Source: Stigmatella aurantiaca
GTDB lineage: Bacteria > Myxococcota > Myxococcia > Myxococcales > Myxococcaceae
Assembly (NCBI RefSeq): GCF_900109545.1
Contig: NZ_FOAP01000011.1
Span: 186,001 to 250,000, forward strand
Reading direction: 5' to 3'
Length of the DNA stretch: 64,000 nucleotides
A program made the position numbers and the translations under genes. Of this stretch, positions 1 through 64,000 are shown piece after piece (the first letter of the stretch is position 1; every line of letters begins with the position of its first letter). The notes beneath the pieces were generated by a model. That model searched no databases. It saw nothing but the letters and a program-made list of their open reading frames with translations, and was not told the DNA's origin.

Positions 1-1796
1 GCGACGAAATCGGGCACCACGCGGTGGAAGCTGATTCCCCGGAAGTACCCCTGCCGGGCCAGCGCATGGAGGTTGCCCGAGGTGAGGGGCGCCTGGGCAG
101 CATCCAGCGCCACGGTGATGTCTCCCTTGCGGGTGCGGAAGATCAACATGGCGCCCGGGGGTGCGGCGGGTGGCCTGCGGGTCCCCGGCGGTGACTCCAC
201 ACGCGCGGAGCGCACCGGCTGGCCCGTCAGCCCCGTGAGGGCCTCCGCCGCCACGCGGCGCACGTTGGCGTGGGGATGCGTCAGCCAGCCACGCAGCACG
301 GGCTCGGCGGCCCTGCCCTCCAGCGCCACGAGCGCTCCCGCCACGGGCTCCGCCAGGTCCGGCTCCTGGGGCACCCGCGCCGCCAGCGCATGGACCTCCG
401 GCAGTGCTTCGAGAACCTTCATCTTCCCCACCGTGGCCGCCGCCATGCCCGCCACCACCGCATCGTCCCCCTTCAAGAGGGCCCGCACGGGCGCCACGGC
501 CTCGGGGACCGGGCGGGCGCCCACCGCGTCCAGGGCGGCCAGCCGCACCCTCGCGTCCGCATGGCTCAAGCCCGGCACCGCGCTCTGGGCGCCCTCGGGC
601 ACCTGCGTCTGGGCCAGCTCGCGCAGGCCCAGCGCCCACCGCCGCGCCTCGGGAATCCGTCCCCCCCCGCAGGACAGCACCTGCGCGAGGGTCCCGGTTT
701 GCCGGTCCATCGCCGCGGCGAGCCGGCAGTCGAGCCACGCCACATCCTCGGCCGCGGTCTCCGAGGCGGGCGGTCCTGCCTCTGCCAGCGCGCGGCGCAG
801 TGCCTCCAGCACGGGCCGTCCTGCCCGGGGTAGCCCCTGCTGGGCCACCGCCAGGATCGCATGCGCGGACGCGGAGGCGCCCGAGGCCACGCGCTGGGCA
901 TCCGGGCGCAAGGCCTCCAGCGCCTCCAGGGGCGGACACGCGGTGCTGCACGCCGAGGCCCACCGGCTCAGCGTCCGCGCCGCTTCCGCCGCCACGCGGG
1001 GCGTGGGGTCCTCCAGCAGACGCGCCAGGGCCGTCACCTCCTCCGGCCCCGCCCCCTCCCCGAAGCCCTTCGCACACAGGGCCCGGACGTCGGGCTCCGC
1101 ATCCGACAGGCAGTGCCGCAGCGGCGCCAACGCCTCGGGCCGCTTCACGTAAACCAGCAGGTAGGCCGCCCCGTAGCGCGCCTCCACGGGCTGCTCCGCC
1201 CCGAGCAACGCCTTCACGGGCTCCAGCGGCACCTCCGCGAGCGAAGCGCCCCGGCGCCCCGACACGCCCAGCGCGAGCGCGGCCCTCCCCGCCCGGCCGT
1301 GCGCCTCCTTCAGCCGCTCGATGAGCCGGTGAATCGCTCCCGGCGTCCCCAGCTTGCTGAAGGCCTCCAGCAGGGCCCGCTGGACTCCTTCCTCCGGTTC
1401 CTTCGCCTCGGCCTCGCGCAGCGCCTCCGTCATCCGGGCCTTCTGCTCCTCCGCCAAAGGCTCCCAGGAGAGGGCCAGCTCGCCCGCGGCGAAGGCGGCC
1501 TCCTCCCGGACGGACGGCTCGGCGGCGGCAAGCCCCGCGAGGATGACCTCCAGCGTGGTGGCATCCTGGATGCGCGCCAGGGCCCGCAGCGCACGGATCC
1601 GCACGGCGGTGCCGCGCGCCCCCCCGGCCCAGGCCACGAGCTGCCCGTCCCCCAGCGAGCGGCGATCCTCCCAGTCCTCCACCTGGGCCAGCGCCTCGCC
1701 GTCCCCAGCCCCCGGCGGCGCCACCGCACGGACACACGCCACGGGAAGGAGCAGCGCCACGACGCAAGCGCACAGCCGCGAGAGCAAGGGGAGCAT
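1..1796 (-). CDS. HEAT-repeat lipoprotein with C-terminal cyclophilin domain (3' end outside window)
   Basis: The frame runs off the left edge, so about 598 residues are visible and the C-terminus is missing. The ATG at 1796 opens a lipoprotein signal with lipobox LPVAC around residues 17-21. A long Ala/Leu/Glu-rich body with HEAT-like helical pairs follows (for example RIRALRALARIQDATTLE and VRLAALDAVGARPVPEAV). The last 50 visible residues match the start of a cyclophilin-type peptidyl-prolyl isomerase (MLIFRTRKGDITVALD, then YFRGISFHRVVPDF). Cyclophilins isomerise Xaa-Pro bonds. With a lipobox and a scaffold of repeats, this one probably acts on periplasmic or outer-membrane clients. The domain calls are made by eye from residue patterns. 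The active-site part of the isomerase lies beyond the window, so activity cannot be judged. Confidence 0.85.
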   Translation of the reverse strand, partial: MLPLLSRLCACVVALLLPVACVRAVAPPGAGDGEALAQVEDWEDRRSLGDGQLVAWAGGARGTAVRIRALRALARIQDATTLEVILAGLAAAEPSVREEAAFAAGELALSWEPLAEEQKARMTEALREAEAKEPEEGVQRALLEAFSKLGTPGAIHRLIERLKEAHGRAGRAALALGVSGRRGASLAEVPLEPVKALLGAEQPVEARYGAAYLLVYVKRPEALAPLRHCLSDAEPDVRALCAKGFGEGAGPEEVTALARLLEDPTPRVAAEAARTLSRWASACSTACPPLEALEALRPDAQRVASGASASAHAILAVAQQGLPRAGRPVLEALRRALAEAGPPASETAAEDVAWLDCRLAAAMDRQTGTLAQVLSCGGGRIPEARRWALGLRELAQTQVPEGAQSAVPGLSHADARVRLAALDAVGARPVPEAVAPVRALLKGDDAVVAGMAAATVGKMKVLEALPEVHALAARVPQEPDLAEPVAGALVALEGRAAEPVLRGWLTHPHANVRRVAAEALTGLTGQPVRSARVESPPGTRRPPAAPPGAMLIFRTRKGDITVALDAAQAPLTSGNLHALARQGYFRGISFHRVVPDFV

Positions 1797-1913
1797 CCGC
1801 TGGACGTAGGCCAAAAGCCCGCTGAAATCCAGGGGTTAGGCCGCAAGCCGTTTGACTTGAGCGGGGCGTCCCCCGAAGATGGGCGACCGTCTTCCTGGCA
1901 AGGAGCGCTGGCC

Positions 1914-2933
1914 CTGAATTGCCCTGGTTGTGGCACCCAGGTCGCGGATGGCACGTCCATCTGCCCCAAGTGCGACTACATCATCGACGCATCCTTCCTG
2001 TCCTCGGAGCCCCCACCAGGAAGCAATGACGACGACGAAGTCACGGGAGCCGGAGAGGACCCGCGACAGTCCGCGCCCCCACCGCGCCCGGCCCGGCGTT
2101 CGACCGCTGCGGGCACCTCGAGCAGGGTCTCCACGAACGCGCGGGGAGGTACAGGCACTGCCCCGGGAAGAACCGGCGCGCGGCCCGCGGCGAACCGGTC
2201 AGGTCCCCGTGCCGCGGTCCCGCCCCGGGAGGACGCCCCCCCGGAGGACGCCACCCAGATCAAGAGCGTGAAGGACATCGCCCCGAGCCGCTCCCCGTCC
2301 CGCCCCCCGCCGTCCCGGCCCCCTTCCCGCGCCGCGCCCACCGCCCGGCGGGCCCCGGCACTGCCCCCTGAGCCGGAACCCGATGCCGAGCTGGACGACG
2401 CGGATCCGCGCAAGCCGCTCCTGCCGCCCTCTTCGTCGAGCGCCGGCTCCTACCACCACACCGGGAAGATCGTCGCCCCCGAGGAGGTCATCAGCGATGC
2501 GCGCGCGTTCGTGGGCGGGCTGACGCGCTCGGACAAGATCACCTTCGCGGGCGCCGCGGCCATCATCATCTCCTGCTTCCTGCCCTGGAAGGAGACGGCC
2601 GAGGACGGAGAAATCCTGGGGCTGCTGAGCATCGGCGCGGTGGCGCTCGTGGGAGGCGCCGCCATCATCGCCGCCATCGCCGTGCGGGTGCGCCGGACCC
2701 TGCCGAGCCTCCACCCGCTGGCCCCCTGGGTGATTCAGCTCGGGGTGTCGGTCTTCTGCATCTTCTTCACCCTCATCTCCATCCGGCTCGCCAGCGACTC
2801 CACCGTGGTGGCCTCCCCCATCGGCAACCAGATGGTGGAGAACTCCTCGGCCAGCTTCGGCGTGTTCCTGGCCCTGCTGGGCGCCATCGGGGCGCTGACA
2901 GGCTCGCTGATGGGGCTCAAGGAGCGCTCGTAA
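1914..2933 (+). CDS. Zinc-ribbon membrane protein, probable CTG start
   Basis: This is a 339-residue protein whose N-terminus is a zinc ribbon: CPGC at residues 3-6 and CPKC near residue 19. A low-complexity Pro/Ser/Arg/Glu-rich linker follows to about residue 195, then four hydrophobic segments (for example [17 protein letters not shown] and [19 protein letters not shown]). No ATG, GTG or TTG sits at the right place. A CTG at 1914 lies 8 nt after a perfect AAGGAG (1900-1905) and gives the normal zinc-ribbon start [10 protein letters not shown], so I chose it. The stop is one base before the MoxR ATG, which places the gene in an operon with the ATPase and the DUF58 protein. The function is unknown. 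The architecture resembles myxobacterial zinc-ribbon/TM proteins that may sense or assemble envelope components. Confidence 0.8.
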
Positions 2934-2934
2934 G

Positions 2935-3870
2935 ATGTCCAGCGGCACGCCCCTCTCCCGCCTCACCGCGGCGCTCGAAGCCACGGTGCTCGGCCAGCCC
3001 CACGTCATCGCGGACCTGGTGACCGCCTTCCTGGCGCGAGGCCACGTGCTGCTGGAGGGCGTGCCCGGCGTGGCCAAGACGCTCACCGCGCGCAGCATGG
3101 CCTCCGCGCTGGGCCTGGCCTTCACCCGCGTCCAGTTCACCCCGGACCTGATGCCGAGCGACATCCTCGGCACGAACGTCTTCCACCCCGCCGACAACGC
3201 CTTCCGGCTGATGCGCGGCCCCGTCTTCACCGAGGTGCTGGTCGCGGATGAAATCAACCGCACCCCGCCGAAGACCCAGGCCGCGCTCCTGGAGGCCATG
3301 GAGGAGCGCCAGGTCACCATCGACGGCGTCACCCACCCGCTTCCGCCGCCCTTCTTCGTGGTGGCCACCCAGAACCCGCTGGAGCTGGAGGGCACCTACC
3401 CGCTGCCGGAGGCGCAGCTCGACCGCTTCCTCATGCGCGTGCGCGTGGGCTACCCGGAGGCGGTCTCCGAGATGGCCATGCTGCGGGGCTTCCACCAGCG
3501 CGAGGGAAAGCCCGCCACGGTGGACCGCGTGCTGGAGGCCACCGTCCTCGAGGAGCTGCAGCTCCGGGCCGCCCGCGTCACCTGCGACGAGTCCATCCTC
3601 TCGTACGTGGTGACGCTCATCCGCCAGACGCGCGCCCACCCCCGCATCCGCCTGGGCGCCTCGCCCCGCTCGGCGCAGGCGGTGCTGGCGGCGGCCAAGG
3701 CGCGCGCGGCCCTGAAGGGCACGGACTTCGTCACCCCGGATGACGTGAAGGACGTGGTGCCCAGCGTCCTCAACCACCGCCTCCTGCTCAAGGCCGAGGC
3801 CGAAGTCGAGGGCGTCACCGCCGATGAGGTGCTGAAGCAGACGCTGGAGCAGGTACAGGTCCCCCGGTGA
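2935..3870 (+). CDS. MoxR-family AAA+ ATPase
   Basis: A 311-residue AAA+ ATPase of the MoxR group. Walker A is GVPGVAKT at about residues 42-49 and Walker B is [10 protein letters not shown] near 102-111. It is followed by the typical [12 protein letters not shown] and the sensor region [20 protein letters not shown]. The length is normal for the family. MoxR ATPases act as chaperone-like remodelers, and are often encoded next to DUF58/von Willebrand proteins that they help mature. The neighbours fit: the ATG is 1 nt after the zinc-ribbon gene, and the downstream DUF58 gene starts with GTG overlapping this stop by 4 nt. Family assignment is secure. The client complex is inferred only from gene order. 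Confidence 0.95.
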
Positions 3871-5192
3871 GCCCAGGCCGTCCCGTTCCCACCGGGCTTG
3901 CCGTGGCGCTGCTGGCGGTGGCCCTCGTGCCCGCGGCCCTCGCCGTCGCCAGCCCCGTGTTCGCCTGGCTGGCGCTCGCGCTCGATGTGGCGGTCCTCGC
4001 GCTGTGCGTGGTGGACTTCTTCCTCGCCCCCCGGGCCTCCGAGGTGGACGCCCGGCGCGTGCTGGAGCCCATCCTCCGCTCCGGCGTGGACAACCCCGTC
4101 CACCTGGAGCTCACGAGCCACCGCAAGGGCCCCCTCCAGGGCGAGGTGAGGGACGAAGCCCCAGCGGACGTGGAGGCGCGGGGACACCGGATCCCCTTCG
4201 CCCTGGCCCCGGAGGCGGGCCTCCTGCGGCTCACCTATGCCGTGCACCCGCTCACCCGGGGCGACCTCCGCTTCGGAGACCTGCACCTGCGGCTCGCCGG
4301 GCCCCTGGGGCTGTGCGCCCGCCAGGTGCGCGTGCCCGCGGCCCAGACGGTGAAGGTGTACCCGGACCTCACCGCGCTCACCCAGGAGGCGCTGGCGCTG
4401 GCGCTCGCCTCGGAGGCCGCCTCCGAGCGCTCCCAGCGCCGTCCCGGCGAGGGCCGCGAGTTCGAGAGCCTGCGCGAGTACCACCTGGGAGACGACTACC
4501 GCACCATCGACTGGAAGGCCTCCGCGCGGCGCTCCCGCACCATGGTGCGCGTGTACCAGCCCGAGCGGAACCAGCCCGTGCTGCTGCTGCTCGACTGCGG
4601 GCGCCACATGGCGGGCCAGGTGGACGGCCGCCGCAAGCTGGACCACGCGGTGGACGCGGCGCTGCGCGTGGCCAAGGTGGGGCTGGACGCGGGCGATCTG
4701 GTGGGCGTGCTGTCCTTCGCCAGCGAGGTGCGCACCTACCTGCCCCCGCGCAAGGGCCACGAGCACCTGCGCCTGCTCACCGAGGCGCTCTACCGCGCCG
4801 AGGCCTCCTTCGAGGAGAGCGACTACGGCCGGGCCTACGACTTCGCCTTCGCGCGCACCTCGCGCCGCACCCTGGTGGTGCTCTTCACGGACCTGTTGGA
4901 CCCCAGCGCCTCGGGCCCGCTCGTCACCCGCACCCTCATGCTGCGCCCGCGCCACCTGCCCGTGGTGGCCTCGCTGCGGGACGAGGACCTGCGGGCCGCC
5001 GCCACCCAGGTGCCCCACTCTCCCCAGGAGGCCTACACCCGGCAAGCCGCCGCGCGCCTGGAGGAAGACTCCCGGCGCACCACGCTCACACTGCGGGACG
5101 CAGGCGTGCTCGTGGTGCGTGCGCCGGCCCAGGGCTTCGGCGCCGCGGCCATCAACACCTACCTGCACGTCAAGGCGCGCGGCCTGCTCTGA
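3867..5192 (+). CDS. DUF58 domain protein (vWA-like partner of MoxR)
   Basis: A 441-residue protein with two hydrophobic segments at the N-terminus (about residues 8-50) and a DUF58 core with the hallmark [20 protein letters not shown] followed by WKASARR near residues 195-225. A von Willebrand A-like region follows ([11 protein letters not shown], then [11 protein letters not shown]). The GTG start overlaps the stop of the MoxR gene, indicating translational coupling. DUF58 proteins usually pair with MoxR ATPases in envelope-associated complexes of unclear purpose. No frameshift or missing block is seen. The 223 bases after the stop hold no gene and no clear hairpin that I can see. Confidence 0.9.
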
Positions 5193-5415
5193 TCGCCATT
5201 GCCTTTCGAAGCGGAAGTCCTCCCGGATTCCGTTGTCCTTCCGGACACGCGAAGCGCCGCGAGACACCCGAATCTCCCCGTCAAGTCCGTTGTGCGGACG
5301 GCGCTGAAAAGATGTTCCGGCCGCGTTTCCGATGAAGAAACGTGCCAATCGCTCCGGAGCCGATTTTCCGGCCTCGGAGAAGACCCCCTTTACACACGAT
5401 CGGCGTCCATAGAAT

Positions 5416-8226
5416 GTGCGCCGCTTCAAACGCCCGCCACTGGAGGCGGTGCGTCCGCGAACGGATGGAGATCGCATCTTGGGTGCGGAGGTTGCACGGG
5501 GTTTGAAGGTCGAGGTCTCGGCGGCGGCGGCGGCGGTGGTGCAGGGCGCGGTGGAGCCAGAACGGTCCCTCACCCCCTTCCACGAGCAACTGCTCGCCGA
5601 GGAACTCACCGCGCGCAGCGGAGACTCGCACCAGCGGCTGGCGGGTGCGCTCTCCGAGGCCAAGGTGGACCTCAATCCACATCAGGTCGAGGCGGCCATG
5701 TTCGCCCTCGACTCGCTGTCGCGCGGCGGCTGCATGCTCGCCGACGAGGTGGGCCTGGGGAAGACCATCGAGGCGGGGCTCGTCATCGGCCAGCTCATGG
5801 CCGAGGGCAAGACGCGCATCCTCATCCTGGCGCCGGCCACGCTGCGCGCACAGTGGAACAGCGAGCTGCGGGAGAAGTTCGACCTGGACTCGGTGATGGT
5901 GGACGGCCGCACCGTGCGTGCCACCGGCAACTGCTTTGATCAGCCCTTCCCCGTCATCTGCTCGCACCCGTTCGCCGCCAACCGGGCCGCCCTGGTGGCG
6001 GAGATTCCCTGGGACGTGGTCGTCATCGACGAGGCGCACCGGCTGCGCAACGTCTACAAGGCGGGCCACAAGACGGGGCAGGCCCTGCGCGCCGCGCTCG
6101 GCGGGCGCCCCAAGCTGCTGCTCACCGCCACCCCGCTCCAGAATGACCTGATGGAGCTGTTCGGGCTGATGTCGCTGCTGGACGAGCAGATCCTCGGGCC
6201 CGAGCACGCCTTCCGCAGCCGCTACCAGGTGGACCCGGAAGCAGGCGGGCTCAAGGAGGACGCCGTCACCGAGCTGAAGGAGCGGCTGGCCCCCATGGTG
6301 CAGCGCACGCTGCGGCGGCAGGTGCGCGAGTACGTGCGCTACACCAACCGGCGCAGCATCGTGGAGGACTTCGCCCCCTCGCCCGAGGAGCAGGACCTCT
6401 ACGAGAAGGTGAGCGAGTACCTGCGCCGCTCGGAGGCGGCGGCCATCGAGCCGGGCAAGAAGACGCTGCTCACGCTCTGCTACCGCAAGCTCCTGGCCTC
6501 CTCCACCTACGCCATCGCACCCACCCTGCGAAGGCTCGCGGAGAACCTGGAGAAGCGCCTGGAGTCCGCGAAGCTGGGCGCCCAGGCCCTGGCCCTCTTC
6601 GAGCCCGAGGAGGTGAAGCAGTACGCCGAGGAGGGCGAGGAGTGGTCGGACGACCCCGCCAAGCCCGCCAGCATCCGCACGCTCCAGAACGAGATGTGGG
6701 AGCTGAAGCAGTACGCGGACCTCGCGGACTCCATCAAGGTGAACGCCAAGGGCGAGGCGCTGCGGCGCGCGCTCGACCGGACCTTCACGGTGATGCGCGC
6801 CCACCAGTGGCCCGAGAAGGCGCTCATCTTCACCGAGTCCAAGCGCACGCAGCAGTACCTGTTCAACCTGCTGTCGGACAACGGCTACCGGGGAAAGATC
6901 TCCCTGCTGTCCGGAGACGTGGCCTCCACCCCCGAGGAGCGCCGCGCGCTGGTGGAGGACTTCCGCCACCGCATGCAGATCCTCATCTGCACCGAGGCGG
7001 GCGCCGAGGGGCTCAACCTCCAGTTCTGCAACCTGGTGGTGAACTACGACTTGCCGTGGAACCCACAGCGCGTGGAGCAGCGCATCGGCCGGTGCCACCG
7101 CTATGGCCAGCAGCGGGACGTGCTCGTCATCAACTTCCTCAACCGGCAGAACGCGGCGGATGCGCGCCTGTTCGAGCTGCTGGAGAAGAAGCTCAACCTC
7201 TTCGACGGGGTGTTCGGCGCGTCGGATGAAATCCTCGGCGCGCTGGAGAGCGGCGTGGACTTCGAGCGGCGGGTGCTGGACATCTACCAGTCCTGCCGCC
7301 ACCCGGACGACATCAACGCCGCCTTCGACAAGCTGCGCGCGGACATGGAGCAGCGCATCAGCACGCGCATGACGGAGATGCGCTCGGTGGTGCTGGAGCG
7401 CTTCGACGGGGATGTGCGGCGGCGGCTCCGGGTGGCCGGGGACCAGACCAAGGAAGTACTCGCCAAAAGGCAGCAGGAGGCGCGTGCCCTCACGAGCTCC
7501 GTGCTGGGCAGCCGCGCCTCGGGCCGGCTCCAGGTGGCCAAAGCCGCCTATGCCGTCCGCGACCGGACGCACGAGGCCATCAGCTACCTGCAGCTCGACG
7601 CGGCGGGGCTCCCCTCGCGGCTGGCGCGGCTCGCGGGCAGCGAGGGCTGGTGGTTCGCCTACAAGTTCGAGCTGTCGGGCCTCAAGCCCGAGGAGAAGCT
7701 CGTCCACCTGGTGCTGGTGAAGGACCGGGACGGCGGGTTCCGCGCGCTGCCGCTGGCCGACGGGGCTCACTTCGTGAAGCTGGCCGCGAAGCAGGAGAAG
7801 CGCCGCCAGCCCGAGCCGGTCTCCGTCACCCTGGTGCAGGAGCAGGCCCTGCTGTCCGCCAAGGACGAGCTGCTCCGGGCCGCCGACCGCCGCAACGCGC
7901 TGGAGCTGGACCTGGCCAAGGAGCGCGCGGACCGCTACGCCGAGGACTGTCTCCTGGAGTCACGGGAGGCGCTGGAGCACACGCGCGAGCAGTGGGTGGA
8001 GGCGCGCAAGCGGGTGCTCATGGCGGAGGACCCCTCGGAGCGCGTGAAAGCGCGGGCGCACGCGGACCGGCTGGAGCGGGACTACCGCCGGCGCCTGGCC
8101 TCGGTGCGCAACGAGGAGGAGAAGCGCTACGCCGCCAAGGACCGCGCGCTGGCGGACCTGGCCCAGAAGGCCAAGGTGACGGAGAAACGCTCCCTCATCG
8201 CCTCGGCGTACTTCTGGCTGAGCTGA
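5416..8226 (+). CDS. SNF2/RapA-like DEAH-box helicase
   Basis: A 936-residue SF2 ATPase. Motif I is DEVGLGKT at about 110-117, preceded by the SNF2-type NPHQVEAAMFAL. The DEAH box is VVIDEAHRLRN near 202-212, motif III is LLTATPLQNDLMELF, and the C-terminal helicase lobe contains TEAGAEGLNLQFCNLVVNYD and RIGRCHRYGQQRDV (motif VI). The last 300 residues are charged and helical, suggesting coiled coil. The layout matches RapA-like translocases that recycle RNA polymerase or remodel protein-DNA complexes, rather than a processive helicase. I used the GTG at 5416, the first in-frame start. A TTG near 5479 is also possible. It stands alone. The closest named relative is uncertain, so no symbol is given. 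Confidence 0.9.
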   Translation: MRRFKRPPLEAVRPRTDGDRILGAEVARGLKVEVSAAAAAVVQGAVEPERSLTPFHEQLLAEELTARSGDSHQRLAGALSEAKVDLNPHQVEAAMFALDSLSRGGCMLADEVGLGKTIEAGLVIGQLMAEGKTRILILAPATLRAQWNSELREKFDLDSVMVDGRTVRATGNCFDQPFPVICSHPFAANRAALVAEIPWDVVVIDEAHRLRNVYKAGHKTGQALRAALGGRPKLLLTATPLQNDLMELFGLMSLLDEQILGPEHAFRSRYQVDPEAGGLKEDAVTELKERLAPMVQRTLRRQVREYVRYTNRRSIVEDFAPSPEEQDLYEKVSEYLRRSEAAAIEPGKKTLLTLCYRKLLASSTYAIAPTLRRLAENLEKRLESAKLGAQALALFEPEEVKQYAEEGEEWSDDPAKPASIRTLQNEMWELKQYADLADSIKVNAKGEALRRALDRTFTVMRAHQWPEKALIFTESKRTQQYLFNLLSDNGYRGKISLLSGDVASTPEERRALVEDFRHRMQILICTEAGAEGLNLQFCNLVVNYDLPWNPQRVEQRIGRCHRYGQQRDVLVINFLNRQNAADARLFELLEKKLNLFDGVFGASDEILGALESGVDFERRVLDIYQSCRHPDDINAAFDKLRADMEQRISTRMTEMRSVVLERFDGDVRRRLRVAGDQTKEVLAKRQQEARALTSSVLGSRASGRLQVAKAAYAVRDRTHEAISYLQLDAAGLPSRLARLAGSEGWWFAYKFELSGLKPEEKLVHLVLVKDRDGGFRALPLADGAHFVKLAAKQEKRRQPEPVSVTLVQEQALLSAKDELLRAADRRNALELDLAKERADRYAEDCLLESREALEHTREQWVEARKRVLMAEDPSERVKARAHADRLERDYRRRLASVRNEEEKRYAAKDRALADLAQKAKVTEKRSLIASAYFWLS

Positions 8227-8250
8227 ACCGAGGGACGGTGCTGCGGGGAC

Positions 8251-8619
8251 TCAGGGGCCGGACGGCGGCTCCGGGTCCTCCTCACCGGGAAGCAAGGGTT
8301 TGAGCCGCACCCAGGTGGCGCCCCAGCCCCCATCGCGCTCTTCCGCGGTCCTGAAGGATTCCACACTGGATAACTTGGGTAGCACACTGTGTACGGTTCT
8401 TCGCAGTGCCCCCGTCCCTTTGCCGTGGATGATGCGGACGTCCAGCAGGCCTTTTTGGCGGCACGCCCACAGGTACTCGGTGACCAGGTCCTTCACTGCC
8501 CGAGGCTGAAAAACATGCAAATCGAGATTCCCATCGATGGGAATTTCGACCACCTCCTCATCGAAGGGAGCTTCGGGGGGTGAGGCTTCCGACGGTGGTG
8601 GGCTGGACCTTCGGCTCAT
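8251..8619 (-). CDS. Smr-domain protein
   Basis: A 122-residue protein with a Ser/Pro/Glu-rich N-terminus (residues 1-25) followed by an Smr domain: LDLHVFQP at about 32-39, where the DLH motif is diagnostic, and RIIHGKGTGALR near 62-73. Smr domains, as in the MutS2 C-terminus, are nickases or RNA endonucleases in several bacteria. This stand-alone form lacks MutS parts. The ATG at 8619 has a GAGGG five bases upstream. The start lies 62 nt inside the 3' end of the preceding small exported-protein gene, so the two are probably co-transcribed. Confidence 0.88.
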   Translation of the reverse strand: MSRRSSPPPSEASPPEAPFDEEVVEIPIDGNLDLHVFQPRAVKDLVTEYLWACRQKGLLDVRIIHGKGTGALRRTVHSVLPKLSSVESFRTAEERDGGWGATWVRLKPLLPGEEDPEPPSGP

Positions 8620-8848
8620 AAAAGCCCTCTAATTCCCGCTGCTTCTGCTCCGCCTCGCGGCGGCGGCGCTCCTTGGCCTCACGAAACTGCTGGCTGAGGG
8701 AGGAGACTTCCGTTCTCAGGGCGGAAAAATGTTTGCCCACATCCTTTCCAGAAACCCGCTCCTGGGTCTGCTGGCTCCCCTGCCCCCCCCTGGCGCCACC
8801 TGTCGCCGTCAGCTGCACAACGAGGGCTGCCATCATCAAAGGGTTCAT
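8558..8848 (-). CDS. Small exported coiled-coil protein (hypothetical)
   Basis: A 96-residue reading frame with an N-terminal hydrophobic stretch (MNPLMMAALVVQLTATGG) that could be a signal peptide or anchor. A charged helical segment follows (around residues 45-72, SLSQQFREAKERRRREAEQK) likely to form coiled coil. The ATG has a GAGGCAGGG just upstream. It is not a recognised family. Its 3' end overlaps the Smr gene start by 62 nt in another frame, a long overlap but within myxobacterial practice. It may be a genuine leader gene of the Smr unit. The alternative is a chance frame. Confidence 0.5.
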   Translation of the reverse strand: MNPLMMAALVVQLTATGGARGGQGSQQTQERVSGKDVGKHFSALRTEVSSLSQQFREAKERRRREAEQKQRELEGFYEPKVQPTTVGSLTPRSSLR

Positions 8849-8917
8849 GGCCCTGCCTCATAGCAAGAGCTGTGCTCAAGCTTCCCGGAAGAGTGATTCC
8901 GTCCAGAAAGAGACCTT

Positions 8918-9943
8918 CTAGCCACCAAGCACCGCATCAATGCTGGCGGCGAGCTTGAGGGCGGACCGGGGCGCACTGCCCTCCGCCTTGTTGTTGATGA
9001 TGACGTAGGAGGGCAGCCCCTTGCGCGTCGCGGCGGCGCAGACCCCTGCCAGGGCTTCCCGGGTCACCGTGTCCTCGTCCACCAGCGTGTGGAACGGAGC
9101 ATAGCGGGCTCGGGCCTCCTCGTAGCCCAGGTGCGGCGGCAGCATCCACCGGACCACCAGGGCCCGGGAGGTGAGCGCCCGCGTGCGCAGCACCTGCTGC
9201 ACCACGGGCGGCATCTGCCGCCACACGGACAGCACGGGGCAGACCCCGAGTTCCTCCAACGCCTGGGCAAAGCCCTCCGTGAGCAGCTCCTCGTTGCGCA
9301 CCTCCACCGCGTAGAGCGGCCCCCGGGGCAGCGCCGCGAAGAAGGCGTGAAGCCGCTCGACGAAGCGCGCCGGGCCACCAAACCCCCGCGTGTCCTGCGG
9401 TGGAAACTGAAAGACGAGCGGCCCCGCCTTGTCCCCCAGCCCCTCCACGAAGGGCGCCACCACCATGTCGGCGGCGTAGCTGGCGTTCAGGAAGCGGTCA
9501 TTGGGCTGGCCCCGGTGAACGCCATAGCGCTCGTGGGCGGGGTAGCGCGCCAGGGTGCACACCTCGTGGGCCTTCACCAGGAGGCGGAAGGCCTCCGGCA
9601 CCTGCGCGGCATACTCGGAGAAGGTGATGGAGGAGATGGGGCCATAGAAGGTCCGGTCCACCCCCACCGTGCGCAGGACCGGGTGGCGCCCGTAGGCCAG
9701 CAGGCCCTCCCGGGCCAGCGTCGCCTGGGCCGCTTCCCGGTCGTAGACGATGCCCGTCCAGCCGGGAAAGGCCCAGGAGGAGGTGCCCAGGTGAATTCCC
9801 GGGGGCAGGCGCTCGCCCAGGGCGCGCACGTCGTCCGCGACGGGCGCGGGCCCCACGGGCTCCGCCCGGCGCGAGCGGCGCGGGGGCGGTTCGGAGACGG
9901 CTCCGGTGAAGAGGTTCAGCTGCGAGGGTTCTCGAGAGGGCAT
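8918..9943 (-). CDS. DUF72 (YecE-like) protein
   Basis: A 341-residue protein with a 45-residue polar N-terminal extension and then the DUF72 TIM-barrel fold: IHLGTSSWAFPGWTGIVY at about 50-67, VDRTFYGPISSITFSEYA, LVFQFPPQ, YAVEVRNEELL and a C-terminal YVIINNKAEGSAP. These are the conserved family signatures. The biochemical role of DUF72 proteins is not established. The ATG at 9943 has GGAG five bases upstream. The gene stands alone on the minus strand, between the Smr gene and the adenosine-deaminase-like gene. Confidence 0.92.
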   Translation of the reverse strand: MPSREPSQLNLFTGAVSEPPPRRSRRAEPVGPAPVADDVRALGERLPPGIHLGTSSWAFPGWTGIVYDREAAQATLAREGLLAYGRHPVLRTVGVDRTFYGPISSITFSEYAAQVPEAFRLLVKAHEVCTLARYPAHERYGVHRGQPNDRFLNASYAADMVVAPFVEGLGDKAGPLVFQFPPQDTRGFGGPARFVERLHAFFAALPRGPLYAVEVRNEELLTEGFAQALEELGVCPVLSVWRQMPPVVQQVLRTRALTSRALVVRWMLPPHLGYEEARARYAPFHTLVDEDTVTREALAGVCAAATRKGLPSYVIINNKAEGSAPRSALKLAASIDAVLGG

Positions 9944-10077
9944 GGCGGCTCCAACCGGGCGCAGGAAGACCCGTACCCGCAGGAATTAACGCGAGTACCG
10001 ATACAATGCACCAGGTTGGGTCCGGGCGAGCCGACTCTCTGCGTTGCCTGCCCGCTCCTCAGACGGGCGGCGGGGCT

Positions 10078-11670
10078 TTACTGCAAGACACCGTCCTCGA
10101 AGGCCGCGAGCTGGCCCTCCAGCTTCCACTGGAGCGCGGCCTTCTTATGGGCGCCGAGGTAGCGCTCGCACGCGGCCGAGACCTGCGCCGCCCCCAGCGC
10201 GTCCTGGGCGCAGTCGCTCACCGGCTTCCCGTAAGCGGTGCGGTCCGTCCAGAGGCTCTCGCCCTCGACGAAGGCGTGCTGCAGGCTGACCCGCGCCATG
10301 TACTTCAGCGTCCTGTAGTCCAGGCGCTGGTCCGTGGCGGCGGCGACGTATTCCTCGGTGATGGACCCGCGCAGGATGCCCTGATCATCCGTCGCCAGGG
10401 TGACGGGCACCTGCTGCTCCAGGTACTTGGAGAGCGGGTGCTGGGCGCCCGAGACCCCGAGCAGGACGCGGTTCGACGTGAGGCAGATCTCCACCATCAC
10501 CCCGGCCTCGTGCATGTCCCGCAGGAGGTCCTCCGCCCCGTCCCCGGCCGTCTCGCGCATGACGTCCACGCTGTGGCCGATGCGCTCCGCATGCGCCTTC
10601 TCCACGGCCTCGCGGATGTGGAAGGTCAGGTGGCCCTGCGCCTCGGGCGGCAACACCTCGGGGATGAGCTCCCCCGCGTGCAGGGAGATGTGGACGGTCT
10701 TTCGGCCGGGCTGGCCGTCATTGAAGTCGTCCAGCGTGCCCAGGGCGAACATCTCGTCGGAGTAGAAGGCGAGCGACTTCGGGTTCTCCTCCGGGGAGAC
10801 CAGGTTGATGCCCACCATCTCAGGCACCACCTGCGCCAGCTCGTAGGCATACACCCACTGGCCGAACACCGAGGCCCGCTCCGCCGTGCGGTTGGCCGAG
10901 GCGATCAGCCGCACCTCCACGTCACAGCCAGGGTCCGCCGAGGCAGTCCCACAGCGCATCAGCTGGCGGGCGCCGCCCAGGAACGCCGCGATGTTGGCGG
11001 CCTGAGCCTGGATGGCGGGCCGGAATGCCGGATCGGCGATGATCTGCTCGCGCTTGGCCAGCAGCGTCGCCGCGTCCCAGGGATCGGCCGGGCTGAAGAG
11101 GCGCATCGCGATGTTGCCCCCCGTCCCCGCGCCAAACCCCTGCATCAGCTCCACGTAGATTTGCCGGTTGCGGCCCGCGGTGGACAGGACGTCGGCGAAG
11201 ATGTCATCGCCCCGCGCCTCGGTCTGCACGGCGCCATACTTGCCGAACGCATCGAAGAAGTGCTGGTGCGCCTCGAGCAGCGGGCCGGAAAAGCCCTCCA
11301 TCGACCAGGCGCCGAGCACCTGGGAATAGAACTCGCTGTCACTCATCGCGCTGGCAAGCGGGACCGTGTTGTTCGCGCAGGGATTGCTGGCCACATACGT
11401 GGAGGTATCCACGCACGCGCCATCCTCGGCGCCCCACTGGATGAGCTTCTCGGTGGTGATGGCGCCCGAGGTATGGGAGTGCAAGTCACCGCCCTTGGGC
11501 ATCTCCCGGAGGAAGGCCTCCAGCGCCGCGCTGTCCGTGCGCAGCGACTCCATGTGGCCGTTCACCCGCGTTTCGCGGTCCACTTCCGGTGGGGATGACT
11601 CGTCACCGCAACTGGCAAGACAGAGGACACTCACCGCCACGGACAAAGAGAGCTTGGTCATGCCACGCAT
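10078..11670 (-). CDS. Secreted adenosine-deaminase-like lipoprotein
   Basis: About 530 residues. The N-terminus carries a lipoprotein signal ending LCLASC, so the mature protein is predicted to be lipid-anchored outside the cytoplasm. The catalytic part is a metal-dependent amidohydrolase of the adenosine deaminase family, in the ADGF/CECR1-like extracellular group by length. Seen are KGGDLHSHTSGA (HxH metal ligands) near residue 60, ISLHAGEL, RIGHSVD, EICLTSNRVLLG and LATDDQGI. It would convert adenosine or a related purine to the inosine form, probably for scavenging. I chose the ATG at 11670 because the upstream in-frame ATG would put 11 extra polar residues ahead of the signal. A start at 11661 is equally compatible. 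Confidence 0.88.
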   Translation of the reverse strand: MRGMTKLSLSVAVSVLCLASCGDESSPPEVDRETRVNGHMESLRTDSAALEAFLREMPKGGDLHSHTSGAITTEKLIQWGAEDGACVDTSTYVASNPCANNTVPLASAMSDSEFYSQVLGAWSMEGFSGPLLEAHQHFFDAFGKYGAVQTEARGDDIFADVLSTAGRNRQIYVELMQGFGAGTGGNIAMRLFSPADPWDAATLLAKREQIIADPAFRPAIQAQAANIAAFLGGARQLMRCGTASADPGCDVEVRLIASANRTAERASVFGQWVYAYELAQVVPEMVGINLVSPEENPKSLAFYSDEMFALGTLDDFNDGQPGRKTVHISLHAGELIPEVLPPEAQGHLTFHIREAVEKAHAERIGHSVDVMRETAGDGAEDLLRDMHEAGVMVEICLTSNRVLLGVSGAQHPLSKYLEQQVPVTLATDDQGILRGSITEEYVAAATDQRLDYRTLKYMARVSLQHAFVEGESLWTDRTAYGKPVSDCAQDALGAAQVSAACERYLGAHKKAALQWKLEGQLAAFEDGVLQ

Positions 11671-11792
11671 CTGACTGCCGCGTCTCCAAGCAGACCAAGC
11701 CACCCGCCGGGGGCACTGTCTCCCAAATGACTTTCTTCAGGACAACCCCTGCCCTGTCAACGGAAGACCTGTCTGGCAAGGCAGGGCCTTCC

Positions 11793-12296
11793 TCAGGGCG
11801 CGGGTTTCACGTCCGTGTTCTGCCCTGCGACAATCCTCCACTGCCCGGAGCCCTTCTTCATCACGTACCGCATCCGGGTTCGCAGCAGCCCGGCCTCGGT
11901 GTTCTGCACTCCCGGAGGAAGCCTGCTGTGCCCCGTCACCTCGTGGACCGCATCCACCACGGCGATGTTCGCCTCAGGAAACAGGATCTTCTGCACCGTC
12001 ACCTGGGTCCGGCTTCCCTTGAAGACGGTGGCGAAGATGGCGGCGTGCCGTTCCTCGATCTGGGCGCGCCCCTCGAAGACGGTTCCCACGATGTTGATGA
12101 ACGTCGCGTCTTCGGTGAAGTCCTTGGACCAGGCTGCCGCATCGCCCTGGTTCCAGGCCTCGGCCTGAGCCGTCACGAGCCCCTGAAGGGCCGCCTGGTC
12201 CTGTGGGGAGGTCCCCTGGGCCGCGCCATGGGCACATGCCGTGGAAAACAAGAACACCAAAGTCAGCCATGATGCCGTCAAGGCCGTACGAGTCAT
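11793..12296 (-). CDS. NTF2-like (SgcJ/EcaC, DUF4440 type) lipoprotein
   Basis: A 167-residue protein with a lipoprotein signal (FLFSTAC) and an NTF2-like cone fold: VTAQAEAWNQGDAAAWSKDF at about 40-59, then DATFINIVGTVFEGRAQIEE and the C-terminal GQWRIVAGQNTD. This pattern is typical of the SgcJ/EcaC and DUF4440 families, which bind small molecules or act as cyclase-like enzymes. The substrate is unknown. The ATG at 12296 gives a short n-region. An in-frame ATG at 12308 would add four residues. It is divergent from asnB, leaving a roughly 250-base shared promoter region. Confidence 0.82.
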   Translation of the reverse strand: MTRTALTASWLTLVFLFSTACAHGAAQGTSPQDQAALQGLVTAQAEAWNQGDAAAWSKDFTEDATFINIVGTVFEGRAQIEERHAAIFATVFKGSRTQVTVQKILFPEANIAVVDAVHEVTGHSRLPPGVQNTEAGLLRTRMRYVMKKGSGQWRIVAGQNTDVKPAP

Positions 12297-12545
12297 GCGT
12301 CCATCCATCCAAGAAAAAGGGAGGGGGCATGGTACATCGATGGCCCTAGGACGGAACTTTCCCGGTTGGAGACCGGGACGCTCCGAGCCTTCACCGAGCC
12401 CAACCCTGGAGGCAGTCTGATGCAGGCTGGCCGGCATCCCTCACTCCGCTGTGCGTGCCGCACCGGGCAGGATTATCGCCTCCCCCTGGGGATGAGCCGC
12501 GGCCCTCCCGGCCGCGGGCTCAAAGACAGACCAGGGGGAGCGAGC

Positions 12546-14420
12546 ATGTGCGGAATCGCGGGATGGATTGACTTTGATCGGAACCTGACACGGGAGCGAG
12601 CCATCGCGGAAGGGATGACGCGGACACTGCACAGCCGGGGGCCTGACGACTCCGGGTTGTGGTTGGACTCCCATGCCGCCCTGGGGCACCGGCGTCTGTC
12701 CATCATCGACCTCGAGGGCGGACGCCAGCCCATGACCGCCGAGGAGAATGGCCAAACCGTGGCGGTGCTCGTCTATACCGGCGAGGTCTACAACTTCCGG
12801 GAGTTGAAGACCGAGCTCGTGTCGCTCGGTCACTCGTTCCGGACGCAGAGCGACACCGAGGTTGTCCTCGAAGCCTACCGGCACTGGGGGCCCGCTTTCC
12901 CCGAGCGCCTTAATGGCATGTTCTCCTTCGCCCTATGGGACGCGCGCAAGCAGACGCTGTTGCTCGTGCGCGACCGCCTGGGCATCAAGCCCCTGTATTA
13001 CCTGCCCACGCCGCATGGCGTGCTGTTCGGCTCGGAGCCCAAGGCCATTCTCGCGCACCCGGGTGTACGGGCCGAGGTGGATGAGGACGGCCTGCGCGAG
13101 CTGCTCGCGTTCACCAAGACGCCGGGAGAGGCCATCTTCCGGGGCATGCGCGAGGTGCGCCCGGGCCATGTGGTGACGGTGACGCGCGGCGGCCTCCGGG
13201 AGCGGGCCTACTGGAAGCTCGAGGCCCGGCCCCACACGGATGACCTGAAGACCACGGTGCGCACCATCCGCGAGCTGCTCGAGGACATCGTCTCGCGCCA
13301 GCTCATCGCCGATGTGCCGCTCTGCACGCTGCTGTCCGGGGGCCTGGACTCCAGCATCATCACCGCGCTGTCACAGCGGGCCCTGGCCGCCCAGGGCGCC
13401 GGGCCCGTGCGCTCGTTCGCCGTGGACTTCGTCAACAACGCGCGGGACTTCACCCCGGACGAGGTGCGTGCCACGCCCGACGCGCCCTTCGTGCAGGAGG
13501 TGGCCGTGCATGTCCAATCGCATCACACCAACATCGTCCTGTCCGCAGGCGACCTGGCGGCGCCCCACGTCCGTGCCGCCGTGCTGCACGCGAGGGATCT
13601 GCCCATCAGCATGGGGGACATGGATCCGTCGATGTACCTGCTCTTCCGCGCCATCCGTCAGCACTCCACCGTGGCGCTCTCCGGCGAGTCGGCGGACGAG
13701 GTATTCGGTGGCTACTCCTGGTTCCATGATCCTCAGACCATCGCAGCCCCCACCTTCCCATGGCAGACCGCGGCGTTGCATCTCTTTGGCTCGCTCCAGG
13801 ACGCCCTGGCGCCGGGCCTGCTGCGGCGGCTTGGCGTGAAGGAGTACATCCGGGCGCGCTACGACGAGGCGCTCGCCGAGGTGCCCCGGCTGGAGGGGGA
13901 GACCGGGCTGGAGCGGCGCATGCGCGAGGTGTTCTACCTGCACCTCACGCGCTTCCTGCAGATTCTCCTCGACCGCAAGGATCGCACGAGCATGGCCACG
14001 GGCCTGGAGGTGCGCGTGCCGTTCTGCGACCACCGCCTGGTGGAGTACCTGTTCAACGTCCCCTGGGCGATGAAGACCTTCGACGGCAGGGAGAAGAGCC
14101 TCCTGCGGGCAGCGGCGGCGGACTTGCTGCCGAAGTCCGTGCTGGAGCGGCGCAAGAGCCCATACCCCTCCACGAAGGACCCCGAGTACACGCGCCTCCT
14201 GCACCAGCAGTTCACCCGCCTGCGTGAGCGAACGGGAGCCCCGGTGAGGCCACTGCTCGCGCAGGAGCCCCTGGGGAAGGAGTTCCCGTGGACGAGGCCT
14301 TACATGGAACAGGTGTTGATGTTCAATGCGTGGCTCGAGGACTACGGAGTGAAGGTGGAGGCGAGGAGTTACCGGCCATCCGATGTGTTGGGCCTTTCGG
14401 GCGCAATGACTGGCATGTAG
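12546..14420 (+). CDS. asnB: Glutamine-hydrolysing asparagine synthetase B
   Basis: A 624-residue class II amidotransferase. Start Met-Cys-Gly (MCGIAGWIDF) exposes the catalytic Cys2 after Met removal. The glutaminase domain contains LHSRGPDDSG, GHRRLSIIDL and YTGEVYNFREL. The synthetase domain has the PP-loop LLSGGLDSS at about residues 262-270 and, later, SGESADEVFGGY. It makes asparagine from aspartate, glutamine and ATP. The ATG at 12546 is preceded by AGGGGGAG. The 3' end overlaps the convergent kinase gene by 52 nt. AsnB-like enzymes also serve in secondary metabolism, but nothing adjacent suggests that here. Confidence 0.95.
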   Translation: MCGIAGWIDFDRNLTRERAIAEGMTRTLHSRGPDDSGLWLDSHAALGHRRLSIIDLEGGRQPMTAEENGQTVAVLVYTGEVYNFRELKTELVSLGHSFRTQSDTEVVLEAYRHWGPAFPERLNGMFSFALWDARKQTLLLVRDRLGIKPLYYLPTPHGVLFGSEPKAILAHPGVRAEVDEDGLRELLAFTKTPGEAIFRGMREVRPGHVVTVTRGGLRERAYWKLEARPHTDDLKTTVRTIRELLEDIVSRQLIADVPLCTLLSGGLDSSIITALSQRALAAQGAGPVRSFAVDFVNNARDFTPDEVRATPDAPFVQEVAVHVQSHHTNIVLSAGDLAAPHVRAAVLHARDLPISMGDMDPSMYLLFRAIRQHSTVALSGESADEVFGGYSWFHDPQTIAAPTFPWQTAALHLFGSLQDALAPGLLRRLGVKEYIRARYDEALAEVPRLEGETGLERRMREVFYLHLTRFLQILLDRKDRTSMATGLEVRVPFCDHRLVEYLFNVPWAMKTFDGREKSLLRAAAADLLPKSVLERRKSPYPSTKDPEYTRLLHQQFTRLRERTGAPVRPLLAQEPLGKEFPWTRPYMEQVLMFNAWLEDYGVKVEARSYRPSDVLGLSGAMTGM

Positions 14421-15784
14421 CAAAACCCTTTCCACTCATAGCCTTCGGCCCCGCAGGGTGGGGAGACCGTTCCGACCTGGCTCCAACACGCCTTGTTGAC
14501 TTCTACCTCCCATCGGGGTCGGCACGGCGGCCGCTTCTGCCCTTTGAGCGGGCCTTTCGGCATATCAAGCGTCACAGCACTGCGGGATGCCTCCGCGGTG
14601 CCATGCCCAATCATGAAGAGGGACGAGGTCTCGGCTGCGGCGTCCGCCAATCCTATCCTCCCCTGCTCCTCCAGGCCCGCATCAGGCAGGGCCATCCAAG
14701 ACTCATCCGGGATGTACGGGGCGGACAAAGCAATCACGAGGTAGGCCCCTGCGACGACTCCCGCCGGAACGGCCAGGGCCCCTCCCCGCCACCGAGGCAC
14801 ATCCCGTGAGCGGGCTGCGGCGTGTACCTCCGGAGCGACGCGTTCCACCGCACCCTCCAGAGGAAGGTCCGCAGCCGCCCCTGCCCTGGCGGCAACCCGC
14901 TCCAGCACCTCTGCCCACTCGCTCGCATCCCCTCGCTGGCTGGGCCCGTCCGCCAGCATCCGCTCAATGAGCGCGGACAGTTCGGGGCTCACCCAGCGAT
15001 TGAGCACGTGCGCGGGGGGACGTCCTGCCCTGCCGCCCTGTCTTCTGACTTGTTTCGCCTCCAGGTCCGTCCCAGGGGGCGGATGCGTCCCCGTCACCAC
15101 CCGGTAGGCCATGACGCCCAGCGCGTACACGTCGTCCTCAGCACTCGCCGAGTAGGCACCGCCTCGCTTCCGGTGAGTCCACAGGTGACGCAATGCCTGG
15201 GGGCTCCGGTAAAGCCGCGTCCCGGGTGCCAGCGGCCCCTCCGTCAACGGCCGGGCGCCGACGTACGTCCCGCATCCGAAGTCCATCAACCAGGCTTCCC
15301 CTTTCGGCCCCACCAGGACATTGTCGCCCTTGACGTCCCGGTGCAGCCCCTTCGCCCTGTGAGTGGCCTCCAGCGCTTGCGCCAGCTGCGCCAGGATCTG
15401 GAGAACCTGCCGGGAGGTAGGACTTCTCAGCCGAGCCCAATCGTAGAGGGGCATCCCCTCCACCCACTCCATCACCAGATACGGGTACGGCATGTTCCAG
15501 GGGCCGCCCACCCATTCTCCACGGCCCAGCAGCCTCGGCACCCTGGGGTGGCGAATCCGCGACAGCAGGTCCGCTTCCCGCTCGAATCGCTCATCTCTTG
15601 GATGCAGCGCCAGTTTCAGGGCCCCCTTAGCCGCCCCCCCTCCCTCCCGTTCCGCCCGGTACACAGCGCCATAGGTGCCCCTTCCCACCTGCCCTGACAG
15701 GCGCCAGGGACCCAGCACCGTGCCAGGCACGAGGGCATCGGGGGACGCAGCTTCCGGGCACGGCTGTCGAGGCGGGCTGCTCAT
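14369..15784 (-). CDS. Membrane-anchored serine/threonine protein kinase
   Basis: A 471-residue Hanks-type kinase. The glycine loop is GQVGRGTYGAVY near residue 35, the catalytic loop is LHRDVKGDN near 148, and DFGCGTYVG follows near 166. There is a single transmembrane segment (about 352-372). A roughly 100-residue extracytoplasmic tail has Cys residues (GYEWKGFCYMPV), a tail type I associate with myxobacterial kinases. The kinase phosphorylates proteins on Ser/Thr. The partner is unknown. The ATG at 15784 removes a 21-residue TTG-initiated extension that has no family support. The last 52 nt overlap asnB on the opposite strand, so the two messages are antisense at their ends. Confidence 0.93.
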   Translation of the reverse strand: MSSPPRQPCPEAASPDALVPGTVLGPWRLSGQVGRGTYGAVYRAEREGGGAAKGALKLALHPRDERFEREADLLSRIRHPRVPRLLGRGEWVGGPWNMPYPYLVMEWVEGMPLYDWARLRSPTSRQVLQILAQLAQALEATHRAKGLHRDVKGDNVLVGPKGEAWLMDFGCGTYVGARPLTEGPLAPGTRLYRSPQALRHLWTHRKRGGAYSASAEDDVYALGVMAYRVVTGTHPPPGTDLEAKQVRRQGGRAGRPPAHVLNRWVSPELSALIERMLADGPSQRGDASEWAEVLERVAARAGAAADLPLEGAVERVAPEVHAAARSRDVPRWRGGALAVPAGVVAGAYLVIALSAPYIPDESWMALPDAGLEEQGRIGLADAAAETSSLFMIGHGTAEASRSAVTLDMPKGPLKGQKRPPCRPRWEVEVNKACWSQVGTVSPPCGAEGYEWKGFCYMPVIAPERPNTSDGR

Positions 15785-15893
15785 GTCATACGCAAGCCTA
15801 CGCCTTGAGTTTCTCTGTGTCAGCCCCCCCTCTTGGGTAGTGCTCAATGCCAGGAATGCCCCTCTGGCAAACGGCTGCTCTCAGAGAGAGGCG

Positions 15894-16817
15894 CTACACC
15901 TTGAGCCGGATGGCTCCGGGCAGGATGGTCATCTTCGCGGGCAGACGGCCGGGCACTTCCCCATCCACCTCGATGAGCACCTCCTGGCCGTTCTCGCTCT
16001 CCGCCTCGAACGAGCGGCACTGGAGCTGCCGGGTGCCCTTCCACGTCACGTGCTGGCCGTTGTAGATGCCCTTGGACTTGAAGATGAAGTCATTCAGCCC
16101 GTAGCCGCTCCAGACGGTGACATCGAAGAGCCCATCGTGCGTCAGCGCGCTGGGCGCCACGCACATGCCGCTGCCGAAGTAACGCCCGTTGGCCACCGCC
16201 ACCACGGTGACGGACACCGGATCCTGCGAGCCCGCGTCCGCGCGGATGCGCACCTTGGGCGCGGAGTACTTGACCAGCCCCTTCACCGTCCCCCACATGA
16301 AGCTCAGGTTCCCGCCCAGCGCCTTGCTGCTGGTATTCACCTCGTGCGCCACCACCGCGCTCACGCCGAACGAGGCGATGTTGGCGAAGTAGCGCTGCTC
16401 CGGCTTGCCCTCGTGGTTGACGTACTCCACGAACCCCACGTCGAAGGGCTCCGTGTGCTCGGAGCGAAGCCGCGCCAGCGCCGAGTCCAGCTCCAGGTCC
16501 CACCCGAAGGCGCGCCGGAAGTCGCCCCCCGTTCCCCGGGGGATGATGCCCAGGGCCGCGCGCGGGTTGATGGCACGCCCGTCGTGGAAGAAGCCGTTGA
16601 GCACCTCGTTGATGGTGCCATCCCCGCCCACCGCGACGACACACTCGTAGCCGTCCTGCACGGCCTTCCGGGCAATCCGCGCCGCGTCCATGGCGCCCTC
16701 GGTGAACCCGTGCCCGAACTCGCCGATGGCCCGGTTCACCTGGGCGGAGAGCTCCGCCCAGCGTTTGCCCGTCTGCCCCCCGGCGCTACGTGGGTTGACC
16801 ACGAGGAACGTCTTCAT
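15894..16817 (-). CDS. Diacylglycerol/lipid kinase family protein (YegS/DgkB type)
   Basis: A 307-residue protein with the family start FLVVNPRSAGGQTGK, the nucleotide-binding VVAVGGDGTINEVLNGF at about 59-75, and GIIPRGTGGDFRRAFG. These are the conserved motifs of the diacylglycerol kinase catalytic domain. It phosphorylates a lipid such as diacylglycerol, feeding phosphatidate back to membrane synthesis. The exact lipid cannot be told. The ATG at 16817 lies 9 nt after AGGAGGAG. It is a single gene on the minus strand, between the kinase and phzF. Confidence 0.93.
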   Translation of the reverse strand: MKTFLVVNPRSAGGQTGKRWAELSAQVNRAIGEFGHGFTEGAMDAARIARKAVQDGYECVVAVGGDGTINEVLNGFFHDGRAINPRAALGIIPRGTGGDFRRAFGWDLELDSALARLRSEHTEPFDVGFVEYVNHEGKPEQRYFANIASFGVSAVVAHEVNTSSKALGGNLSFMWGTVKGLVKYSAPKVRIRADAGSQDPVSVTVVAVANGRYFGSGMCVAPSALTHDGLFDVTVWSGYGLNDFIFKSKGIYNGQHVTWKGTRQLQCRSFEAESENGQEVLIEVDGEVPGRLPAKMTILPGAIRLKV

Positions 16818-16907
16818 TCAGCCGCTCTCCTCCTGCCTGATAGCGGGGCGTTACCATACCCTGACCCCTCGGAGATACGCCCAGCGCACTTCAGGGGCCC
16901 CCGGGGC

Positions 16908-17795
16908 TCAGGCGCGCAACTCCCCCTCCAGCACCGTCACCGCCACCCCGCCGATGCGCACCCGGCTTTCCCCGGCCGAGTCCCCCAGGACCTCCAGGTC
17001 TACCCGTCCGGGCTTGCCCATGGCATCCCCCTGCTCCACCCGCGCGCGCAGCCGCTGCCCAGGGCCCGGCGCCTTCAGAACGCCGTGCGTCACGAGGTAG
17101 CTGGCCAGGAGCCCGCTGGCGGAGCCCGTCACGGGGTCCTCGGGGATGCCCACCGCCGGTGCGAAGTAGCGCGACTGGGCCGCATGCCCAGCCTCCACCG
17201 TCTCCCGGGTGAAGAGGAACACCCCCTGGATGCCATGACGCACCGTGGCCTCGGCCAGCGGCCCCGTGCGCGGGAACAGCGTCCAGAGCTCGTCGCGGCG
17301 CGCCATGGGCACGAAGAGGCTGTGGCCCGAGAACAGCACCGGCAGCGAGCCGTCCACCATCTGCGCCGTTCCCCCGAGCAGGGGCATCAGCGTCTCAAGG
17401 GGCACGGGGCTGGGCGTCCAGGGGTACTGCGGGGTGGCGATCCAGGCCCGGCTGTGCCGCGCATCCACGGGCTCCAGCTCGACACGCAAGGTGCCCGCCG
17501 CGCAGTCGAGCTGGCACTCCCCCTGGCGCGGCAGCAGCCCCTGCTCGCTCAGCAGGTGGAGGGCCGCCACGGTTGCATGGCCGCAGAAGGCGATCTCCTT
17601 ACCGGGGGAGAAGTAGCGCAGCCGGACCCGGCCCTCGGCCGGCCCGGAGACAGCGAAGGCCGTCTCCGAGGCCGCCACACAGGCGGCGATCCGCTGCATC
17701 TCCGCGGCCTCCAGGTGCCCGGCCTCCAGCACCACGCCCGCGCGGTTGCCCGCCCCCGGCGTCCGGGTGAAGGCATCGACGATGGAAACCCGCAT
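16908..17795 (-). CDS. PhzF-family isomerase/epimerase
   Basis: A 295-residue protein of the PhzF (diaminopimelate-epimerase-like) fold: VDAFTRTPGAGNRAGVVL at about 6-23, SETAFAV near 48, and GKEIAFCGHATVAALHLL near 70-87, with EDPVTGSASG in the second half. PhzF members isomerise small acids. The phenazine enzyme is the named example, but no phenazine genes lie here. I moved the start to the ATG at 17795, 7 nt after the aspS stop, instead of a longer frame that would run inside aspS. It is therefore the second gene of an aspS-phzF operon. Confidence 0.9.
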   Translation of the reverse strand: MRVSIVDAFTRTPGAGNRAGVVLEAGHLEAAEMQRIAACVAASETAFAVSGPAEGRVRLRYFSPGKEIAFCGHATVAALHLLSEQGLLPRQGECQLDCAAGTLRVELEPVDARHSRAWIATPQYPWTPSPVPLETLMPLLGGTAQMVDGSLPVLFSGHSLFVPMARRDELWTLFPRTGPLAEATVRHGIQGVFLFTRETVEAGHAAQSRYFAPAVGIPEDPVTGSASGLLASYLVTHGVLKAPGPGQRLRARVEQGDAMGKPGRVDLEVLGDSAGESRVRIGGVAVTVLEGELRA

Positions 17796-17802
17796 GGAGA
17801 AC

Positions 17803-19626
17803 CTACTTCTGCGGCGCGGGGGGCGGCGCGGAGCGGACGTGGACCTCCTTGAGCTGCCGGTCATCCACCTCGCCCGGAGCGCCCGTCATCAGGTCCGTGC
17901 CCGTCTTCGACTTGGGGAACGGAATCACGTCGCGCAGGGACTCCGCGCCGGTCAGCAGCATGACGAGCCGGTCCATGCCCAGGGCGATGCCACCGTGCGG
18001 CGGCGCGCCGTACTTGAGCGCATCCAGCAGGAAGCCGAACTTCGTCCGGGCCTCCTCCTCCTCGATGCCGAGCGCCTTGAAGACCTCCGCCTGGACCTTC
18101 GGATCATGGAGCCGGATGGAGCCGCCGCCGATCTCGAAGCCGTTGAGCACCACGTCATAGCGGTGGCACTTCACGCGGCCCGGATCCGTCAGCAGGTACT
18201 GCACGTCCCCGTCGTGCGGCCGGGTGAAGGCATGGTGCGCGGCCGCCCACGTCTTGCTGTCCTCGTCGTACTCGAACAGGGGCGGGTTGACGACCCACAG
18301 GAAGCGCCAGTTGCCGCCGCTGCCGTACTCGGGGATGAGGCCCAGCTTCTTGGCCACGTGCACGCGCAGGTTGGCCATCACCGTGTGCACCAGCGACTCG
18401 CGGCCGAACTGGAACAGGAGGAGGTCGCCCGTCTTCGCGTTGCACGCCTGGTTGATGGCCTGCCGGAGCGCGGGAGTAATCGTCTTCGCCAGCGGCGACT
18501 GCGTCCACTCCCCGCCCTCGCCCACCTTGGCGCGCGCCAGGCCCCGGGCGCCGGCCTGCTTGGCGAACTCCTCCAGCTTGTCGGACTCGGCGCGGCTCAG
18601 CGGCTTGTCCGCCGGGATGACCATGGCCTTGACGATGCCCTTGTGCTGCACCGCCTCCCAGATGAGCGGCACCCCGCCGCCCTCGCCGTGCTCGCGGATG
18701 AGGTCCGTCAGGACGATGTGCTCCAGCCCGAAGCGCAGGTCCGGCTTGTCGTTGCCGTACTTCGCCATGGACTCGTCGAAGTTCATCCGCATGAACGGCG
18801 TGGGCACGTCCACGCCGAGCACTTCCTTCCACAGCTTCTGGATGAGCCCTTCGATCATGGTGAAGATGTCGTCCTGGTTGACGAAGCTCATCTCCACGTC
18901 GATCTGCGTGAACTCCGGCTGCCGGTCCAGGCGCAGGTCCTCGTCCCGGAAGCACTTGACGATCTGGAAGTACCGGTCGAAGCCCGCGACCATGAACAGC
19001 TGCTTGTAGAGCTGCGGGCTCTCCGCCAGCGCGTAGAACTTGCCCGCGTTGAGCCGGCTGGGCACCAGGAAGTTGCGCGCGCCGCCCGGGGTGTACTTGC
19101 CCATGAAGGGCGTCTCCAGCTCCAGGAAGCCGTTCTGCACCATGTAGGAGCGCGTCAGCGCGTTCATCTTCGAGCGCGTCATCAGCGACTGCTGCAGCGG
19201 CTTGCGGCGCAGGTCCAGGTAGCGGTGCGCCAGGCGCTTGTCCTCCGCCGTGTCGATGGCGTCCTCGATGAGGAACGGCGTGGGCTCGGAGCGGTTGAAG
19301 ATGGTGAGGGCGTCCGCCTTCACCTCGATTTCACCCGTCTTCATCTTCGGGTTCACGTTCTTGCCGCGCGAGATGACCTTGCCGCGCACCCCGATGCAGA
19401 ACTCCAGGCGCAGCTGGCCCGCCAGCTCGTGGGCCTCCTTCGCGTCCGGCTCGAAGACGACCTGGGTGAGCCCCTCCCGGTCCCGCAAGTCGATGAAGAC
19501 CGCGCCGCCGTGATCCCTCCGGTTCTGCACCCAGCCGAAGAGAACGACCTCCTGACCCAACTGCTCCTTGGTGAGCTGGCCGCAGGTGTGGGTACGCTTG
19601 ACCTCGGAGATGAACGGGACTGCCAT
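17803..19626 (-). CDS. aspS: Aspartyl-tRNA synthetase
   Basis: A 607-residue class II synthetase of bacterial type. The N-terminal anticodon-binding OB fold has GWVQNRRDHGGAVFIDLRD at about 32-50. Motif 2 is in KCFRDEDLRLDRQPEFTQID and motif 3 is GGIALGMDRLVMLL near the C-terminus. The GAD insertion domain lies between them. It charges tRNA-Asp (or Asp/Asn) for translation. I chose the ATG at 19626 giving MAVPFISEVKRTHTCG. It is the first gene of a two-gene unit with phzF and is divergent from the metallopeptidase-like lipoprotein gene. Confidence 0.97.
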   Translation of the reverse strand: MAVPFISEVKRTHTCGQLTKEQLGQEVVLFGWVQNRRDHGGAVFIDLRDREGLTQVVFEPDAKEAHELAGQLRLEFCIGVRGKVISRGKNVNPKMKTGEIEVKADALTIFNRSEPTPFLIEDAIDTAEDKRLAHRYLDLRRKPLQQSLMTRSKMNALTRSYMVQNGFLELETPFMGKYTPGGARNFLVPSRLNAGKFYALAESPQLYKQLFMVAGFDRYFQIVKCFRDEDLRLDRQPEFTQIDVEMSFVNQDDIFTMIEGLIQKLWKEVLGVDVPTPFMRMNFDESMAKYGNDKPDLRFGLEHIVLTDLIREHGEGGGVPLIWEAVQHKGIVKAMVIPADKPLSRAESDKLEEFAKQAGARGLARAKVGEGGEWTQSPLAKTITPALRQAINQACNAKTGDLLLFQFGRESLVHTVMANLRVHVAKKLGLIPEYGSGGNWRFLWVVNPPLFEYDEDSKTWAAAHHAFTRPHDGDVQYLLTDPGRVKCHRYDVVLNGFEIGGGSIRLHDPKVQAEVFKALGIEEEEARTKFGFLLDALKYGAPPHGGIALGMDRLVMLLTGAESLRDVIPFPKSKTGTDLMTGAPGEVDDRQLKEVHVRSAPPPAPQK

Positions 19627-19770
19627 GACACCGCCTCGAATGAAGGACGTTCGGGAAGGAAGGGGCGGCACCATATGGACCGTGGAAATGGTGCGTCAAG
19701 GCATCCGTTCCCGGGCAGAACACGGACTCTGGCTTCTGAACGCCCCGGCGGCCGTAGTAGAACGGGGTCC

Positions 19771-21024
19771 ATGCTTCGAAAAGCCATTGTCGCCACGCTC
19801 GCGCTGTCGGCCGCGTGTGCTCCGGACTCCCAGGCGCCGGTGAAGGTCCAGGCCCTGGTGCTCAACAGCAACGGCGCCTACGCGCCGCGGGAAGTCGAGC
19901 TCACCACCATCTCGGACATCGTCAAAATGGAGGGCGTGGTCGCCAAGATGATTGGCGGGGCGCGCATCCGCTCCGACTCCCAGGACCCGCAGGTCCAGAA
20001 CGCTCAGACGGCCGAGGCCTACGCCAAGGCCATCATCAAGGGGGACGGGCGGGACGTGACGGCCAGCTACATCACCCAGGATGGCGTGCTGTGGCCGGCC
20101 GACTTCCACACCTGGAACCTCGTCACGGCGTACTACAACTTCGAGCGCGCCTACGACTACTTCAACAAGGTGGCCAACATCCCCGCCGCGGACCTGGGCG
20201 AGCCGGCCACCGTCTACTACTTCCCCGAGTTCACCCTGGTGGACAGCAGCCCGGAGGCCCTGAAGGACAACGCCCTGTACTTCTCTCCGATACAGGCCTT
20301 CATGGTGCTCCCGTTCGACACGCTCCAGAAGGCCCCGCTGGCGCTCAACGCCGGCGTCATGTCGCACGAGTACGCGCACCGCATCTTCAACCAGAAGGTG
20401 TACGGCGGAAACCCGCTGCCCTACCAGATCGCCGTCTGGGGCCAGTCTCCCTCCAGCCCCGGCGCCAACCTCGTCAAGGCGCTGGACGAGGGGCTCGCGG
20501 ACTACCACGGCTTCGGCACCACCTGTGACAGCCCGGTGGGGTGCGACACGCGCTATTTCCGCACCTCCTTCGACGACAGGCTGAGCGAGTCGCGCGACCT
20601 GGCCAAGGCGGACCGGTGCATGGACACCGTGCTGCTGAACGATCTCAACACCCTCAACGTCAGCGCGTTCGACCCGTACAAGCTGGGCTCCATCATCGCC
20701 AGCGCCCTGTACCAGGCCGGCCAGTCCACCGGGCAGCACAAGGCGCTCCAGCGCGCCCTGGTCGCCGCCTACTCGGATGAGACTTCCGGCAACCCCGGCC
20801 TGGCCCAGCTCTCGCGCATCGCCCAGAACGACCAGCTCATCTTCAACCGCACCTCCGTCTCCGCGGTGCTCGTCAACCACATCACGGACACGCCGCTGAA
20901 GACCGCCGTCTGCAACGAGCTGATTGACCACCTGCAGATCCCCGCCGCCGAGCTGGTGGGCCCGGGCCTGCCCTGCCCGCCCGAAGCCCAGGGTGGCACC
21001 ACCTGCGCCCCGATCAACCCATGA
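19771..21024 (+). CDS. Lipoprotein with metallopeptidase-like HEYAH site
   Basis: A 417-residue protein with a lipoprotein signal (LALSAAC near residue 15). In the middle is HEYAH (about residue 201) followed some 45 residues later by KALDEGLADYHG. HExxH plus a downstream E-x-x-x-D pattern is the zinc-ligand arrangement of gluzincin peptidases, so this is probably a surface metalloprotease, but no family was matched. The ATG at 19771 shares a short promoter region with divergent aspS. The stop overlaps the next gene by 4 nt (ATGA), so the two form one unit. Confidence 0.8.
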   Translation: MLRKAIVATLALSAACAPDSQAPVKVQALVLNSNGAYAPREVELTTISDIVKMEGVVAKMIGGARIRSDSQDPQVQNAQTAEAYAKAIIKGDGRDVTASYITQDGVLWPADFHTWNLVTAYYNFERAYDYFNKVANIPAADLGEPATVYYFPEFTLVDSSPEALKDNALYFSPIQAFMVLPFDTLQKAPLALNAGVMSHEYAHRIFNQKVYGGNPLPYQIAVWGQSPSSPGANLVKALDEGLADYHGFGTTCDSPVGCDTRYFRTSFDDRLSESRDLAKADRCMDTVLLNDLNTLNVSAFDPYKLGSIIASALYQAGQSTGQHKALQRALVAAYSDETSGNPGLAQLSRIAQNDQLIFNRTSVSAVLVNHITDTPLKTAVCNELIDHLQIPAAELVGPGLPCPPEAQGGTTCAPINP

Positions 21025-21773
21025 GAACCCCCACCGTGCACTCCCGGCTCCTGCTCGCCTTCCTCGGGGCGCTTGCCCTCTCCTCCCCCGCGCTCGCCCA
21101 GGACGAGGACGAGGACGCCCCGTACGCCTACCCGGATGAAGAGGAGGAGGATGCTCCCCGGAAGCTCCCCCGCCGCAGCGATCCCACGGCCGACTTCGAG
21201 CGGCTGAGCGACGAGGAGGAGGGAGACTTCGAGAAGATGTACCGCCTGGATGACCCGAACACGGGCCTCGCGGGCGAGGTCATCCTGGGCGCCATGCTGC
21301 TGAGCAGCTCCAAGGGCGCCTTCGCCGAGACGGGCCTGGGCCTGGGCCTGCGCTTCACCTGGGAGTACGGCCGCATCCTCGACTCGGAGCCCCTGCGCGA
21401 GGCGCTCTGGGCGGATGTGCGCTGGATGATGGCGGGCCTGAGCGACGGCACGGACCTCGTCGCCGGGCGCAACCGCATCCACTACTTCACCGTGGCCCCC
21501 GCGTACGAGTTCACCTTCGGCGCCGCCCAGGCCTTCGGGGTGTTCGGCCAGGTGGGCGGGGGCATGGCGCTCCAGTCCTCCACCCTCTCCATCGGCGCCA
21601 ACGAGACGAGCGTCAAAGGCCTCAAGCCCCTGTTCCAGTACGGCGTGGGCTTCCGGGGCCGGCCCCGGCTCTCGGACCGGCTGGCGCTGTCCTTCCGCGT
21701 GGAGCTGACGCGCTTCCGCCGCGGATACATGAACGACACGTTCATCGGGGGCAGCCTCGGCACGGCCTTCTAA
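21021..21773 (+). CDS. Predicted outer-membrane beta-barrel-like protein
   Basis: A 250-residue protein with a cleavable signal (LAFLGALALSSPALAQ) and a strongly acidic segment after it (residues 25-70, many Asp/Glu). Alternating hydrophobic strands follow (GEVILGAMLL, GLGLGLRFTWEYGR, HYFTVAPAYEFTFG, GVFGQVGGGMALQS) and a C-terminal Phe, which together suggest a small outer-membrane beta-barrel. No family is recognised. It overlaps the upstream lipoprotein gene by 4 nt, so the two may work together at the outer membrane. Confidence 0.7.
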   Translation: MRTPTVHSRLLLAFLGALALSSPALAQDEDEDAPYAYPDEEEEDAPRKLPRRSDPTADFERLSDEEEGDFEKMYRLDDPNTGLAGEVILGAMLLSSSKGAFAETGLGLGLRFTWEYGRILDSEPLREALWADVRWMMAGLSDGTDLVAGRNRIHYFTVAPAYEFTFGAAQAFGVFGQVGGGMALQSSTLSIGANETSVKGLKPLFQYGVGFRGRPRLSDRLALSFRVELTRFRRGYMNDTFIGGSLGTAF

Positions 21774-21825
21774 GGCCCCTGCTTTCTCAAGCGCCGGAAA
21801 CCGGCCGGAAAGTTTTTCACCCCGG

Positions 21826-21843
21826 CAGGCCTCTTCAGGCCTG
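21826..21843 (+). terminator. Stem-loop after the barrel gene
   Basis: A perfect 7-bp inverted repeat, CAGGCCT / AGGCCTG, with a 4-nt loop, lies 53 bases after the stop at 21773. There is no T run, so this is only a candidate terminator. Confidence 0.35.
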
Positions 21844-21895
21844 CTTGCCTGCCCAGCTTCGTGTGCAAGCCCTTGGAAACCCTCGCCCCGCCCCT

Positions 21896-21924
21896 CTGGC
21901 ACGTCCCCTGCTAAAGGGTGCCAG
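21896..21924 (+). promoter_or_regulatory. Inverted repeat upstream of the YHS gene
   Basis: CTGGCAC and GTGCCAG form a 7-bp stem around a 15-nt loop, 62 bases before the YHS gene start. It could be a leader structure or an operator. No further support. Confidence 0.3.
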
Positions 21925-21985
21925 GGGAGGGGGAACAACGGGCCCATTCACGGCCCCCAACCCCCAAGGCGGGGAGGCGAGCGTG

Positions 21986-22210
21986 ATGATGAAGGGCGTG
22001 CAGAGCCGTCATCTGGATCCAGTCTGTGGCCGGCAGGTGGAGGGGCCCGACGGGCGTCCGTCGTCGGAGTACAAGAAGCGCCGGTACTTCTTCTGCTCGG
22101 AGCGGTGCCGCTCGACGTTCGAGAAGCAGGCGGAGCGCTTCCGGCTGAACGACCTGGCGCGCGCCGGGGCGCTGCTGACGCCCGGGCGGGTGCGCTGGGG
22201 CATCTCCTGA
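21986..22210 (+). CDS. Small YHS-domain-like metal-binding protein
   Basis: A 74-residue protein with the YHS/TRASH-type pattern: LDPVCGRQVEG at about 10-20, RYFFCSERCRSTFEKQ near 33-48. One Cys precedes the aromatic strand and a C-x3-C follows it, matching heavy-metal-binding YHS domains found alone or in copper ATPases. The likely role is binding or sensing a metal such as copper. The start is uncertain among GTG 21983 and ATG 21986 or 21989. I used the first ATG after GGGGAGG. It ends one base before the convergent recJ stop. Confidence 0.8.
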   Translation: MMKGVQSRHLDPVCGRQVEGPDGRPSSEYKKRRYFFCSERCRSTFEKQAERFRLNDLARAGALLTPGRVRWGIS

Positions 22211-22211
22211 G

Positions 22212-23924
22212 TCAGGCGGCGATGCGCAGGTCCTTGAGCTTCAAGGACACGCGCCGCTGCCCGCGGAAGGTGTCCATGCCCACCTGGAAGGCCAGGTCCA
22301 CCGGCCCTTCCACGAGGGACAGCCGGTCCGCCATGCCGAAGCCGATGGCATCCACGCCGGGCGCATCCACGAGCGCCAGCTTGAGGTGAGCGTGGCCGTG
22401 GCCCGTCTTGGGCGGCAGCACCCGGGGGCGCGCGAGCTGCTTGCGCATCACCAGCACCGGCTCGGGGTTGCCCTGTCCGAAGGGGCCCAGCCGCTGAAGT
22501 GACTCCACCGCGCGCTCGTCCAGCTCGTGCGGCATCACCACCGCATCCACCCGGCACCGGGGAATCAGGTCCTCCGGCGTGAGGCGCTCGAAGGCCACGC
22601 GCTCGAAGGCCTCGCGAAAGGCCGGCAACCGCCCTGCCTCGATGGTGAGCCCGGCCGCGTACTTGTGGCCGCCGAAGCGCGCCAGCATGTCCGAGCAGCC
22701 GTGGAGCGCGTCATAGAGGTGGAAGCCCTCGATGCTGCGCGCCGAGCCCTTTCCAATCCCCTCGTTCACCCCGACCATGACGGTGGGCCGGTGGAAGCGC
22801 TCCACCACCCGCGAGGCGACGATGCCAATGACGCCCGGGTGCCACCCCTCCGCGTAGAGCACGAAGCCCCGCGCGTGCGAGAGGCCCTCGGCCTGCTTGA
22901 GCGCCTCGGACAGGATGGAGCTCTCGATGCCCTGGCGCTCGGCGTTGGCGCGGTCCAAAACCCCGGCCAGCCGCCGCGCCTCCTCCAGAGACTCGGAGGT
23001 GAGGAGCTGCAGCCCGAGCGACGCGTCGTGCAGGCGGCCCGCGGCGTTGATGCGGGGCCCCAGGCGGAAGCCCACCTGGCCGGCCGTCACGGGAGCCTCC
23101 GGCTCCACGCCCGCCACCTCCTTGAGGGCGCGGACCCCCGGGCGGCGCGCGGCGGTGAGCTCCTGGAGGCCATGGGCCACGAGGATGCGGTTGGCGCCGG
23201 TGAGCGGCACCACATCCGCCACGGTGGCCAGCGCCACCAGGTCCATCAACCCCTTGAGGAGGGGCTCCTTGCGGGTGGCGAAGAACCCCGCCTCGCGCAG
23301 GTGCTTGCGCAGCCCCATGCACAGGTTGAAGGCCACCCCGGCGGCGCACAGCGTCTTGGTGGGGTAGTCGCAGCCGGGCTGGTGCGGGTTGAGCACGGCC
23401 ACCGCGAGCGGCATCACCTCGGGCACCGTGTGGTGGTCCACGATGACCACGTCCATGCCCAGCTCCCGGGCCCGGGCCACCTCCGCCACGGAGGTGATGC
23501 CGCAGTCCAGGGTGACGAGCAGCCGCGTCCCATCCGCGGCGATGCGGTCCATGGCCTGGAGGTTGAGCCCGTACCCCTCCCCCATGCGGTGCGGAATGTA
23601 GGTGGAGGGCCGGGCGCCCAGCTCCCTCAGGAACAGCGTGAGCAGCGAGGTGGAGCACACCCCGTCCACGTCATAGTCCCCGTAGAGGGTGATTTTCTCA
23701 CCGCCCCGCAGGGCCCGGGTGATGCGCTCGACGGCGGTGGTCATGCCCTTGAGCAGGAACGGGTCCGGCAAATCCGCCAGCTTGTCGGAGAGGAAGGCCG
23801 AGGCGGCCTCGGGCGTGCGGTACCCCCGGTGCAGCAGAATCCGCGCGGCCAGGGGGTGCAACCCCAGCTCTCGCGCCAGTGACGCCACCTGCTGATCGAC
23901 TGCATCGGGTAACAGCCACCGCAC
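22212..23924 (-). CDS. recJ: Single-stranded-DNA exonuclease RecJ
   Basis: A 570-residue DHH-family nuclease. Motifs seen are YGDYDVDGVCSTSLL near residue 78, LDCGITS near 135, VIVDHHTVPEVMP near 155-167, GFRLGPRINAAGRLHD and FGGHKYAAGLTIE (DHHA1 domain), ending in an OB-like C-terminal region. RecJ degrades single-stranded DNA 5' to 3' in recombination and mismatch repair. The real start is a GTG at 23924 (VRWLLPDAV), 10 nt after AGGAGG. This gives the normal family length. The longer upstream open frame crosses the next gene and is not used. Confidence 0.95.
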   Translation of the reverse strand: MRWLLPDAVDQQVASLARELGLHPLAARILLHRGYRTPEAASAFLSDKLADLPDPFLLKGMTTAVERITRALRGGEKITLYGDYDVDGVCSTSLLTLFLRELGARPSTYIPHRMGEGYGLNLQAMDRIAADGTRLLVTLDCGITSVAEVARARELGMDVVIVDHHTVPEVMPLAVAVLNPHQPGCDYPTKTLCAAGVAFNLCMGLRKHLREAGFFATRKEPLLKGLMDLVALATVADVVPLTGANRILVAHGLQELTAARRPGVRALKEVAGVEPEAPVTAGQVGFRLGPRINAAGRLHDASLGLQLLTSESLEEARRLAGVLDRANAERQGIESSILSEALKQAEGLSHARGFVLYAEGWHPGVIGIVASRVVERFHRPTVMVGVNEGIGKGSARSIEGFHLYDALHGCSDMLARFGGHKYAAGLTIEAGRLPAFREAFERVAFERLTPEDLIPRCRVDAVVMPHELDERAVESLQRLGPFGQGNPEPVLVMRKQLARPRVLPPKTGHGHAHLKLALVDAPGVDAIGFGMADRLSLVEGPVDLAFQVGMDTFRGQRRVSLKLKDLRIAA

Positions 23925-24125
23925 GCGCCAGGTTCCTCCTCGCCTTCTGCGAATGGCCAGACAGTACCTCAATCGTCTGACCCGCCAAGTCCAGTGCCGT
24001 CGCAAGGCCTCCCACCTGAACAAACATGCAGTCAACGGCCTGCCTTCTCCCCTGGAGGGGGGGGATGCACAACAGCCGGCTGGTGCGCAGCTTGCGGCGC
24101 AAATCAGGTGAGACAGGAGAACAAC

Positions 24126-24707
24126 ATGGTTGCGAAGGGCCTCAAGGTGCTGGGACTCATGATGGTGCTGGGCACGGCGGGCACGGCCGCCGCTCAGGAA
24201 GGGCCCCAGGGCCGGGTGAAGGTGTTCCTCAAGGGCGGTCTGGGGGACTACACCGGCGACATCGGCGAGAGCGTGAAGATGGGCCCCACCTGGGGACTGA
24301 CGCTGAACGTGCAGCCGCTGCGCTTCCTCGGCTTCGAGGTGGGCTACGAGGGTGGCCGCAACACCATCGGCACGGACGAACTCGACCTGGCCCTCACGCG
24401 CCACGGCGGCAGCGCCCTGGTGAAGCTGGGCCTTCCGGTCCTGGAGGCCGTGAAGCCCTTCGTGGGCGTGGGCATCGGCATCTCGCGCATCTCCGTGGGC
24501 GGCGATCTGCTCCAGCGCGGGGACTACGTCTCGGACACGGTGAAGGAGCTGCCCCTGGTGGCCGGCATCGAGTTCAACACCGGCTCGCTCACCGCGGGCG
24601 CCCGCGCCACCTACCGGCCGTTCCTGGACCAGAACATCCGCGAGCAGGTGGAGGACCCGAGCGGCGGCTACTTCGACTTCGCCATCACTCTGGGAGCCCG
24701 CTTCTAG
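24126..24707 (+). CDS. Small outer-membrane beta-barrel protein (OmpA/OmpW-like fold)
   Basis: A 193-residue protein with signal peptide VLGLMMVLGTAGTAAAQ and alternating strands ending in the classic C-terminal GARF: VKVFLKGGLGDYTGD, GLTLNVQPLRFLGFEVGYEG and VKPFVGVGIGISRISVGG. The size and terminal Phe fit an eight-strand outer-membrane barrel. The ATG at 24126 follows ACAGGAGA. The 3' end overlaps the convergent phospholipase D gene by 23 nt. It is divergent from recJ with about 200 bases between. Confidence 0.82.
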   Translation: MVAKGLKVLGLMMVLGTAGTAAAQEGPQGRVKVFLKGGLGDYTGDIGESVKMGPTWGLTLNVQPLRFLGFEVGYEGGRNTIGTDELDLALTRHGGSALVKLGLPVLEAVKPFVGVGIGISRISVGGDLLQRGDYVSDTVKELPLVAGIEFNTGSLTAGARATYRPFLDQNIREQVEDPSGGYFDFAITLGARF

Positions 24708-26157
24708 CGTTGCCGGGGGGCTCGAGCTCACGCTGCCGGGTGTTGCGGTAGATGCGCAGGAACAGCGTGAGCGAGAGCCACCCCACCACCGCCGCGATCG
24801 AGTAGGCCATCACGATGGGCCACAGGACGGCAACCGCCGCGATGGCCAGCAGGATGAGCGCCAGGCCCAGCATGATGCTGCTCTCCACGGCGCCGAGCGT
24901 CCGGGTGCTGGCCGCCGCGGCCACCCCGACGGCGTTCGCGAAGCGGACCGCGCCCAGGGACGAGCGGGACCCGGGCGGAGCGGCCGGCACGTGCCGCGGC
25001 CGCAAGGGCCTCACCCGCTTGCGGGCCGTGAGGGTGATCTCCGTGCTGTTCGCGAGGTCCTCCTCGTAGATGTCCTCCAGCTCCCGCGCCACCCGCTCAT
25101 CGTCGATGGCCGCGTCCAGCTCATAGTTGCCAACGAAGCTGGCGAGGTTCAGGTTCGAGGAGCCGATGCGCGCCCACCGGCCATCCGCGACGCCGGTCTT
25201 CGCGTGAATCATGGTGCCGTTCCACTCGAACACCCGGACGCCCGCCTCCAGCAACGGCCGGTACCCGGCCCGCGAGAAGGGGCTGATGAGGGGAATGTCC
25301 GAGGTGCTCGGCACCAGCAGCCGCACATCGACGCCATCCCGCGCCGCCGCGCGCAGCGCCTGGACGTACGGGGCGAAGCCCACGAAATAGGCATCCGTGA
25401 GCCAGAGCGTCCGCCGGGCCGCCGCGGCGATGATCTGGTCCAGCCGGAACAGGCCCGTCGAGTTGGGCTCGTCCGCCACGATGCGCAGGGAAACGTCCCC
25501 GGCCAGGGGAATGGTGCTGGGCTCCGTGAACAGCGCAGGGGGTAAGGGCGCCCCGGTCTCCCGCCAGACCTGCGCGAAGGCGCGCTCCAGACACCCGATG
25601 GCGGGCCCCCGGAGTTCGAGCCCCGTGTCACGCCACGCGGACAGCGGGCGCGAGGGCTCTCCCAGCCAGCGCCGGCTGACACACAGCCCCGTCACGAAGC
25701 CGATCCGCCCGTCGATGGAGATCATCTTGCGGTGGTCGCGGCTCAGCCACCCCAGCGGGCTGGAGAACCGCGGCGGGTTGAAACACCGCACCTCCACCCC
25801 CGCGGCCTCGAGCTCTCTCCAGAACCGGTTCGAGGCCCCTCCCAGCGAGCCCAGCCAGTCGCGGATGAGCCGCACCTTCACGCCCGCCCGCGCGCGCTCC
25901 GCGAGCGCCTCCGCGAAGGACCTGCCCACCTCGTCGTCCTCGATGATGTAGTTCTCGAAGAAGATCGTCCGCTGGGCCTCCCGGATGGCCGCGAGCCAGG
26001 CCGGATAGTTCTCCTGGCCATCCAGCAGCACCCGGACGTCATTGCCCGCGACGAGCGGCGCCCCCGAAGCGCGGGAGAAAGCCTGCTCGGCGATGTCGTG
26101 GATGAGCCCCTGGGGCGAAGGCAGGCCCAGCTCCGGCGCGTTACGCAATGACGGCAT
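24685..26157 (-). CDS. Phospholipase D-family cardiolipin synthase-like protein
   Basis: A 490-residue protein with two HxK(x)4D active sites: DHRKMISIDG near residue 140 and MIHAKTGVADG near 315 with IGSSNLN after it. Other family blocks are IFFENYIIEDDEVG and LTDAYFVGF. Two hydrophobic segments lie at the C-terminus (about 430-470), whereas classical cardiolipin synthases have them at the N-terminus. It probably makes or remodels phospholipid at the membrane. The ATG at 26157 is the only reasonable start. The 23-nt tail-to-tail overlap with the barrel gene is noted there. Confidence 0.9.
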   Translation of the reverse strand: MPSLRNAPELGLPSPQGLIHDIAEQAFSRASGAPLVAGNDVRVLLDGQENYPAWLAAIREAQRTIFFENYIIEDDEVGRSFAEALAERARAGVKVRLIRDWLGSLGGASNRFWRELEAAGVEVRCFNPPRFSSPLGWLSRDHRKMISIDGRIGFVTGLCVSRRWLGEPSRPLSAWRDTGLELRGPAIGCLERAFAQVWRETGAPLPPALFTEPSTIPLAGDVSLRIVADEPNSTGLFRLDQIIAAAARRTLWLTDAYFVGFAPYVQALRAAARDGVDVRLLVPSTSDIPLISPFSRAGYRPLLEAGVRVFEWNGTMIHAKTGVADGRWARIGSSNLNLASFVGNYELDAAIDDERVARELEDIYEEDLANSTEITLTARKRVRPLRPRHVPAAPPGSRSSLGAVRFANAVGVAAAASTRTLGAVESSIMLGLALILLAIAAVAVLWPIVMAYSIAAVVGWLSLTLFLRIYRNTRQRELEPPGNARSGLPE

Positions 26158-26234
26158 GCCCCTGTTCCGGAGGAACCTTGAGCGGCCCCTCCGGGCAAGC
26201 TACCAGCCGGCCGCGCACTGGCGCCACACCGGGC

Positions 26235-26789
26235 TCACTCGATTGACAGGCCCACCAACGCGGCGGCCCGCGCCAAGCCGTCCGGGGCCTGACAGGCATT
26301 CGCCAGCTCCTGCGTGGAGTAGGCCCATGCCTGGGTGGCGGACGCGCCCTGGAACCGGCCCTCCACCACGGGCCCCGAGAACGTCGCGACGGTGGTCATT
26401 CCCTGAACCTCCGTCCCCTCGTAGGTGAGCTCCAGCACCGACGTCTCCCCATTCTCCCACTTCAGCGTGAGCCGCACCGGAGCCAGGGACGGCGCCGCGT
26501 CGCAGAGCGCCGCCGGGACCGAATTCTCCAAGGAGGCCGTGGCCGAAGTCCGCGTCAAGCTGCGGCGGGCCCAGCAGGCGCCATAGTTGATGGCGGTGGA
26601 GACACTCGCCTCCTGGGGCGTGTGCGTGAGCGCGGGGAAGAAGGTCATCTCGCCCAGCCCCAGGGGACAGGCCATCAGGGCGCCCGCCGCCTGCGCCGAG
26701 GGACCGCCCCCCAGAAGACCGAAGGCCACCAGAGCTCCTGCCACTTTGCTTCGCACGGACGGGGTGCGGCCCATGACACATGTCTTCAT
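26235..26789 (-). CDS. Secreted hypothetical protein
   Basis: A 184-residue protein with a signal peptide (VAGALVAFGLLGGGPSAQAAG), then a small globular region with Cys residues at CPLGLG, GACWARR, ALCDAA and ANACQAP that could form two disulfides. The family is not recognised. The ATG at 26789 lies 8 nt after GGAGGG. It sits alone, divergent from the tandem-repeat gene. Confidence 0.65.
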   Translation of the reverse strand: MKTCVMGRTPSVRSKVAGALVAFGLLGGGPSAQAAGALMACPLGLGEMTFFPALTHTPQEASVSTAINYGACWARRSLTRTSATASLENSVPAALCDAAPSLAPVRLTLKWENGETSVLELTYEGTEVQGMTTVATFSGPVVEGRFQGASATQAWAYSTQELANACQAPDGLARAAALVGLSIE

Positions 26790-26846
26790 TGTTTGGCCCT
26801 CCTCGCGGACGTCCAGCGCCTCGATGGATGAGGCGGCACGTCACGC

Positions 26847-26863
26847 CACGCATTGAATGCGTG
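26847..26863. repeat. Short perfect inverted repeat
   Basis: CACGCAT and ATGCGTG flank a 3-nt TGA loop, 58 bases upstream of the secreted-protein gene start. The position in a divergent promoter region suggests an operator, but there is no other evidence. Confidence 0.4.
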
Positions 26864-26935
26864 TGAAGCGATGGGGCGGCAACACAGGCGGGGGTGTGCC
26901 CAGGATGTCTGGCGCGCGATACCCAGCCCCAGGGC

Positions 26936-26979
26936 CATTCAGTGCCCGGCGGTCCCCCCGGTCCGCCGGGCACTGAATG
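26936..26979. repeat. 17-bp perfect inverted repeat in a divergent intergenic region
   Basis: CATTCAGTGCCCGGCGG (26936-26952) pairs perfectly with its reverse complement at 26963-26979 across a 10-nt loop. There is no T run. The 466-base region 26790-27255 contains no gene that I can support. It holds this hairpin, the smaller repeat at 26847 and, just before 27256, a good GGAGG. A terminator would be unexpected between divergent genes, so an operator, an extragenic palindrome or an unseen small RNA are alternatives. Confidence 0.6.
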
Positions 26980-27255
26980 CACCCTCCCCCGCTACGGAAA
27001 CAACGGCGGCAGGGGAATGGGCAGAGACCGGATGCCCCGGTGAAGGGCCGGTGAGGAGCGCATTAAAAGACCAGACAAAGAAGTAAACCACGGGCCCCCG
27101 GTGCAGCCCGAATGTTGTGTTTCCCGGCGCGAATCCCGCTCGGCTGGCCGTGCCTGAGCAGGCAGGCGGCGCGGAGCCAAAGGCTGTCTCGCTCCCAGAA
27201 CGTGCTTGGCACACGCATATCTGATGCGAAGGCATCCTGAACCGCGGAGGACCGG

Positions 27256-27579
27256 ATGATGCGAAAGCGTTTCTTGGCCGCAGGGGCCGCCGCGATGGCA
27301 TGGGGAATGGCCGGGACGGCGGCCGCACAACAGCGCGCCAACGCGCCTGGACAGCCCCTCGCGGGCAGCTATCAGCTCCAGCAACCCATGGCGGGCAGCT
27401 ATCAGCTCCAGCAGCCGATGGCGGGCAGCTATCAACTCCAGCAGCCCATGGCAGGCAGCTATCAGCTCCAGCAGCCGATGGCGGGCAGCTACAGCCTCTT
27501 GCAGCCCCCCGTGGACACCCCGCGCTTCCTGTCCCCCCCCGCCCCCCGCTATTACTTCCTCCTACCGGCGCCGGAATAG
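27256..27579 (+). CDS. Secreted tandem-repeat protein (AGSYQLQQPM repeats)
   Basis: A 107-residue protein with a signal peptide (FLAAGAAAMAWGMAGTAAAQ), then four perfect or near-perfect copies of the decapeptide AGSYQLQQPM, a degenerate fifth (AGSYSLLQPP), and a Pro/aromatic tail. GGAGG ends 5 nt before the ATG at 27256 and 8 nt before an in-frame ATG at 27259. The function is unknown. Repeats rich in Gln, Tyr, Ser and Pro suggest an extended surface or matrix protein. Repeat number may vary between strains. Confidence 0.75.
   Translation: MMRKRFLAAGAAAMAWGMAGTAAAQQRANAPGQPLAGSYQLQQPMAGSYQLQQPMAGSYQLQQPMAGSYQLQQPMAGSYSLLQPPVDTPRFLSPPAPRYYFLLPAPE
27361..27507 (+). repeat. 30-bp tandem repeat array inside the secreted protein gene
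   Basis: Four complete 30-base units start at 27361, 27391, 27421 and 27451, each differing at one to three positions, with a diverged fifth unit from 27481. The unit length is a multiple of three, so copy changes keep the frame. Confidence 0.95.
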
Positions 27580-27638
27580 CGCACCGGGGGCGGTGGTGAG
27601 GGCGGCCAGGGCTTGAGCCGCCGTGGTACAGCAAGGCC

Positions 27639-30374
27639 ATGTCTGCCCGCCCGCCCGTAGAGCCCACGTACGACCTGCTGCACCAGCAGGCCCGTCATCC
27701 GCTCGATGCCCTCTTCGCGCCCCGAAGCGTGGCCGTCATCGGCGCCAGCGAGCGCCAGGGCAGCGTGGGCCGCACCTTGCTGTGGAACCTCATCAGCAAT
27801 CCCTTCGGCGGGACCGTGTATCCGGTCAATCCGAAGCGCAGCAATGTCCTGGGCATCCGGACCTGGCCGTCCATCTCCGCCATCCCGGAGCCGGTGGACC
27901 TGGCCGTCATCGGCACCCCCGCCCCCACGGTGCCGGGGGTCATCCGGGAGTGCGCCGAGGCTGGCGTCAAGGGCGCCATCATCATCTCCGCCGGCTTCAA
28001 GGAAACGGGCGTGGAGGGGGCGCTGCTGGAGCAGGAAGTGCTGCGCGAGGCCCGGCGGGGGCGCATGCGCATCATCGGCCCCAACTGTCTGGGATTGATG
28101 CGGCCCACCACCGGCCTCAACGCCACCTTCGCGGGCGCCATGGCCCGGCCCGGCAACGTGGCCTTCATCAGCCAGAGCGGCGCGCTGCTGACGGCCATCC
28201 TGGATTGGAGCCAGCGCGAAACGGTGGGCTTCAGCGCCTTCGTCTCCCTGGGCTCCATGCTCGACGTGGGCTGGGGAGACCTCATCGACTACCTGGGCAA
28301 TGATCCGCGTACCCGCAGCATCCTGCTCTACATGGAGTCCATCGGCGATGCGCGCGCGTTTCTCTCGGCGGCCCGCGAGGTGGCGCTCCAGAAGCCCATC
28401 ATCGTCATCAAGGCGGGCAGGACCGAGCAGGCCGCCAAGGCCGCCGCGTCCCACACCGGCACGCTCGCGGGCAGCGACGAGGTGCTCACCGCCGCCTTCC
28501 GCCGCGCGGGCGTGCTGCGCGTGGACAGCATCGCGGACCTCTTCTACATGGCCGAAGTGCTGGCCAAGCAGCCCCGGCCCGAGGGCCGACGGCTCACCAT
28601 CGTCACCAACGCGGGCGGCCCGGGGGTGCTGGCCACGGATGCGCTCGTCTCCGGCGGGGGCGAGCTGGCCAAGCCCTCGGAGAAGACGCTCTCGGCCCTC
28701 AATGGCTTGCTGCCGCCACAGTGGAGCCATGGCAACCCCGTGGACATCCTGGGTGACGCGGATCCCGGGCGGTACGCGAAGGCGCTGGAGGTGGCCGGCG
28801 CGGACGAGAACAGCGACGGGCTGCTCGTCATCCTCACCCCGCAGGACATGACGGAGCCCACGCAGACGGCGGACCGGCTCAAACCCTATGCCCGCCTGGG
28901 CAAGCCGGTCCTCGCCAGTTGGATGGGCGGCTCGGAGGTCGCCGCCGGCGAGCGCATCCTCAACGACGCGGGCATCCCCACGTTCGGCTATCCCGACACG
29001 GCCGCCCGCATCTTCAATTACATGTGGCGCTACAGCTATTACCTCAGCGCCCTGTACGAGACGCCCACGCTGGCGGAGGAGCCCACGGGCAACGCCCGCG
29101 AGCGGGTCCGGGCGCTCATCGACGCCGCGCGGGCGGACGGACGCACGCTGCTCACGGAGTACGAGTCCAAGCAGTTGCTGGCCGCGTATGGCATCCCCTC
29201 GGTGGAGACGCGGCTGGCGTCCACGGAGGACGAGGCCGTGGCCCAGGCGGAGGCCCTGGGCTACCCGGTGGTGGTGAAGCTCCACTCGCGCACCATCATG
29301 CACAAGACGGACGTGGGCGGCGTGAGGCTGAACCTGGCGAGCGCGGAGCAGGTCCGCGAGGCGTTCTCCGGCATCCAGCGGGCGCTCACCGAGCGAGGCC
29401 AGGCGGAGGCCTTCCACGGCGTGACGGTGCAGCCCATGGTCCGGCTGGATGGGTATGAGCTCATCGTCGGCAGCAGCCTGGATGCGCAGTTCGGCCCCGT
29501 GCTGCTCTTCGGGGCGGGCGGCATCCTGGTGGAGGTGTTCCAGGACCGGGCCCTGGGCCTGCCGCCGCTGAACACCACCCTGGCGCGGCGGTTGATGGAG
29601 CGCACGCTCATCTACAAGGCCCTGCAAGGCGTCCGGGGGCGCCCGCCGGTGAACATGGCCGCGCTGGAGACCCTGCTGGTCCGCTTCAGCAAGCTCGTGG
29701 TGGAGCAGCGCCTCCTCAAGGAGGTGGACATCAACCCCCTGCTGGCCTCGGCCGGACAGCCGGTCGCCCTGGATGCGCGGGTGGTGCTGCACGCGCCCGG
29801 GGTGCAGGAGTCCGAGCTGCCCCCGCTGGCCATCCACCCCTACCCCTCCCAGTACGAGGGACGGCTGCGCACGAAGGACGGCACGGAACTCATCGTCCGG
29901 CCCATCCGCCCGGAGGACGAGCCCAAGATGGAGGCCTTCCATCGTGCCCTCTCGGAGCAGAGCGTCTTCATGCGCTACGCGGGGATGATGCGGCTGGACC
30001 AGCGCGTGGCCCACGAGCGGCTGGCGCGCATCTGCTTCATCGACTACGCGCGGGAGATTGCCCTGCTGGCCATCCACCCCACGCCCGAAGGGGACGAAAT
30101 CGTCGGCGTGGGCCGGTTGACGCGCCTGCAGGGCACCGGGGATGGGGAGTTCGCCATGCTCATCAGCGACCGGATGCAGTACCAGGGGCTGGGCTCGGAG
30201 ATGCTCCAGCGGCTCGTGGACATTGGCCGCGAGTGGGGGCTGGAGCGCATCGTCGCGGACATCCTGTCGCGCAACCGCCCCATGCAGCGCGTCTGCAAGA
30301 AGCTGGGCTTCGACATCATCGCGGACCCGGACCCCACGGAGGAGATGGTCCGGGCCGTGAAAGTCCTGATTTGA
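27639..30374 (+). CDS. Acyl-CoA synthetase (NDP-forming)-like / GNAT protein acetyltransferase (Pat type)
   Basis: A 911-residue protein. Residues 20-150 are a CoA-binding Rossmann domain ([18 protein letters not shown]). Residues 150-450 are succinyl-CoA-ligase-like domains with [19 protein letters not shown] and [14 protein letters not shown]. About 480-710 is an ATP-grasp domain ([39 protein letters not shown]). The C-terminal 170 residues are a GNAT domain ([34 protein letters not shown]). This order is that of Pat/PatZ lysine acetyltransferases, which acetylate acetyl-CoA synthetase and other proteins. Whether the synthetase half is active is unclear. The His in ASHTG occupies the region of the catalytic His of NDP-forming ligases. 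The ATG at 27639 follows CAAGG. Confidence 0.92.
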
Positions 30375-30447
30375 TGCGCGGTTGAATACGCGGGGGCCGC
30401 TGGCGTCTGCCCCCTCACCCTTCTGCTTTTTCCCCGGAGTTCCTCGG

Positions 30448-30780
30448 ATGCGTTCCCTCGTGATGGCCCTCCCCGTAGCGCTCTGCTTCCTCGCTCCGCC
30501 CAGCCACGCAGCCTCGCTCCGGTGTGGCACCCACATCGTCTCGGACGGCGCGTCCCGGGAAGAAGTGCTGGCGCGGTGCGGTGAACCGGCCTCCAAGGAC
30601 ACCCGCAACGTGGCCCAGGAGACCAAGACCCGGACCGGCAAGGACGAATCCACCAAGGAGGTCGTCTACAAGACCTACGAGGACTGGACGTACAACTTCG
30701 GCACCAACCGGCTGATGCAGGTGGTGACGTTCGAGGACGGCAAGCTCGTGCAGGTCCAGAGCACCCGCCACGGTTACTGA
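30448..30780 (+). CDS. DUF2845 exported protein
   Basis: A 110-residue protein with a signal peptide (VMALPVALCFLAPPSHA) and a short DUF2845 domain: RCGTHIVSDGASREEVLARCG at about 24-44, WTYNFGTNRLMQVVTFEDGKL near the end. The role is unknown. The ATG at 30448 has GGAG 8 nt upstream. It follows the Pat gene on the same strand and ends 18 bases before the convergent HIT gene. Confidence 0.85.
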   Translation: MRSLVMALPVALCFLAPPSHAASLRCGTHIVSDGASREEVLARCGEPASKDTRNVAQETKTRTGKDESTKEVVYKTYEDWTYNFGTNRLMQVVTFEDGKLVQVQSTRHGY

Positions 30781-30797
30781 GAAGGGCCGCGCCCGCG

Positions 30798-31205
30798 CTA
30801 CCGGCCCAGCAGGTAGTTGCCCTTGGCCGGAATGACGTGCCGCACGCCACCGCGCGGATCCTCCATGTCCCCCCGGTACCGGGGAATGACGTGCACGTGC
30901 AGATGGAACACCGTCTGCCCGGCCGCCTCCCCCACGTTGAACCCCACGTTGTACCCGTCCGGCTGGTGACTCCCGTCCAGCTCACGCCGGACCTCATCCA
31001 CGAGCGCGAAGAGCGCCCGCTGCTCCTCGGGCGTTGCCTCGAACCAGGTGGCCACCAGCCGGTGGGGAATGACCAGCGTGTGCCCTGGGCTCACCGGATG
31101 GGTATCCCGGAGCGCGAAGGCAAGGGCGTTGGAGGCCACCCACCGCTCGCGGGGAACCTGCAGGAAGGAGGACAACAGGACAGACCTCGTGGACAGGCGG
31201 GTCAA
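30798..31205 (-). CDS. HIT-family hydrolase
   Basis: A 135-residue HIT protein: VSPGHTLVIPHRLV at about 38-51, the YNVGFNVGEAAGQTVFHLHV block and the active motif HLHVHV near 101-106, then IPRYRGD. HIT enzymes hydrolyse nucleotide phosphoramidates or dinucleoside polyphosphates. The usual N-terminal C-x2-C is absent. The TTG at 31205 overlaps the gpsA stop by 4 nt (TTGA), which supports coupled translation and an N-terminus before the conserved block. Confidence 0.9.
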   Translation of the reverse strand: MTRLSTRSVLLSSFLQVPRERWVASNALAFALRDTHPVSPGHTLVIPHRLVATWFEATPEEQRALFALVDEVRRELDGSHQPDGYNVGFNVGEAAGQTVFHLHVHVIPRYRGDMEDPRGGVRHVIPAKGNYLLGR

Positions 31206-32212
31206 GGCCCGCTCGGAAGCTCCCGGAATTGCCGGTCAATGACCTCCGTCATCGCTGCCCGGGCGCTCTTCTGGTGGTACGTGACGAGGTATACCTGATG
31301 GCAAATGGGAAGCTCCACCCCGGTGCGCGTCGAGAGCGCATGGGCACTCTGGGCAGTTTTCACCCCTTCGATCATGGGCTTCTTGATGGAGCGGAAGATG
31401 TCCTCCAGCGCGCGGTCCTTGGCCAGCTCGAAGCCCACCTGCCAGCTCCGGGAGAGCTCCCCCGTACACGTCAACACCAGATCCCCCATGCCGGACAGCC
31501 CACTGAGGGTGCGAGGATCCGCCCCCAGGTGCACCGCCAGCCGGGAGATCTCCGCCAACCCCAGGGTGATGATGGCCGAGCGCGTGTTGAACCCAAATCC
31601 CAGCCCTTCGATCATCCCCACCGCGATGGCGATGACATTCTTCAAGGCCCCCCCTATCTCGACCCCGATGACATCGGTGTTGGTGTAGGTGCGCAGGGTG
31701 GGGGTCTGAAACAGCCGCTGGCAATACCGGGCCAGCGCCTCATCCGTGGCGGCGATCGTCACCGTCGTGGGCAGTCCCCGGGCCAGCTCCTGGGCAAAGG
31801 ACGGCCCGGACAAAATCCCAATGAAGGGATGGAAGGACGCGGGCAAGCAGTCCTTCAACATCTGCGTCATGGTGTAGAGCGTCTCGGGCTCGATCGCCTT
31901 GGACACCGTGAGGATGGGAACCCCTGACGGAAGAGACGGCAGCGCTGCCCGCATCACGTTCCGGGTGGCGTGCGAGGGCACAGCGGAGACCACGAGCCCC
32001 GCCGACGAGAGTGCTTCCTCCAGACTGAGCGTGGCCCGGATCCGCGGGGACAGCGGGATACCGGCCAAGTAAGCGCTGTTCTCGTGGCGCGTGTTGATGC
32101 TGTCCACCACCTGGCCATTGCGGCCCCACAGCCAGACCTGCTCGCAATGCACGGCCAGCACATTGGCCAGGGAGGTGCCAAAAGGGCCCGAGCCGAGAAC
32201 ACACACACGCAT
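31202..32212 (-). CDS. gpsA: Glycerol-3-phosphate dehydrogenase [NAD(P)+]
   Basis: A 336-residue enzyme. The N-terminal nucleotide site is GSGPFGTSLA at about 7-16. Conserved parts are LSGPSFAQELARGLPT, EIGGALKNVIAIAVG, TRSAIITLGLAEISRLA and LSGMGDLVLTCTGELSR. It reduces dihydroxyacetone phosphate to sn-glycerol 3-phosphate for phospholipid synthesis. The ATG at 32212 lies 8 nt after GAGGAG. It forms an operon with the HIT gene. The glycine motif reads GSGPFG where many orthologues have GAGSWG, still in the family range. Confidence 0.95.
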   Translation of the reverse strand: MRVCVLGSGPFGTSLANVLAVHCEQVWLWGRNGQVVDSINTRHENSAYLAGIPLSPRIRATLSLEEALSSAGLVVSAVPSHATRNVMRAALPSLPSGVPILTVSKAIEPETLYTMTQMLKDCLPASFHPFIGILSGPSFAQELARGLPTTVTIAATDEALARYCQRLFQTPTLRTYTNTDVIGVEIGGALKNVIAIAVGMIEGLGFGFNTRSAIITLGLAEISRLAVHLGADPRTLSGLSGMGDLVLTCTGELSRSWQVGFELAKDRALEDIFRSIKKPMIEGVKTAQSAHALSTRTGVELPICHQVYLVTYHQKSARAAMTEVIDRQFRELPSGP

Positions 32213-32257
32213 CGGCCATTCTCCTCGGAAGGGGCCCGCTCTGGCCAGGGACAGGGG

Positions 32258-33424
32258 CTACTTGGACGGCTGCCTATTCTGGAGGAAGGCCGGTGCCATG
32301 GAGAAGGCCTCCTCCGCGGTCTTCGCGAAGCGGGTGACGTGGGCCTTGAGCCAGCGGCGGCTCTGGATGGGGGAGTCCCCCACGATGGCCACCACGGGGA
32401 TCCCCGCCTCGGCGGCGTACACCACCTCCATCAGCGAGCCCACGTACTGCCAGTTGGGCCGCGAGAGGTCCACGATGAGCAGATCCGACGCCTCGATGAA
32501 CTTCCTCTCGGTCTCGACCAGATACGCGTTGAGCCGCTCCTCCGGGAGATCCAGCTCGTGGAGCGTCTCCTCCAGGTGCTCATACATCGAGAACAGGGTG
32601 GCCTGCGGACAATGGTGCCCCATCAAGGTCCGGGCCTTCTGGACGATGTCCTTGACCTCGGCGGTGGGCAGCTGCTCGATGGCGTGGGCGTAATAGATGG
32701 CGCGGGGGGTGATGCCCGCGTTCCGGAACATCCGGACCGTCTTGATCGAATCGTCCTCCATCGGGTGGTGCTGCCAGTTCCAGCGCTCGGCCTTGCCCGT
32801 CCTCTCCGCCAGCACCTGGCGGACGAACTGGGAAGAGTATGCCGGCGGGGTGAGCACGTAGTGCTTGCCGTCCGGGTTGCGGACGTAGATGTAGTTGTCG
32901 GCGCCGGCCTCGCGCACCTGACGCAGGTCCTGCAACGCCTCGATGCGCCGGGCCTCACACGACAACTGCGTGGCCAGCGCCGAGGCCAGATCCATGTTCA
33001 CGGGCAGCAGGTGCAAGTGCAGGTGGTCGACACAGCAGGCCTTGAGGCCACAGTCGAGCGTCGTGCCATGCTCGAACACCACCCAGCCGTCCGAGCCCGG
33101 CTGCTTCTCCAACCTCGCCAGAACAGAATCGATGTCTTTCTGAACGTTGGCCGCATTCTGGGCGTTGAGCGTGGCCACCGAGCTGCGGTGCCGCTTGGAC
33201 ACGAGCATCACGTAGCCTTCGATGATCGAACCCAGCGCCGGCACCACGACATGCTCGTCCGTGGAATGGACAATCATGTTCGCGGGATGCCGCTGTCCTT
33301 CCTTCGAGATTGCCCAACAGAGCCGGCACCCATCGAATTTGCTTCGAATTTCGTTCTGGGACACGTCACTCAGAATCCCAAACTGATAGCGGCGTTCTCC
33401 GGCAGTTCCTGAAGAAAAAGACAA
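32258..33424 (-). CDS. HIT-like domain fused to a nucleoside 2-deoxyribosyltransferase-like domain
   Basis: A 388-residue two-domain protein. The N-terminal half looks HIT-like: CRLC near residue 33, VHSTDEHVVVPALGSIIEGY, VMLVSKRHR, and CCVDHLHLHLLPV near 122-134 with the HxHxH triad. The C-terminal 110 residues resemble the nucleoside 2-deoxyribosyltransferase fold: KFIEASDLLIVDLSRPNWQY near 304-323, SLMEVVYAAEAGIPVVAIVG. This pairing is unusual to me. AGGAGG (33431-33436) lies directly against the GTG at 33430 but exactly 6 nt before a TTG at 33424, so I chose TTG. A TTGACA promoter element lies upstream. I infer nucleotide turnover or signalling, with no known substrate. Confidence 0.78.
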   Translation of the reverse strand: MSFSSGTAGERRYQFGILSDVSQNEIRSKFDGCRLCWAISKEGQRHPANMIVHSTDEHVVVPALGSIIEGYVMLVSKRHRSSVATLNAQNAANVQKDIDSVLARLEKQPGSDGWVVFEHGTTLDCGLKACCVDHLHLHLLPVNMDLASALATQLSCEARRIEALQDLRQVREAGADNYIYVRNPDGKHYVLTPPAYSSQFVRQVLAERTGKAERWNWQHHPMEDDSIKTVRMFRNAGITPRAIYYAHAIEQLPTAEVKDIVQKARTLMGHHCPQATLFSMYEHLEETLHELDLPEERLNAYLVETERKFIEASDLLIVDLSRPNWQYVGSLMEVVYAAEAGIPVVAIVGDSPIQSRRWLKAHVTRFAKTAEEAFSMAPAFLQNRQPSK

Positions 33425-33454
33425 GCCCACCCTCCTGTTTTTTCGGGGGTTTCC

Positions 33455-33482
33455 GTTATTCAGGTCAGGCGAACCCTGTCAA
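33455..33482 (-). promoter_or_regulatory. Sigma-70-like promoter for the HIT fusion gene
   Basis: On the minus strand TTGACA (33482-33477) is followed after 16 nt by AATAAC (33460-33455), four of six -10 matches. The predicted transcript starts about 20 bases before the gene, close to its AGGAGG. Confidence 0.5.
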
Positions 33483-33550
33483 GCCATCGGTTCAAAGGGA
33501 GACTCTTTTTATCTGCCGCACTGTGACAAAGATTGATCTGACCCAATGCG

Positions 33551-34339
33551 TTACGCCGCTCTCCAAAAGTAGTAACCGGTCAATGCCCAGGCGGTGGCGC
33601 CCACGAAGGAGCGGACCCGGTCCGGGTTGATCTTCCGGGCCATGGCGGCACCGAGGAAGCTGCCCGACGTGGTGCCCGCCGTCACGAGCACCCCATGCTC
33701 CCAGGCAATGGCGTTCGCGCTCACGAAGATGGCGGTCACGAGGCCATTCAGGAGGACGCCCAGCACGGACTTGAGCGCGTTCGCCTTGTGAATGTTTTTC
33801 ACTCCCATCAAGGAAAAAAGCGCCAGCATCAGAATTCCCAGCCCCGCGCCGAAATACCCTCCGTAGATGGAGACGAGGAACTGCAACCCGAACGAGACAT
33901 TCATCGGCAGCATCCGGTCCTCGGCGCCGGGCCCGCCCCCTCTCAGCTTCGCCAGCAGCGGCCCTCCGAAGTTGAAGAGCAAGGTGGCCATCAGGAGCAT
34001 CGCGGGAACCAACGCGCTGAAGGTCTCGCGCGAGCTGTTGAGCAGCAGGACGGCGCCAATCGCACCGCCCAGAAGACTTGCGATGCTCAATGACGCAGCA
34101 AGCCGTCCCTGCCCTTCCATCTCCCGCCGGTACGCCAGCGCGCTGGCGACATCTCCCGGCCAGAGCGCAACGGTGCTCGTCGCGTTGGCGCGGATGGGAT
34201 CCACGCCGGTGGACATCAAGGCTGGGAAGATGAGAAACGTCCCCCCGCCCGCCACTGCCTTCAAAACGCCCGCCCCGAACGAGGCCAGCAGCAGTATCAA
34301 ACCCTGGGCGAGTGTCATTGTGTCACGGGCCTCTAGCAT
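33551..34339 (-). CDS. TauE/SafE-family anion exporter
   Basis: A 262-residue integral membrane protein with about eight hydrophobic segments. The N-terminal repeat is [29 protein letters not shown] and the second-half repeat is [17 protein letters not shown]. The AGGGT motif is typical of the sulfite/organosulfonate exporter family. The transported anion is not identifiable. Starts at 34339 or 34318 (MTLAQG) are both ATG. It is divergent from the cysteine desulfurase gene, which also handles sulfur, but this may be chance. Confidence 0.9.
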
Positions 34340-34434
34340 CCCGCTTTCTCCGCCAAAAGCACTTTCTCCGTAAGAACTCTATTGACAGGAGAGAGAAAAA
34401 GAATCTTTTTGTGTTTGTATCCGGAAAGGCTCCC

Positions 34435-35760
34435 ATGAAGCGGCCCATCTATCTCGATAACCACTCCACCACCCCCGTGGACCCCCGGGTGCTGGAAGCG
34501 ATGCTTCCTTATCTGAGCGCGGAGTTTGGCAATGCCGCATCGCGCAATCACGCGCATGGCCTGAAAGCCCATGCGGCGGCCGAGAAAGCGCGCGCGCAGG
34601 TAGCGGAGCTGATGGGCGCCTCGAAGCAGGAAATCATTTTCACCTCTGGCGCGACCGAGTCCAACAACCTGGCCATCAAGGGTGTCGCCGAGGCTTACAA
34701 AGCCAAGGGCGACCACATCGTCACCTTGAAGACCGAGCACAAGGCGGTGCTCGAGGCTTGCAAGCGCCTGGAGAAGCAGCGGACCGAGTACATCGAGGCC
34801 TTGAAGCGGCTCCGGATCGCGGAGTTCGGCGGACCGGAGTTCCGTCCCGAAAACCTTGCCATGCTGACGGCGCGGCATGACTTCGAACGCGACGAGATCT
34901 TCCAGCGTTGGTTGACGCTGCCCATGCCCGGCGCCCGGGTGACCTACCTGGGCGTCGACGCGGGGGGCCGGGTGGACCTTCAGGAGCTCGAGGCGGCGCT
35001 CACCGGGAAGACCCTCCTGGTCAGCGTGATGCTCGCCAACAACGAAATCGGCACCCTCCAGCCCATCAACAACATCGGGGAGATCTGCCGGCGCAAGGGG
35101 GTCCTCTTCCACTGTGACGCGGCGCAAGGGCTGGGGCGCGTTCCCTTTGATGTGGAGGAAGCCAAGGTGGACCTGGTGTCCCTCTCCTCTCACAAGATGT
35201 ATGGCCCCAAGGGGGTGGGCGCCCTGTATGTCCGAAGCAATCCCCGCGTCCGGCTCGCGCCGATGATTGACGGGGGAGACCAGGAGAAGGGGCTGCGCTC
35301 GGGTACCCTGAACGTCCCGGCCATCGTGGGCTTCGGGAAGGCAGCGGAGCTCGCCCTGGCGGAGCGGGAACAGGAGGCGGTCCGCATGCTTGAACTCCGC
35401 GAGCGCCTCCGGAACAACCTGTTCTCGCGCCTGGACTTGCTGAAGGTGAACGGCTCGCTCGAGCATCGCTTGCCGGGCAACATCAACGTCTCCTTTGCCT
35501 TCGTGGAGGGCGAGGCGTTGCTGATGTCACTCAAGGACGTCGCGCTCTCCTCGGGCTCGGCCTGCTCCACCGCTTCCCTGGAGCCCTCCTACGTACTCCG
35601 GGCCTGCGGTGTGCCAGATGATCTGGCCCACTCCTCCATCCGCTTCGGGCTGGGCCGCTTCACCACCGAGGAAGAAATCGACGCCGTGGGCAACCTCGTG
35701 GTGGAGTGTGTGCAGCGGCTTCGCCACATGAGCCCCCGGTATCAAGCCTCCCGCCGCTGA
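34435..35760 (+). CDS. Cysteine desulfurase with an internal insertion
   Basis: A 441-residue class V aminotransferase of the IscS/NifS group: [14 protein letters not shown] at the start, [15 protein letters not shown] near 65, [13 protein letters not shown] near 100, [12 protein letters not shown] with the PLP lysine near 254, and [15 protein letters not shown] with the catalytic Cys near 376. It transfers sulfur from cysteine to acceptor proteins. Between EACKRLEKQ and VTYLGVD, where IscS has only a few residues, there are about 50 extra residues (roughly 115-167, mostly helical and charged). The ATG at 34435 gives [11 protein letters not shown]. No scaffold (IscU-like) gene follows; a methyltransferase gene does, 29 bases later. 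Confidence 0.92.
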
Positions 35761-35789
35761 GGCCTGGCCTCCCCCTGAGGAGCAGCCCC

Positions 35790-36452
35790 ATGGAAACGCA
35801 GCGAACCGGCGTGCCTCCTCGGCTCGCCTCGTGCGCGCGGATGCCGGAATGGATGCGCCACTTCGGCCATCCCACGGGACTGCTGGGGGCCCTGGCCGGT
35901 CATCTGATGGCCCTGAAAAACCGCAAGCGGAGCCTGTCTGTGCTCACGCTCGTGGACCCACGCCCGGGAGAGCGCATCCTGGAGGTGGGCTTCGGCCCAG
36001 GGCTCGACATCCGCCGTGTCAGCCGGGCCGCCGCCTTTGTCGCGGGGGTGGATCCATCTCCCGTCATGCTGCGGCAAGCGCAGCGCCGCAACGCCAGCGC
36101 CATCCGCGCGGGCAAGGTCGAACTTGCCCCCGGTGACGTCCGCTCGCTTCCCTTCGCCGATGGCGCCTTCGACAAGGCGTTCTCCATCAACTCGGCGCAG
36201 TTCTGGCCCGAGCCCTTCCTGGCCGTCCAGGAGCTGCGCCGGGTCCTGAGGCCTCAGGGACAGCTCGTGCTCGCGGTCCAGCCCCGATCGGTGGGCGCCG
36301 ATGCACGGACCTCCCGGGAGACCGCGGAGGAGCTCGCTGCGCTGCTGGCCGCCAACGCCTTCGAGGCGGTCACCTCCACGCTCAAGCCCGCCGGACGCGT
36401 GCCCATCGCGTGTGCCGTTGCCACGAAGCCGGCCGCTCCAGGGAAAGGCTAG
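35790..36452 (+). CDS. SAM-dependent class I methyltransferase
   Basis: A 220-residue protein. Motif I is ERILEVGFGPGLDIRRVSRA near 61-80, followed by VAGVDPSPVMLRQA, GDVRSLPFADGAFDKAF and LRRVLRPQGQLVLAVQP. This is the ubiE/type-11 fold. The substrate is unknown. The ATG at 35790 has GAGGAG 7 nt upstream. It lies 29 bases after the cysteine desulfurase and its stop overlaps the convergent DUF3616 gene by 4 nt. Confidence 0.9.
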   Translation: METQRTGVPPRLASCARMPEWMRHFGHPTGLLGALAGHLMALKNRKRSLSVLTLVDPRPGERILEVGFGPGLDIRRVSRAAAFVAGVDPSPVMLRQAQRRNASAIRAGKVELAPGDVRSLPFADGAFDKAFSINSAQFWPEPFLAVQELRRVLRPQGQLVLAVQPRSVGADARTSRETAEELAALLAANAFEAVTSTLKPAGRVPIACAVATKPAAPGKG

Positions 36453-37450
36453 CCGCCCCGGGGAACGGCCTGCGGCACACGGAGCCAGAAGCCGCGGAAC
36501 TGCTTCTTCGCGGGGTCCTTGAGCCGCTTGCACTCAGTGCCGTCGATCAGGCGCGTTCCATCGTCGCTGAGGATGAGGATCTCCTCCTTGTCCTCGAACG
36601 TGACGAAGGCCTCGGGGTTGAGCCCGGTGAAGCCGGCGCCCTCTACCCGCGTGGGCTTGCCGGCCTTCCCGTCCCAGGTGAACAGACGCGAGGTTCCCTC
36701 CGAGGAGGAGGGACCCGCGATGAAGAGGTACTGCCCCCGCCACCGGGAGATGGAGCGGATGCCCAGCCCCTCCAGGTCCAGCAGCCGTGCCTCGCCCAGG
36801 CGGGCGGGGCTCCCCTTCACCATCTCGACAGGATTCAAGAGGGCGATGGTGATGGCCTTGCCCTCCGGAAGGGGATTCCGGAAGCCAATCAGGAGGGACG
36901 TCCCATCCTCCATGGCCGTCATCCCCTCGATGTTGAAGCCTCCCGGCTCTTTCGGTGCGCGCTGCGCGGCCGAGGCCAACCCGAACCCCTTGAGCTGAGG
37001 CGCGGCGAGGAGGTCCTCCAGCAACCGCGTGTAGGGCTTCCCTTCCAGTTGGAGCGACTTCCCGTCCGGGGAGGCCCGGGTCGCGAAGAAGCGGAAGCGG
37101 TTGGGGTCCTGCTTCCCGGAGCTCTTCCGGCCGTGGGAGGTCAACCAGAAGGCGAGCGGAGGAATGTCCGTGGCGGCCTCGATGTCCGTCTCGGGACTCG
37201 GGTTCTTGCCGGACGCAACCCTCAGGGCCTTGGACACATCGGCCGCGTGGAGGGGCCGGCCTCCCGACCGGCTGTCGTAGACCCGGAGCATGTTGTCCTC
37301 ATCGTCCCCCACGATGAACGCGTCCTTGCCCAGCACCACGGCCCCGGAGGCATCGCACGCGCCCTCGAACGTCAAGGTCTTGCCGGCAGGGGCCGCCTCT
37401 CCAGAAGCCGTGGCGAGGGCCGCCGTCACTGTGAACACCGTCAGGAACAT
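36449..37450 (-). CDS. DUF3616 domain secreted protein
   Basis: A 333-residue protein with a signal-like N-terminus (FLTVFTVTAALATASG) and the DUF3616 pattern: ACDASGAVVLGKDAFIVGDD, DNMLRVYDSRSGG, DIEAATDIPP, GFNIEGMTAMEDGTSLLIGF and LSDDGTRLIDGTECKRLKD. It is probably a beta-propeller-like fold. The function is unknown. Short DUF3616 secreted proteins of this kind are usually stand-alone. Confidence 0.85.
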   Translation of the reverse strand: MFLTVFTVTAALATASGEAAPAGKTLTFEGACDASGAVVLGKDAFIVGDDEDNMLRVYDSRSGGRPLHAADVSKALRVASGKNPSPETDIEAATDIPPLAFWLTSHGRKSSGKQDPNRFRFFATRASPDGKSLQLEGKPYTRLLEDLLAAPQLKGFGLASAAQRAPKEPGGFNIEGMTAMEDGTSLLIGFRNPLPEGKAITIALLNPVEMVKGSPARLGEARLLDLEGLGIRSISRWRGQYLFIAGPSSSEGTSRLFTWDGKAGKPTRVEGAGFTGLNPEAFVTFEDKEEILILSDDGTRLIDGTECKRLKDPAKKQFRGFWLRVPQAVPRGG

Positions 37451-37463
37451 GCGGCCGAGCGTA

Positions 37464-39728
37464 CTAGATCTTCAACGAGCGCGAGGCGACCGTGACATCC
37501 CCATTCTGGCTCGGCACGAAGTCCTTCCACTCCGCGCGGCGAGAGAACCGGCCGGGCGGTATGCCCGGAGACTCGTCATAGAGAAACGCCTCGATGGGCT
37601 CGCTGCCCTCCTGGGACAGCTCCACGACACACCCCTGGGGCGCGTCGGTCACGCAGGAGACGGCCCGCCATTGGCCGTAGCGATTGCGGATCCGCTCCTT
37701 CTGCGCGGGCACGGTCTGCCCATTCACACGCACCGAGGTGAGGCGGGCCGCCGGGGAAAACGCCACGCTCACGAAAGGCGCCCCCCGCGTCGAGCGAAGC
37801 CGCAACTGGAGGGTACGTCCCGCCGCGACGGTCTCGACGTGCAGGGGCTCCAGCTCGGGCGCGGTCAACCCGATGGACTCCGCGGGCAGGAGGAACGAGG
37901 GCTTCGTGTCCCAGGGCGCGGTCACCTCTCGCGTGCCCTGCTGGAACTCGGCGAGCGGCCCGGGCACCCGGCTCAGGTCGCCCTCCAGCGCCCAGCGGCT
38001 CGACTGCCGGTCCTGGTCGAACCGGTAGACGATGTTCAGCCGCTGCGGTGCCTGCTCCGAGTAAGGCGAGAGGCGGAGGGCCCAGAGCGAGAGCACCGCC
38101 GCGGCCGCGGCACAGCCCGCGGGAAGCCGCCAGCCCAGGGGCCACCGGGCGGGAGACAAGGGCAGGAGGCTGGCCAGCATCAGTCCCGACAGCAAGCCCA
38201 CCAGGGGCAGCGAGGGAAGTCCCAGGCTGCTCAGCAGGAAGAACACCAGCGGGAACATCAGGCAGCCCGCCACGGTGGTGCCCAGCCCCACCACCGCCAC
38301 GCGGCCCACGCCCCGGGGCACGAGCACCGCGGCAAGCCCCACGAGGGGAACCGGAATCAGCAGCGAGGAGATGGCATCGGGAAAGGCGAACGAGAGCCCC
38401 ACCGTCAGCAGTCCCCACCAGGCCCACACCGCGATCCACCGGGCCGTGCCCGTCGTCCTGCGGGCGATGAGCGCGCAGAGCAGCCAGAAGACCGACACCC
38501 AGAGCAGCCCCAGCGCGGCGAGCGCGGGGCCGGGATGGGCGATCCACGACACGGGGGCCGCCCCGCTCGCGCTCAGGAGCTTGAAGTAGGCAAAGCCCAC
38601 CCCGGCGCACAACAGCAGCAACCCCCACCAGCCCAGGCTCGCCCAGCCCAGTTGCCGCGGCGTGACCGGCTCCTCGCGGGACCACCGGTATGCCCCCGCG
38701 AGGAGGAGCCCCAACCCCAGCAAGGCGATGCCGGGGGTCCACCCCACGGGCCAGTGGAGGACGAACAGGCCCAGGAAGTCCACGAACGCGGCATCTCCCG
38801 GCGGGGGCTGGGAGAAGTCCTCTTCCGCCATCGCGCGGAGCAACCCCAGGGCCACATCCCCATGGTGCTGGAGGGTCCTCGGATCCGAGTGCTCCAGGTC
38901 ATCATAGGGGGTGTGGTAGTGCACCACCCCCTCGATGTTGGCGATGCCCAGCCCGGTCATCTGGGCGGCCTTGAACACGGTGAAGTCCGTGTCGTTGGGC
39001 ATGCGCTTGTAGACGGCATAGGCCAGGGAGTTCGTCGAGGGACGCGCGGTGTGCTTCGCGTAGAACCCGACGAGCCGGGCATTGTTCGGGCCGGTCTCGA
39101 ACATGTGGCTCAAGCCCGAGCTGCCCCGGGCCTCGACGTTGACGACGGCGGCCACATCGTTCGCCCAGGGATGCCTCACGAAGGCATGGGCCCCCAGCAG
39201 CCCGTACTCCTCGCCGTCGGTGATGAGCAGGATGATGTCGTTGCGGCGGGCGGGCTCGGACTTCAGGTGGCGGGCGACTTCCAGAGCCACCGCCGTGCCA
39301 TTGGCGTCATCGGACACGCCCGGCCCCGCGCCCACCGAGTCGTAGTGCACCGCGAGCATGACCGCCTGGCGCCCCTCGGCATGGGGACCCCGGCCCGGAA
39401 ACCGGACCAGGAGGTTCTCCACCGTCGCGCACGTCCCGTAGTCCGAACAGACGAAGGTGGACTGCACCTGCGGCGACAGGCCCAGCTTCTGGAACTCGCC
39501 CAGCAGGCGGTCGCGAAGCACCCGCAGAGCCGGTTGTCCCACGCGGTGTGGGCCCATCCCCTCCATCAACCGGCCGCGAACCTCCAGGGCCTGGTGCACG
39601 GAGAAGCCGCCCGGAGCCGCTCCAGCGCTTCGCACGGCGGGGGGCTCGTTCCGGAGCCACAGCAAGGCCAGCAGGACACCGAGGAGCACGCCGCCTAGCA
39701 ACAGTCCCCGTCCGGACGAGAGCGTCAT
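37464..39728 (-). CDS. M28-family membrane peptidase
   Basis: A 754-residue protein. After an N-terminal anchor (LLLGGVLLGVLLALLWL), residues 45-290 form an M28 zinc-aminopeptidase domain. Metal ligands are visible in LAVHYDSVGAGPGVSDDANG, LLITDGEEYGLLGAHAF, NVEARG and HYHTPYDDLEH. Residues 310-560 contain about eight hydrophobic segments, then a soluble C-terminal domain. This peptidase-plus-multipass layout resembles the eukaryotic ERMP1/Fxna type and its bacterial homologues. It presumably trims peptides in the periplasm. The ATG at 39728 lies 43 bases from the divergent M49-like gene. Confidence 0.9.
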   Translation of the reverse strand: MTLSSGRGLLLGGVLLGVLLALLWLRNEPPAVRSAGAAPGGFSVHQALEVRGRLMEGMGPHRVGQPALRVLRDRLLGEFQKLGLSPQVQSTFVCSDYGTCATVENLLVRFPGRGPHAEGRQAVMLAVHYDSVGAGPGVSDDANGTAVALEVARHLKSEPARRNDIILLITDGEEYGLLGAHAFVRHPWANDVAAVVNVEARGSSGLSHMFETGPNNARLVGFYAKHTARPSTNSLAYAVYKRMPNDTDFTVFKAAQMTGLGIANIEGVVHYHTPYDDLEHSDPRTLQHHGDVALGLLRAMAEEDFSQPPPGDAAFVDFLGLFVLHWPVGWTPGIALLGLGLLLAGAYRWSREEPVTPRQLGWASLGWWGLLLLCAGVGFAYFKLLSASGAAPVSWIAHPGPALAALGLLWVSVFWLLCALIARRTTGTARWIAVWAWWGLLTVGLSFAFPDAISSLLIPVPLVGLAAVLVPRGVGRVAVVGLGTTVAGCLMFPLVFFLLSSLGLPSLPLVGLLSGLMLASLLPLSPARWPLGWRLPAGCAAAAAVLSLWALRLSPYSEQAPQRLNIVYRFDQDRQSSRWALEGDLSRVPGPLAEFQQGTREVTAPWDTKPSFLLPAESIGLTAPELEPLHVETVAAGRTLQLRLRSTRGAPFVSVAFSPAARLTSVRVNGQTVPAQKERIRNRYGQWRAVSCVTDAPQGCVVELSQEGSEPIEAFLYDESPGIPPGRFSRRAEWKDFVPSQNGDVTVASRSLKI

Positions 39729-39771
39729 GGGTCTGCGCCTTTACCAGCAAGACCGGGCTACGCTCCAGGGA

Positions 39772-41532
39772 ATGAACCGCGCAGCCGCCGCCCTGGTGCT
39801 CATGCTCTCCACCTCTCCCGAGGCCGCTCCCCCCTCCTCCTGGACCGAGGACCACACCCGCGAAATCCTGGAGAAGACGCAGACCATCCGGCTGGACACG
39901 GACCTGTCTCCGCTGTCTGCCGGGGAGCGCGCCGCCCTCGCCAAGCTCCTGGAAGTGGGCGCGATCTTCCAGGACCTCTACGAGGAATCACGGCATCCCA
40001 AGGCCCTTGAGCTCCGCAAGAAGCTCGACGCCCAGAAGACCCCGCTCGCCGGGCAGCAGCGGACGCTCTACCGCCTCTTCCAGGGGCCCATCGCCAACAC
40101 GCTCCAGAACGAGCGGATGCCCTTCCTGCCCACGGACCCGGTGGTTCCCGGCAAGAACGTCTACCCCTGGGGCATCACCAAGGCCCAGGTCCAGGCCGTC
40201 CTGGAGAAGCACCCGGGCCTTCAGGCCTCGCTGCTGGCCCCCCGCACCGTCGTCCGCCGGGCGGATGCCGCCTCCTTGCGGCAGGACCTGGGGACGCTGG
40301 AGCGCCATCCGGTCATCGCGGGACTTCACCCGGGCCTGAGCGAGACGCTGCGCGCCCTGGCCAAGAAGCCGGACCCGGCCCTGCTCTATGCCGTCCCCTA
40401 CGCCGTCGCCTATGCCCCGCTCATGGTGAAGGCCCACGGGCTCTTGTGGGACGCCGCCAACGCCGTGGAGGCGGAGGACGCCGAGTTCGCCGGTTACCTG
40501 CGCAACCGCGCCCGGGACCTGCTCTCCAATGACTACGAGTCCGGCGATGCCTCCTGGGTCCGGGGCCGGTTCCGGAGGCTCAACGCGCAGATTGGCTCCT
40601 ACGAGGTCTACGACGACGAGCTGTTCGGCGCGAAGACGTTCTACTCGCTGAGCGTGCTCATCCGGGACGATGCCGCGACGGCGAAGCTGGAGAAGGGGCT
40701 CCAGGGGCTCCAGGCACTGGAGGACAGCCTGCCCTACACGCCGCACAAGACGGTGAGCTCGGACATTCCCGTGGGTGTCTACAACGTCGTCGCCGACTTC
40801 GCCCAGGCCCGCAGCACCAACACGGCCACCATCCTCCCCAATGAGCCGCTGCACGCCCGCCGCTACGGCCGGACCATCCTGCTGCGCTCGAACATCATGA
40901 AGAACCCGAACCTGTTCTCGAACGGGCGGACCGTCTGGGAGGCGGTGGTGGCGGAGCCCTTCCGGGCCCACCTGGGGCCCAGCGGCGGCTTCAACCGCAC
41001 GCTCTGGCACGAGGTGGGCCACTACCTGGGCGTGGACCAGGACGTGAAGGGCCGCTCGGTGAACAGCGATGCCCTGGAGGAGAACTCGAGCGCCCTGGAG
41101 GAGATGAAGTCGGACCTCGTCTCGCTGTACATCGGCAAGCAGCTGCGCGAGCGGGGCTTCTACGACGACACCACGCTACGCGAGCTGTATGCCAGCGGCA
41201 TCCTGCGCGTGCTGCAGGTGGTCCGCCCCCGGCGGGACCAGCCCTACCAGACGATGCAGCTCATGCAGCTCAACTACTTCCTCGACCAGGGCCTGCTGGA
41301 GCTGCGGCCGGACGGGCTCCACATCCACTACGAGAAGTACCCCGAGGTGGTGGGCAGTCTGCTGCGCGAGGTGCTCGCCATCCAGCGGGCGGGAGACAAG
41401 CCCGCCTCGGACCGCTTCATCGAGCGGTACACCCGCTGGGACGAGGCGGTCCACGGCGCCCTGGCCGCCCGGATGCGCGCCCAGCAGAAGTACCGGTACA
41501 CCCTCGTGAACTACTCCGCGCTGGGCGAGTAA
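39772..41532 (+). CDS. M49-like (dipeptidyl-peptidase III type) metallopeptidase
   Basis: A 586-residue protein with an N-terminal signal-like sequence (AAAALVLMLSTSPEA). The zinc site is LWHEVGHYLGVD near 409-420, followed 30 residues later by ALEEMKSDLVSLYIG, where the Glu supplies the third ligand. M49 dipeptidyl-peptidase III has HELLGH and EECRAE, so this is a related but variant type, probably removing short peptides from N-termini. A second in-frame ATG at 39727 would add 15 residues. I preferred 39772, after AGGGA. A hairpin follows the stop. Confidence 0.8.
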   Translation: MNRAAAALVLMLSTSPEAAPPSSWTEDHTREILEKTQTIRLDTDLSPLSAGERAALAKLLEVGAIFQDLYEESRHPKALELRKKLDAQKTPLAGQQRTLYRLFQGPIANTLQNERMPFLPTDPVVPGKNVYPWGITKAQVQAVLEKHPGLQASLLAPRTVVRRADAASLRQDLGTLERHPVIAGLHPGLSETLRALAKKPDPALLYAVPYAVAYAPLMVKAHGLLWDAANAVEAEDAEFAGYLRNRARDLLSNDYESGDASWVRGRFRRLNAQIGSYEVYDDELFGAKTFYSLSVLIRDDAATAKLEKGLQGLQALEDSLPYTPHKTVSSDIPVGVYNVVADFAQARSTNTATILPNEPLHARRYGRTILLRSNIMKNPNLFSNGRTVWEAVVAEPFRAHLGPSGGFNRTLWHEVGHYLGVDQDVKGRSVNSDALEENSSALEEMKSDLVSLYIGKQLRERGFYDDTTLRELYASGILRVLQVVRPRRDQPYQTMQLMQLNYFLDQGLLELRPDGLHIHYEKYPEVVGSLLREVLAIQRAGDKPASDRFIERYTRWDEAVHGALAARMRAQQKYRYTLVNYSALGE

Positions 41533-41553
41533 CCCCCGGAGCGGCGAACGCAT

Positions 41554-41570
41554 GCCCCTGCGACAGGGGC
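41554..41570 (+). terminator. Hairpin after the M49-like gene
   Basis: A perfect 7-bp stem GCCCCTG / CAGGGGC with a 3-nt CGA loop, 21 bases after the stop. Weak T content follows, so it is a moderate terminator candidate. Confidence 0.5.
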
Positions 41571-41585
41571 CTCTGCCCCTTGCAT

Positions 41586-41617
41586 TTAACCAGATGGTTA
41601 TTTATACATCTGGTTAA
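41586..41617. promoter_or_regulatory. Operator of the ArsR/SRPBCC unit
   Basis: TTAACCAGATG (41586-41596) and CATCTGGTTAA (41607-41617) form a perfect 11-bp inverted repeat with a 10-nt spacer, in an AT-rich patch ending 6 bases before the ArsR start. The left half also contains a nested AACCA-GA-TGGTT palindrome. Position and symmetry suit an autoregulatory site for a dimeric ArsR protein. Confidence 0.75.
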
Positions 41618-41623
41618 GTACCG

Positions 41624-42022
41624 ATGCCGACCGACCCCTTGTCCCTCACCTTCTCCGCGCTCGCCGACCCGACCCGGCGGGCCATCCTCGCCCGGCTGTC
41701 GCAGGGCGAAGCGGCGGTCACCGAGCTGGCGGCCCCCTTCGACATCAGCCTCCCGGCGGTCACCAAACACCTCAAGGTGCTGGAGCGGGCGGGACTGATT
41801 ACCCGAAGCCGGGAGGCCCAGTGGCGCCCGTGCTCGCTGGCGGCCGAGCCGCTGCGCGAAGTCTCCCAGTGGGTCGAGCAGTACCGCGAGCACTGGGAGC
41901 AGCGGTTCGACCGGCTCGAGTCCTACCTCGCCACCCTTCAAGCGAATCAGAAGCCGCCTGAACCTCCGAAACAGGAAACCGCAGTCCCCTCCCCCGCCAC
42001 CAAGAAAGGACGCAAGCGATGA
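41624..42022 (+). CDS. ArsR-family transcriptional repressor
   Basis: A 132-residue winged-helix protein: FSALADPTRRAILARLSQGE at about 10-29, VTELAAPFDISLPAVTKHLKVLERAGLI near 32-59 as recognition helix and wing. The tail is Pro/Lys-rich. It lacks the CxC metal site of classic ArsR proteins, as expected for the group paired with SRPBCC proteins. A perfect inverted repeat directly upstream is the likely operator. The stop overlaps the SRPBCC start by 4 nt. Confidence 0.95.
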   Translation: MPTDPLSLTFSALADPTRRAILARLSQGEAAVTELAAPFDISLPAVTKHLKVLERAGLITRSREAQWRPCSLAAEPLREVSQWVEQYREHWEQRFDRLESYLATLQANQKPPEPPKQETAVPSPATKKGRKR

Positions 42023-42513
42023 ACTCCACGCCCCGTGCCTCCCCTACCCTCTCGTCCACCTCCGACCGGGAGATTGTAATCTCGCGCCTGATCAACGCCC
42101 CGCGCGAGCTGGTATTCGATGCGTGGACCGACCCGGCCCATGTGGCCCAGTGGTGGGGCCCCAACGGCTTCTCCACCCAGGTCCACGAGATGAACGTCAA
42201 ACCGGGCGGCACCTGGCGGTTCCTCCTCACCGGGCCCGACGGCACGAAGTTCCCGAACCGCATCACCTACCGGGAGGTGGCGCGCCCCGAGCGGCTGGCG
42301 TACCAGCACGACTCCGACGTGGACGAGGACCCGAAAGCGTTCGACGTGACCGTGACCTTCGAGGCCCAGGGCCAGAAGACGCTCGTCACCATGCACTCGG
42401 TCTTCCTCACGGCCCAGGCGTGCCAGCGTGTGAAGTCGTTCGGCGCGGCGGAACTCGGCCAGCAGACGCTCGCCAAGCTCGACGCATTCGTGCAGCGCTC
42501 ACCCGCCCGCTGA
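42019..42513 (+). CDS. SRPBCC (AHSA1-like) protein
   Basis: A 164-residue START-fold protein: IVISRLINAPRELVFDAWTD at about 17-36, VAQWWGPNGFSTQVHEMNVK, GGTWRFLLTGPDGTKFPNRI and the YREVARPERLAY block. These are typical of the AHSA1 family, often co-encoded with ArsR repressors and binding small hydrophobic ligands. The start codon overlaps the ArsR stop (ATGA). The 3' end overlaps the convergent ligase gene by 15 nt. Confidence 0.93.
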   Translation: MNSTPRASPTLSSTSDREIVISRLINAPRELVFDAWTDPAHVAQWWGPNGFSTQVHEMNVKPGGTWRFLLTGPDGTKFPNRITYREVARPERLAYQHDSDVDEDPKAFDVTVTFEAQGQKTLVTMHSVFLTAQACQRVKSFGAAELGQQTLAKLDAFVQRSPAR

Positions 42514-43803
42514 CCGGCGCGCACTGGAGGCTTGGCTGCCGTCCACCAAGGCCGCGAGTTCCGCGGCGTCACAGATGTAGACGGGCTTCCCGGGCCGTCC
42601 AAACGAGACCGGCTCATTCCGGTTGTAGAGGGTCCCTCTGGGAACCAGGTCCACCCGCAGGCCGACGCCATGGGCTTGCCGCAGACGCTCCAGGAGTGCG
42701 GGCTGGAGGGGGAACTCGTTCCGCTCATGTTCCACGATGAAGCGGAGCCCTTCCGGTTCGGCGGCGGCCTTCCAGAACCGCCGGCTCGGGAGCTGGAACA
42801 CGATGGACTGCAGGTCCCAGAGGTCGAACGGCTTGCCCTGGACCCTCAGGATGTCCGCCGCCCTGCCCCGGTGCTGAAGGGTGATGGATTGGCCACATGC
42901 ACAGGGCTGGTTCAGAAGCCTGACCCTGTCGCCCGTCATGTACCGGATCATGGGGGTGGCCCTGGGGGTGAGCGACGTGACGACCAGGTTTCCCGTCTCC
43001 CCGGGGGCCACCTCGTGCTCGAAGCGGTCATCCAGAACCTCCATCCAGACAGCGTCTTGGAACGGGTGCAGCCTGCGTTCCGGGCAGTCCATGGCCTGGG
43101 GTCCGGTCTCGGTCATCCCATAATTGTCATAGACGGGGACTCCCCAGATGTCGTGGAGGAGCTGGCGGCGGTACGGCGTGAGGGGCTCTCCGCCACAGCA
43201 AATGGCACGCAGGTGGGGAAAATCACGGCGAGGGTCGAAGCCCGCCATCTCCGCCGCTTCGGCCACCACCACCGCTTGCAGCGACATGGTGGCCAGGACG
43301 GTGACCTGCAGCTTTCTCATCAACTCGACCACGGTCCGCAGGGGGGTGACCGCGGTTCCCGCGTCCGCGGCAATCACACACGCGCCCTTGTGGTGAGCGG
43401 CGGCCTGGACGAAGTGCGCGATGGAGGAGAGCGCATAGGGGAACTTGATGAGCACGCGGTCGTCGCGGTTGAAGCCGACGCCCCAATTCCCCAGACGGCT
43501 CCGGATCTCTTTCAAGTCCTTCTCGCTGTACCAGACGGAGACCGCGGCCCCCGTCGTCGCGGAGGTCTCGTGGTACTGCAAGAGCTGTTGACGTGGAACG
43601 CAGACCAGCCCCTCCGGAGAGTGCCGCCGCAGGTCCTCCTTCGTCGAGAAGGGGAGCCGCTTGAAGTCCTCCCAGGACTGAACGGGAGTGACCGGCAGGT
43701 GTGCCCTGTAGAAGGGAGCATTGCGTGCATGCCGCAAGATCCGGTTGAGGGCTTCCAGTGGATAAAGCGACGCCATGGTTCTCTTCCCTGTGTGGATGTT
43801 CAT
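42499..43803 (-). CDS. PaaK-like adenylate-forming ligase (last gene of the aminohydroxybenzoate operon)
   Basis: A 434-residue ANL enzyme of the phenylacetate-CoA ligase/F390-synthetase type. The substrate-binding loop is ETSATTGAAVSVWYSEKD near 79-96. AICCGGEPLTPYRR, VYDNYGMTETGPQAM and YMTGDRVRLL are the core adenylation motifs. There is a CACG block, and HRGRAADILRVQGKPF is the hinge to the C-terminal domain. It should activate a carboxylic acid as an adenylate, probably an aminohydroxybenzoate or its acyl partner. The ATG at 43803 overlaps the amidohydrolase stop by 4 nt (ATGA), strong evidence for the start and for joint function. In known benzoxazole pathways such a ligase is paired with an amidohydrolase. 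Confidence 0.9.
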   Translation of the reverse strand: MNIHTGKRTMASLYPLEALNRILRHARNAPFYRAHLPVTPVQSWEDFKRLPFSTKEDLRRHSPEGLVCVPRQQLLQYHETSATTGAAVSVWYSEKDLKEIRSRLGNWGVGFNRDDRVLIKFPYALSSIAHFVQAAAHHKGACVIAADAGTAVTPLRTVVELMRKLQVTVLATMSLQAVVVAEAAEMAGFDPRRDFPHLRAICCGGEPLTPYRRQLLHDIWGVPVYDNYGMTETGPQAMDCPERRLHPFQDAVWMEVLDDRFEHEVAPGETGNLVVTSLTPRATPMIRYMTGDRVRLLNQPCACGQSITLQHRGRAADILRVQGKPFDLWDLQSIVFQLPSRRFWKAAAEPEGLRFIVEHERNEFPLQPALLERLRQAHGVGLRVDLVPRGTLYNRNEPVSFGRPGKPVYICDAAELAALVDGSQASSARRSAGG

Positions 43804-44555
43804 TCGAGGCGAAGCAGTTCACGGATGTTCCCGCCGAGAATCCTCTCGCGCTCGTGGCTGGAGATGGGGAGCAGGAGAATCTTTTTCAGTTCCACGGCGG
43901 GGTGCGACAGGGGGTACTCGGAGCCGAAGAGCACCTTGTGGGCTCCTGCCTTCTTGACCGATTCCTCGATGTGCAGGTAGCTGCCCAGCGAGGTCTCCAG
44001 GAAGACATTGTCCAGGCGGTTGGCGGCGGCCGTCGCCTCTGGATCGGCCGGTCCAAACCCCAGGTGCTCCAGGACAAAGTTGGTGCGAGGGAAACGCTGG
44101 GCCAGCGCGGCGAACCCGGCCGTGCTGGCCCCTGGATGGGGCCCGGTATGTGCGTAAACAGGCACCCCCAGCTCACCACAGAAGCTCACCAGTCCGGCAA
44201 CGGCCGGGCTGTCGAACGGCACGGGATGAACCAGGGGTGCCAACTTCAATCCACGGAAACCTCGCCTCAAGTACCCCTCCAGCGTCTGGACCGCTTGTGG
44301 CGCTCGTGGATCCACACACGCAAGCCCATGCAGCTGGGGGTGGGCACGGAAGGACTGCTCCACATACCCATTGTCCGGGACGTCGTTGTCCGGCTTGAGT
44401 TTGCCCCCAAGGTAGGCGCTCATCCGCCTGACATCCAGCATGGCGCCAGGGCCAATGATGCCCTGCTGGATGCCGCTCTGTTCGAGCTGCTTCAGATATC
44501 CCTCTGTGGCTCCATAGCTGGAGAGAGAGACGTGGGCATGCGCATCGATCACCAT
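43800..44555 (-). CDS. Amidohydrolase-family enzyme of the operon (possible cyclase or amidase)
   Basis: A 251-residue TIM-barrel amidohydrolase of the COG2159 type: MVIDAHAHVSLS (HxH at residues 6-8), KLAPLVHPV near 125, VYAHTG near 150, FVLEHLGFG near 180 and VLFGSEYPLSHP near 220. The residue after GS in the last block is Glu where many members have Asp, so the metal site may be altered. Family members are hydrolases or decarboxylases. In benzoxazole biosynthesis such proteins catalyse ring closure. The start ATG at 44555 lies 7 nt after GAGAGG. It overlaps the ligase gene and follows the multicopper oxidase by 29 bases. Confidence 0.88.
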   Translation of the reverse strand: MVIDAHAHVSLSSYGATEGYLKQLEQSGIQQGIIGPGAMLDVRRMSAYLGGKLKPDNDVPDNGYVEQSFRAHPQLHGLACVDPRAPQAVQTLEGYLRRGFRGLKLAPLVHPVPFDSPAVAGLVSFCGELGVPVYAHTGPHPGASTAGFAALAQRFPRTNFVLEHLGFGPADPEATAAANRLDNVFLETSLGSYLHIEESVKKAGAHKVLFGSEYPLSHPAVELKKILLLPISSHERERILGGNIRELLRLE

Positions 44556-44584
44556 GGAAAACCTCTCGCGCCTACTGGCAAAGC

Positions 44585-46153
44585 TCAGTGGTGAGGGCCG
44601 TGGCCGCCCCCCGCATCCTGCTTGGGTGGAACAACCTCCAGCAGCTCCATCATGCCTTCGTCCTCGTGGGACACGATGTGGCAGTGCAGCATGAACTGGC
44701 CGACGTAGCGCTTGTAACGGGTGCGCAAGCGAAACTCCGCGCCAACAGGCACGAACAGCGTGTCTTTCCAGACGATCCTTCCCTGCGCATCCGTGAACTG
44801 GAAGGGATTGGTGTGGATATGGAAAGGATGGCCCGGGAAGAACTCCGGGACGCCCGTACTGGTGACGAGCCACTCCTCCACCGCGCCCAGGGTCAGCTTG
44901 CGTGGAGGCGCATGGGCATCGAACTCGACGCCGTTGAGGAGGAATTTGAAGACAGGCGTCGGAGGCGGTTGCAGCATCTGGACTTCGAAATGCGCGGGCT
45001 GAGGCGTATGGCTGGTGAGCTCCTCGTCCAGGATGGGCTTGAACGGCGCGAACGGTGCCAGCGCCTGCGGCTTGGGCAGCTTCATCTTCTTCGGCGGCCC
45101 GCTCACGACGATGCGCGCCAGGACCTTGGCCTGGGGGTTTTGCTCCACCTCGTCCACGAGCAGGTAGGTTCCCTGCGCCAAGGGCTTCCCATCCCGGCCC
45201 ACCGCCTGGACCAGCACATCCTCACGGTACCCGGGGTGCATCTCGGTCTCGTCCACCTTGTCGAGGCGGCCCGTCGTGATGCCATCCATGGCAATCAAGT
45301 AATAGGGAATGCTCTCGGTGGCGGGGTTGCCGCCCTCCCGGACCAGCCGGAGCCGGAAGGGAAAGTGGATGCCCGCGTGAATGAACCGCCAGCGCTCGAC
45401 TTCTCCCGGACGCATCTGGAAGGTCGGCAGGGTCTCTCCATTGAGGGTGACACGCCGCCCTTGAGGCACGAGCTCGCTCAGCCAGGTGAACTCGAAGAGC
45501 TGACCGAACTCCTCCACCATGTTCGCCTGCTGGGTCTCGTCGTAGGGGTTGGTGACCATCTTGTAGGGAATCTGCTGCAGGACGAGGATGCGCTCCCGGG
45601 CTTCACGAATCCCCTCGACGCCGTCAATACCGCCGCGGACGATCAAGGGCCCCGCCATGCCGCTGCCCAACTGGATGCCCACGGCCCCATGCTTGTGGGC
45701 GTGGTACCAGTGGGTGCCCGCGGGGTGATCACTCGGAATCTTGACCTCGTACTCGAACTGCTGGTTCGGGCCGATCGACAGCATGACGTTGTCGGAGTTT
45801 CCGGCGGGTGAGACGTGCATCCCGTGGAAATGGAGATTGGTGACGTTGGAACCGTGAGGGCCGTTGTGCGGGTGATCGCCCACCATGTCTTCCTTGAAGG
45901 GAAGCTGGTTCTTCAAGAGAACCTTCAGCGTGTCTCCGGGGCGGACCTCCATGACCGGCCCCACCAGCTTCCCATTGTAGGAACGGAGGTTGACCAGGTC
46001 GACCTGCACTTGACCGTCAGCGAGCACCCGGCGGATCGGGTGGGTGGCGTATTGGACCGTCAACTCGTGACTGACCTCCCGGATGTGTGGCTTCTCCCAG
46101 GAGCCTCCATGCTCCCCCCCATGCCAATGCAATTCTTTCTCAATGCCGTTCAT
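44585..46153 (-). CDS. Multicopper oxidase (laccase-like), no signal peptide
   Basis: A 522-residue three-cupredoxin oxidase. Copper ligands are visible in NLHFHGMHVSPAG near 97-109, GTHWYHAHKHG near 137-147, HPFHIHTNPF near 443-452, and MLHCHIVSHEDEGMMELLEV near 492-511 with the T1 Cys-His. It oxidises phenols or aminophenols with O2. Bacterial laccases are often Tat-exported, but the N-terminus here ([13 protein letters not shown]) has no signal, so it should work in the cytoplasm. A cytoplasmic location fits a tailoring step on an o-aminophenol, such as quinone-imine formation. The ATG at 46153 is preceded by GAGGAGAG and overlaps the monooxygenase stop by 14 nt. Confidence 0.92.
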   Translation of the reverse strand: MNGIEKELHWHGGEHGGSWEKPHIREVSHELTVQYATHPIRRVLADGQVQVDLVNLRSYNGKLVGPVMEVRPGDTLKVLLKNQLPFKEDMVGDHPHNGPHGSNVTNLHFHGMHVSPAGNSDNVMLSIGPNQQFEYEVKIPSDHPAGTHWYHAHKHGAVGIQLGSGMAGPLIVRGGIDGVEGIREARERILVLQQIPYKMVTNPYDETQQANMVEEFGQLFEFTWLSELVPQGRRVTLNGETLPTFQMRPGEVERWRFIHAGIHFPFRLRLVREGGNPATESIPYYLIAMDGITTGRLDKVDETEMHPGYREDVLVQAVGRDGKPLAQGTYLLVDEVEQNPQAKVLARIVVSGPPKKMKLPKPQALAPFAPFKPILDEELTSHTPQPAHFEVQMLQPPPTPVFKFLLNGVEFDAHAPPRKLTLGAVEEWLVTSTGVPEFFPGHPFHIHTNPFQFTDAQGRIVWKDTLFVPVGAEFRLRTRYKRYVGQFMLHCHIVSHEDEGMMELLEVVPPKQDAGGGHGPHH

Positions 46154-47369
46154 GTGTGCTCTCCTCTCTTGCTGCTGCACTGGCTTCGGCCAGCGCGTCG
46201 TGCGCGTACAACCAGTCCATCCGGTGCGCGAGCCTTCCCGGCCTGAACCGATGGGTGAGCCGGAGCTGGGTGTTGCGTCTGAGGACCTGGACAGGCCGGG
46301 CGAGGTGAAACAGTTCAGCGCTGCCCCGCGAGACCCCTTGGATCCGGCTGGTCCGGGGCTTGCGCAACCGCTCGTATTCCTCCAGCGCCTCCCGAGGCCT
46401 TCCGGCGCTTCGAGACAGACAGCCCGCGAGCACCACCGCATCCTCGATGGCCTGGGCCCCTCCCTGCGCCTGGAAAGGCAGCATGGGATGGGCGGCATCC
46501 CCCAGCAGCGTGACGTGCCCACGGCTCCACCGGGGCAAGGGCTCCCGGTCGTACAAGGCCCATTTGAAGACCTGCTCCGTCGCGCGGATCATCTCCAGGA
46601 CTGCGGGGTGCCACCCCTGGAATTCCGAGAGGAACTCCGAGGAGGTTCCCTGGGCCGACCAGGACTCCAGCGGCCACGTCTTCGCCGGGACCACGGCGAC
46701 GCAGTTGAGCTGGCGCCCCCCTGAGATGAAGTAGTGCATGAAGTGCCGCCCGGGGCCCCACCAGGAGGTCAGGTTGCGCTGGAGCCGGAGGCCCTGGATG
46801 CGTTCGGCCGGGAGGACGGCGCGGAAGGCCGCGTAGCCCGAGAAGCGGGGGCGCTCCGGCCCGAAGGCCGCCGTCCGGACGGCCGAGTGGATGCCATCCG
46901 CGCCAATGAGCAAGTCCGCCCATTGGCTGGAGCCATCCGCGAAGTCCACGCGCACCCCACCGTCTTCCTCGACAAAGCCGGTGCAACGGGCGCTCAGGTG
47001 GAGCGGCTCCTGCCCGAGTGCCTTCAGGAGCACCGCGTGCAGGTCGGCCCGGTGGACGTGGTAATACGGGGCGCCGTACTCCTGGAGGCAGCGCTCGCCC
47101 AGGGGGGTGGAGAAAATGCGCCTTCCGGTGTTCCAGCTCCTGACCTCCAGCGACTCCGGGGCCACCGCGGCAGCGCGCAGGTGCTCTCCGCACCCCAACT
47201 GAAGGAGAGCCCGCGTGGCATTCGGGCTCATCTGGATGCCGGCCCCGACAGGCTGAAGGCGGGCGGCCTGTTCGAACACCCGCGGCTCGAACCCGGCCCG
47301 CCGTAACGCCAGGGCCGCCGCCAGTCCGCCAATGCCGCCGCCGGCAATGAGGATGCGCGGGCAGCTCAC
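46140..47369 (-). CDS. Class A flavin-dependent aromatic monooxygenase
   Basis: A 409-residue FAD enzyme of the salicylate/p-hydroxybenzoate hydroxylase type: [18 protein letters not shown] near 5-22 (dinucleotide loop), [14 protein letters not shown] near 150-163, and [20 protein letters not shown] near 283-302 (GD motif). It inserts one oxygen into an aromatic ring using NAD(P)H and O2. PtmB3, which hydroxylates 3-amino-4-hydroxybenzoate in platensimycin synthesis, is of this class and also sits beside GriI/GriH homologues, so ring hydroxylation of the same acid is the leading hypothesis. The start is a GTG at 47369 overlapping the aspartate kinase stop (GTGA). Confidence 0.88.
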
Positions 47370-48658
47370 TGCAAGCCCCCTTCGGCATACGCGGCGGAAG
47401 GTTCCGCGGCGTCCGTGGGCGCGAGGAGGAAGGCCTCGTGAAGGATGCGGAGCGCTTCGTCCGCATGGTTCCCCTCTACCAGTCCGCTGATGCGCAGCTC
47501 GTTCACGGCCAGGTCCGAGACACCGATGCCGTGCCGGGCAAGGCTGCGGCACACACGGGCGGCAATCCAGGGATCCGACCGGATGCCAATGCCAACCAGT
47601 GACACCTTGGCCAGGCCCGCCGAGACGTGAACCCTGGAGGCCCCCATGCGCTCCACGAGCTGCTCCAGCGAGGGCCTCGCGCGGAGCAGTTCCTCTTCGG
47701 CCAGGGTGAACGCGAGGCTCGCATGAACGTCCTCCCGGCAATGGCGCAGCAGGTCCACGCTCGTGTTCATCTGGGCCAGCAGCTCCATCAGCTCCGCCAC
47801 CCGGCCGGGGTGGTGCTCGATGCCGGAGATCTCCACCCGCGCCTGGTTCCGCTCGCAGGCCAGCCCCGCGAGCACCCGGGATTCGAACGTCTTCTCCCGG
47901 GAGACGACCCAGGTCCCCTCCTCCTCCGAAAACGTACTGCGCACGTGAACAGGCACCTCGTATTTCATGGCGATCTCCACGCTGCGCACCTGCAGAACCT
48001 TGGCTCCCAGGGACGCCAGCTCGAGCATTTCTTCGTAAGGGATGGACTTCAGCTTCCGGCCGGACGCGCAGACGCGGGGATCCACCGTGTAGACGCCTTC
48101 CACGTCTGTGTAGATTTCACAGACGTCCGCGCCCAGCGCGGCCGCCAGGGCCACCGCCGTGGTGTCCGAGCCCCCACGCCCCAGCGTGGTGATGTTGTCA
48201 TCGGAGTCCACGCCCTGAAATCCGGCGACCACGGCGATCTGCCCCCGCGCGAGGGCCTTGCGAATGCGCTCCTGCTCCACCTGGTGGATGCGGGCCCGGG
48301 TGAAGGCGCTGTCCGTGCGCAGCGGGAGCTGGTGTCCCAGGAAGGAGCAGGACTGTCCCCCCTCGGACTGGATGGCCATGGAGGTCAGCGCCGTGGAGAC
48401 CTGCTCTCCCGTGGCGGCAATCACATCCAGCTCCCGTGCATCCGGGCGGGAGAGCATCTGATGGGCCAGCCCCAGCAGGCGGTTCGTCTCCCCGCTCATG
48501 GCGCTGACAACGACCACCACGTCGTTGCCTGCCCGTTGGCTCTCGAGCGCCAGCCGCGCGACCTTGCGGATGCGCTCGACATCCGCCACGGACGTCCCCC
48601 CAAACTTCTTCACCATAAGGGGACGGCCGCTCCTGGGAAACTGCTCAAATGCTCTCAT
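47366..48658 (-). CDS. Aspartate kinase, operon-dedicated copy
   Basis: A 430-residue aspartokinase: [20 protein letters not shown] near 14-33, [36 protein letters not shown] near 150-169, and [17 protein letters not shown] domains follow from about 270, with [20 protein letters not shown] and [18 protein letters not shown]. It makes 4-phospho-aspartate, the first step to aspartate semialdehyde. Here it lies between the aldolase/cyclase pair and the tailoring genes, with 11 bases to the upstream gene and a 4-nt overlap downstream. It is therefore likely a pathway copy supplying semialdehyde, not the housekeeping lysC. Whether it is released from lysine/threonine feedback cannot be read here. 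Confidence 0.92.
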
Positions 48659-48669
48659 GGAACGCTCTC

Positions 48670-49914
48670 TCAGCTTTCGATGATGTGCTCGTCGACCTTG
48701 ATGCCCACGTGCCGTCCCGGCAGGGCCCTGTGGCCGAGCAGTTGGTCCCCGGGCTTCAGCTCGGTGATGTTCAGCGGCTTGGCATCGTCCGAGAAGATCC
48801 GGACGTGCCAGTCGTCCTGCATGATGACGTTGATGCACTCGCCGCCCTGGAACCGGGCCTCGATGAGGCGCAAGGGCCGCATCTCCGTCTTCATCCGGCC
48901 CACGCTGGAGCGGCGCGTGCTCCCGGTACGGTCGACCAGCATCAAGGGCGAACCCGCCCTGAGTTCGCTCATGTAGTCCGTGCGGTTGCCGAAGTTGTAG
49001 ACGTAGCTGTGGACGGCCCCGGCGTTCACCCGGAAGGGACGCAGCTCCATGTAGGGCAGGAAGAAGACCTCCGGGCAGCACAAGAGCCCTCCCTGCGACG
49101 TGGAGCCCACCAGGATGCCCTCCGTGGGTGAGAAGAGCGTGGTGGTGTCGATGCAGCTGCGGTAGCCCATGCCGATGGGCGTGCTGCGCACCAGCGTCGC
49201 CACCTCCAGTTGCACCGCCGTGCGCTCCAGCCGGCCCAGGCGCGAGACGAAGTCACTCAGCGCACCGTGGGCACGCGGCGAGAACATGACCCCGTCCGCG
49301 CCCACCTCCATCACCCCCAGGGTGACGATGGCATCGTCCACGTCCGTGGGCGTGCTGATCTCCTTGATGAGCACGGTGTTCGTGGCCTGCAGCGAGGCGA
49401 TCACCAGCTCCAACGGGATGTTGGTGGGATCCCTGAAGCGGATCATCAGATAGGCGTGGCGGCAGCCCTCCTGGATGGATTGATGCAGGCTCTCTCCATC
49501 ATCCACGTAGGCCCGGTAGCACGTCTTCAGCCCCTGCTCCGCCGCCTTTGCCAGCACCTGCACATCCGGGCTGGCCACCACGGCCTCCCGGGAGGGAAGC
49601 ACGGAGAGCTGCTCCAGGTCCCCGGCGCTTTCGGCATGGAAGACCGTGAGCATGCGCGCGGGGATGGCGGGGGCGAGCGCGGCCAGGTTGTCCGGGTAGA
49701 GGAGAATGCCGGTGTACGGCAGGTTCGTCAGCCGCGCGATCAAGCCCTCGTGGTCCTGGGGGGTGGACAGCCCCCGCGAGTCAAACCAGACCATGAGGGC
49801 GCTGGACTCCTCGGCCCGGTTCCGGCCTCCCTCCAACCGCTCGAGCCGGATGCGCTCGCGTTTGTGCATGGTAACGGCTTCGCTCATGTTGATGACAGTG
49901 TCTGGGGTGCTCAT
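48670..49914 (-). CDS. 3-Dehydroquinate synthase II family protein (GriH-like, 3-amino-4-hydroxybenzoate synthase)
   Basis: A 414-residue protein with the DHQS II signature: [18 protein letters not shown] near 240-257, [38 protein letters not shown] and [19 protein letters not shown]. In archaea this family makes dehydroquinate. In Streptomyces the homologue GriH converts the GriI product to 3-amino-4-hydroxybenzoate. A GriI-type gene directly upstream points to the second role. A GTG at 50013 overlaps the aldolase stop, but I prefer the ATG at 49914, which has AGGAG 5 nt upstream and removes a 33-residue Ser/Arg-rich stretch. The 11-nt gap to the kinase gene shows one transcript. Confidence 0.9.
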
Positions 49915-50009
49915 GCCTGCTCCTGATGACGAGGATTCCGCGCGCTGAACGGCCCTTTGCGCGGCCCTAGAGAGAGAGTGGTGAGAAAGGATTCGTGACT
50001 TCGGAAAAA

Positions 50010-50843
50010 TCACTTCACGGCTTCACTGAAGCCCTGGGTCAGGAAGGCGGCGGCCCCCTGACTGCCGACGGCGTGCTCCCCCTGCAGGAGGTCCCACACC
50101 TGGTCGAGGAGAAGCGACGGCCGTTCGCGCTGGAAGACGTTCCGTCCGACGCACAGGCCCGTGGCACCGCAGGCCACCGCCTCCTGGACCAGGGAGAGGA
50201 ATTCCTCGTCCGAGCACTTGGAACCGCCCGCGAAGAAGACGGCGGTGTGCTCCTGGATGCCGTCCAACAGGACCGGCAACAGGGCGAGCCTGGCGGGCGC
50301 GGCGATCTTGAGGGCATCCGCGCCCAGCTCGACGCAGGCGCGCATGAGGTGGCGCATCCGCAGCAGGCGCTGCTCCTCCCGGGCAGGATCGGTCTTGTCG
50401 TAGACCATGGCCAGCACCGGCAGCCCCTCGCCGTGGGCCTCGTCCACGGCCCTGCCCAGCATGACCAGGTTCTCGGCGTCGTTCGTCCCGTCGAAATTGA
50501 GCTGCAATGAGACCGCGTCCGCGCCGAGGCGCAGCGCCCGCTCCACCGAGGTCAGGATCTCCTTGCGGTTCGGCGTGGACGACAGCGAGGTCATGCCATT
50601 GAGGTGAATCATTACCCCCTGGCGCCGGAGCAGCCCTTGCTCCGCCAGCCGCTCGATCAACCCCTTGTGGGCAAGGATCCCCGTGATGACCGGGTGCCGG
50701 ATCCATCGCCCGATCTGTTCCAGGCTCTCCAGCCCCTGGATGGGCCCCAGGGTGAGTCCATGGTCCATCGGGACGATCACCCCCCGGTGGGAGTCCTCAT
50801 GAAGGAAACGCGACCAGCGAATCCTTTTTGCAACGCCATCCAT
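50010..50843 (-). CDS. 2-Amino-3,7-dideoxyheptulosonate synthase-type aldolase (GriI-like)
   Basis: A 277-residue class I aldolase of the DhnA/FbaB group: VIVPMDHGLTLGP near 22-34, ITGILAHKGLIE, VSLQLNFDGTND near 110, LVMVYDK-like VLAMVYDK near 141, ADALKIAAPAR near 176 with the Schiff-base lysine, and FFAGGSKCSDEEFLSL. Family members join aspartate semialdehyde with a C3 phosphate. GriI uses dihydroxyacetone phosphate in 3-amino-4-hydroxybenzoate synthesis. The next gene encodes the GriH partner, which decides between this and archaeal aromatic-amino-acid function. It is first in a seven-gene minus-strand operon. The promoter must lie in 50844-51034, shared with the divergent Svx-like gene. 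Confidence 0.9.
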   Translation of the reverse strand: MDGVAKRIRWSRFLHEDSHRGVIVPMDHGLTLGPIQGLESLEQIGRWIRHPVITGILAHKGLIERLAEQGLLRRQGVMIHLNGMTSLSSTPNRKEILTSVERALRLGADAVSLQLNFDGTNDAENLVMLGRAVDEAHGEGLPVLAMVYDKTDPAREEQRLLRMRHLMRACVELGADALKIAAPARLALLPVLLDGIQEHTAVFFAGGSKCSDEEFLSLVQEAVACGATGLCVGRNVFQRERPSLLLDQVWDLLQGEHAVGSQGAAAFLTQGFSEAVK

Positions 50844-51034
50844 GGCTCCTGCCTTTCGAGTGCTCCACGGTCCTCTGAGGCAGAAGGCCGAAAGGAAGGA
50901 TGTGAGTGAGGACGCGCCCCCCGTCCGCTATCCCTGAGCGCGAGGAGGCGCTCTCTTGTCCGGCTGGAAGGCGATTTCCAGATAACCTCCGGCGATTCAA
51001 AGCGCCGGACAGGCGAAAACGGAGGAATGAAAGC

Positions 51035-52903
51035 ATGTTCATCGATGGGCGTTTGCGTCCCTCTCCCCTGCTGCTCGTGATGGGGATTCTTGGGACCGGG
51101 GGTCTTCAGGACGAAGCGGTGACCGAGGCTGGCGAGGGAGTCCAGGCGGAGGCCCAGAAGGTGCTCGCTTGTGATCCCGGCACCACGACAACCACCTGGG
51201 CAACGAACTGTCCGGCGTCTCCTCCCGCCTGTACCCCGGGTACCTGGACGGCGGGCGGTCCGGACCCGGACCACTCCAACTTCAAGTTGATCAAGCAGTC
51301 CGAGCACTTCGCCATCTACTCGGACGAGACCATCGCCGATGCCACGGCACAGGGCGCGCTCGACACGCTCGAGAACACCATCTGGAAGTTCTATTTCGGC
51401 TCGCCGATCTTCTTCAAGGAGCCGCTCTGCAACCTGACGAACAAGACCAAGGTGAGCGTTCACGTCCACTCCGGCTGGGGGCTGTCCGGCGGTGCGTGGA
51501 CCTCGACGCGCATGGGCATGTGGATCGGCCCGGGCGCGCTCAACGACCACTGGGGGCTCGGTCACGAGTTCATGCACTCCGTGCAGAGCGTGAGCGGCGG
51601 GATGTCCTGCAACCGCACGAACACCTGTGGCTGGATCTACGAGAGCCACGCCAACTTCATGCCGCACCAGCTCCCCGAGTACCGCAACCAGGTCCACTGC
51701 TCGGAGATGTCCGTGAACGCGCCGCACGTCTATCTGGGCTCGACGCGTGACCGCTACTGCAACTGGCAGTTCATGGAGTTCCTCAAGGACAAGTACTGCT
51801 ACAGCGCCGTCAACGAGATCTGGACGAGCAGCCCGAGCAACGATCCCTTCTCCCAGATCATGAAGACGCGGGGCTGGAACATCAGCCAGCTGAATGACTT
51901 CTTCGGTGAGTGGGCGATGCACAACGTGACCTGGGATTACAAGGATCCGCCCCCCACCGCCGGCGGCAACCAGGGCCCCACCTACCTCTCCCGGTATGGT
52001 TCGATCACGGCCAAATCGCGGCCCGAGCAGCGCCTGCGCCTGACCCAGCTCGAGCCACTGGACGGGGATTACGCGGCCCATCGCCGCTTCGTGACGCCGA
52101 GCGCGTGGGCACCGCAGCGCTGGGGCTACAACATCGTGCGGCTCTACCCGGATGCGGGCGCCACGAGCGTGACCGTCACCTTCCGGGGCGTGACGCAGGG
52201 CGGCGCGGACTCCGATTGGCGTTGGGGCCTCGTCGCTACGGACAGCGCCATCACCACGCCGCGCTACAGCACCCTGCAGAGGGGCTCGGACGCCTCGCTG
52301 GAGTTCTGCATCACTCCTGGGGAGTCGCTCTTCCTGGTCGTGGTCGGTACGCCCGCGGTGCAGAAGCAGATCGTCTGGGACCAGATGTACAACACGATCC
52401 ACCGCTACCCTTGGATGGTGCAGCTCGCCAATGCCTGGCCCGAGGGCTTCCGCAACGGCGCCCAGGACACCTGTCCTTCGGGAACGCGCCGTCACCCGAA
52501 CGGCGGCGGCTGTGCCCTCAGTAGTGTTCCAGCGAGCGTGTACGTCGGCCCCTACGCGCAGGTGCTCGGCGGTACCGTGAGCGGCACGGCGCGCATCGAG
52601 GACCACGCGACCGTCCTGTCGGGCACCGTCTCCGGCGGCACCGTCACCGGTCTGTCCGTGCTGACGAACGGCTTCAGCGTGAGTGGCTCGGCGCGGGCCG
52701 CCTCCACGTTCTACCCGCTCGGCTTCTATGAGGGCCAGCAGTCGATCTCGGGCACGGCACAGCTCATCGGCGACATCGAGTACCGCGGCGTGGGCACGAA
52801 CAAGTCGAGCGGCACCTACTTCGGCTTCGTCGAGCCCATCACCCCGGCCGCCTCGAACACGGCGGACGTGACCATCGCGCCGCCCTACGCCTGGCGGCCG
52901 TAG
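51035..52903 (+). CDS. Svx-like/DUF6055 secreted metalloprotease
   Basis: A 622-residue protein with a signal-like N-terminus, then a Cys-rich segment and a globular domain with GLGHEFMHSVQSVSGG near 174-189 (HExxH) and WIYESHANFMPHQ downstream, where the Glu may be a third ligand. The layout fits the Svx/DUF6055 group of secreted putative metalloproteases. The C-terminal 130 residues are rich in Gly/Thr/Ser and repeated short beta units (GGTVSGTARIEDHATVLSGT), perhaps a left-handed beta-helix. It probably acts outside the cell. The ATG at 51035 follows GGAGGA. A GC-rich hairpin follows the stop. Confidence 0.75.
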   Translation: MFIDGRLRPSPLLLVMGILGTGGLQDEAVTEAGEGVQAEAQKVLACDPGTTTTTWATNCPASPPACTPGTWTAGGPDPDHSNFKLIKQSEHFAIYSDETIADATAQGALDTLENTIWKFYFGSPIFFKEPLCNLTNKTKVSVHVHSGWGLSGGAWTSTRMGMWIGPGALNDHWGLGHEFMHSVQSVSGGMSCNRTNTCGWIYESHANFMPHQLPEYRNQVHCSEMSVNAPHVYLGSTRDRYCNWQFMEFLKDKYCYSAVNEIWTSSPSNDPFSQIMKTRGWNISQLNDFFGEWAMHNVTWDYKDPPPTAGGNQGPTYLSRYGSITAKSRPEQRLRLTQLEPLDGDYAAHRRFVTPSAWAPQRWGYNIVRLYPDAGATSVTVTFRGVTQGGADSDWRWGLVATDSAITTPRYSTLQRGSDASLEFCITPGESLFLVVVGTPAVQKQIVWDQMYNTIHRYPWMVQLANAWPEGFRNGAQDTCPSGTRRHPNGGGCALSSVPASVYVGPYAQVLGGTVSGTARIEDHATVLSGTVSGGTVTGLSVLTNGFSVSGSARAASTFYPLGFYEGQQSISGTAQLIGDIEYRGVGTNKSSGTYFGFVEPITPAASNTADVTIAPPYAWRP

Positions 52904-52924
52904 CCCCCTTGACGGGAGCCAGCT

Positions 52925-52963
52925 CCGGGCCGCGCGAGGGGTCAGTCCCCCGGCGCGGCCCGG
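52925..52963. terminator. GC-rich hairpin between convergent genes
   Basis: CCGGGCCGCGC (52925-52935) pairs perfectly with GCGCGGCCCGG (52953-52963), and the 17-base interior can pair further (GGGG / CCCC). It lies between the convergent Svx-like gene and the S66 gene. It has no T run but is well placed as a bidirectional terminator. Confidence 0.6.
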
Positions 52964-52974
52964 GGGTGGTCCGT

Positions 52975-54029
52975 TCAGCGGCAACCCGGCTCGTCGATGG
53001 AAAAACGTCTCCCGGCCGGATCAATCGTCGCCTTTGCGCCGATCGGGATCACGAACATCGGATCGGTGTGCCCGAAATCCATGCGGGTGATGATCGGTAA
53101 ATCCTGCCTTCCATACTCCGCGCAGGCCTTCAGAAGCATGCCTTCATACTCGGCGAACTTCTCGGCTACCACATTGCATGGCCGCGCAAACAAGATGCCG
53201 CTGATCCTGTCGATGATGCCTTGTGCGCCCAGATTGCGCAGCATGCACAGGAAAGCACCGGGCGGCATGGCTTCCTCGGAATTCTCCAGGAATAGGATGG
53301 CATCCTTCCATGTATCGGCATCTGGCCAAACCGAAGTACCGATGATCATTGGCAGCACGTCGGTGCAGCCGCCCAGCAGCCGTCCCGTGACCGAGGCTTT
53401 GCCTTGCAGAAATTGCCATTCCATCGGCGGATGCATCTTGCGTTTGATGCTCTGGTTTTCCGGCACATCCCACGCCAAATGCTCGCTTGTCCAGCCTTCC
53501 TTGCTGTTTTCGATAGTGCCGATGACCTTGCTGGAAAACACCGACCGTCGCACAGATTGGATCAGATAATCGTGCATGCCCGTGTTCTCGGCGAATCCTG
53601 TCATGATGACAGGGCCGTAGTAGCTGCGCAATCCAGCCTTCAGGCAGACGAAATGCGACACCGTCGTGTCAGAGTACCCCATGAAAATCTTGGGATTGGC
53701 GCGGAGAATTTTCACATCAATCTTGTCGATCAGCCGGACGGAGTCGTCGCCCCCGATACAGCTGATGACCGCTTTGATCTCGTTGTCCGCAAAGGCCTGA
53801 TGCAGGTCATCGGCCCGCGCCTGCGGATTGTTATAGAGATAGTCCGCGCCTTTGAGCGTGTTCGGCATTTCAACAACTTGTACGCCGAAGTGTCCTGCAG
53901 CTGCTTCTTGCCAGCCTCGTAGCGCGCGCGAAACCTCTCTTCCCCTGCCCCACCCCATGACAGGGAAACCGTGGCAATCTTGTCGCCGGGCTTCAGTCCG
54001 GGTGGAACCATCAAGCCTGAAAGCGTCAT
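52975..54029 (-). pseudogene. S66 family peptidase (LD-carboxypeptidase/MccF type), frameshifted
   Basis: The N-terminus is in one frame (MVPPGLKPGDKIATVSLSWG from 54029 to about 53895) and the rest in another (HFGVQVVEMPNTLKGADYL onward to 52975). Loss of one base near 53894, inside CTGCAGGACACTTC, explains both. Restoring it gives about 350 residues, normal for the family. The catalytic Ser is in FMGYSDTTVSHF and the His in MDFGHTDPMF. S66 enzymes cut LD-peptide bonds or inactivate microcin C. The gene is clearly lower in GC than its neighbours and probably transferred. A sequencing error is the alternative to a true pseudogene. Confidence 0.85.
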
Positions 54030-54045
54030 GACCTGACCTTTATCA

Positions 54046-54873
54046 TCAGACGTGGGACGAATCGTCGTCGCCGGGCTCCGCGGTCCGGCGCAGCGTGCTC
54101 ATATAGCGGCCCGGCGTGGTGCCGAGCGCCTTGCGGAACATCGTGACGAAGCTCCCGGCGCTTTCGTAGCCCAGGTCCAGCGCGACCTGCTGCACGGAGG
54201 CGCCCTTCGCCATCCATTGCAGCGCGAGCAGGATCGCCAGTTGCTGGCGCCACCGCCCGAAGCTCATGCCCGTTTCGCGCGTCAGGATGCGGGCCAGGCT
54301 GCGCTCGCTCAGCCCCGCGCGCCGCGCCCAGCTCGCCATCGTTCCTCGATCGGCAGGGTCAGCGATCATCATTTCGATGATCCGGCGCAGCCGTTCGTTC
54401 GCGGGCATCGGCAGGTGCAACTGTTCGACAGGGGCGGCTGCGACCTCATCGAGCAGCAGCGTGACGAGATGTGATTCCCGGCCGCTCTCGGGATAGTCCA
54501 CCGGTAGGCTGGCAGCGCGAACCAGCAGCTCTCGCAGCAACGGCGCCACGGCGACGGTGCAACAGCTCGCCGGCAGGCCGATGCCGTCCGCAGGCTCGAT
54601 AAAGGCGTTATAGCCCTCAATCGTTCCCGAGGCCTTGATCGCGTGCAACGCGCCGCCGGGAATCCAGATCGCGCAGTTCGGCGGCACCAGCCACAGGCCG
54701 CTCTCCACCTCGCAGGTCAGGACGCCGCGCAAGGTGAGCAGCAGCTGCGCCTTGCGATGCCGATGAGGGCCGAGCTCAAGGCCCGGAGTTGCCAGGGCCA
54801 GGCCGAAGGCGACGACCGGACGGGGCACCTCGTCCGGATCGTTCTCAGCCTCCAGCGAATCAAGGATCGGCAT
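54046..54873 (-). CDS. AraC-family transcriptional regulator
   Basis: A 275-residue regulator with an N-terminal cupin-like sensor domain (GPHRHRKAQLLLTLRGVL, IWIPGGALHAIKASG) and a C-terminal double helix-turn-helix: MASWARRAGLSERSLARILT near 184-203 and VQQVALDLGYESAGSFVTMF near 231-250. It is divergent from the flavin-oxidase-like gene, with 119 bases between, and is likely its regulator. Its ligand is unknown. Codon use looks somewhat different from the surrounding core genes, in keeping with the transferred stretch. Confidence 0.92.
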   Translation of the reverse strand: MPILDSLEAENDPDEVPRPVVAFGLALATPGLELGPHRHRKAQLLLTLRGVLTCEVESGLWLVPPNCAIWIPGGALHAIKASGTIEGYNAFIEPADGIGLPASCCTVAVAPLLRELLVRAASLPVDYPESGRESHLVTLLLDEVAAAPVEQLHLPMPANERLRRIIEMMIADPADRGTMASWARRAGLSERSLARILTRETGMSFGRWRQQLAILLALQWMAKGASVQQVALDLGYESAGSFVTMFRKALGTTPGRYMSTLRRTAEPGDDDSSHV

Positions 54874-54992
54874 GGCGTAGGTCGCTCGCTCGCTGGCGCG
54901 ACGTTGGCAGGATTGCCGAATATTTTGGCAGATCCACGCGATGTCCTCAATAGTCCGCCGTCCTAGCGTCCCGTCTCACACAGGAGACGGAT

Positions 54993-56027
54993 ATGGATGC
55001 AGCGCGCGAGGCAAGGGGCGGAGCGATCGAGAGGCTCGACGAACTGGAGGCCATCATCGGAAAGGCGCCGCCGGCGCTGGACCTCAAGGTCATCCATCAC
55101 CTCGATGCGGGTGCGCTCCGCTGGATCGCCGCCTCGCCGCTGCTGTTCGCCTGCTTCGGGAGTGGGACCACCCTCGGGGTGACGCTCGGAGGCGGCCCGC
55201 CGGGCTTCGCCGGCGGCGATGCGCGGACGTTGCGGCTGCCGGTGGCGATGCTCGATGATCCGTCGCTCGCGCAAACCGGCCAGGGCTTCGGCGCATTGTT
55301 CCTCTTGCCCGGCACTGGCGAGACGTTGCGCGTGAACGGCACCGTCTCCGCCCAGCACCCAGGCGAGATTCGCATCACCGTCCATGAATGCTACGGCCAC
55401 TGCGCCAAGGCGTTGATTCGCTCCGGGTTCTGGGAGGCCTTGCCCGATGGGACGGTGCCGTCGAATCCCTCCGCCTTCATCGACGCCACCCGCTTCATGG
55501 CGCTGGCGACGAGCGACGCACAGGGCCGCGCGGATTTAAGCCCCAAGGGCGATCCGGCCGGGGCCCTGGTTCGTTTGGACCCCCACAGGGTCTGGTTCGC
55601 CGATCGCCCAGGGAACCGCCGCATCGACAGCTTCCGCAACATCCTCACGCAACCGCGCGTCGCGGCCGCGCTGCTGATCCCTGGCTCGGCGCACGTCGCA
55701 TACGTGTCGGGCACCGCGCGCATCACCACCGACGAGGCGATGCGGTCGCGGTTCGCCGTCCAGGACAAGATCCCGGCGCTGGTCACCGCCATCGACGATG
55801 CCGCCATCCAGCTCCGTGAGAGCCCGGCGCTGACCCGTGCTGGCATGTGGCCAGTCAAGCCCCCCACCCATGGCATCCAGGCGGCCCAGCTGTTCATCGA
55901 GCACGTCAAGCTCAACAAGGAGAACGGCCTGGGCGCCAGATTGGCGAGTGCGGCGCTGTCCATTCCGGGCGTCTCCGGCTTGCTCAAGAAGGGCTTGGAG
56001 AAGGACTACAAGGACAACCTCTATTAG
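54993..56027 (+). CDS. Pyridoxamine-phosphate-oxidase-like flavoprotein
   Basis: A 344-residue protein with a split-barrel FMN-binding pattern: SAFIDATRFMALATSDAQGR near 165-184, ADLSPKGDPAG, VWFADRPGNRRIDSFRNIL and VAAALLIPGS. This layout is seen in the MSMEG_1061-type pyridoxamine oxidase-like proteins. An N-terminal 150-residue region precedes it. The ATG at 54993 has AGGAG inside a small inverted repeat (CCGTCT / AGACGG, 54971-54990) that could hide the ribosome site. The role is unknown, probably redox or detoxification under the divergent AraC regulator. Confidence 0.8.
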   Translation: MDAAREARGGAIERLDELEAIIGKAPPALDLKVIHHLDAGALRWIAASPLLFACFGSGTTLGVTLGGGPPGFAGGDARTLRLPVAMLDDPSLAQTGQGFGALFLLPGTGETLRVNGTVSAQHPGEIRITVHECYGHCAKALIRSGFWEALPDGTVPSNPSAFIDATRFMALATSDAQGRADLSPKGDPAGALVRLDPHRVWFADRPGNRRIDSFRNILTQPRVAAALLIPGSAHVAYVSGTARITTDEAMRSRFAVQDKIPALVTAIDDAAIQLRESPALTRAGMWPVKPPTHGIQAAQLFIEHVKLNKENGLGARLASAALSIPGVSGLLKKGLEKDYKDNLY

Positions 56028-56139
56028 TACTCGCTTGCTCCTCCAATCAGCGCGCCTATCCGTTTTTCATCGATTTGAATCTTTTGCCTGATATTCAGGG
56101 CCCGCTCCCGAATTGAACAGAATGAAGGAGGGGCACGAG

Positions 56140-59100
56140 ATGAGGAAACCAAGACCAGAACAACGGCTCACCACGCTGCTTGCGCTCTTCGCAGCGGTTG
56201 GATGCGGAGGGGCTCGGGAGGACGCGGAGTCCCTTGCGCCTCAGGGAGGTGACCCAGCCACCGCCGCGCAAGCCCGCTCAAGCCTCACCCTCCCCGGCGG
56301 CGCGGGCCCCTACACCTTCGGTACGAACGCCGGCTCCAGCATGTGTCTGGACGTGGACAAGGGCAGCCCCGACCCCAGAACCAACATCCAGGTCTGGAAC
56401 TGTACCGGCGGCGAGCCTCAGAAGTTCTGGGTGGAGAACCAGGGCGACGGCCTCGTGCGCCTCGTCAACACGGGGACCCACAAGTGCGTGGACATCGACA
56501 ATGCCGGGACCGCCGACCGGACCAACATCCAGCTCTTCCCCTGTAATGGCACCACCGCCCAGAAGTTCCGGCTCGAAGACGGGGGCAACGGCAAGATCCG
56601 GTTCGTCAGCCCGCTGAGCAGCAAGTGCCTGGACGTCGCGGGGGGCGTCGCCCCCAGGGACACCGTCACCGACGTCCAGCTCTTCACCTGCAACAATACC
56701 AATGCGCAGCTCTGGACGCCGAACTCGCTCGCGCTCGGCGCGAGGAACGTGACCGGCGTCACGTCCAGCGCGGACTCCGTCACCCTCTCCATGAGCAACG
56801 GAGACCAGCTCAAGGTCCGGATGGTGAAGCCGGAGATCGCCTGGATCGACTTCCTGCCGGGCGGCGCGTCCAGCCCCAAGACGCTGGTCGTGGATCCGGC
56901 CAAGACCTGGGCCACCGGGACCGGCGTCTCCGTGAACACGAGCTCCGATCCCATCACCCTCACCACGAGCAAGCTGGTGGTGAAGATTTCGCGGACCCCG
57001 AGCCGGATCTCCATCTCCGACACCGCTGGAAACGTGCTGATCAGTGAGCAGGCCGCCGAGGGCTTCTACGGCAACGGCGTGAACTTCAACCACGCCTCCG
57101 GCGAGCCCTTTTACGGCATTGGCGGCTACCACGTCCTGGCCAACTCGGAGGCGGGCCTGCGGCGCGACTCCGGCGGCCATGTGACGGCCAGCGAGCAGGG
57201 GCACGCGGGCGCTCCGTTCGCCTTCACCCTGAAGTACGGCCTCCTGTTCGACTCGGCGTGGGGCGACTTCCTCATCGACTCGAGCCGCCTCGAGTTCAGC
57301 AACACGTCCAAGAAGAACGTCGACCTCTACTTCATCGCCGGCGAGCCCAAGGCCTTCATGCAGGCCGTGGCCGAGATCAGCGGCAGGCCGCCCATGTTCC
57401 CCAAGTGGGCCATGGGCTTCATCAACACCGAGTGGGGGGCGGACAAGGCCGAAGTCACCCACATCATCAACACCTATCGAAGCAAGGCCATCCCCATCGA
57501 CTCGTTCATCTTCGACTTCGACTGGAAGGCCTGGGGCGAGGACAACTACGGAGAGTGGCGCTGGAACAGCGTCAACGGGCCCGGCAACTACAGTCAGGTC
57601 GCCAAGTTCCCGGACGGCGCCTCCGGTGGCTTCGCGGCCACCATGGCAGCGCAGGGCATCAAGCTGGGCGGCATCACCAAGCCCCGCATCCTCCTGAAGA
57701 ACTCCAGCGGTGGGACGACAGCCGCAGCGCAGTGGGCCTTCGACCACGGGTGCTTCTTCAAGCAACAGGGCGATGACTACGTCGACTACTTCTCGGGCCG
57801 CCAGTGCAAGGACGTGAACTTCGCCATCACGGACTGCCGCACATGGTTCTGGAGCCACTTCAAGGACTCGTACGACGCAGGCATCGTGGCGTGGTGGAAC
57901 GACGAGGCCGACAACCTGGGCCCCTGGGATGACAACTTCCAGTTCCTCAACATGCAGCGGGGCGCCTACGAGTGGCAGCGCGCCTACAGTGGCAAGCGCG
58001 TCTGGTCCATCAACCGCAACCAATTCCTGGGCTCCCAGCGCTACGGCTACGCGCTCTGGTCCGGAGATACCTGGAACTTCGACAGCGCGGGGAAGTACAT
58101 CGGCTGGAAGACCATGGCCGAGCAGCGCGAGCGGCTGCTCGCCTCGGTCAACGCCGGCGCCGTGAAGTGGGGCATGGACACCGGCGCCCACAACGGGACG
58201 CCCACGAACGAGAACTACGCGCGCTACATGCAGTTCTCCGCCATGGTGCCGGTACACCGGGTGCACGGCTACCTCAACCAGCAGCGCCAGCCGTGGGTGT
58301 ACGGCCCGGTCGCCGAGGCCGCCGCCAAGAACGCCCTGTACCTGCGCTACCGGCTCCTGCCCTACATCTACACGTACGAGCGGACCGCCTACGAGACCGG
58401 CCTCGGCCTCGTGTGGCCGCTCTTCTACGAGTTCTTGGGCGACACCAACATCCGCAACACCTTCGACTCGTGGATGTTCGGCGACTACCTGCTGGCCTCC
58501 CCGGTCGTCGAGGAGGGCCAGAGCACGAAGACCCTCTATCTCCCAGCCGGCACCTGGTACGACTTCACCCGCGGCACGGCCTACGTGGGACCGCAGTGGA
58601 TCCGCTACTCCCTGAACACCAGCACGTGGGAGGACCTGCCCCTGTTCATCCGCAAGGGCGCCATCATCCCCATGCAGGAGAGCCAGAACTGGATCGGTGA
58701 GCGGGCCATCCGGAAGGTCTACCTGGAGGTCTTCCCCGACACGGCTCCGAGCCGGTTCACCTACTACGACGACGACGGGGACACGTTCCAGTACGAGGGG
58801 AGCGCCTACTTCAAGCAGGCCATGACCGCCCAGGACAACGGGGCGAGCGGCATCCGCTTCGACATCGGCGCCAAGACCGGGAACTACACGCCCCCGTCGC
58901 TCCAGTACTACATCGCCAAGATCCACGGGAAGGCGGCCGCCTCGGTTACCGTGAACGGCCAGGCGTCCACCCGCTACACCGGCAAGGCCGCGCTCGAGGG
59001 CGCCTTGGGTGAGGGCTGGGCGACCGGCACCGACGTCTACGGCGACGTCACCTACGTCAAGGTGTCCGCCGGCTCCGCCCGGAGCATCATCGCCACCGGC

Positions 59101-59931
59101 ACCGCGGCCCCGGACCGGACCGTCTATGAGGCCGAGGAGGCCCTCCTCCAGGGGGGCGGCTCGATCAACAAGAACCACGCCAACTTCTCCGGCTCCGGGT
59201 TCGTGGACGGGTACCTGAACCCGGGCGCCGCCACCCGGTTCCATGTCCGCGTGCCAACGGCCGGGAGCTACGCCGTCTCGCTGCGGTACGCCAATGCGAC
59301 GGGGAGCGCGAAGACGCTGAGCGTCTACGTCAACGGCAGCAAGGCCGTGCAGACCTCGCTCGCCACCCTGGCGAACTGGGACACCTGGGCGGAGCGAGCG
59401 GAGACGCTCACCCTCGCCGCCGGCGACAACCTCATCAGCTACCAGTACGACGCGAGCGACTCGGGGAACGTGAACCTCGACTCCCTCTCGCTGACGGTCG
59501 CGAGCTCGAGTCCGGCGCCGGTCTCGCCCACCTACTACCGCATCAAGAACCGCTGGACCGGCGACTCCCTGCACATCGAGAACCTGGACCGGGACGGCAA
59601 GGTCCAGTACGGCGCCGCGCCCGCCGGCAACTGGAGCAGCCACTGGTACCTGATCGCGGACGGCGGATACACGCGGATCGTCAACCGCTGGAGCGGTGAT
59701 GTGTTGCACCTCGAGGGGCTCAAGGGCTGGGTGCAGTACGGACGCGTCCCCGATTTCTACGCCAGCGGCCAATGGACCCTGGAAGACGTCCAGGGCTACA
59801 AGCGGTTCCGGAACCGCTGGCAGCCCAACGCCTATGTCCACATCGAGGACAAGCTCGGCTACGCGCAGTACAAGGACAACGTCCCCACCGTCAACGCCAG
59901 CAGCCAGTGGTCGCTCGAGCAGGTCCCGTGA
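56140..59931 (+). CDS. GH31 glycosidase lipoprotein with RICIN and CBM35-like modules
   Basis: A 1263-residue modular enzyme. A lipoprotein signal ends FAAVGC. Residues 45-195 are a RICIN/CBM13 trefoil with QxW-like units (QKFWVEN, QKFRLED, AQLWTP). From about 200 to 860 is a GH31 catalytic domain, with nucleophile in IVAWWNDEADN near 583 and acid/base in LWSGDTWNFDS near 640. About 985-1125 is a CBM35-type module (VYEAEEALLQGGGSIN). The final 130 residues have three copies of a motif (RIKNRW, RIVNRW, RFRNRW). GH31 members include alpha-glucosidases and 6-alpha-glucosyltransferases; the CBM35 partner leans to the latter. The ATG at 56140 has AAGGAGG upstream. Confidence 0.9.
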   Translation: MRKPRPEQRLTTLLALFAAVGCGGAREDAESLAPQGGDPATAAQARSSLTLPGGAGPYTFGTNAGSSMCLDVDKGSPDPRTNIQVWNCTGGEPQKFWVENQGDGLVRLVNTGTHKCVDIDNAGTADRTNIQLFPCNGTTAQKFRLEDGGNGKIRFVSPLSSKCLDVAGGVAPRDTVTDVQLFTCNNTNAQLWTPNSLALGARNVTGVTSSADSVTLSMSNGDQLKVRMVKPEIAWIDFLPGGASSPKTLVVDPAKTWATGTGVSVNTSSDPITLTTSKLVVKISRTPSRISISDTAGNVLISEQAAEGFYGNGVNFNHASGEPFYGIGGYHVLANSEAGLRRDSGGHVTASEQGHAGAPFAFTLKYGLLFDSAWGDFLIDSSRLEFSNTSKKNVDLYFIAGEPKAFMQAVAEISGRPPMFPKWAMGFINTEWGADKAEVTHIINTYRSKAIPIDSFIFDFDWKAWGEDNYGEWRWNSVNGPGNYSQVAKFPDGASGGFAATMAAQGIKLGGITKPRILLKNSSGGTTAAAQWAFDHGCFFKQQGDDYVDYFSGRQCKDVNFAITDCRTWFWSHFKDSYDAGIVAWWNDEADNLGPWDDNFQFLNMQRGAYEWQRAYSGKRVWSINRNQFLGSQRYGYALWSGDTWNFDSAGKYIGWKTMAEQRERLLASVNAGAVKWGMDTGAHNGTPTNENYARYMQFSAMVPVHRVHGYLNQQRQPWVYGPVAEAAAKNALYLRYRLLPYIYTYERTAYETGLGLVWPLFYEFLGDTNIRNTFDSWMFGDYLLASPVVEEGQSTKTLYLPAGTWYDFTRGTAYVGPQWIRYSLNTSTWEDLPLFIRKGAIIPMQESQNWIGERAIRKVYLEVFPDTAPSRFTYYDDDGDTFQYEGSAYFKQAMTAQDNGASGIRFDIGAKTGNYTPPSLQYYIAKIHGKAAASVTVNGQASTRYTGKAALEGALGEGWATGTDVYGDVTYVKVSAGSARSIIATGTAAPDRTVYEAEEALLQGGGSINKNHANFSGSGFVDGYLNPGAATRFHVRVPTAGSYAVSLRYANATGSAKTLSVYVNGSKAVQTSLATLANWDTWAERAETLTLAAGDNLISYQYDASDSGNVNLDSLSLTVASSSPAPVSPTYYRIKNRWTGDSLHIENLDRDGKVQYGAAPAGNWSSHWYLIADGGYTRIVNRWSGDVLHLEGLKGWVQYGRVPDFYASGQWTLEDVQGYKRFRNRWQPNAYVHIEDKLGYAQYKDNVPTVNASSQWSLEQVP

Positions 59932-59960
59932 GCGCTGCCCGGTGAGCTGAGAGGCTCATG

Positions 59961-59997
59961 GCCGGAGCACGGTCCACTGGAAAGGCCGTGCTCCGGC
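59961..59997 (+). terminator. Hairpin after the GH31 gene
   Basis: GCCGGAGCACGG (59961-59972) and CCGTGCTCCGGC (59986-59997) form a perfect 12-bp stem with a 13-nt loop, 30 bases after the stop. No T run, but a strong terminator-like fold. Confidence 0.6.
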
Positions 59998-60103
59998 TGA
60001 TTCACCTGCGGGCTGTCACAGGTGTCAGGAGCCCTCCCGCAGGAGCGTCTCTGGCGGCGATACCGAATCCAAATCTCCGTCTTCGAGAAGAAACACGACG
60101 CTC

Positions 60104-61054
60104 ATGAACATCGAACGCACGTTCATTCCAACCCGCTCTCCCCCTGGCTCACTCTGTTGGTTCGAGGACGCGCTCATCGACTGGAGCTCCGGTGGCATCG
60201 TCTACTCGCTCGATGGGCGCGTCACCGATCCTTCGGTCCGCTATGCCTACCGCTTTGATCGCGCGGTCATGTCTTCCGACGGGCGCTACACCGTCCTCTA
60301 CGAAGTGCTCGGGACGAAAGGGCTGGTGCTGAAGGAGGGAAAGGTGTTGCGTGAGATCAACCGCAGCTTCTACCACGCCACCGCCTACGAGTACCCCGTC
60401 GCGCTGCATACGCTCCCGAGTGGCCGCACGATCCTGGCACACTGTCCCGACGAGTATTGCCGCATTGAGCTCGAGGACGCCGAGACCGGTCAGCGGCTCA
60501 CCCAGCGCACGAGCCAGTCCCCCGATTTCTTCCATTCCCGCCTCCAGTTCCGAGGGGACGGCCGCTTCCTGCTCAGTGCGGGGTGGATCTGGCACCCGGT
60601 GGACAGCGTCCTCGTCTTCGACGTGACTCGCGCGCTGGAGCAGCCCGAGTCCCTGGATGACGGGGAGCCGTTGGAGACCGGCGAATGGTGCTCCGAACTT
60701 CACTCCGCGGCTTTTGGAGACCAGGACACGCTGGTCCTCTCCAGCTCCGAGTTGCGCCTGGGGCTGTATTCGCTCACGGAGCGCCGCCTCCTGTCCGAGG
60801 CCCCAGTCGAGCAGGTGGTGGGCACGATGATGGTGATGGGAGCGCACGTGGTCAGCTTCTTCGAGCACCCCACCCTCATCGAGCTGAAGACCGGGCGGGC
60901 CGTGGAGCGCTGGCCGGACCTCGCAACAGGCACCCAGTGTGGCAGCATCCTCCACCACCTCCCGGCGCTGCCCCCGCTCGCGCTGGATCCGGTGGGCCGC
61001 CGCTTCGCCGTGGGAACGGAGAAGGGCATCGAAGTCGTTCGTTTCGTCCCTTGA
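60104..61054 (+). CDS. Hypothetical beta-propeller-like protein
   Basis: A 316-residue soluble protein without a signal peptide. Repeating beta-rich units (GGIVYSLDGRV, RAVMSSDGRYTVLYEV, LQFRGDGRFLLSAGWIW, RLGLYSLTERRLLSE, RRFAVGTEKGIEVV) resemble WD40/propeller blades by spacing, but no firm family match is possible by eye. There is no clear catalytic motif. It follows the GH31 gene on the same strand, after its hairpin. The next feature downstream is a convergent, truncated peptidase. Confidence 0.65.
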   Translation: MNIERTFIPTRSPPGSLCWFEDALIDWSSGGIVYSLDGRVTDPSVRYAYRFDRAVMSSDGRYTVLYEVLGTKGLVLKEGKVLREINRSFYHATAYEYPVALHTLPSGRTILAHCPDEYCRIELEDAETGQRLTQRTSQSPDFFHSRLQFRGDGRFLLSAGWIWHPVDSVLVFDVTRALEQPESLDDGEPLETGEWCSELHSAAFGDQDTLVLSSSELRLGLYSLTERRLLSEAPVEQVVGTMMVMGAHVVSFFEHPTLIELKTGRAVERWPDLATGTQCGSILHHLPALPPLALDPVGRRFAVGTEKGIEVVRFVP

Positions 61055-61055
61055 G

Positions 61056-61530
61056 TTACTTCAGGGGCAGGGACACGTAGGACGGGCTGCTCGACGGCGA
61101 GGAGAACTTCACCGAGGAGAAGCGCGGCGCCTTGTCCGCGTAGAGCGGATCGACGGTGTCGATGACGAGCGAGAGGCGGTGACCGCTGGGAATGTCATAG
61201 GCCGTCGCCGGGAAGTCCGCGTCCACCGCATAGGGCTGGCCGGCCACGGCGTCCCGGAGCGTGACCGCGACGTGCGTGACGATGCTCCCCATCCCGGTCC
61301 AGTCCGTGTCGTAGAGGTAGGCGATGACCGTCGTCTGCCCGGAGCTGCCCGGCGTGACGGTCAGGCGCAGGTGAGGGGCCCCGCGCACGCGCCGCGGGCT
61401 CGTCAGCCACTCCGACTGCCAGACAGCCGCATTCCACCGGTCCACCGCCGGAATCCACGCGGTGATCGGCTCGCCCGTGATGGCCTCCGCGCCGCTCGTC
61501 AGCAGCACCACGCCTCCGCTGGCCACGGCA
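61056..61530 (-). pseudogene. C-terminal remnant of an S15 X-Pro dipeptidyl-peptidase/CocE gene
   Basis: From the stop at 61056 the frame encodes a typical PepX C-terminal domain: LRLTVTPGSSGQTTVIAYLY, VTHVAVTLRD, PSGHRLSLVIDTVDPLYADK. Homology fades at about 61530, where an inverted transposase fragment begins. The catalytic half is missing, so the gene is dead. Insertion of the IS1380-type element is the likely cause. Confidence 0.8.
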
Positions 61531-61532
61531 CG

Positions 61533-61785
61533 CAGGAGGGACGCTTCTTCCACGGCTACTACGGCAACTACTGCTACCTGCCGCTCTACATCTTCGCGGG
61601 CGACTTCCTGCTGTGCGCGAAGCTGCGCACCTCCGGCATCGACGCAGCCGCGGGCGCGCTGGAGGAGGTACAACGGCTGGTGGCCCGCATCCGCGAGCGC
61701 TGGCCCGCCACCCGGCTGGTGCTGCGCGCCGACTCGGGCTTCGCTCGAGATGACCTCATGACCTGGTGCGAGCAGAACGTAACTG
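61533..61785 (+). mobile_element. IS1380-family transposase fragment
   Basis: An open stretch without start encodes GRFFHGYYGNYCYLPLYIF, AKLRTSGIDAAAGALEEVQR and RLVLRADSGFARDDLMTWCE, an internal block of IS1380-type DDE transposases. Both ends of the gene are missing. Junctions with the peptidase remnant (left) and IS66 remnant (right) are abrupt. Confidence 0.8.
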
Positions 61786-61848
61786 TTCGCCGTGCCCCGT
61801 CCCGACACCCGAGATAGCCGGGCCGGGGGCACGCGACTGGAGCGGTGG

Positions 61849-62225
61849 TCAGTTCGGACTCTGCGGGAGCGTCACGGTGCCCGGGTTCTCAATCGCAGCG
61901 AGCGCAGCACGCCGCAGGTAGTGGCCGGGGTCCTCACCGCGCAGGCGCGCCGTTTCGATGAGCGAGTAGAAGAGGGCCGCCACCTCGGTGCCCCGCTTTG
62001 ACTTGCTGCCGTAGTGGTTCTTCCTGCCTATCACCCTGTCACGCAACTGGCGTTCGACGTGGTTATTGTCCAGCGGCACCTGGGGCTGGGTGAGGAAGAG
62101 CGTCAGCCCCGCCCAGAGGTTGAGCATGTACTCGGTGGCCTGGCGAAAGGCACTGCCAAGCAGCGTGCGCTGCGCGTGCGCCCAGTCTAGGAGAGAGAGG
62201 CCCTGGCACTGCCCTGATAGCCGCC
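61849..62225 (-). mobile_element. IS66-family transposase C-terminal remnant
   Basis: The minus strand encodes the conserved IS66 TnpC end: PLDNNHVERQLRDRVIGRKN, YGSKSKRGTEVAALFYSLIE and ARLRGEDPGHYLRRAALAAI, with the natural stop at 61849. Homology runs back to about 62225 (LLDWAHAQRTLLGSAFRQAT). The rest of the element is absent. Confidence 0.85.
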
Positions 62226-62621
62226 GAGGCTGGCCCCTGCGCAGGGGCCCGAGCGCGTGGTGGGGATGAGATCTCCCCTGCCAGAGCCAAGACGCGCCAG
62301 CCTGCGGCCGACTCCCCCCCTGGGAGCACGGCGTAGGCAGAGCCCCCCCTCCTTCCTATCGGCGGTTGTACGGCACGAGGGGGCCCACCAACTGATACCG
62401 GAAGGCCATCTCCAGCGCGTGGCGTATCATGACCTCCCGTTCTGGGGGACGGGATGAAGAGCGCCGAAAAGCCCTCATCGAAAAAGTCTAGCTCATCCCG
62501 CCGGGAGAGGCGACGCGCCATGCCCTAGCACTGATGCTGTTTTCTCTGGGAGGCGCTACCCTCAGCGCTCCGCACGGCGCTGGGAATTTCTCACAGGCAC
62601 CGGGGAGACGTGGAGAATCAC
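62226..62621. other. Gene-free stretch between the IS66 remnant and the AAA+ gene
   Basis: About 396 bases hold no gene that I can support. A minus-strand stretch ending at a stop near 62358 reads EMAFRYQLVGPLVPYNRR, which may be further mobile-element debris but is not recognised. The last 60 bases precede the AAA+ start. Confidence 0.5.
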
Positions 62622-64000
62622 ATGGCGGCTGAAAGGACCTTCGAGAGGCCCCGATGGTTGAAAGATCTGCTGCGTTTTCTGCCGCTCAAGAGCCAATTCG
62701 TGCTCTCCGGCAATGTGAGAGACCTGCAACTCTTCGAAGCAGGCCCTGGCGTGCTCACCCCACGTCCCATGCTTCAAGTGCTTGCAGCGGAGCTAAGATT
62801 CGCTGGCTTCGCGCACGTCATCTCCTATGACCCCGCTGCAGGATTCAAGGTCATCTCGCTCCCGAACGAGGACCCCTCGCAGGGCACGGAGGTGATGAAG
62901 CAGCTCGGCTTGCAGGCGGTGAATGGGGCGGCTCCGGCGGGCCTCGAGCTCTTCACCGAGACCCTTCAGCGGATCGTCGGCCGCCCCGGTGAGCCCGTTG
63001 CACTTGTGGCTGATTTCGCCTCCCGCATGATTGTTCGTGCCGAGGCCATCTCCGGCCCGGAACACCAGGCATTCACGCGGGCGCTGGTGCTCTCTCATCA
63101 GGCACGGTCACGACCGCACGGTACGCCGCCACGTCCCTTCTTCAACACGGTACTGTGGATTGTCGACAAGGAAGGGGATCTGCCCGACTGGCTGCTGATC
63201 GGCAATCCACGGATCCGGCACGTGCCCATCGCCAAGCCGGATCACCGAGCCCGGCGGCCTCTCGCCGCCTCCTTGCTGCGGAGCCTCGATGGCTATCTCA
63301 AGGCGGATCCTCTCGCGGCCACTAAAGCCTTGGATGACTTCGTCGATCAGACAGAGGGATTGCTGCTGGTGGACCTTACCTCCATCGTCCAGTTGGGCCG
63401 CACGGAGGGATTGGGCTTCGCCGAGATCGCGGATGCCGTCAGGCGCTACAAAGTGGGCGTCACCGAGGACCCCTGGAGAAGGATCGACCGCGCCAAAATC
63501 CGGGGAGCCACGGACTTCATCCGTAATCGTGTGAAGGGCCAGGAGCATGCGGTCGTCCACATGCTCGACATCATCAAGCGCGCCGTGACGGGCGTCGGCG
63601 CGCCCCGCCGAGGCGGTCGGCCGCGCGGCGTGACCTTCCTCGCGGGCCCCACAGGTGTCGGAAAGACCGAGCTGGCGAAGACCATCACCCACCTGCTCTT
63701 CGGAGATCAGGGCGCGTACATTCGCTTCGACATGTCCGAGTTCAGCGCAGAGCACTCCGACCAGCGCCTCATTGGCGCACCGCCGGGCTATGTCGGCTAC
63801 GACGTCGGAGGAGAGCTCACCAATGCCATCCGGGAGCGGCCTTTCAGTGTGGTCCTCTTCGATGAGATCGAGAAGGCGCATCCGCGCATCCTCGACAAGT
63901 TCCTCCAGATCCTGGACGATGGCGTTTTGACCTCGGGTCGCGGAGACCGCGTCTACTTCTCGGAGGCCTTCATCGTCTTCACGTCAAACCTTGGTATCTA
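62622..64000 (+). CDS. ClpB/ClpA-like AAA+ ATPase (3' end outside window)
   Basis: The first 459 residues of an ATPase cut by the window end. Residues 1-300 are an unusual N-terminal region with NTPase-like features (FLPLKSQFVLSGNVRDLQLF, EGLLLVDLTSIVQL), unlike the Clp N-domain and the canonical D1 ring. From about 325 there is a Clp D2-type domain: VKGQEHAVVHMLDIIKRA, Walker A in LAGPTGVGKTELAK near 341-350, RLIGAPPGYVGYDVGGELT, and Walker B in VVLFDEIEKAHPRI near 407-420. It probably forms a protein-unfolding ring. Stand-alone ATPases of this form occur in predicted conflict or defence clusters. Downstream genes are needed to decide. The ATG at 62622 follows GGAGA. Confidence 0.85.
   Translation, partial: MAAERTFERPRWLKDLLRFLPLKSQFVLSGNVRDLQLFEAGPGVLTPRPMLQVLAAELRFAGFAHVISYDPAAGFKVISLPNEDPSQGTEVMKQLGLQAVNGAAPAGLELFTETLQRIVGRPGEPVALVADFASRMIVRAEAISGPEHQAFTRALVLSHQARSRPHGTPPRPFFNTVLWIVDKEGDLPDWLLIGNPRIRHVPIAKPDHRARRPLAASLLRSLDGYLKADPLAATKALDDFVDQTEGLLLVDLTSIVQLGRTEGLGFAEIADAVRRYKVGVTEDPWRRIDRAKIRGATDFIRNRVKGQEHAVVHMLDIIKRAVTGVGAPRRGGRPRGVTFLAGPTGVGKTELAKTITHLLFGDQGAYIRFDMSEFSAEHSDQRLIGAPPGYVGYDVGGELTNAIRERPFSVVLFDEIEKAHPRILDKFLQILDDGVLTSGRGDRVYFSEAFIVFTSNLGI

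Follow-up and report, generated by a model that had tools for sequence, protein, structure and literature searches.

The window (the 64,000-nucleotide stretch of Stigmatella aurantiaca DNA analyzed here) carries a seven-gene operon on the minus strand (50843–42499). In gene order, it encodes a GriI/PfxE-type DhnA aldolase of the 2-amino-3,7-dideoxyheptulosonate synthase type (50010–50843, 277 aa); a GriH/PfxD-type 3-dehydroquinate synthase II (DHQS II) family protein, the 3-amino-4-hydroxybenzoate (3,4-AHBA) synthase (48670–49914, 414 aa); an aspartokinase (47366–48616); a group A FAD monooxygenase, FMO (46140–47369, Pfam FAD_binding_3); a multicopper oxidase (44585–46153, Pfam Cu-oxidase_2/3); a PfxB/ClxD-type condensing amidohydrolase (43800–44555, 251 aa); and a PfxC/ClxA-type adenylating ester ligase (42499–43803, 434 aa). 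The junctions measure +95, +53, -4, -14, +29 and -4. The initial annotation had described only 42499–44555; the two genes in that span are the last two of the seven. A minus-strand ORF of 735 aa (50777–52984) was rejected as a pathway gene: it has no Pfam match, and the plus strand there encodes an Svx/AvrXca-family protein.

The amidohydrolase and adenylating ligase were said to share an ATGA overlap. The ORFs, the Pfam matches (Amidohydro_2, 105.9 bits; AMP-binding, 69.4 bits; both above the curated cut-offs) and the bases at 43803–43800, where the amidohydrolase stop overlaps the ligase ORF start, confirm this. The ligase could also start at Met10 (43776, giving 425 aa), which has GGGAAGAG just upstream and aligns with the assigned start of many homologues. 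Translation of the ligase may therefore begin elsewhere than at the ATGA. Differences from a close relative (G038) fall mostly at third codon positions, with counts at the three positions of 5/3/24 for the amidohydrolase and 17/5/53 for the first 400 codons of the ligase. From this bias, both look like real genes.

The aldolase and DHQS II protein are the GriI and GriH homologues previously noticed beside the pair, and they belong to the same operon. In its shorter reading (50010–50780), the aldolase matches Pfam DeoC above the cut-off and NCBIfam ADH_synth and BagB_FevI below theirs; the longer start (50843) is similar to that of the L038 homologue. The DHQS II protein matches Pfam DHQS (289 bits) and, below the cut-off, NCBIfam BagC_FevH (240 bits), and shares 77% identity with the single further copy that the genome has. 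The aspartokinase, which matches NCBIfam aspartate kinase above the cut-off, should supply aspartate semialdehyde for 3,4-AHBA. Its homologues also adjoin pfx-type clusters.

The closest characterized system is pfxABCDE of Pyxidicoccus fallax DSM 14698. As reported (PMC12118335), PfxB and PfxC turn two 3,4-AHBA molecules into a benzoxazole in a reconstituted in vitro reaction, with PfxB closing the benzoxazole, and a second ligase, PfxA, acylates the carboxyl of the product. The two clusters share the PfxB-type amidohydrolase (60% identity), the PfxC-type ligase (68%), the 3,4-AHBA synthase and the aldolase. An aspartokinase and a multicopper oxidase adjoin pfx-type clusters in other genomes of the family, as they do in the window cluster. 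The window cluster differs from pfxABCDE in having no PfxA, an extra FMO, Gly for Arg in the acceptor loop of the ligase, an oxidase without a signal-like N-terminus and another gene order. Identity at this level to a reconstituted pair makes it highly probable, as judged from sequence, that the amidohydrolase and ligase are a benzoxazole-forming pair, as the initial annotation had suggested.

The amidohydrolase (AlphaFold2 model, pLDDT 91.5) shares 59–63% identity with its counterparts in the canonical clusters of the family; the P. fallax PfxB used for comparison is L064, on the same contig as L051. D4, H6, H110, H164, D171 and E213 are invariant in 31 family sequences, H8 and H136 are conserved in at least 90%, and all are present in the window protein. 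We infer that this D/H/E set comprises the metal-site and acid residues of the amidohydrolase family. An Asp-to-Glu change at GSE had been singled out as a special feature, but the glutamate is invariant in 31/31 family sequences. The changes that do mark the FMO-containing subtype are S106A, F112V/L and S206H (comparison made with the distant rows L055, L056, L074, L078 and L052–L054 set aside). We propose that the enzyme is a benzoxazole cyclase acting on an o-aminophenol-type ester. The alternative, that it is a common decarboxylase or hydrolase with a CoA ligase as chance neighbour, is highly improbable. The protein does share its fold with 2,6-dihydroxybenzoate decarboxylase and ACMSD (15–24% identity among the 50 matches listed), but it is 60% identical to reconstituted PfxB, and amidohydrolases and ligases of this kind have like neighbours in Bacillota and Myxococcota. 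It also groups with P. fallax PfxB in a 38-row tree, which holds PfxB-type sequences only and no ACMSD or decarboxylase. ClxD was not among the amidohydrolase loci retrieved for comparison, and no such amidohydrolase was found in viral contigs.

Of the benzoxazole pathways named at first, the closoxazole type supplies the right relatives, ClxD/PfxB and ClxA/PfxC; NatAM is not one of them. The nataxazole enzymes NatL2 and NatAM (PMC7204872) resemble the window pair in the logic of ester formation followed by cyclization, and NatL2 is about 34% identical to the ligase in structural alignment, with the same kinds of residues at its Zn site. However, their substrate is 3-hydroxyanthranilate, NatL2 keeps Arg156, and NatAM is a two-domain protein of some 494 residues, so that size and architecture disqualify it as a model for the 251-residue cyclase. 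NatAM was absent from the phmmer matches of the amidohydrolase at E ≤1 and from the 50 fold matches listed, absences that carry no weight by themselves. The clx system of Clostridium cavendishii (ClxA structures 9s3l/9s45, PMC12519233) is closer, with the same ligase fold, C-terminal-extension Lys and 3,4-AHBA chemistry. It differs in having two ligases and a ClxA that keeps Lys140 near the acceptor carboxylate, and the accessible parts of the reports mention no FMO.

The ligase is 65–68% identical to PfxC-type ligases of 11 canonical clusters. The best PDB match of its model in Foldseek is ClxA (9s45, with 3,4-AHBA and its adenylate; E 6.6e-41), followed by NatL2 (1.7e-40), which suggests that the pocket should accept an aryl acid, as had been supposed. 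Neither of the two outcomes first named as fatal to the benzoxazole reading, an amidohydrolase grouping by sequence with ordinary decarboxylases or a ligase pocket closed to aryl acids, has been seen. The fold, the structural Zn site (C240/H246/C301/C303) and Lys406 of the C-terminal extension are those of NatL2/ClxA-type ligases, the Zn site and Lys being kept in 32/32 ligases.

The window cluster is a type separate from the pfx-type, and the same genome has a canonical pfx-type cluster on another contig (G000:C6). New here is this occurrence of a second, altered closoxazole-type cluster beside a canonical one in one genome. Amidohydrolases this close to that of the window were found in 4/195 genomes searched. 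The four FMO-type clusters form one clade in the two trees built, so the absence of PfxA, the FMO and Gly149 of the ligase count as one historical event and not as repeated correlations. Relative to the closoxazole (clx/pfx) gene set, the window cluster has the 3,4-AHBA synthase, aldolase, PfxB and PfxC but no second ligase (PfxA/ClxC). The only close PfxA copy in the genome is on another contig (next best match 28%), and no PfxA-type ligase was found in the 20-kb stretches around the three orthologues of the window cluster. Since a canonical, PfxA-bearing cluster is present in all four FMO-type genomes as well, its PfxA could act in trans. This allows for a plain second closoxazole pathway, in which the same carboxylated benzoxazole as that of PfxC/PfxB (m/z 271.07) receives a third unit from PfxA and the FMO merely hydroxylates a ring. 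The ligase also retains the DNYGMTETG stretch of most canonical myxobacterial ligases. We consider this reading unlikely, though the first among the alternatives: the window cluster has its own precursor genes and operon, a type-specific FMO and, in 4/4 cases, a lost Arg.

That Arg lies in the acceptor loop. NatL2 Arg156 contacts the acceptor carboxylate (PMC7204872), and the equivalent column holds Gly in 4/4 FMO-type ligases (window Gly149, codon at 43357–43359, minus strand) and Arg in 27/29 ligases of other clusters, counted without the duplicate loci L059, L064 and L077. The two exceptions are L072 (Thr) and L074 (Tyr), and such an FMO was not found at either cluster. Of 76 conserved columns, only 3, this one included, set all four FMO-type ligases apart; L046 was not in that alignment and, read separately, has Arg. 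A separate subtype comparison of the ligases set aside L055, L056, L074, L077, L078 and the duplicates. The window ligase lacks the basic residue that serves the acceptor carboxylate in NatL2 (R156) and ClxA (K140), the latter aligning one column ahead of the Arg. The loss was noticed post hoc, the window Gly having been seen before the comparison with canonical ligases. According to the ClxA report (PMC12519233), Lys140 was docked on the acceptor carboxylate, and K140A couples to catechol, which the wild type does poorly. K140A also yields longer oligoamides, up to n = 4, so loss of the anchor need not imply a carboxyl-free acceptor, and, by the ClxA authors' account, none of the close acceptor contacts of NatL2 are conserved in ClxA. 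Two further changes, R35H and T53S/L, are unaccounted for and are listed against a carboxyl-free acceptor.

The nearest solved relatives of described function for the FMO are decarboxylating enzymes, though their substrates and pathways differ. TrlE, of the 3,7-dihydroxytropolone pathway, performs ipso-hydroxylation with decarboxylation (PMC11110157), and the literature also calls NicC decarboxylative (PMC6692525). The best PDB matches are TrlE (324 bits), NicC (281), decarboxylative vanillate 1-hydroxylase (251), 8r2t (237; an FAD protein with an uninformative name, not counted as decarboxylating) and 4-hydroxybenzoate decarboxylase (206), ahead of the non-decarboxylating 3-hydroxybenzoate hydroxylase (192). 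The single control homologue from the genus has another entry as its best match and then TrlE and NicC, which shows that both turn up widely as neighbours within the FMO enzyme family. Arg183, His209 and Tyr213, aligned by hand to R185, H213 and Y217 of TrlE, form the substrate-binding trio of decarboxylating group A hydroxylases, which is also found in non-decarboxylating 3-hydroxybenzoate 6-hydroxylase (3HB6H). Homologues at ≥80% identity are confined to the four clusters of the window type (96 genomes), the next being 44%. We propose that the FMO is a decarboxylating ipso-hydroxylase of 3,4-AHBA. PtmB3 of platensimycin biosynthesis hydroxylates without decarboxylating, and the window FMO might do likewise, with the ligase having lost its Arg to admit a larger acceptor and making longer 3,4-AHBA or benzoxazole oligomers. 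The oligoamides made by ClxA K140A fit this account, as does the top NCBIfam model of the FMO, the non-decarboxylating 3-hydroxybenzoate 6-monooxygenase (308 bits, below its cut-off of 459). Yet the FMO scores solved 3HB6H below TrlE, NicC, vanillate 1-hydroxylase and 4-hydroxybenzoate decarboxylase, and we hold this account to be still less likely than a plain second closoxazole pathway.

Because PfxA is absent, the solved relatives of the FMO are decarboxylating and the Arg for the acceptor carboxylate is lost, our leading though tentative interpretation, put at slightly under even odds, is that the pair serves as ligase and cyclase of a second, altered closoxazole-type pathway building on a carboxyl-free acceptor. 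Comparison establishes an aldolase and a DHQS II protein for 3,4-AHBA, an aspartokinase, a PfxC-type ligase and a PfxB-type cyclase. Beyond that, the FMO would replace the carboxyl of part of the 3,4-AHBA with OH by decarboxylating ipso-hydroxylation, giving 2-aminohydroquinone. The ligase would adenylate 3,4-AHBA and esterify it to an OH of this acceptor. At the zinc amidohydrolase, the neighbouring amine would then attack the ester carbonyl and water would be expelled, leaving 2-(3-amino-4-hydroxyphenyl)benzoxazol-5-ol (C13H10N2O3, calculated [M+H]+ 243.08). With the carboxyl gone, nothing is left for a PfxA-type ligase to extend. The complete scheme, in which this compound is made beside closoxazole in the same cell and the natural Gly parallels ClxA K140A, is a shade more tentative. 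The benzoxazole first guessed as product is supported, but closoxazole itself is not the best guess: it was rejected as the default product of the window cluster on account of the missing second ligase and the changed acceptor site. If correct, the decarboxylated-acceptor pathway would provide a natural enzyme pair plus hydroxylase for benzoxazoles without a carboxylate, and would suggest how one pathway became another through the loss of a gene, the gain of a second and the change of a single pocket residue. Literature searches found nothing on 3,4-AHBA together with aminohydroquinone, and nothing fitting among the matches listed for benzoxazol-5-ol or aminohydroquinone with gene clusters. 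Hyaladione, from Hyalangium minutum, was also considered as a product; the accessible literature names it a quinone only, and we claim no link.

The multicopper oxidase carries the HCHIVSHEDEGM copper motif and, by eye, has no hydrophobic N-terminus. We propose that it is a late o-aminophenol/hydroquinone oxidase, which may act on the o-aminophenol or phenol ring after cyclization, possibly taking the product to a quinone or phenoxazinone dimer. It is weakly related to the phenoxazinone synthase PhsA (NCBIfam 55.7 bits, cut-off 950; PDB phenoxazinone synthase E 8e-11). This weak relation is what favours the oxidase as maker of the end product, from 3,4-AHBA or aminohydroquinone, with the ligase/amidohydrolase product as a side product. 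We regard that as improbable, since the codon-position bias of the ligase and amidohydrolase is that of kept genes and the oxidase is not special to the window cluster: a homologue adjoins 10/11 canonical clusters of the family, the 11th (P. fallax) being cut off by a contig end.

Reading the ORFs of the window bore out the gene pair of the initial annotation: an amidohydrolase (43800–44555) and an adenylating ligase (42499–43803), both on the minus strand and sharing an ATGA overlap. An alternative ligase start is possible at Met10 (43776). The pair forms the end of a seven-gene minus-strand operon (50843–42499) in the order DhnA-type aldolase, DHQS II-type 3-amino-4-hydroxybenzoate (3,4-AHBA) synthase, aspartokinase, FAD monooxygenase (FMO), multicopper oxidase, amidohydrolase and ligase. 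Directly upstream on the opposite strand, a Svx/AvrXca-family protein (51035–52903, plus strand; 583.8 bits, cut-off 625) looks to have no tie to the pathway.

The two enzymes are a new example of the PfxB/PfxC kind of pair. As described in a 2025 reconstitution of closoxazole synthesis from Pyxidicoccus fallax, PfxC couples two 3,4-AHBA units (to an unstable ester, by the authors' evidence), PfxB closes the benzoxazole ring and PfxA puts a third unit on the benzoxazole's carboxyl (PMC12118335). Identity to the P. fallax proteins is 60% for the window amidohydrolase against PfxB (locus L064) and 68% for the ligase against PfxC (L051, same stretch as L064). A family-level search of 96 genomes gave 18 amidohydrolase matches of at least 50%, spread over 11 genomes. 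In trees of 38 amidohydrolases and 32 ligases, the window copies group with the same three partners (support 97/99 and 100/99, respectively), near the canonical, PfxA-containing myxobacterial clusters. Structurally, the modelled ligase (pLDDT 88.2) best matches ClxA, the Clostridium cavendishii counterpart, with 3,4-AHBA and its adenylate, followed by NatL2 and AjiA1. The modelled amidohydrolase (pLDDT 91.5) shares the fold of ACMSD and dihydroxybenzoate decarboxylase, at 15–24% identity across the 50 matches listed. The GSE motif, earlier noted as a peculiarity of this amidohydrolase, is a family trait, present in 31 of 31 aligned members including functional PfxB.

The window cluster is a new variant of the closoxazole-type cluster, because it lacks both the second ligase, a hallmark of closoxazole clusters, and the basic acceptor residue, a hallmark of the ligase type. 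The same genome (9.37 Mb, 61 contigs) holds a second cluster, on contig C6, with pfx gene order: PfxA-like ligase, amidohydrolase (59% identity to the window copy), ligase (65%), DHQS (77%), aldolase, aspartokinase and a divergent oxidase. No PfxA-like ligase was found inside the window cluster or its orthologues in three other genomes (L039, L041 and L042), where the monooxygenase takes PfxA's place. Amidohydrolases at least 74% identical occur only in these four genomes among 195 searched from the phylum, and in each of the four a canonical, PfxA-containing cluster is present as well. No publication on the FMO-type cluster was found among the matches listed in the open-access literature searched.

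Among solved structures, the FMO scores best against TrlE (324 bits), NicC (281), decarboxylative vanillate 1-hydroxylase (251), 8r2t (237; entry name uninformative) and 4-hydroxybenzoate decarboxylase (206). Lower are 3-hydroxybenzoate 6-monooxygenase (192; entry titled probable salicylate monooxygenase, identified via entry 4bjz) and salicylate hydroxylase (183). TrlE is described as performing ipso-hydroxylation, then decarboxylation, with site residues R185, H213 and Y217 (PMC11110157); FMO R183, H209 and Y213 align with these (numbering offset by hand). A control, a single 43% FMO homologue from the genus, matched 3rp6/3rp8 best (187 bits), then TrlE (160) and NicC (158). The ranking differs between these relatives, yet by sequence score TrlE and NicC are close neighbours of both. 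NCBIfam's top model for the window FMO is 3-hydroxybenzoate 6-monooxygenase, with a score under the cut-off. In this enzyme class, ipso-attack at C1 with CO2 loss is established chemistry; since 3,4-AHBA is a para-hydroxybenzoate, it is a chemically reasonable substrate for decarboxylating ipso-attack by such an FMO.

In the nataxazole ester ligase NatL2, Arg156 is reported to hold the acceptor carboxylate (PMC7204872). The window ligase has Gly at the equivalent residue 149, seen in the alignment before canonical ligases were compared for Arg. Arg occupies this position in 26 of 28 ligases from other clusters (27 of 29 once L046 is added; L072 has Thr and L074 Tyr instead), and Gly in all four FMO-type ligases. 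Of 76 columns at least 90% conserved across the 28, three differ in all four FMO-type ligases (R35H, T53S/L and R149G). ClxA Lys140 was docked near the acceptor carboxylate, and its Ala mutant coupled acids to catechol (PMC12519233). Because Lys140 sits one alignment column ahead of the Arg position and the acceptor contacts of NatL2 are, per the ClxA authors, not conserved in ClxA (PMC12519233), the parallel with the window ligase holds at the level of the loop rather than of the exact column. The mutant also produced oligoamides (PMC12519233), which backs a rival explanation, that the window ligase takes a larger acceptor and makes longer oligomers.

The absence of PfxA, an FMO related to decarboxylating enzymes and the loss of the residue anchoring the carboxylate are all in keeping with 2-aminohydroquinone, which has no carboxyl group, as the acceptor. 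The product built on it would be 2-(3-amino-4-hydroxyphenyl)benzoxazol-5-ol. Since all three signs lie on one branch, they are consistent with this idea but, in evolutionary terms, are not three separate tests of it.

A multicopper oxidase homologue adjoins 10 of the family's 11 canonical clusters; none turned up in the Sorangium, Nannocystis or Bacillota loci retrieved. By eye, oxidases near canonical clusters (L038, L040, L043–L050) appear to start with a signal-like hydrophobic stretch that is missing from the four FMO-type oxidases (window, L039, L041, L042), so the oxidase step may perhaps have shifted to the cytoplasm in the FMO-type clusters. The P. fallax DSM 14698 contig (49585 bases; L064/L051) stops just past pfxE, so an aspartokinase and copper oxidase such as adjoin other pfx-type clusters of the family could not have shown up in that assembly.

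Other related loci were retrieved. In a genome taken as Hyalangium versicolor (L055:6902–14218), aspartokinase, DHQS, aldolase, amidohydrolase (33%) and ligase (38%) genes precede those for a further AMP-binding enzyme and for a Haem_oxygenas_2 protein; the first five genes of L056, from another genome, are similar, and both are probably another uncharacterised cluster derived from 3,4-AHBA. Three genomes of one genus have a PfxB-type amidohydrolase (51–52%) adjoining a lone PfxA-like ligase (L052:9662–11684, L053, L054); the 20 kb around each yielded neither PfxC nor 3,4-AHBA genes. Two Clostridia MAGs (L063, L067) have two tandem PfxA-like ligases and a PfxB-type amidohydrolase, with no PfxC-type ligase in these short stretches. 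Sorangium cellulosum So ce26 carries a second, divergent cluster (L074:7494–12849) with an aldolase, a DHQS, a PfxA-like stretch, an amidohydrolase, the ligase that has Tyr in place of the arginine, and a ThiF-family protein.
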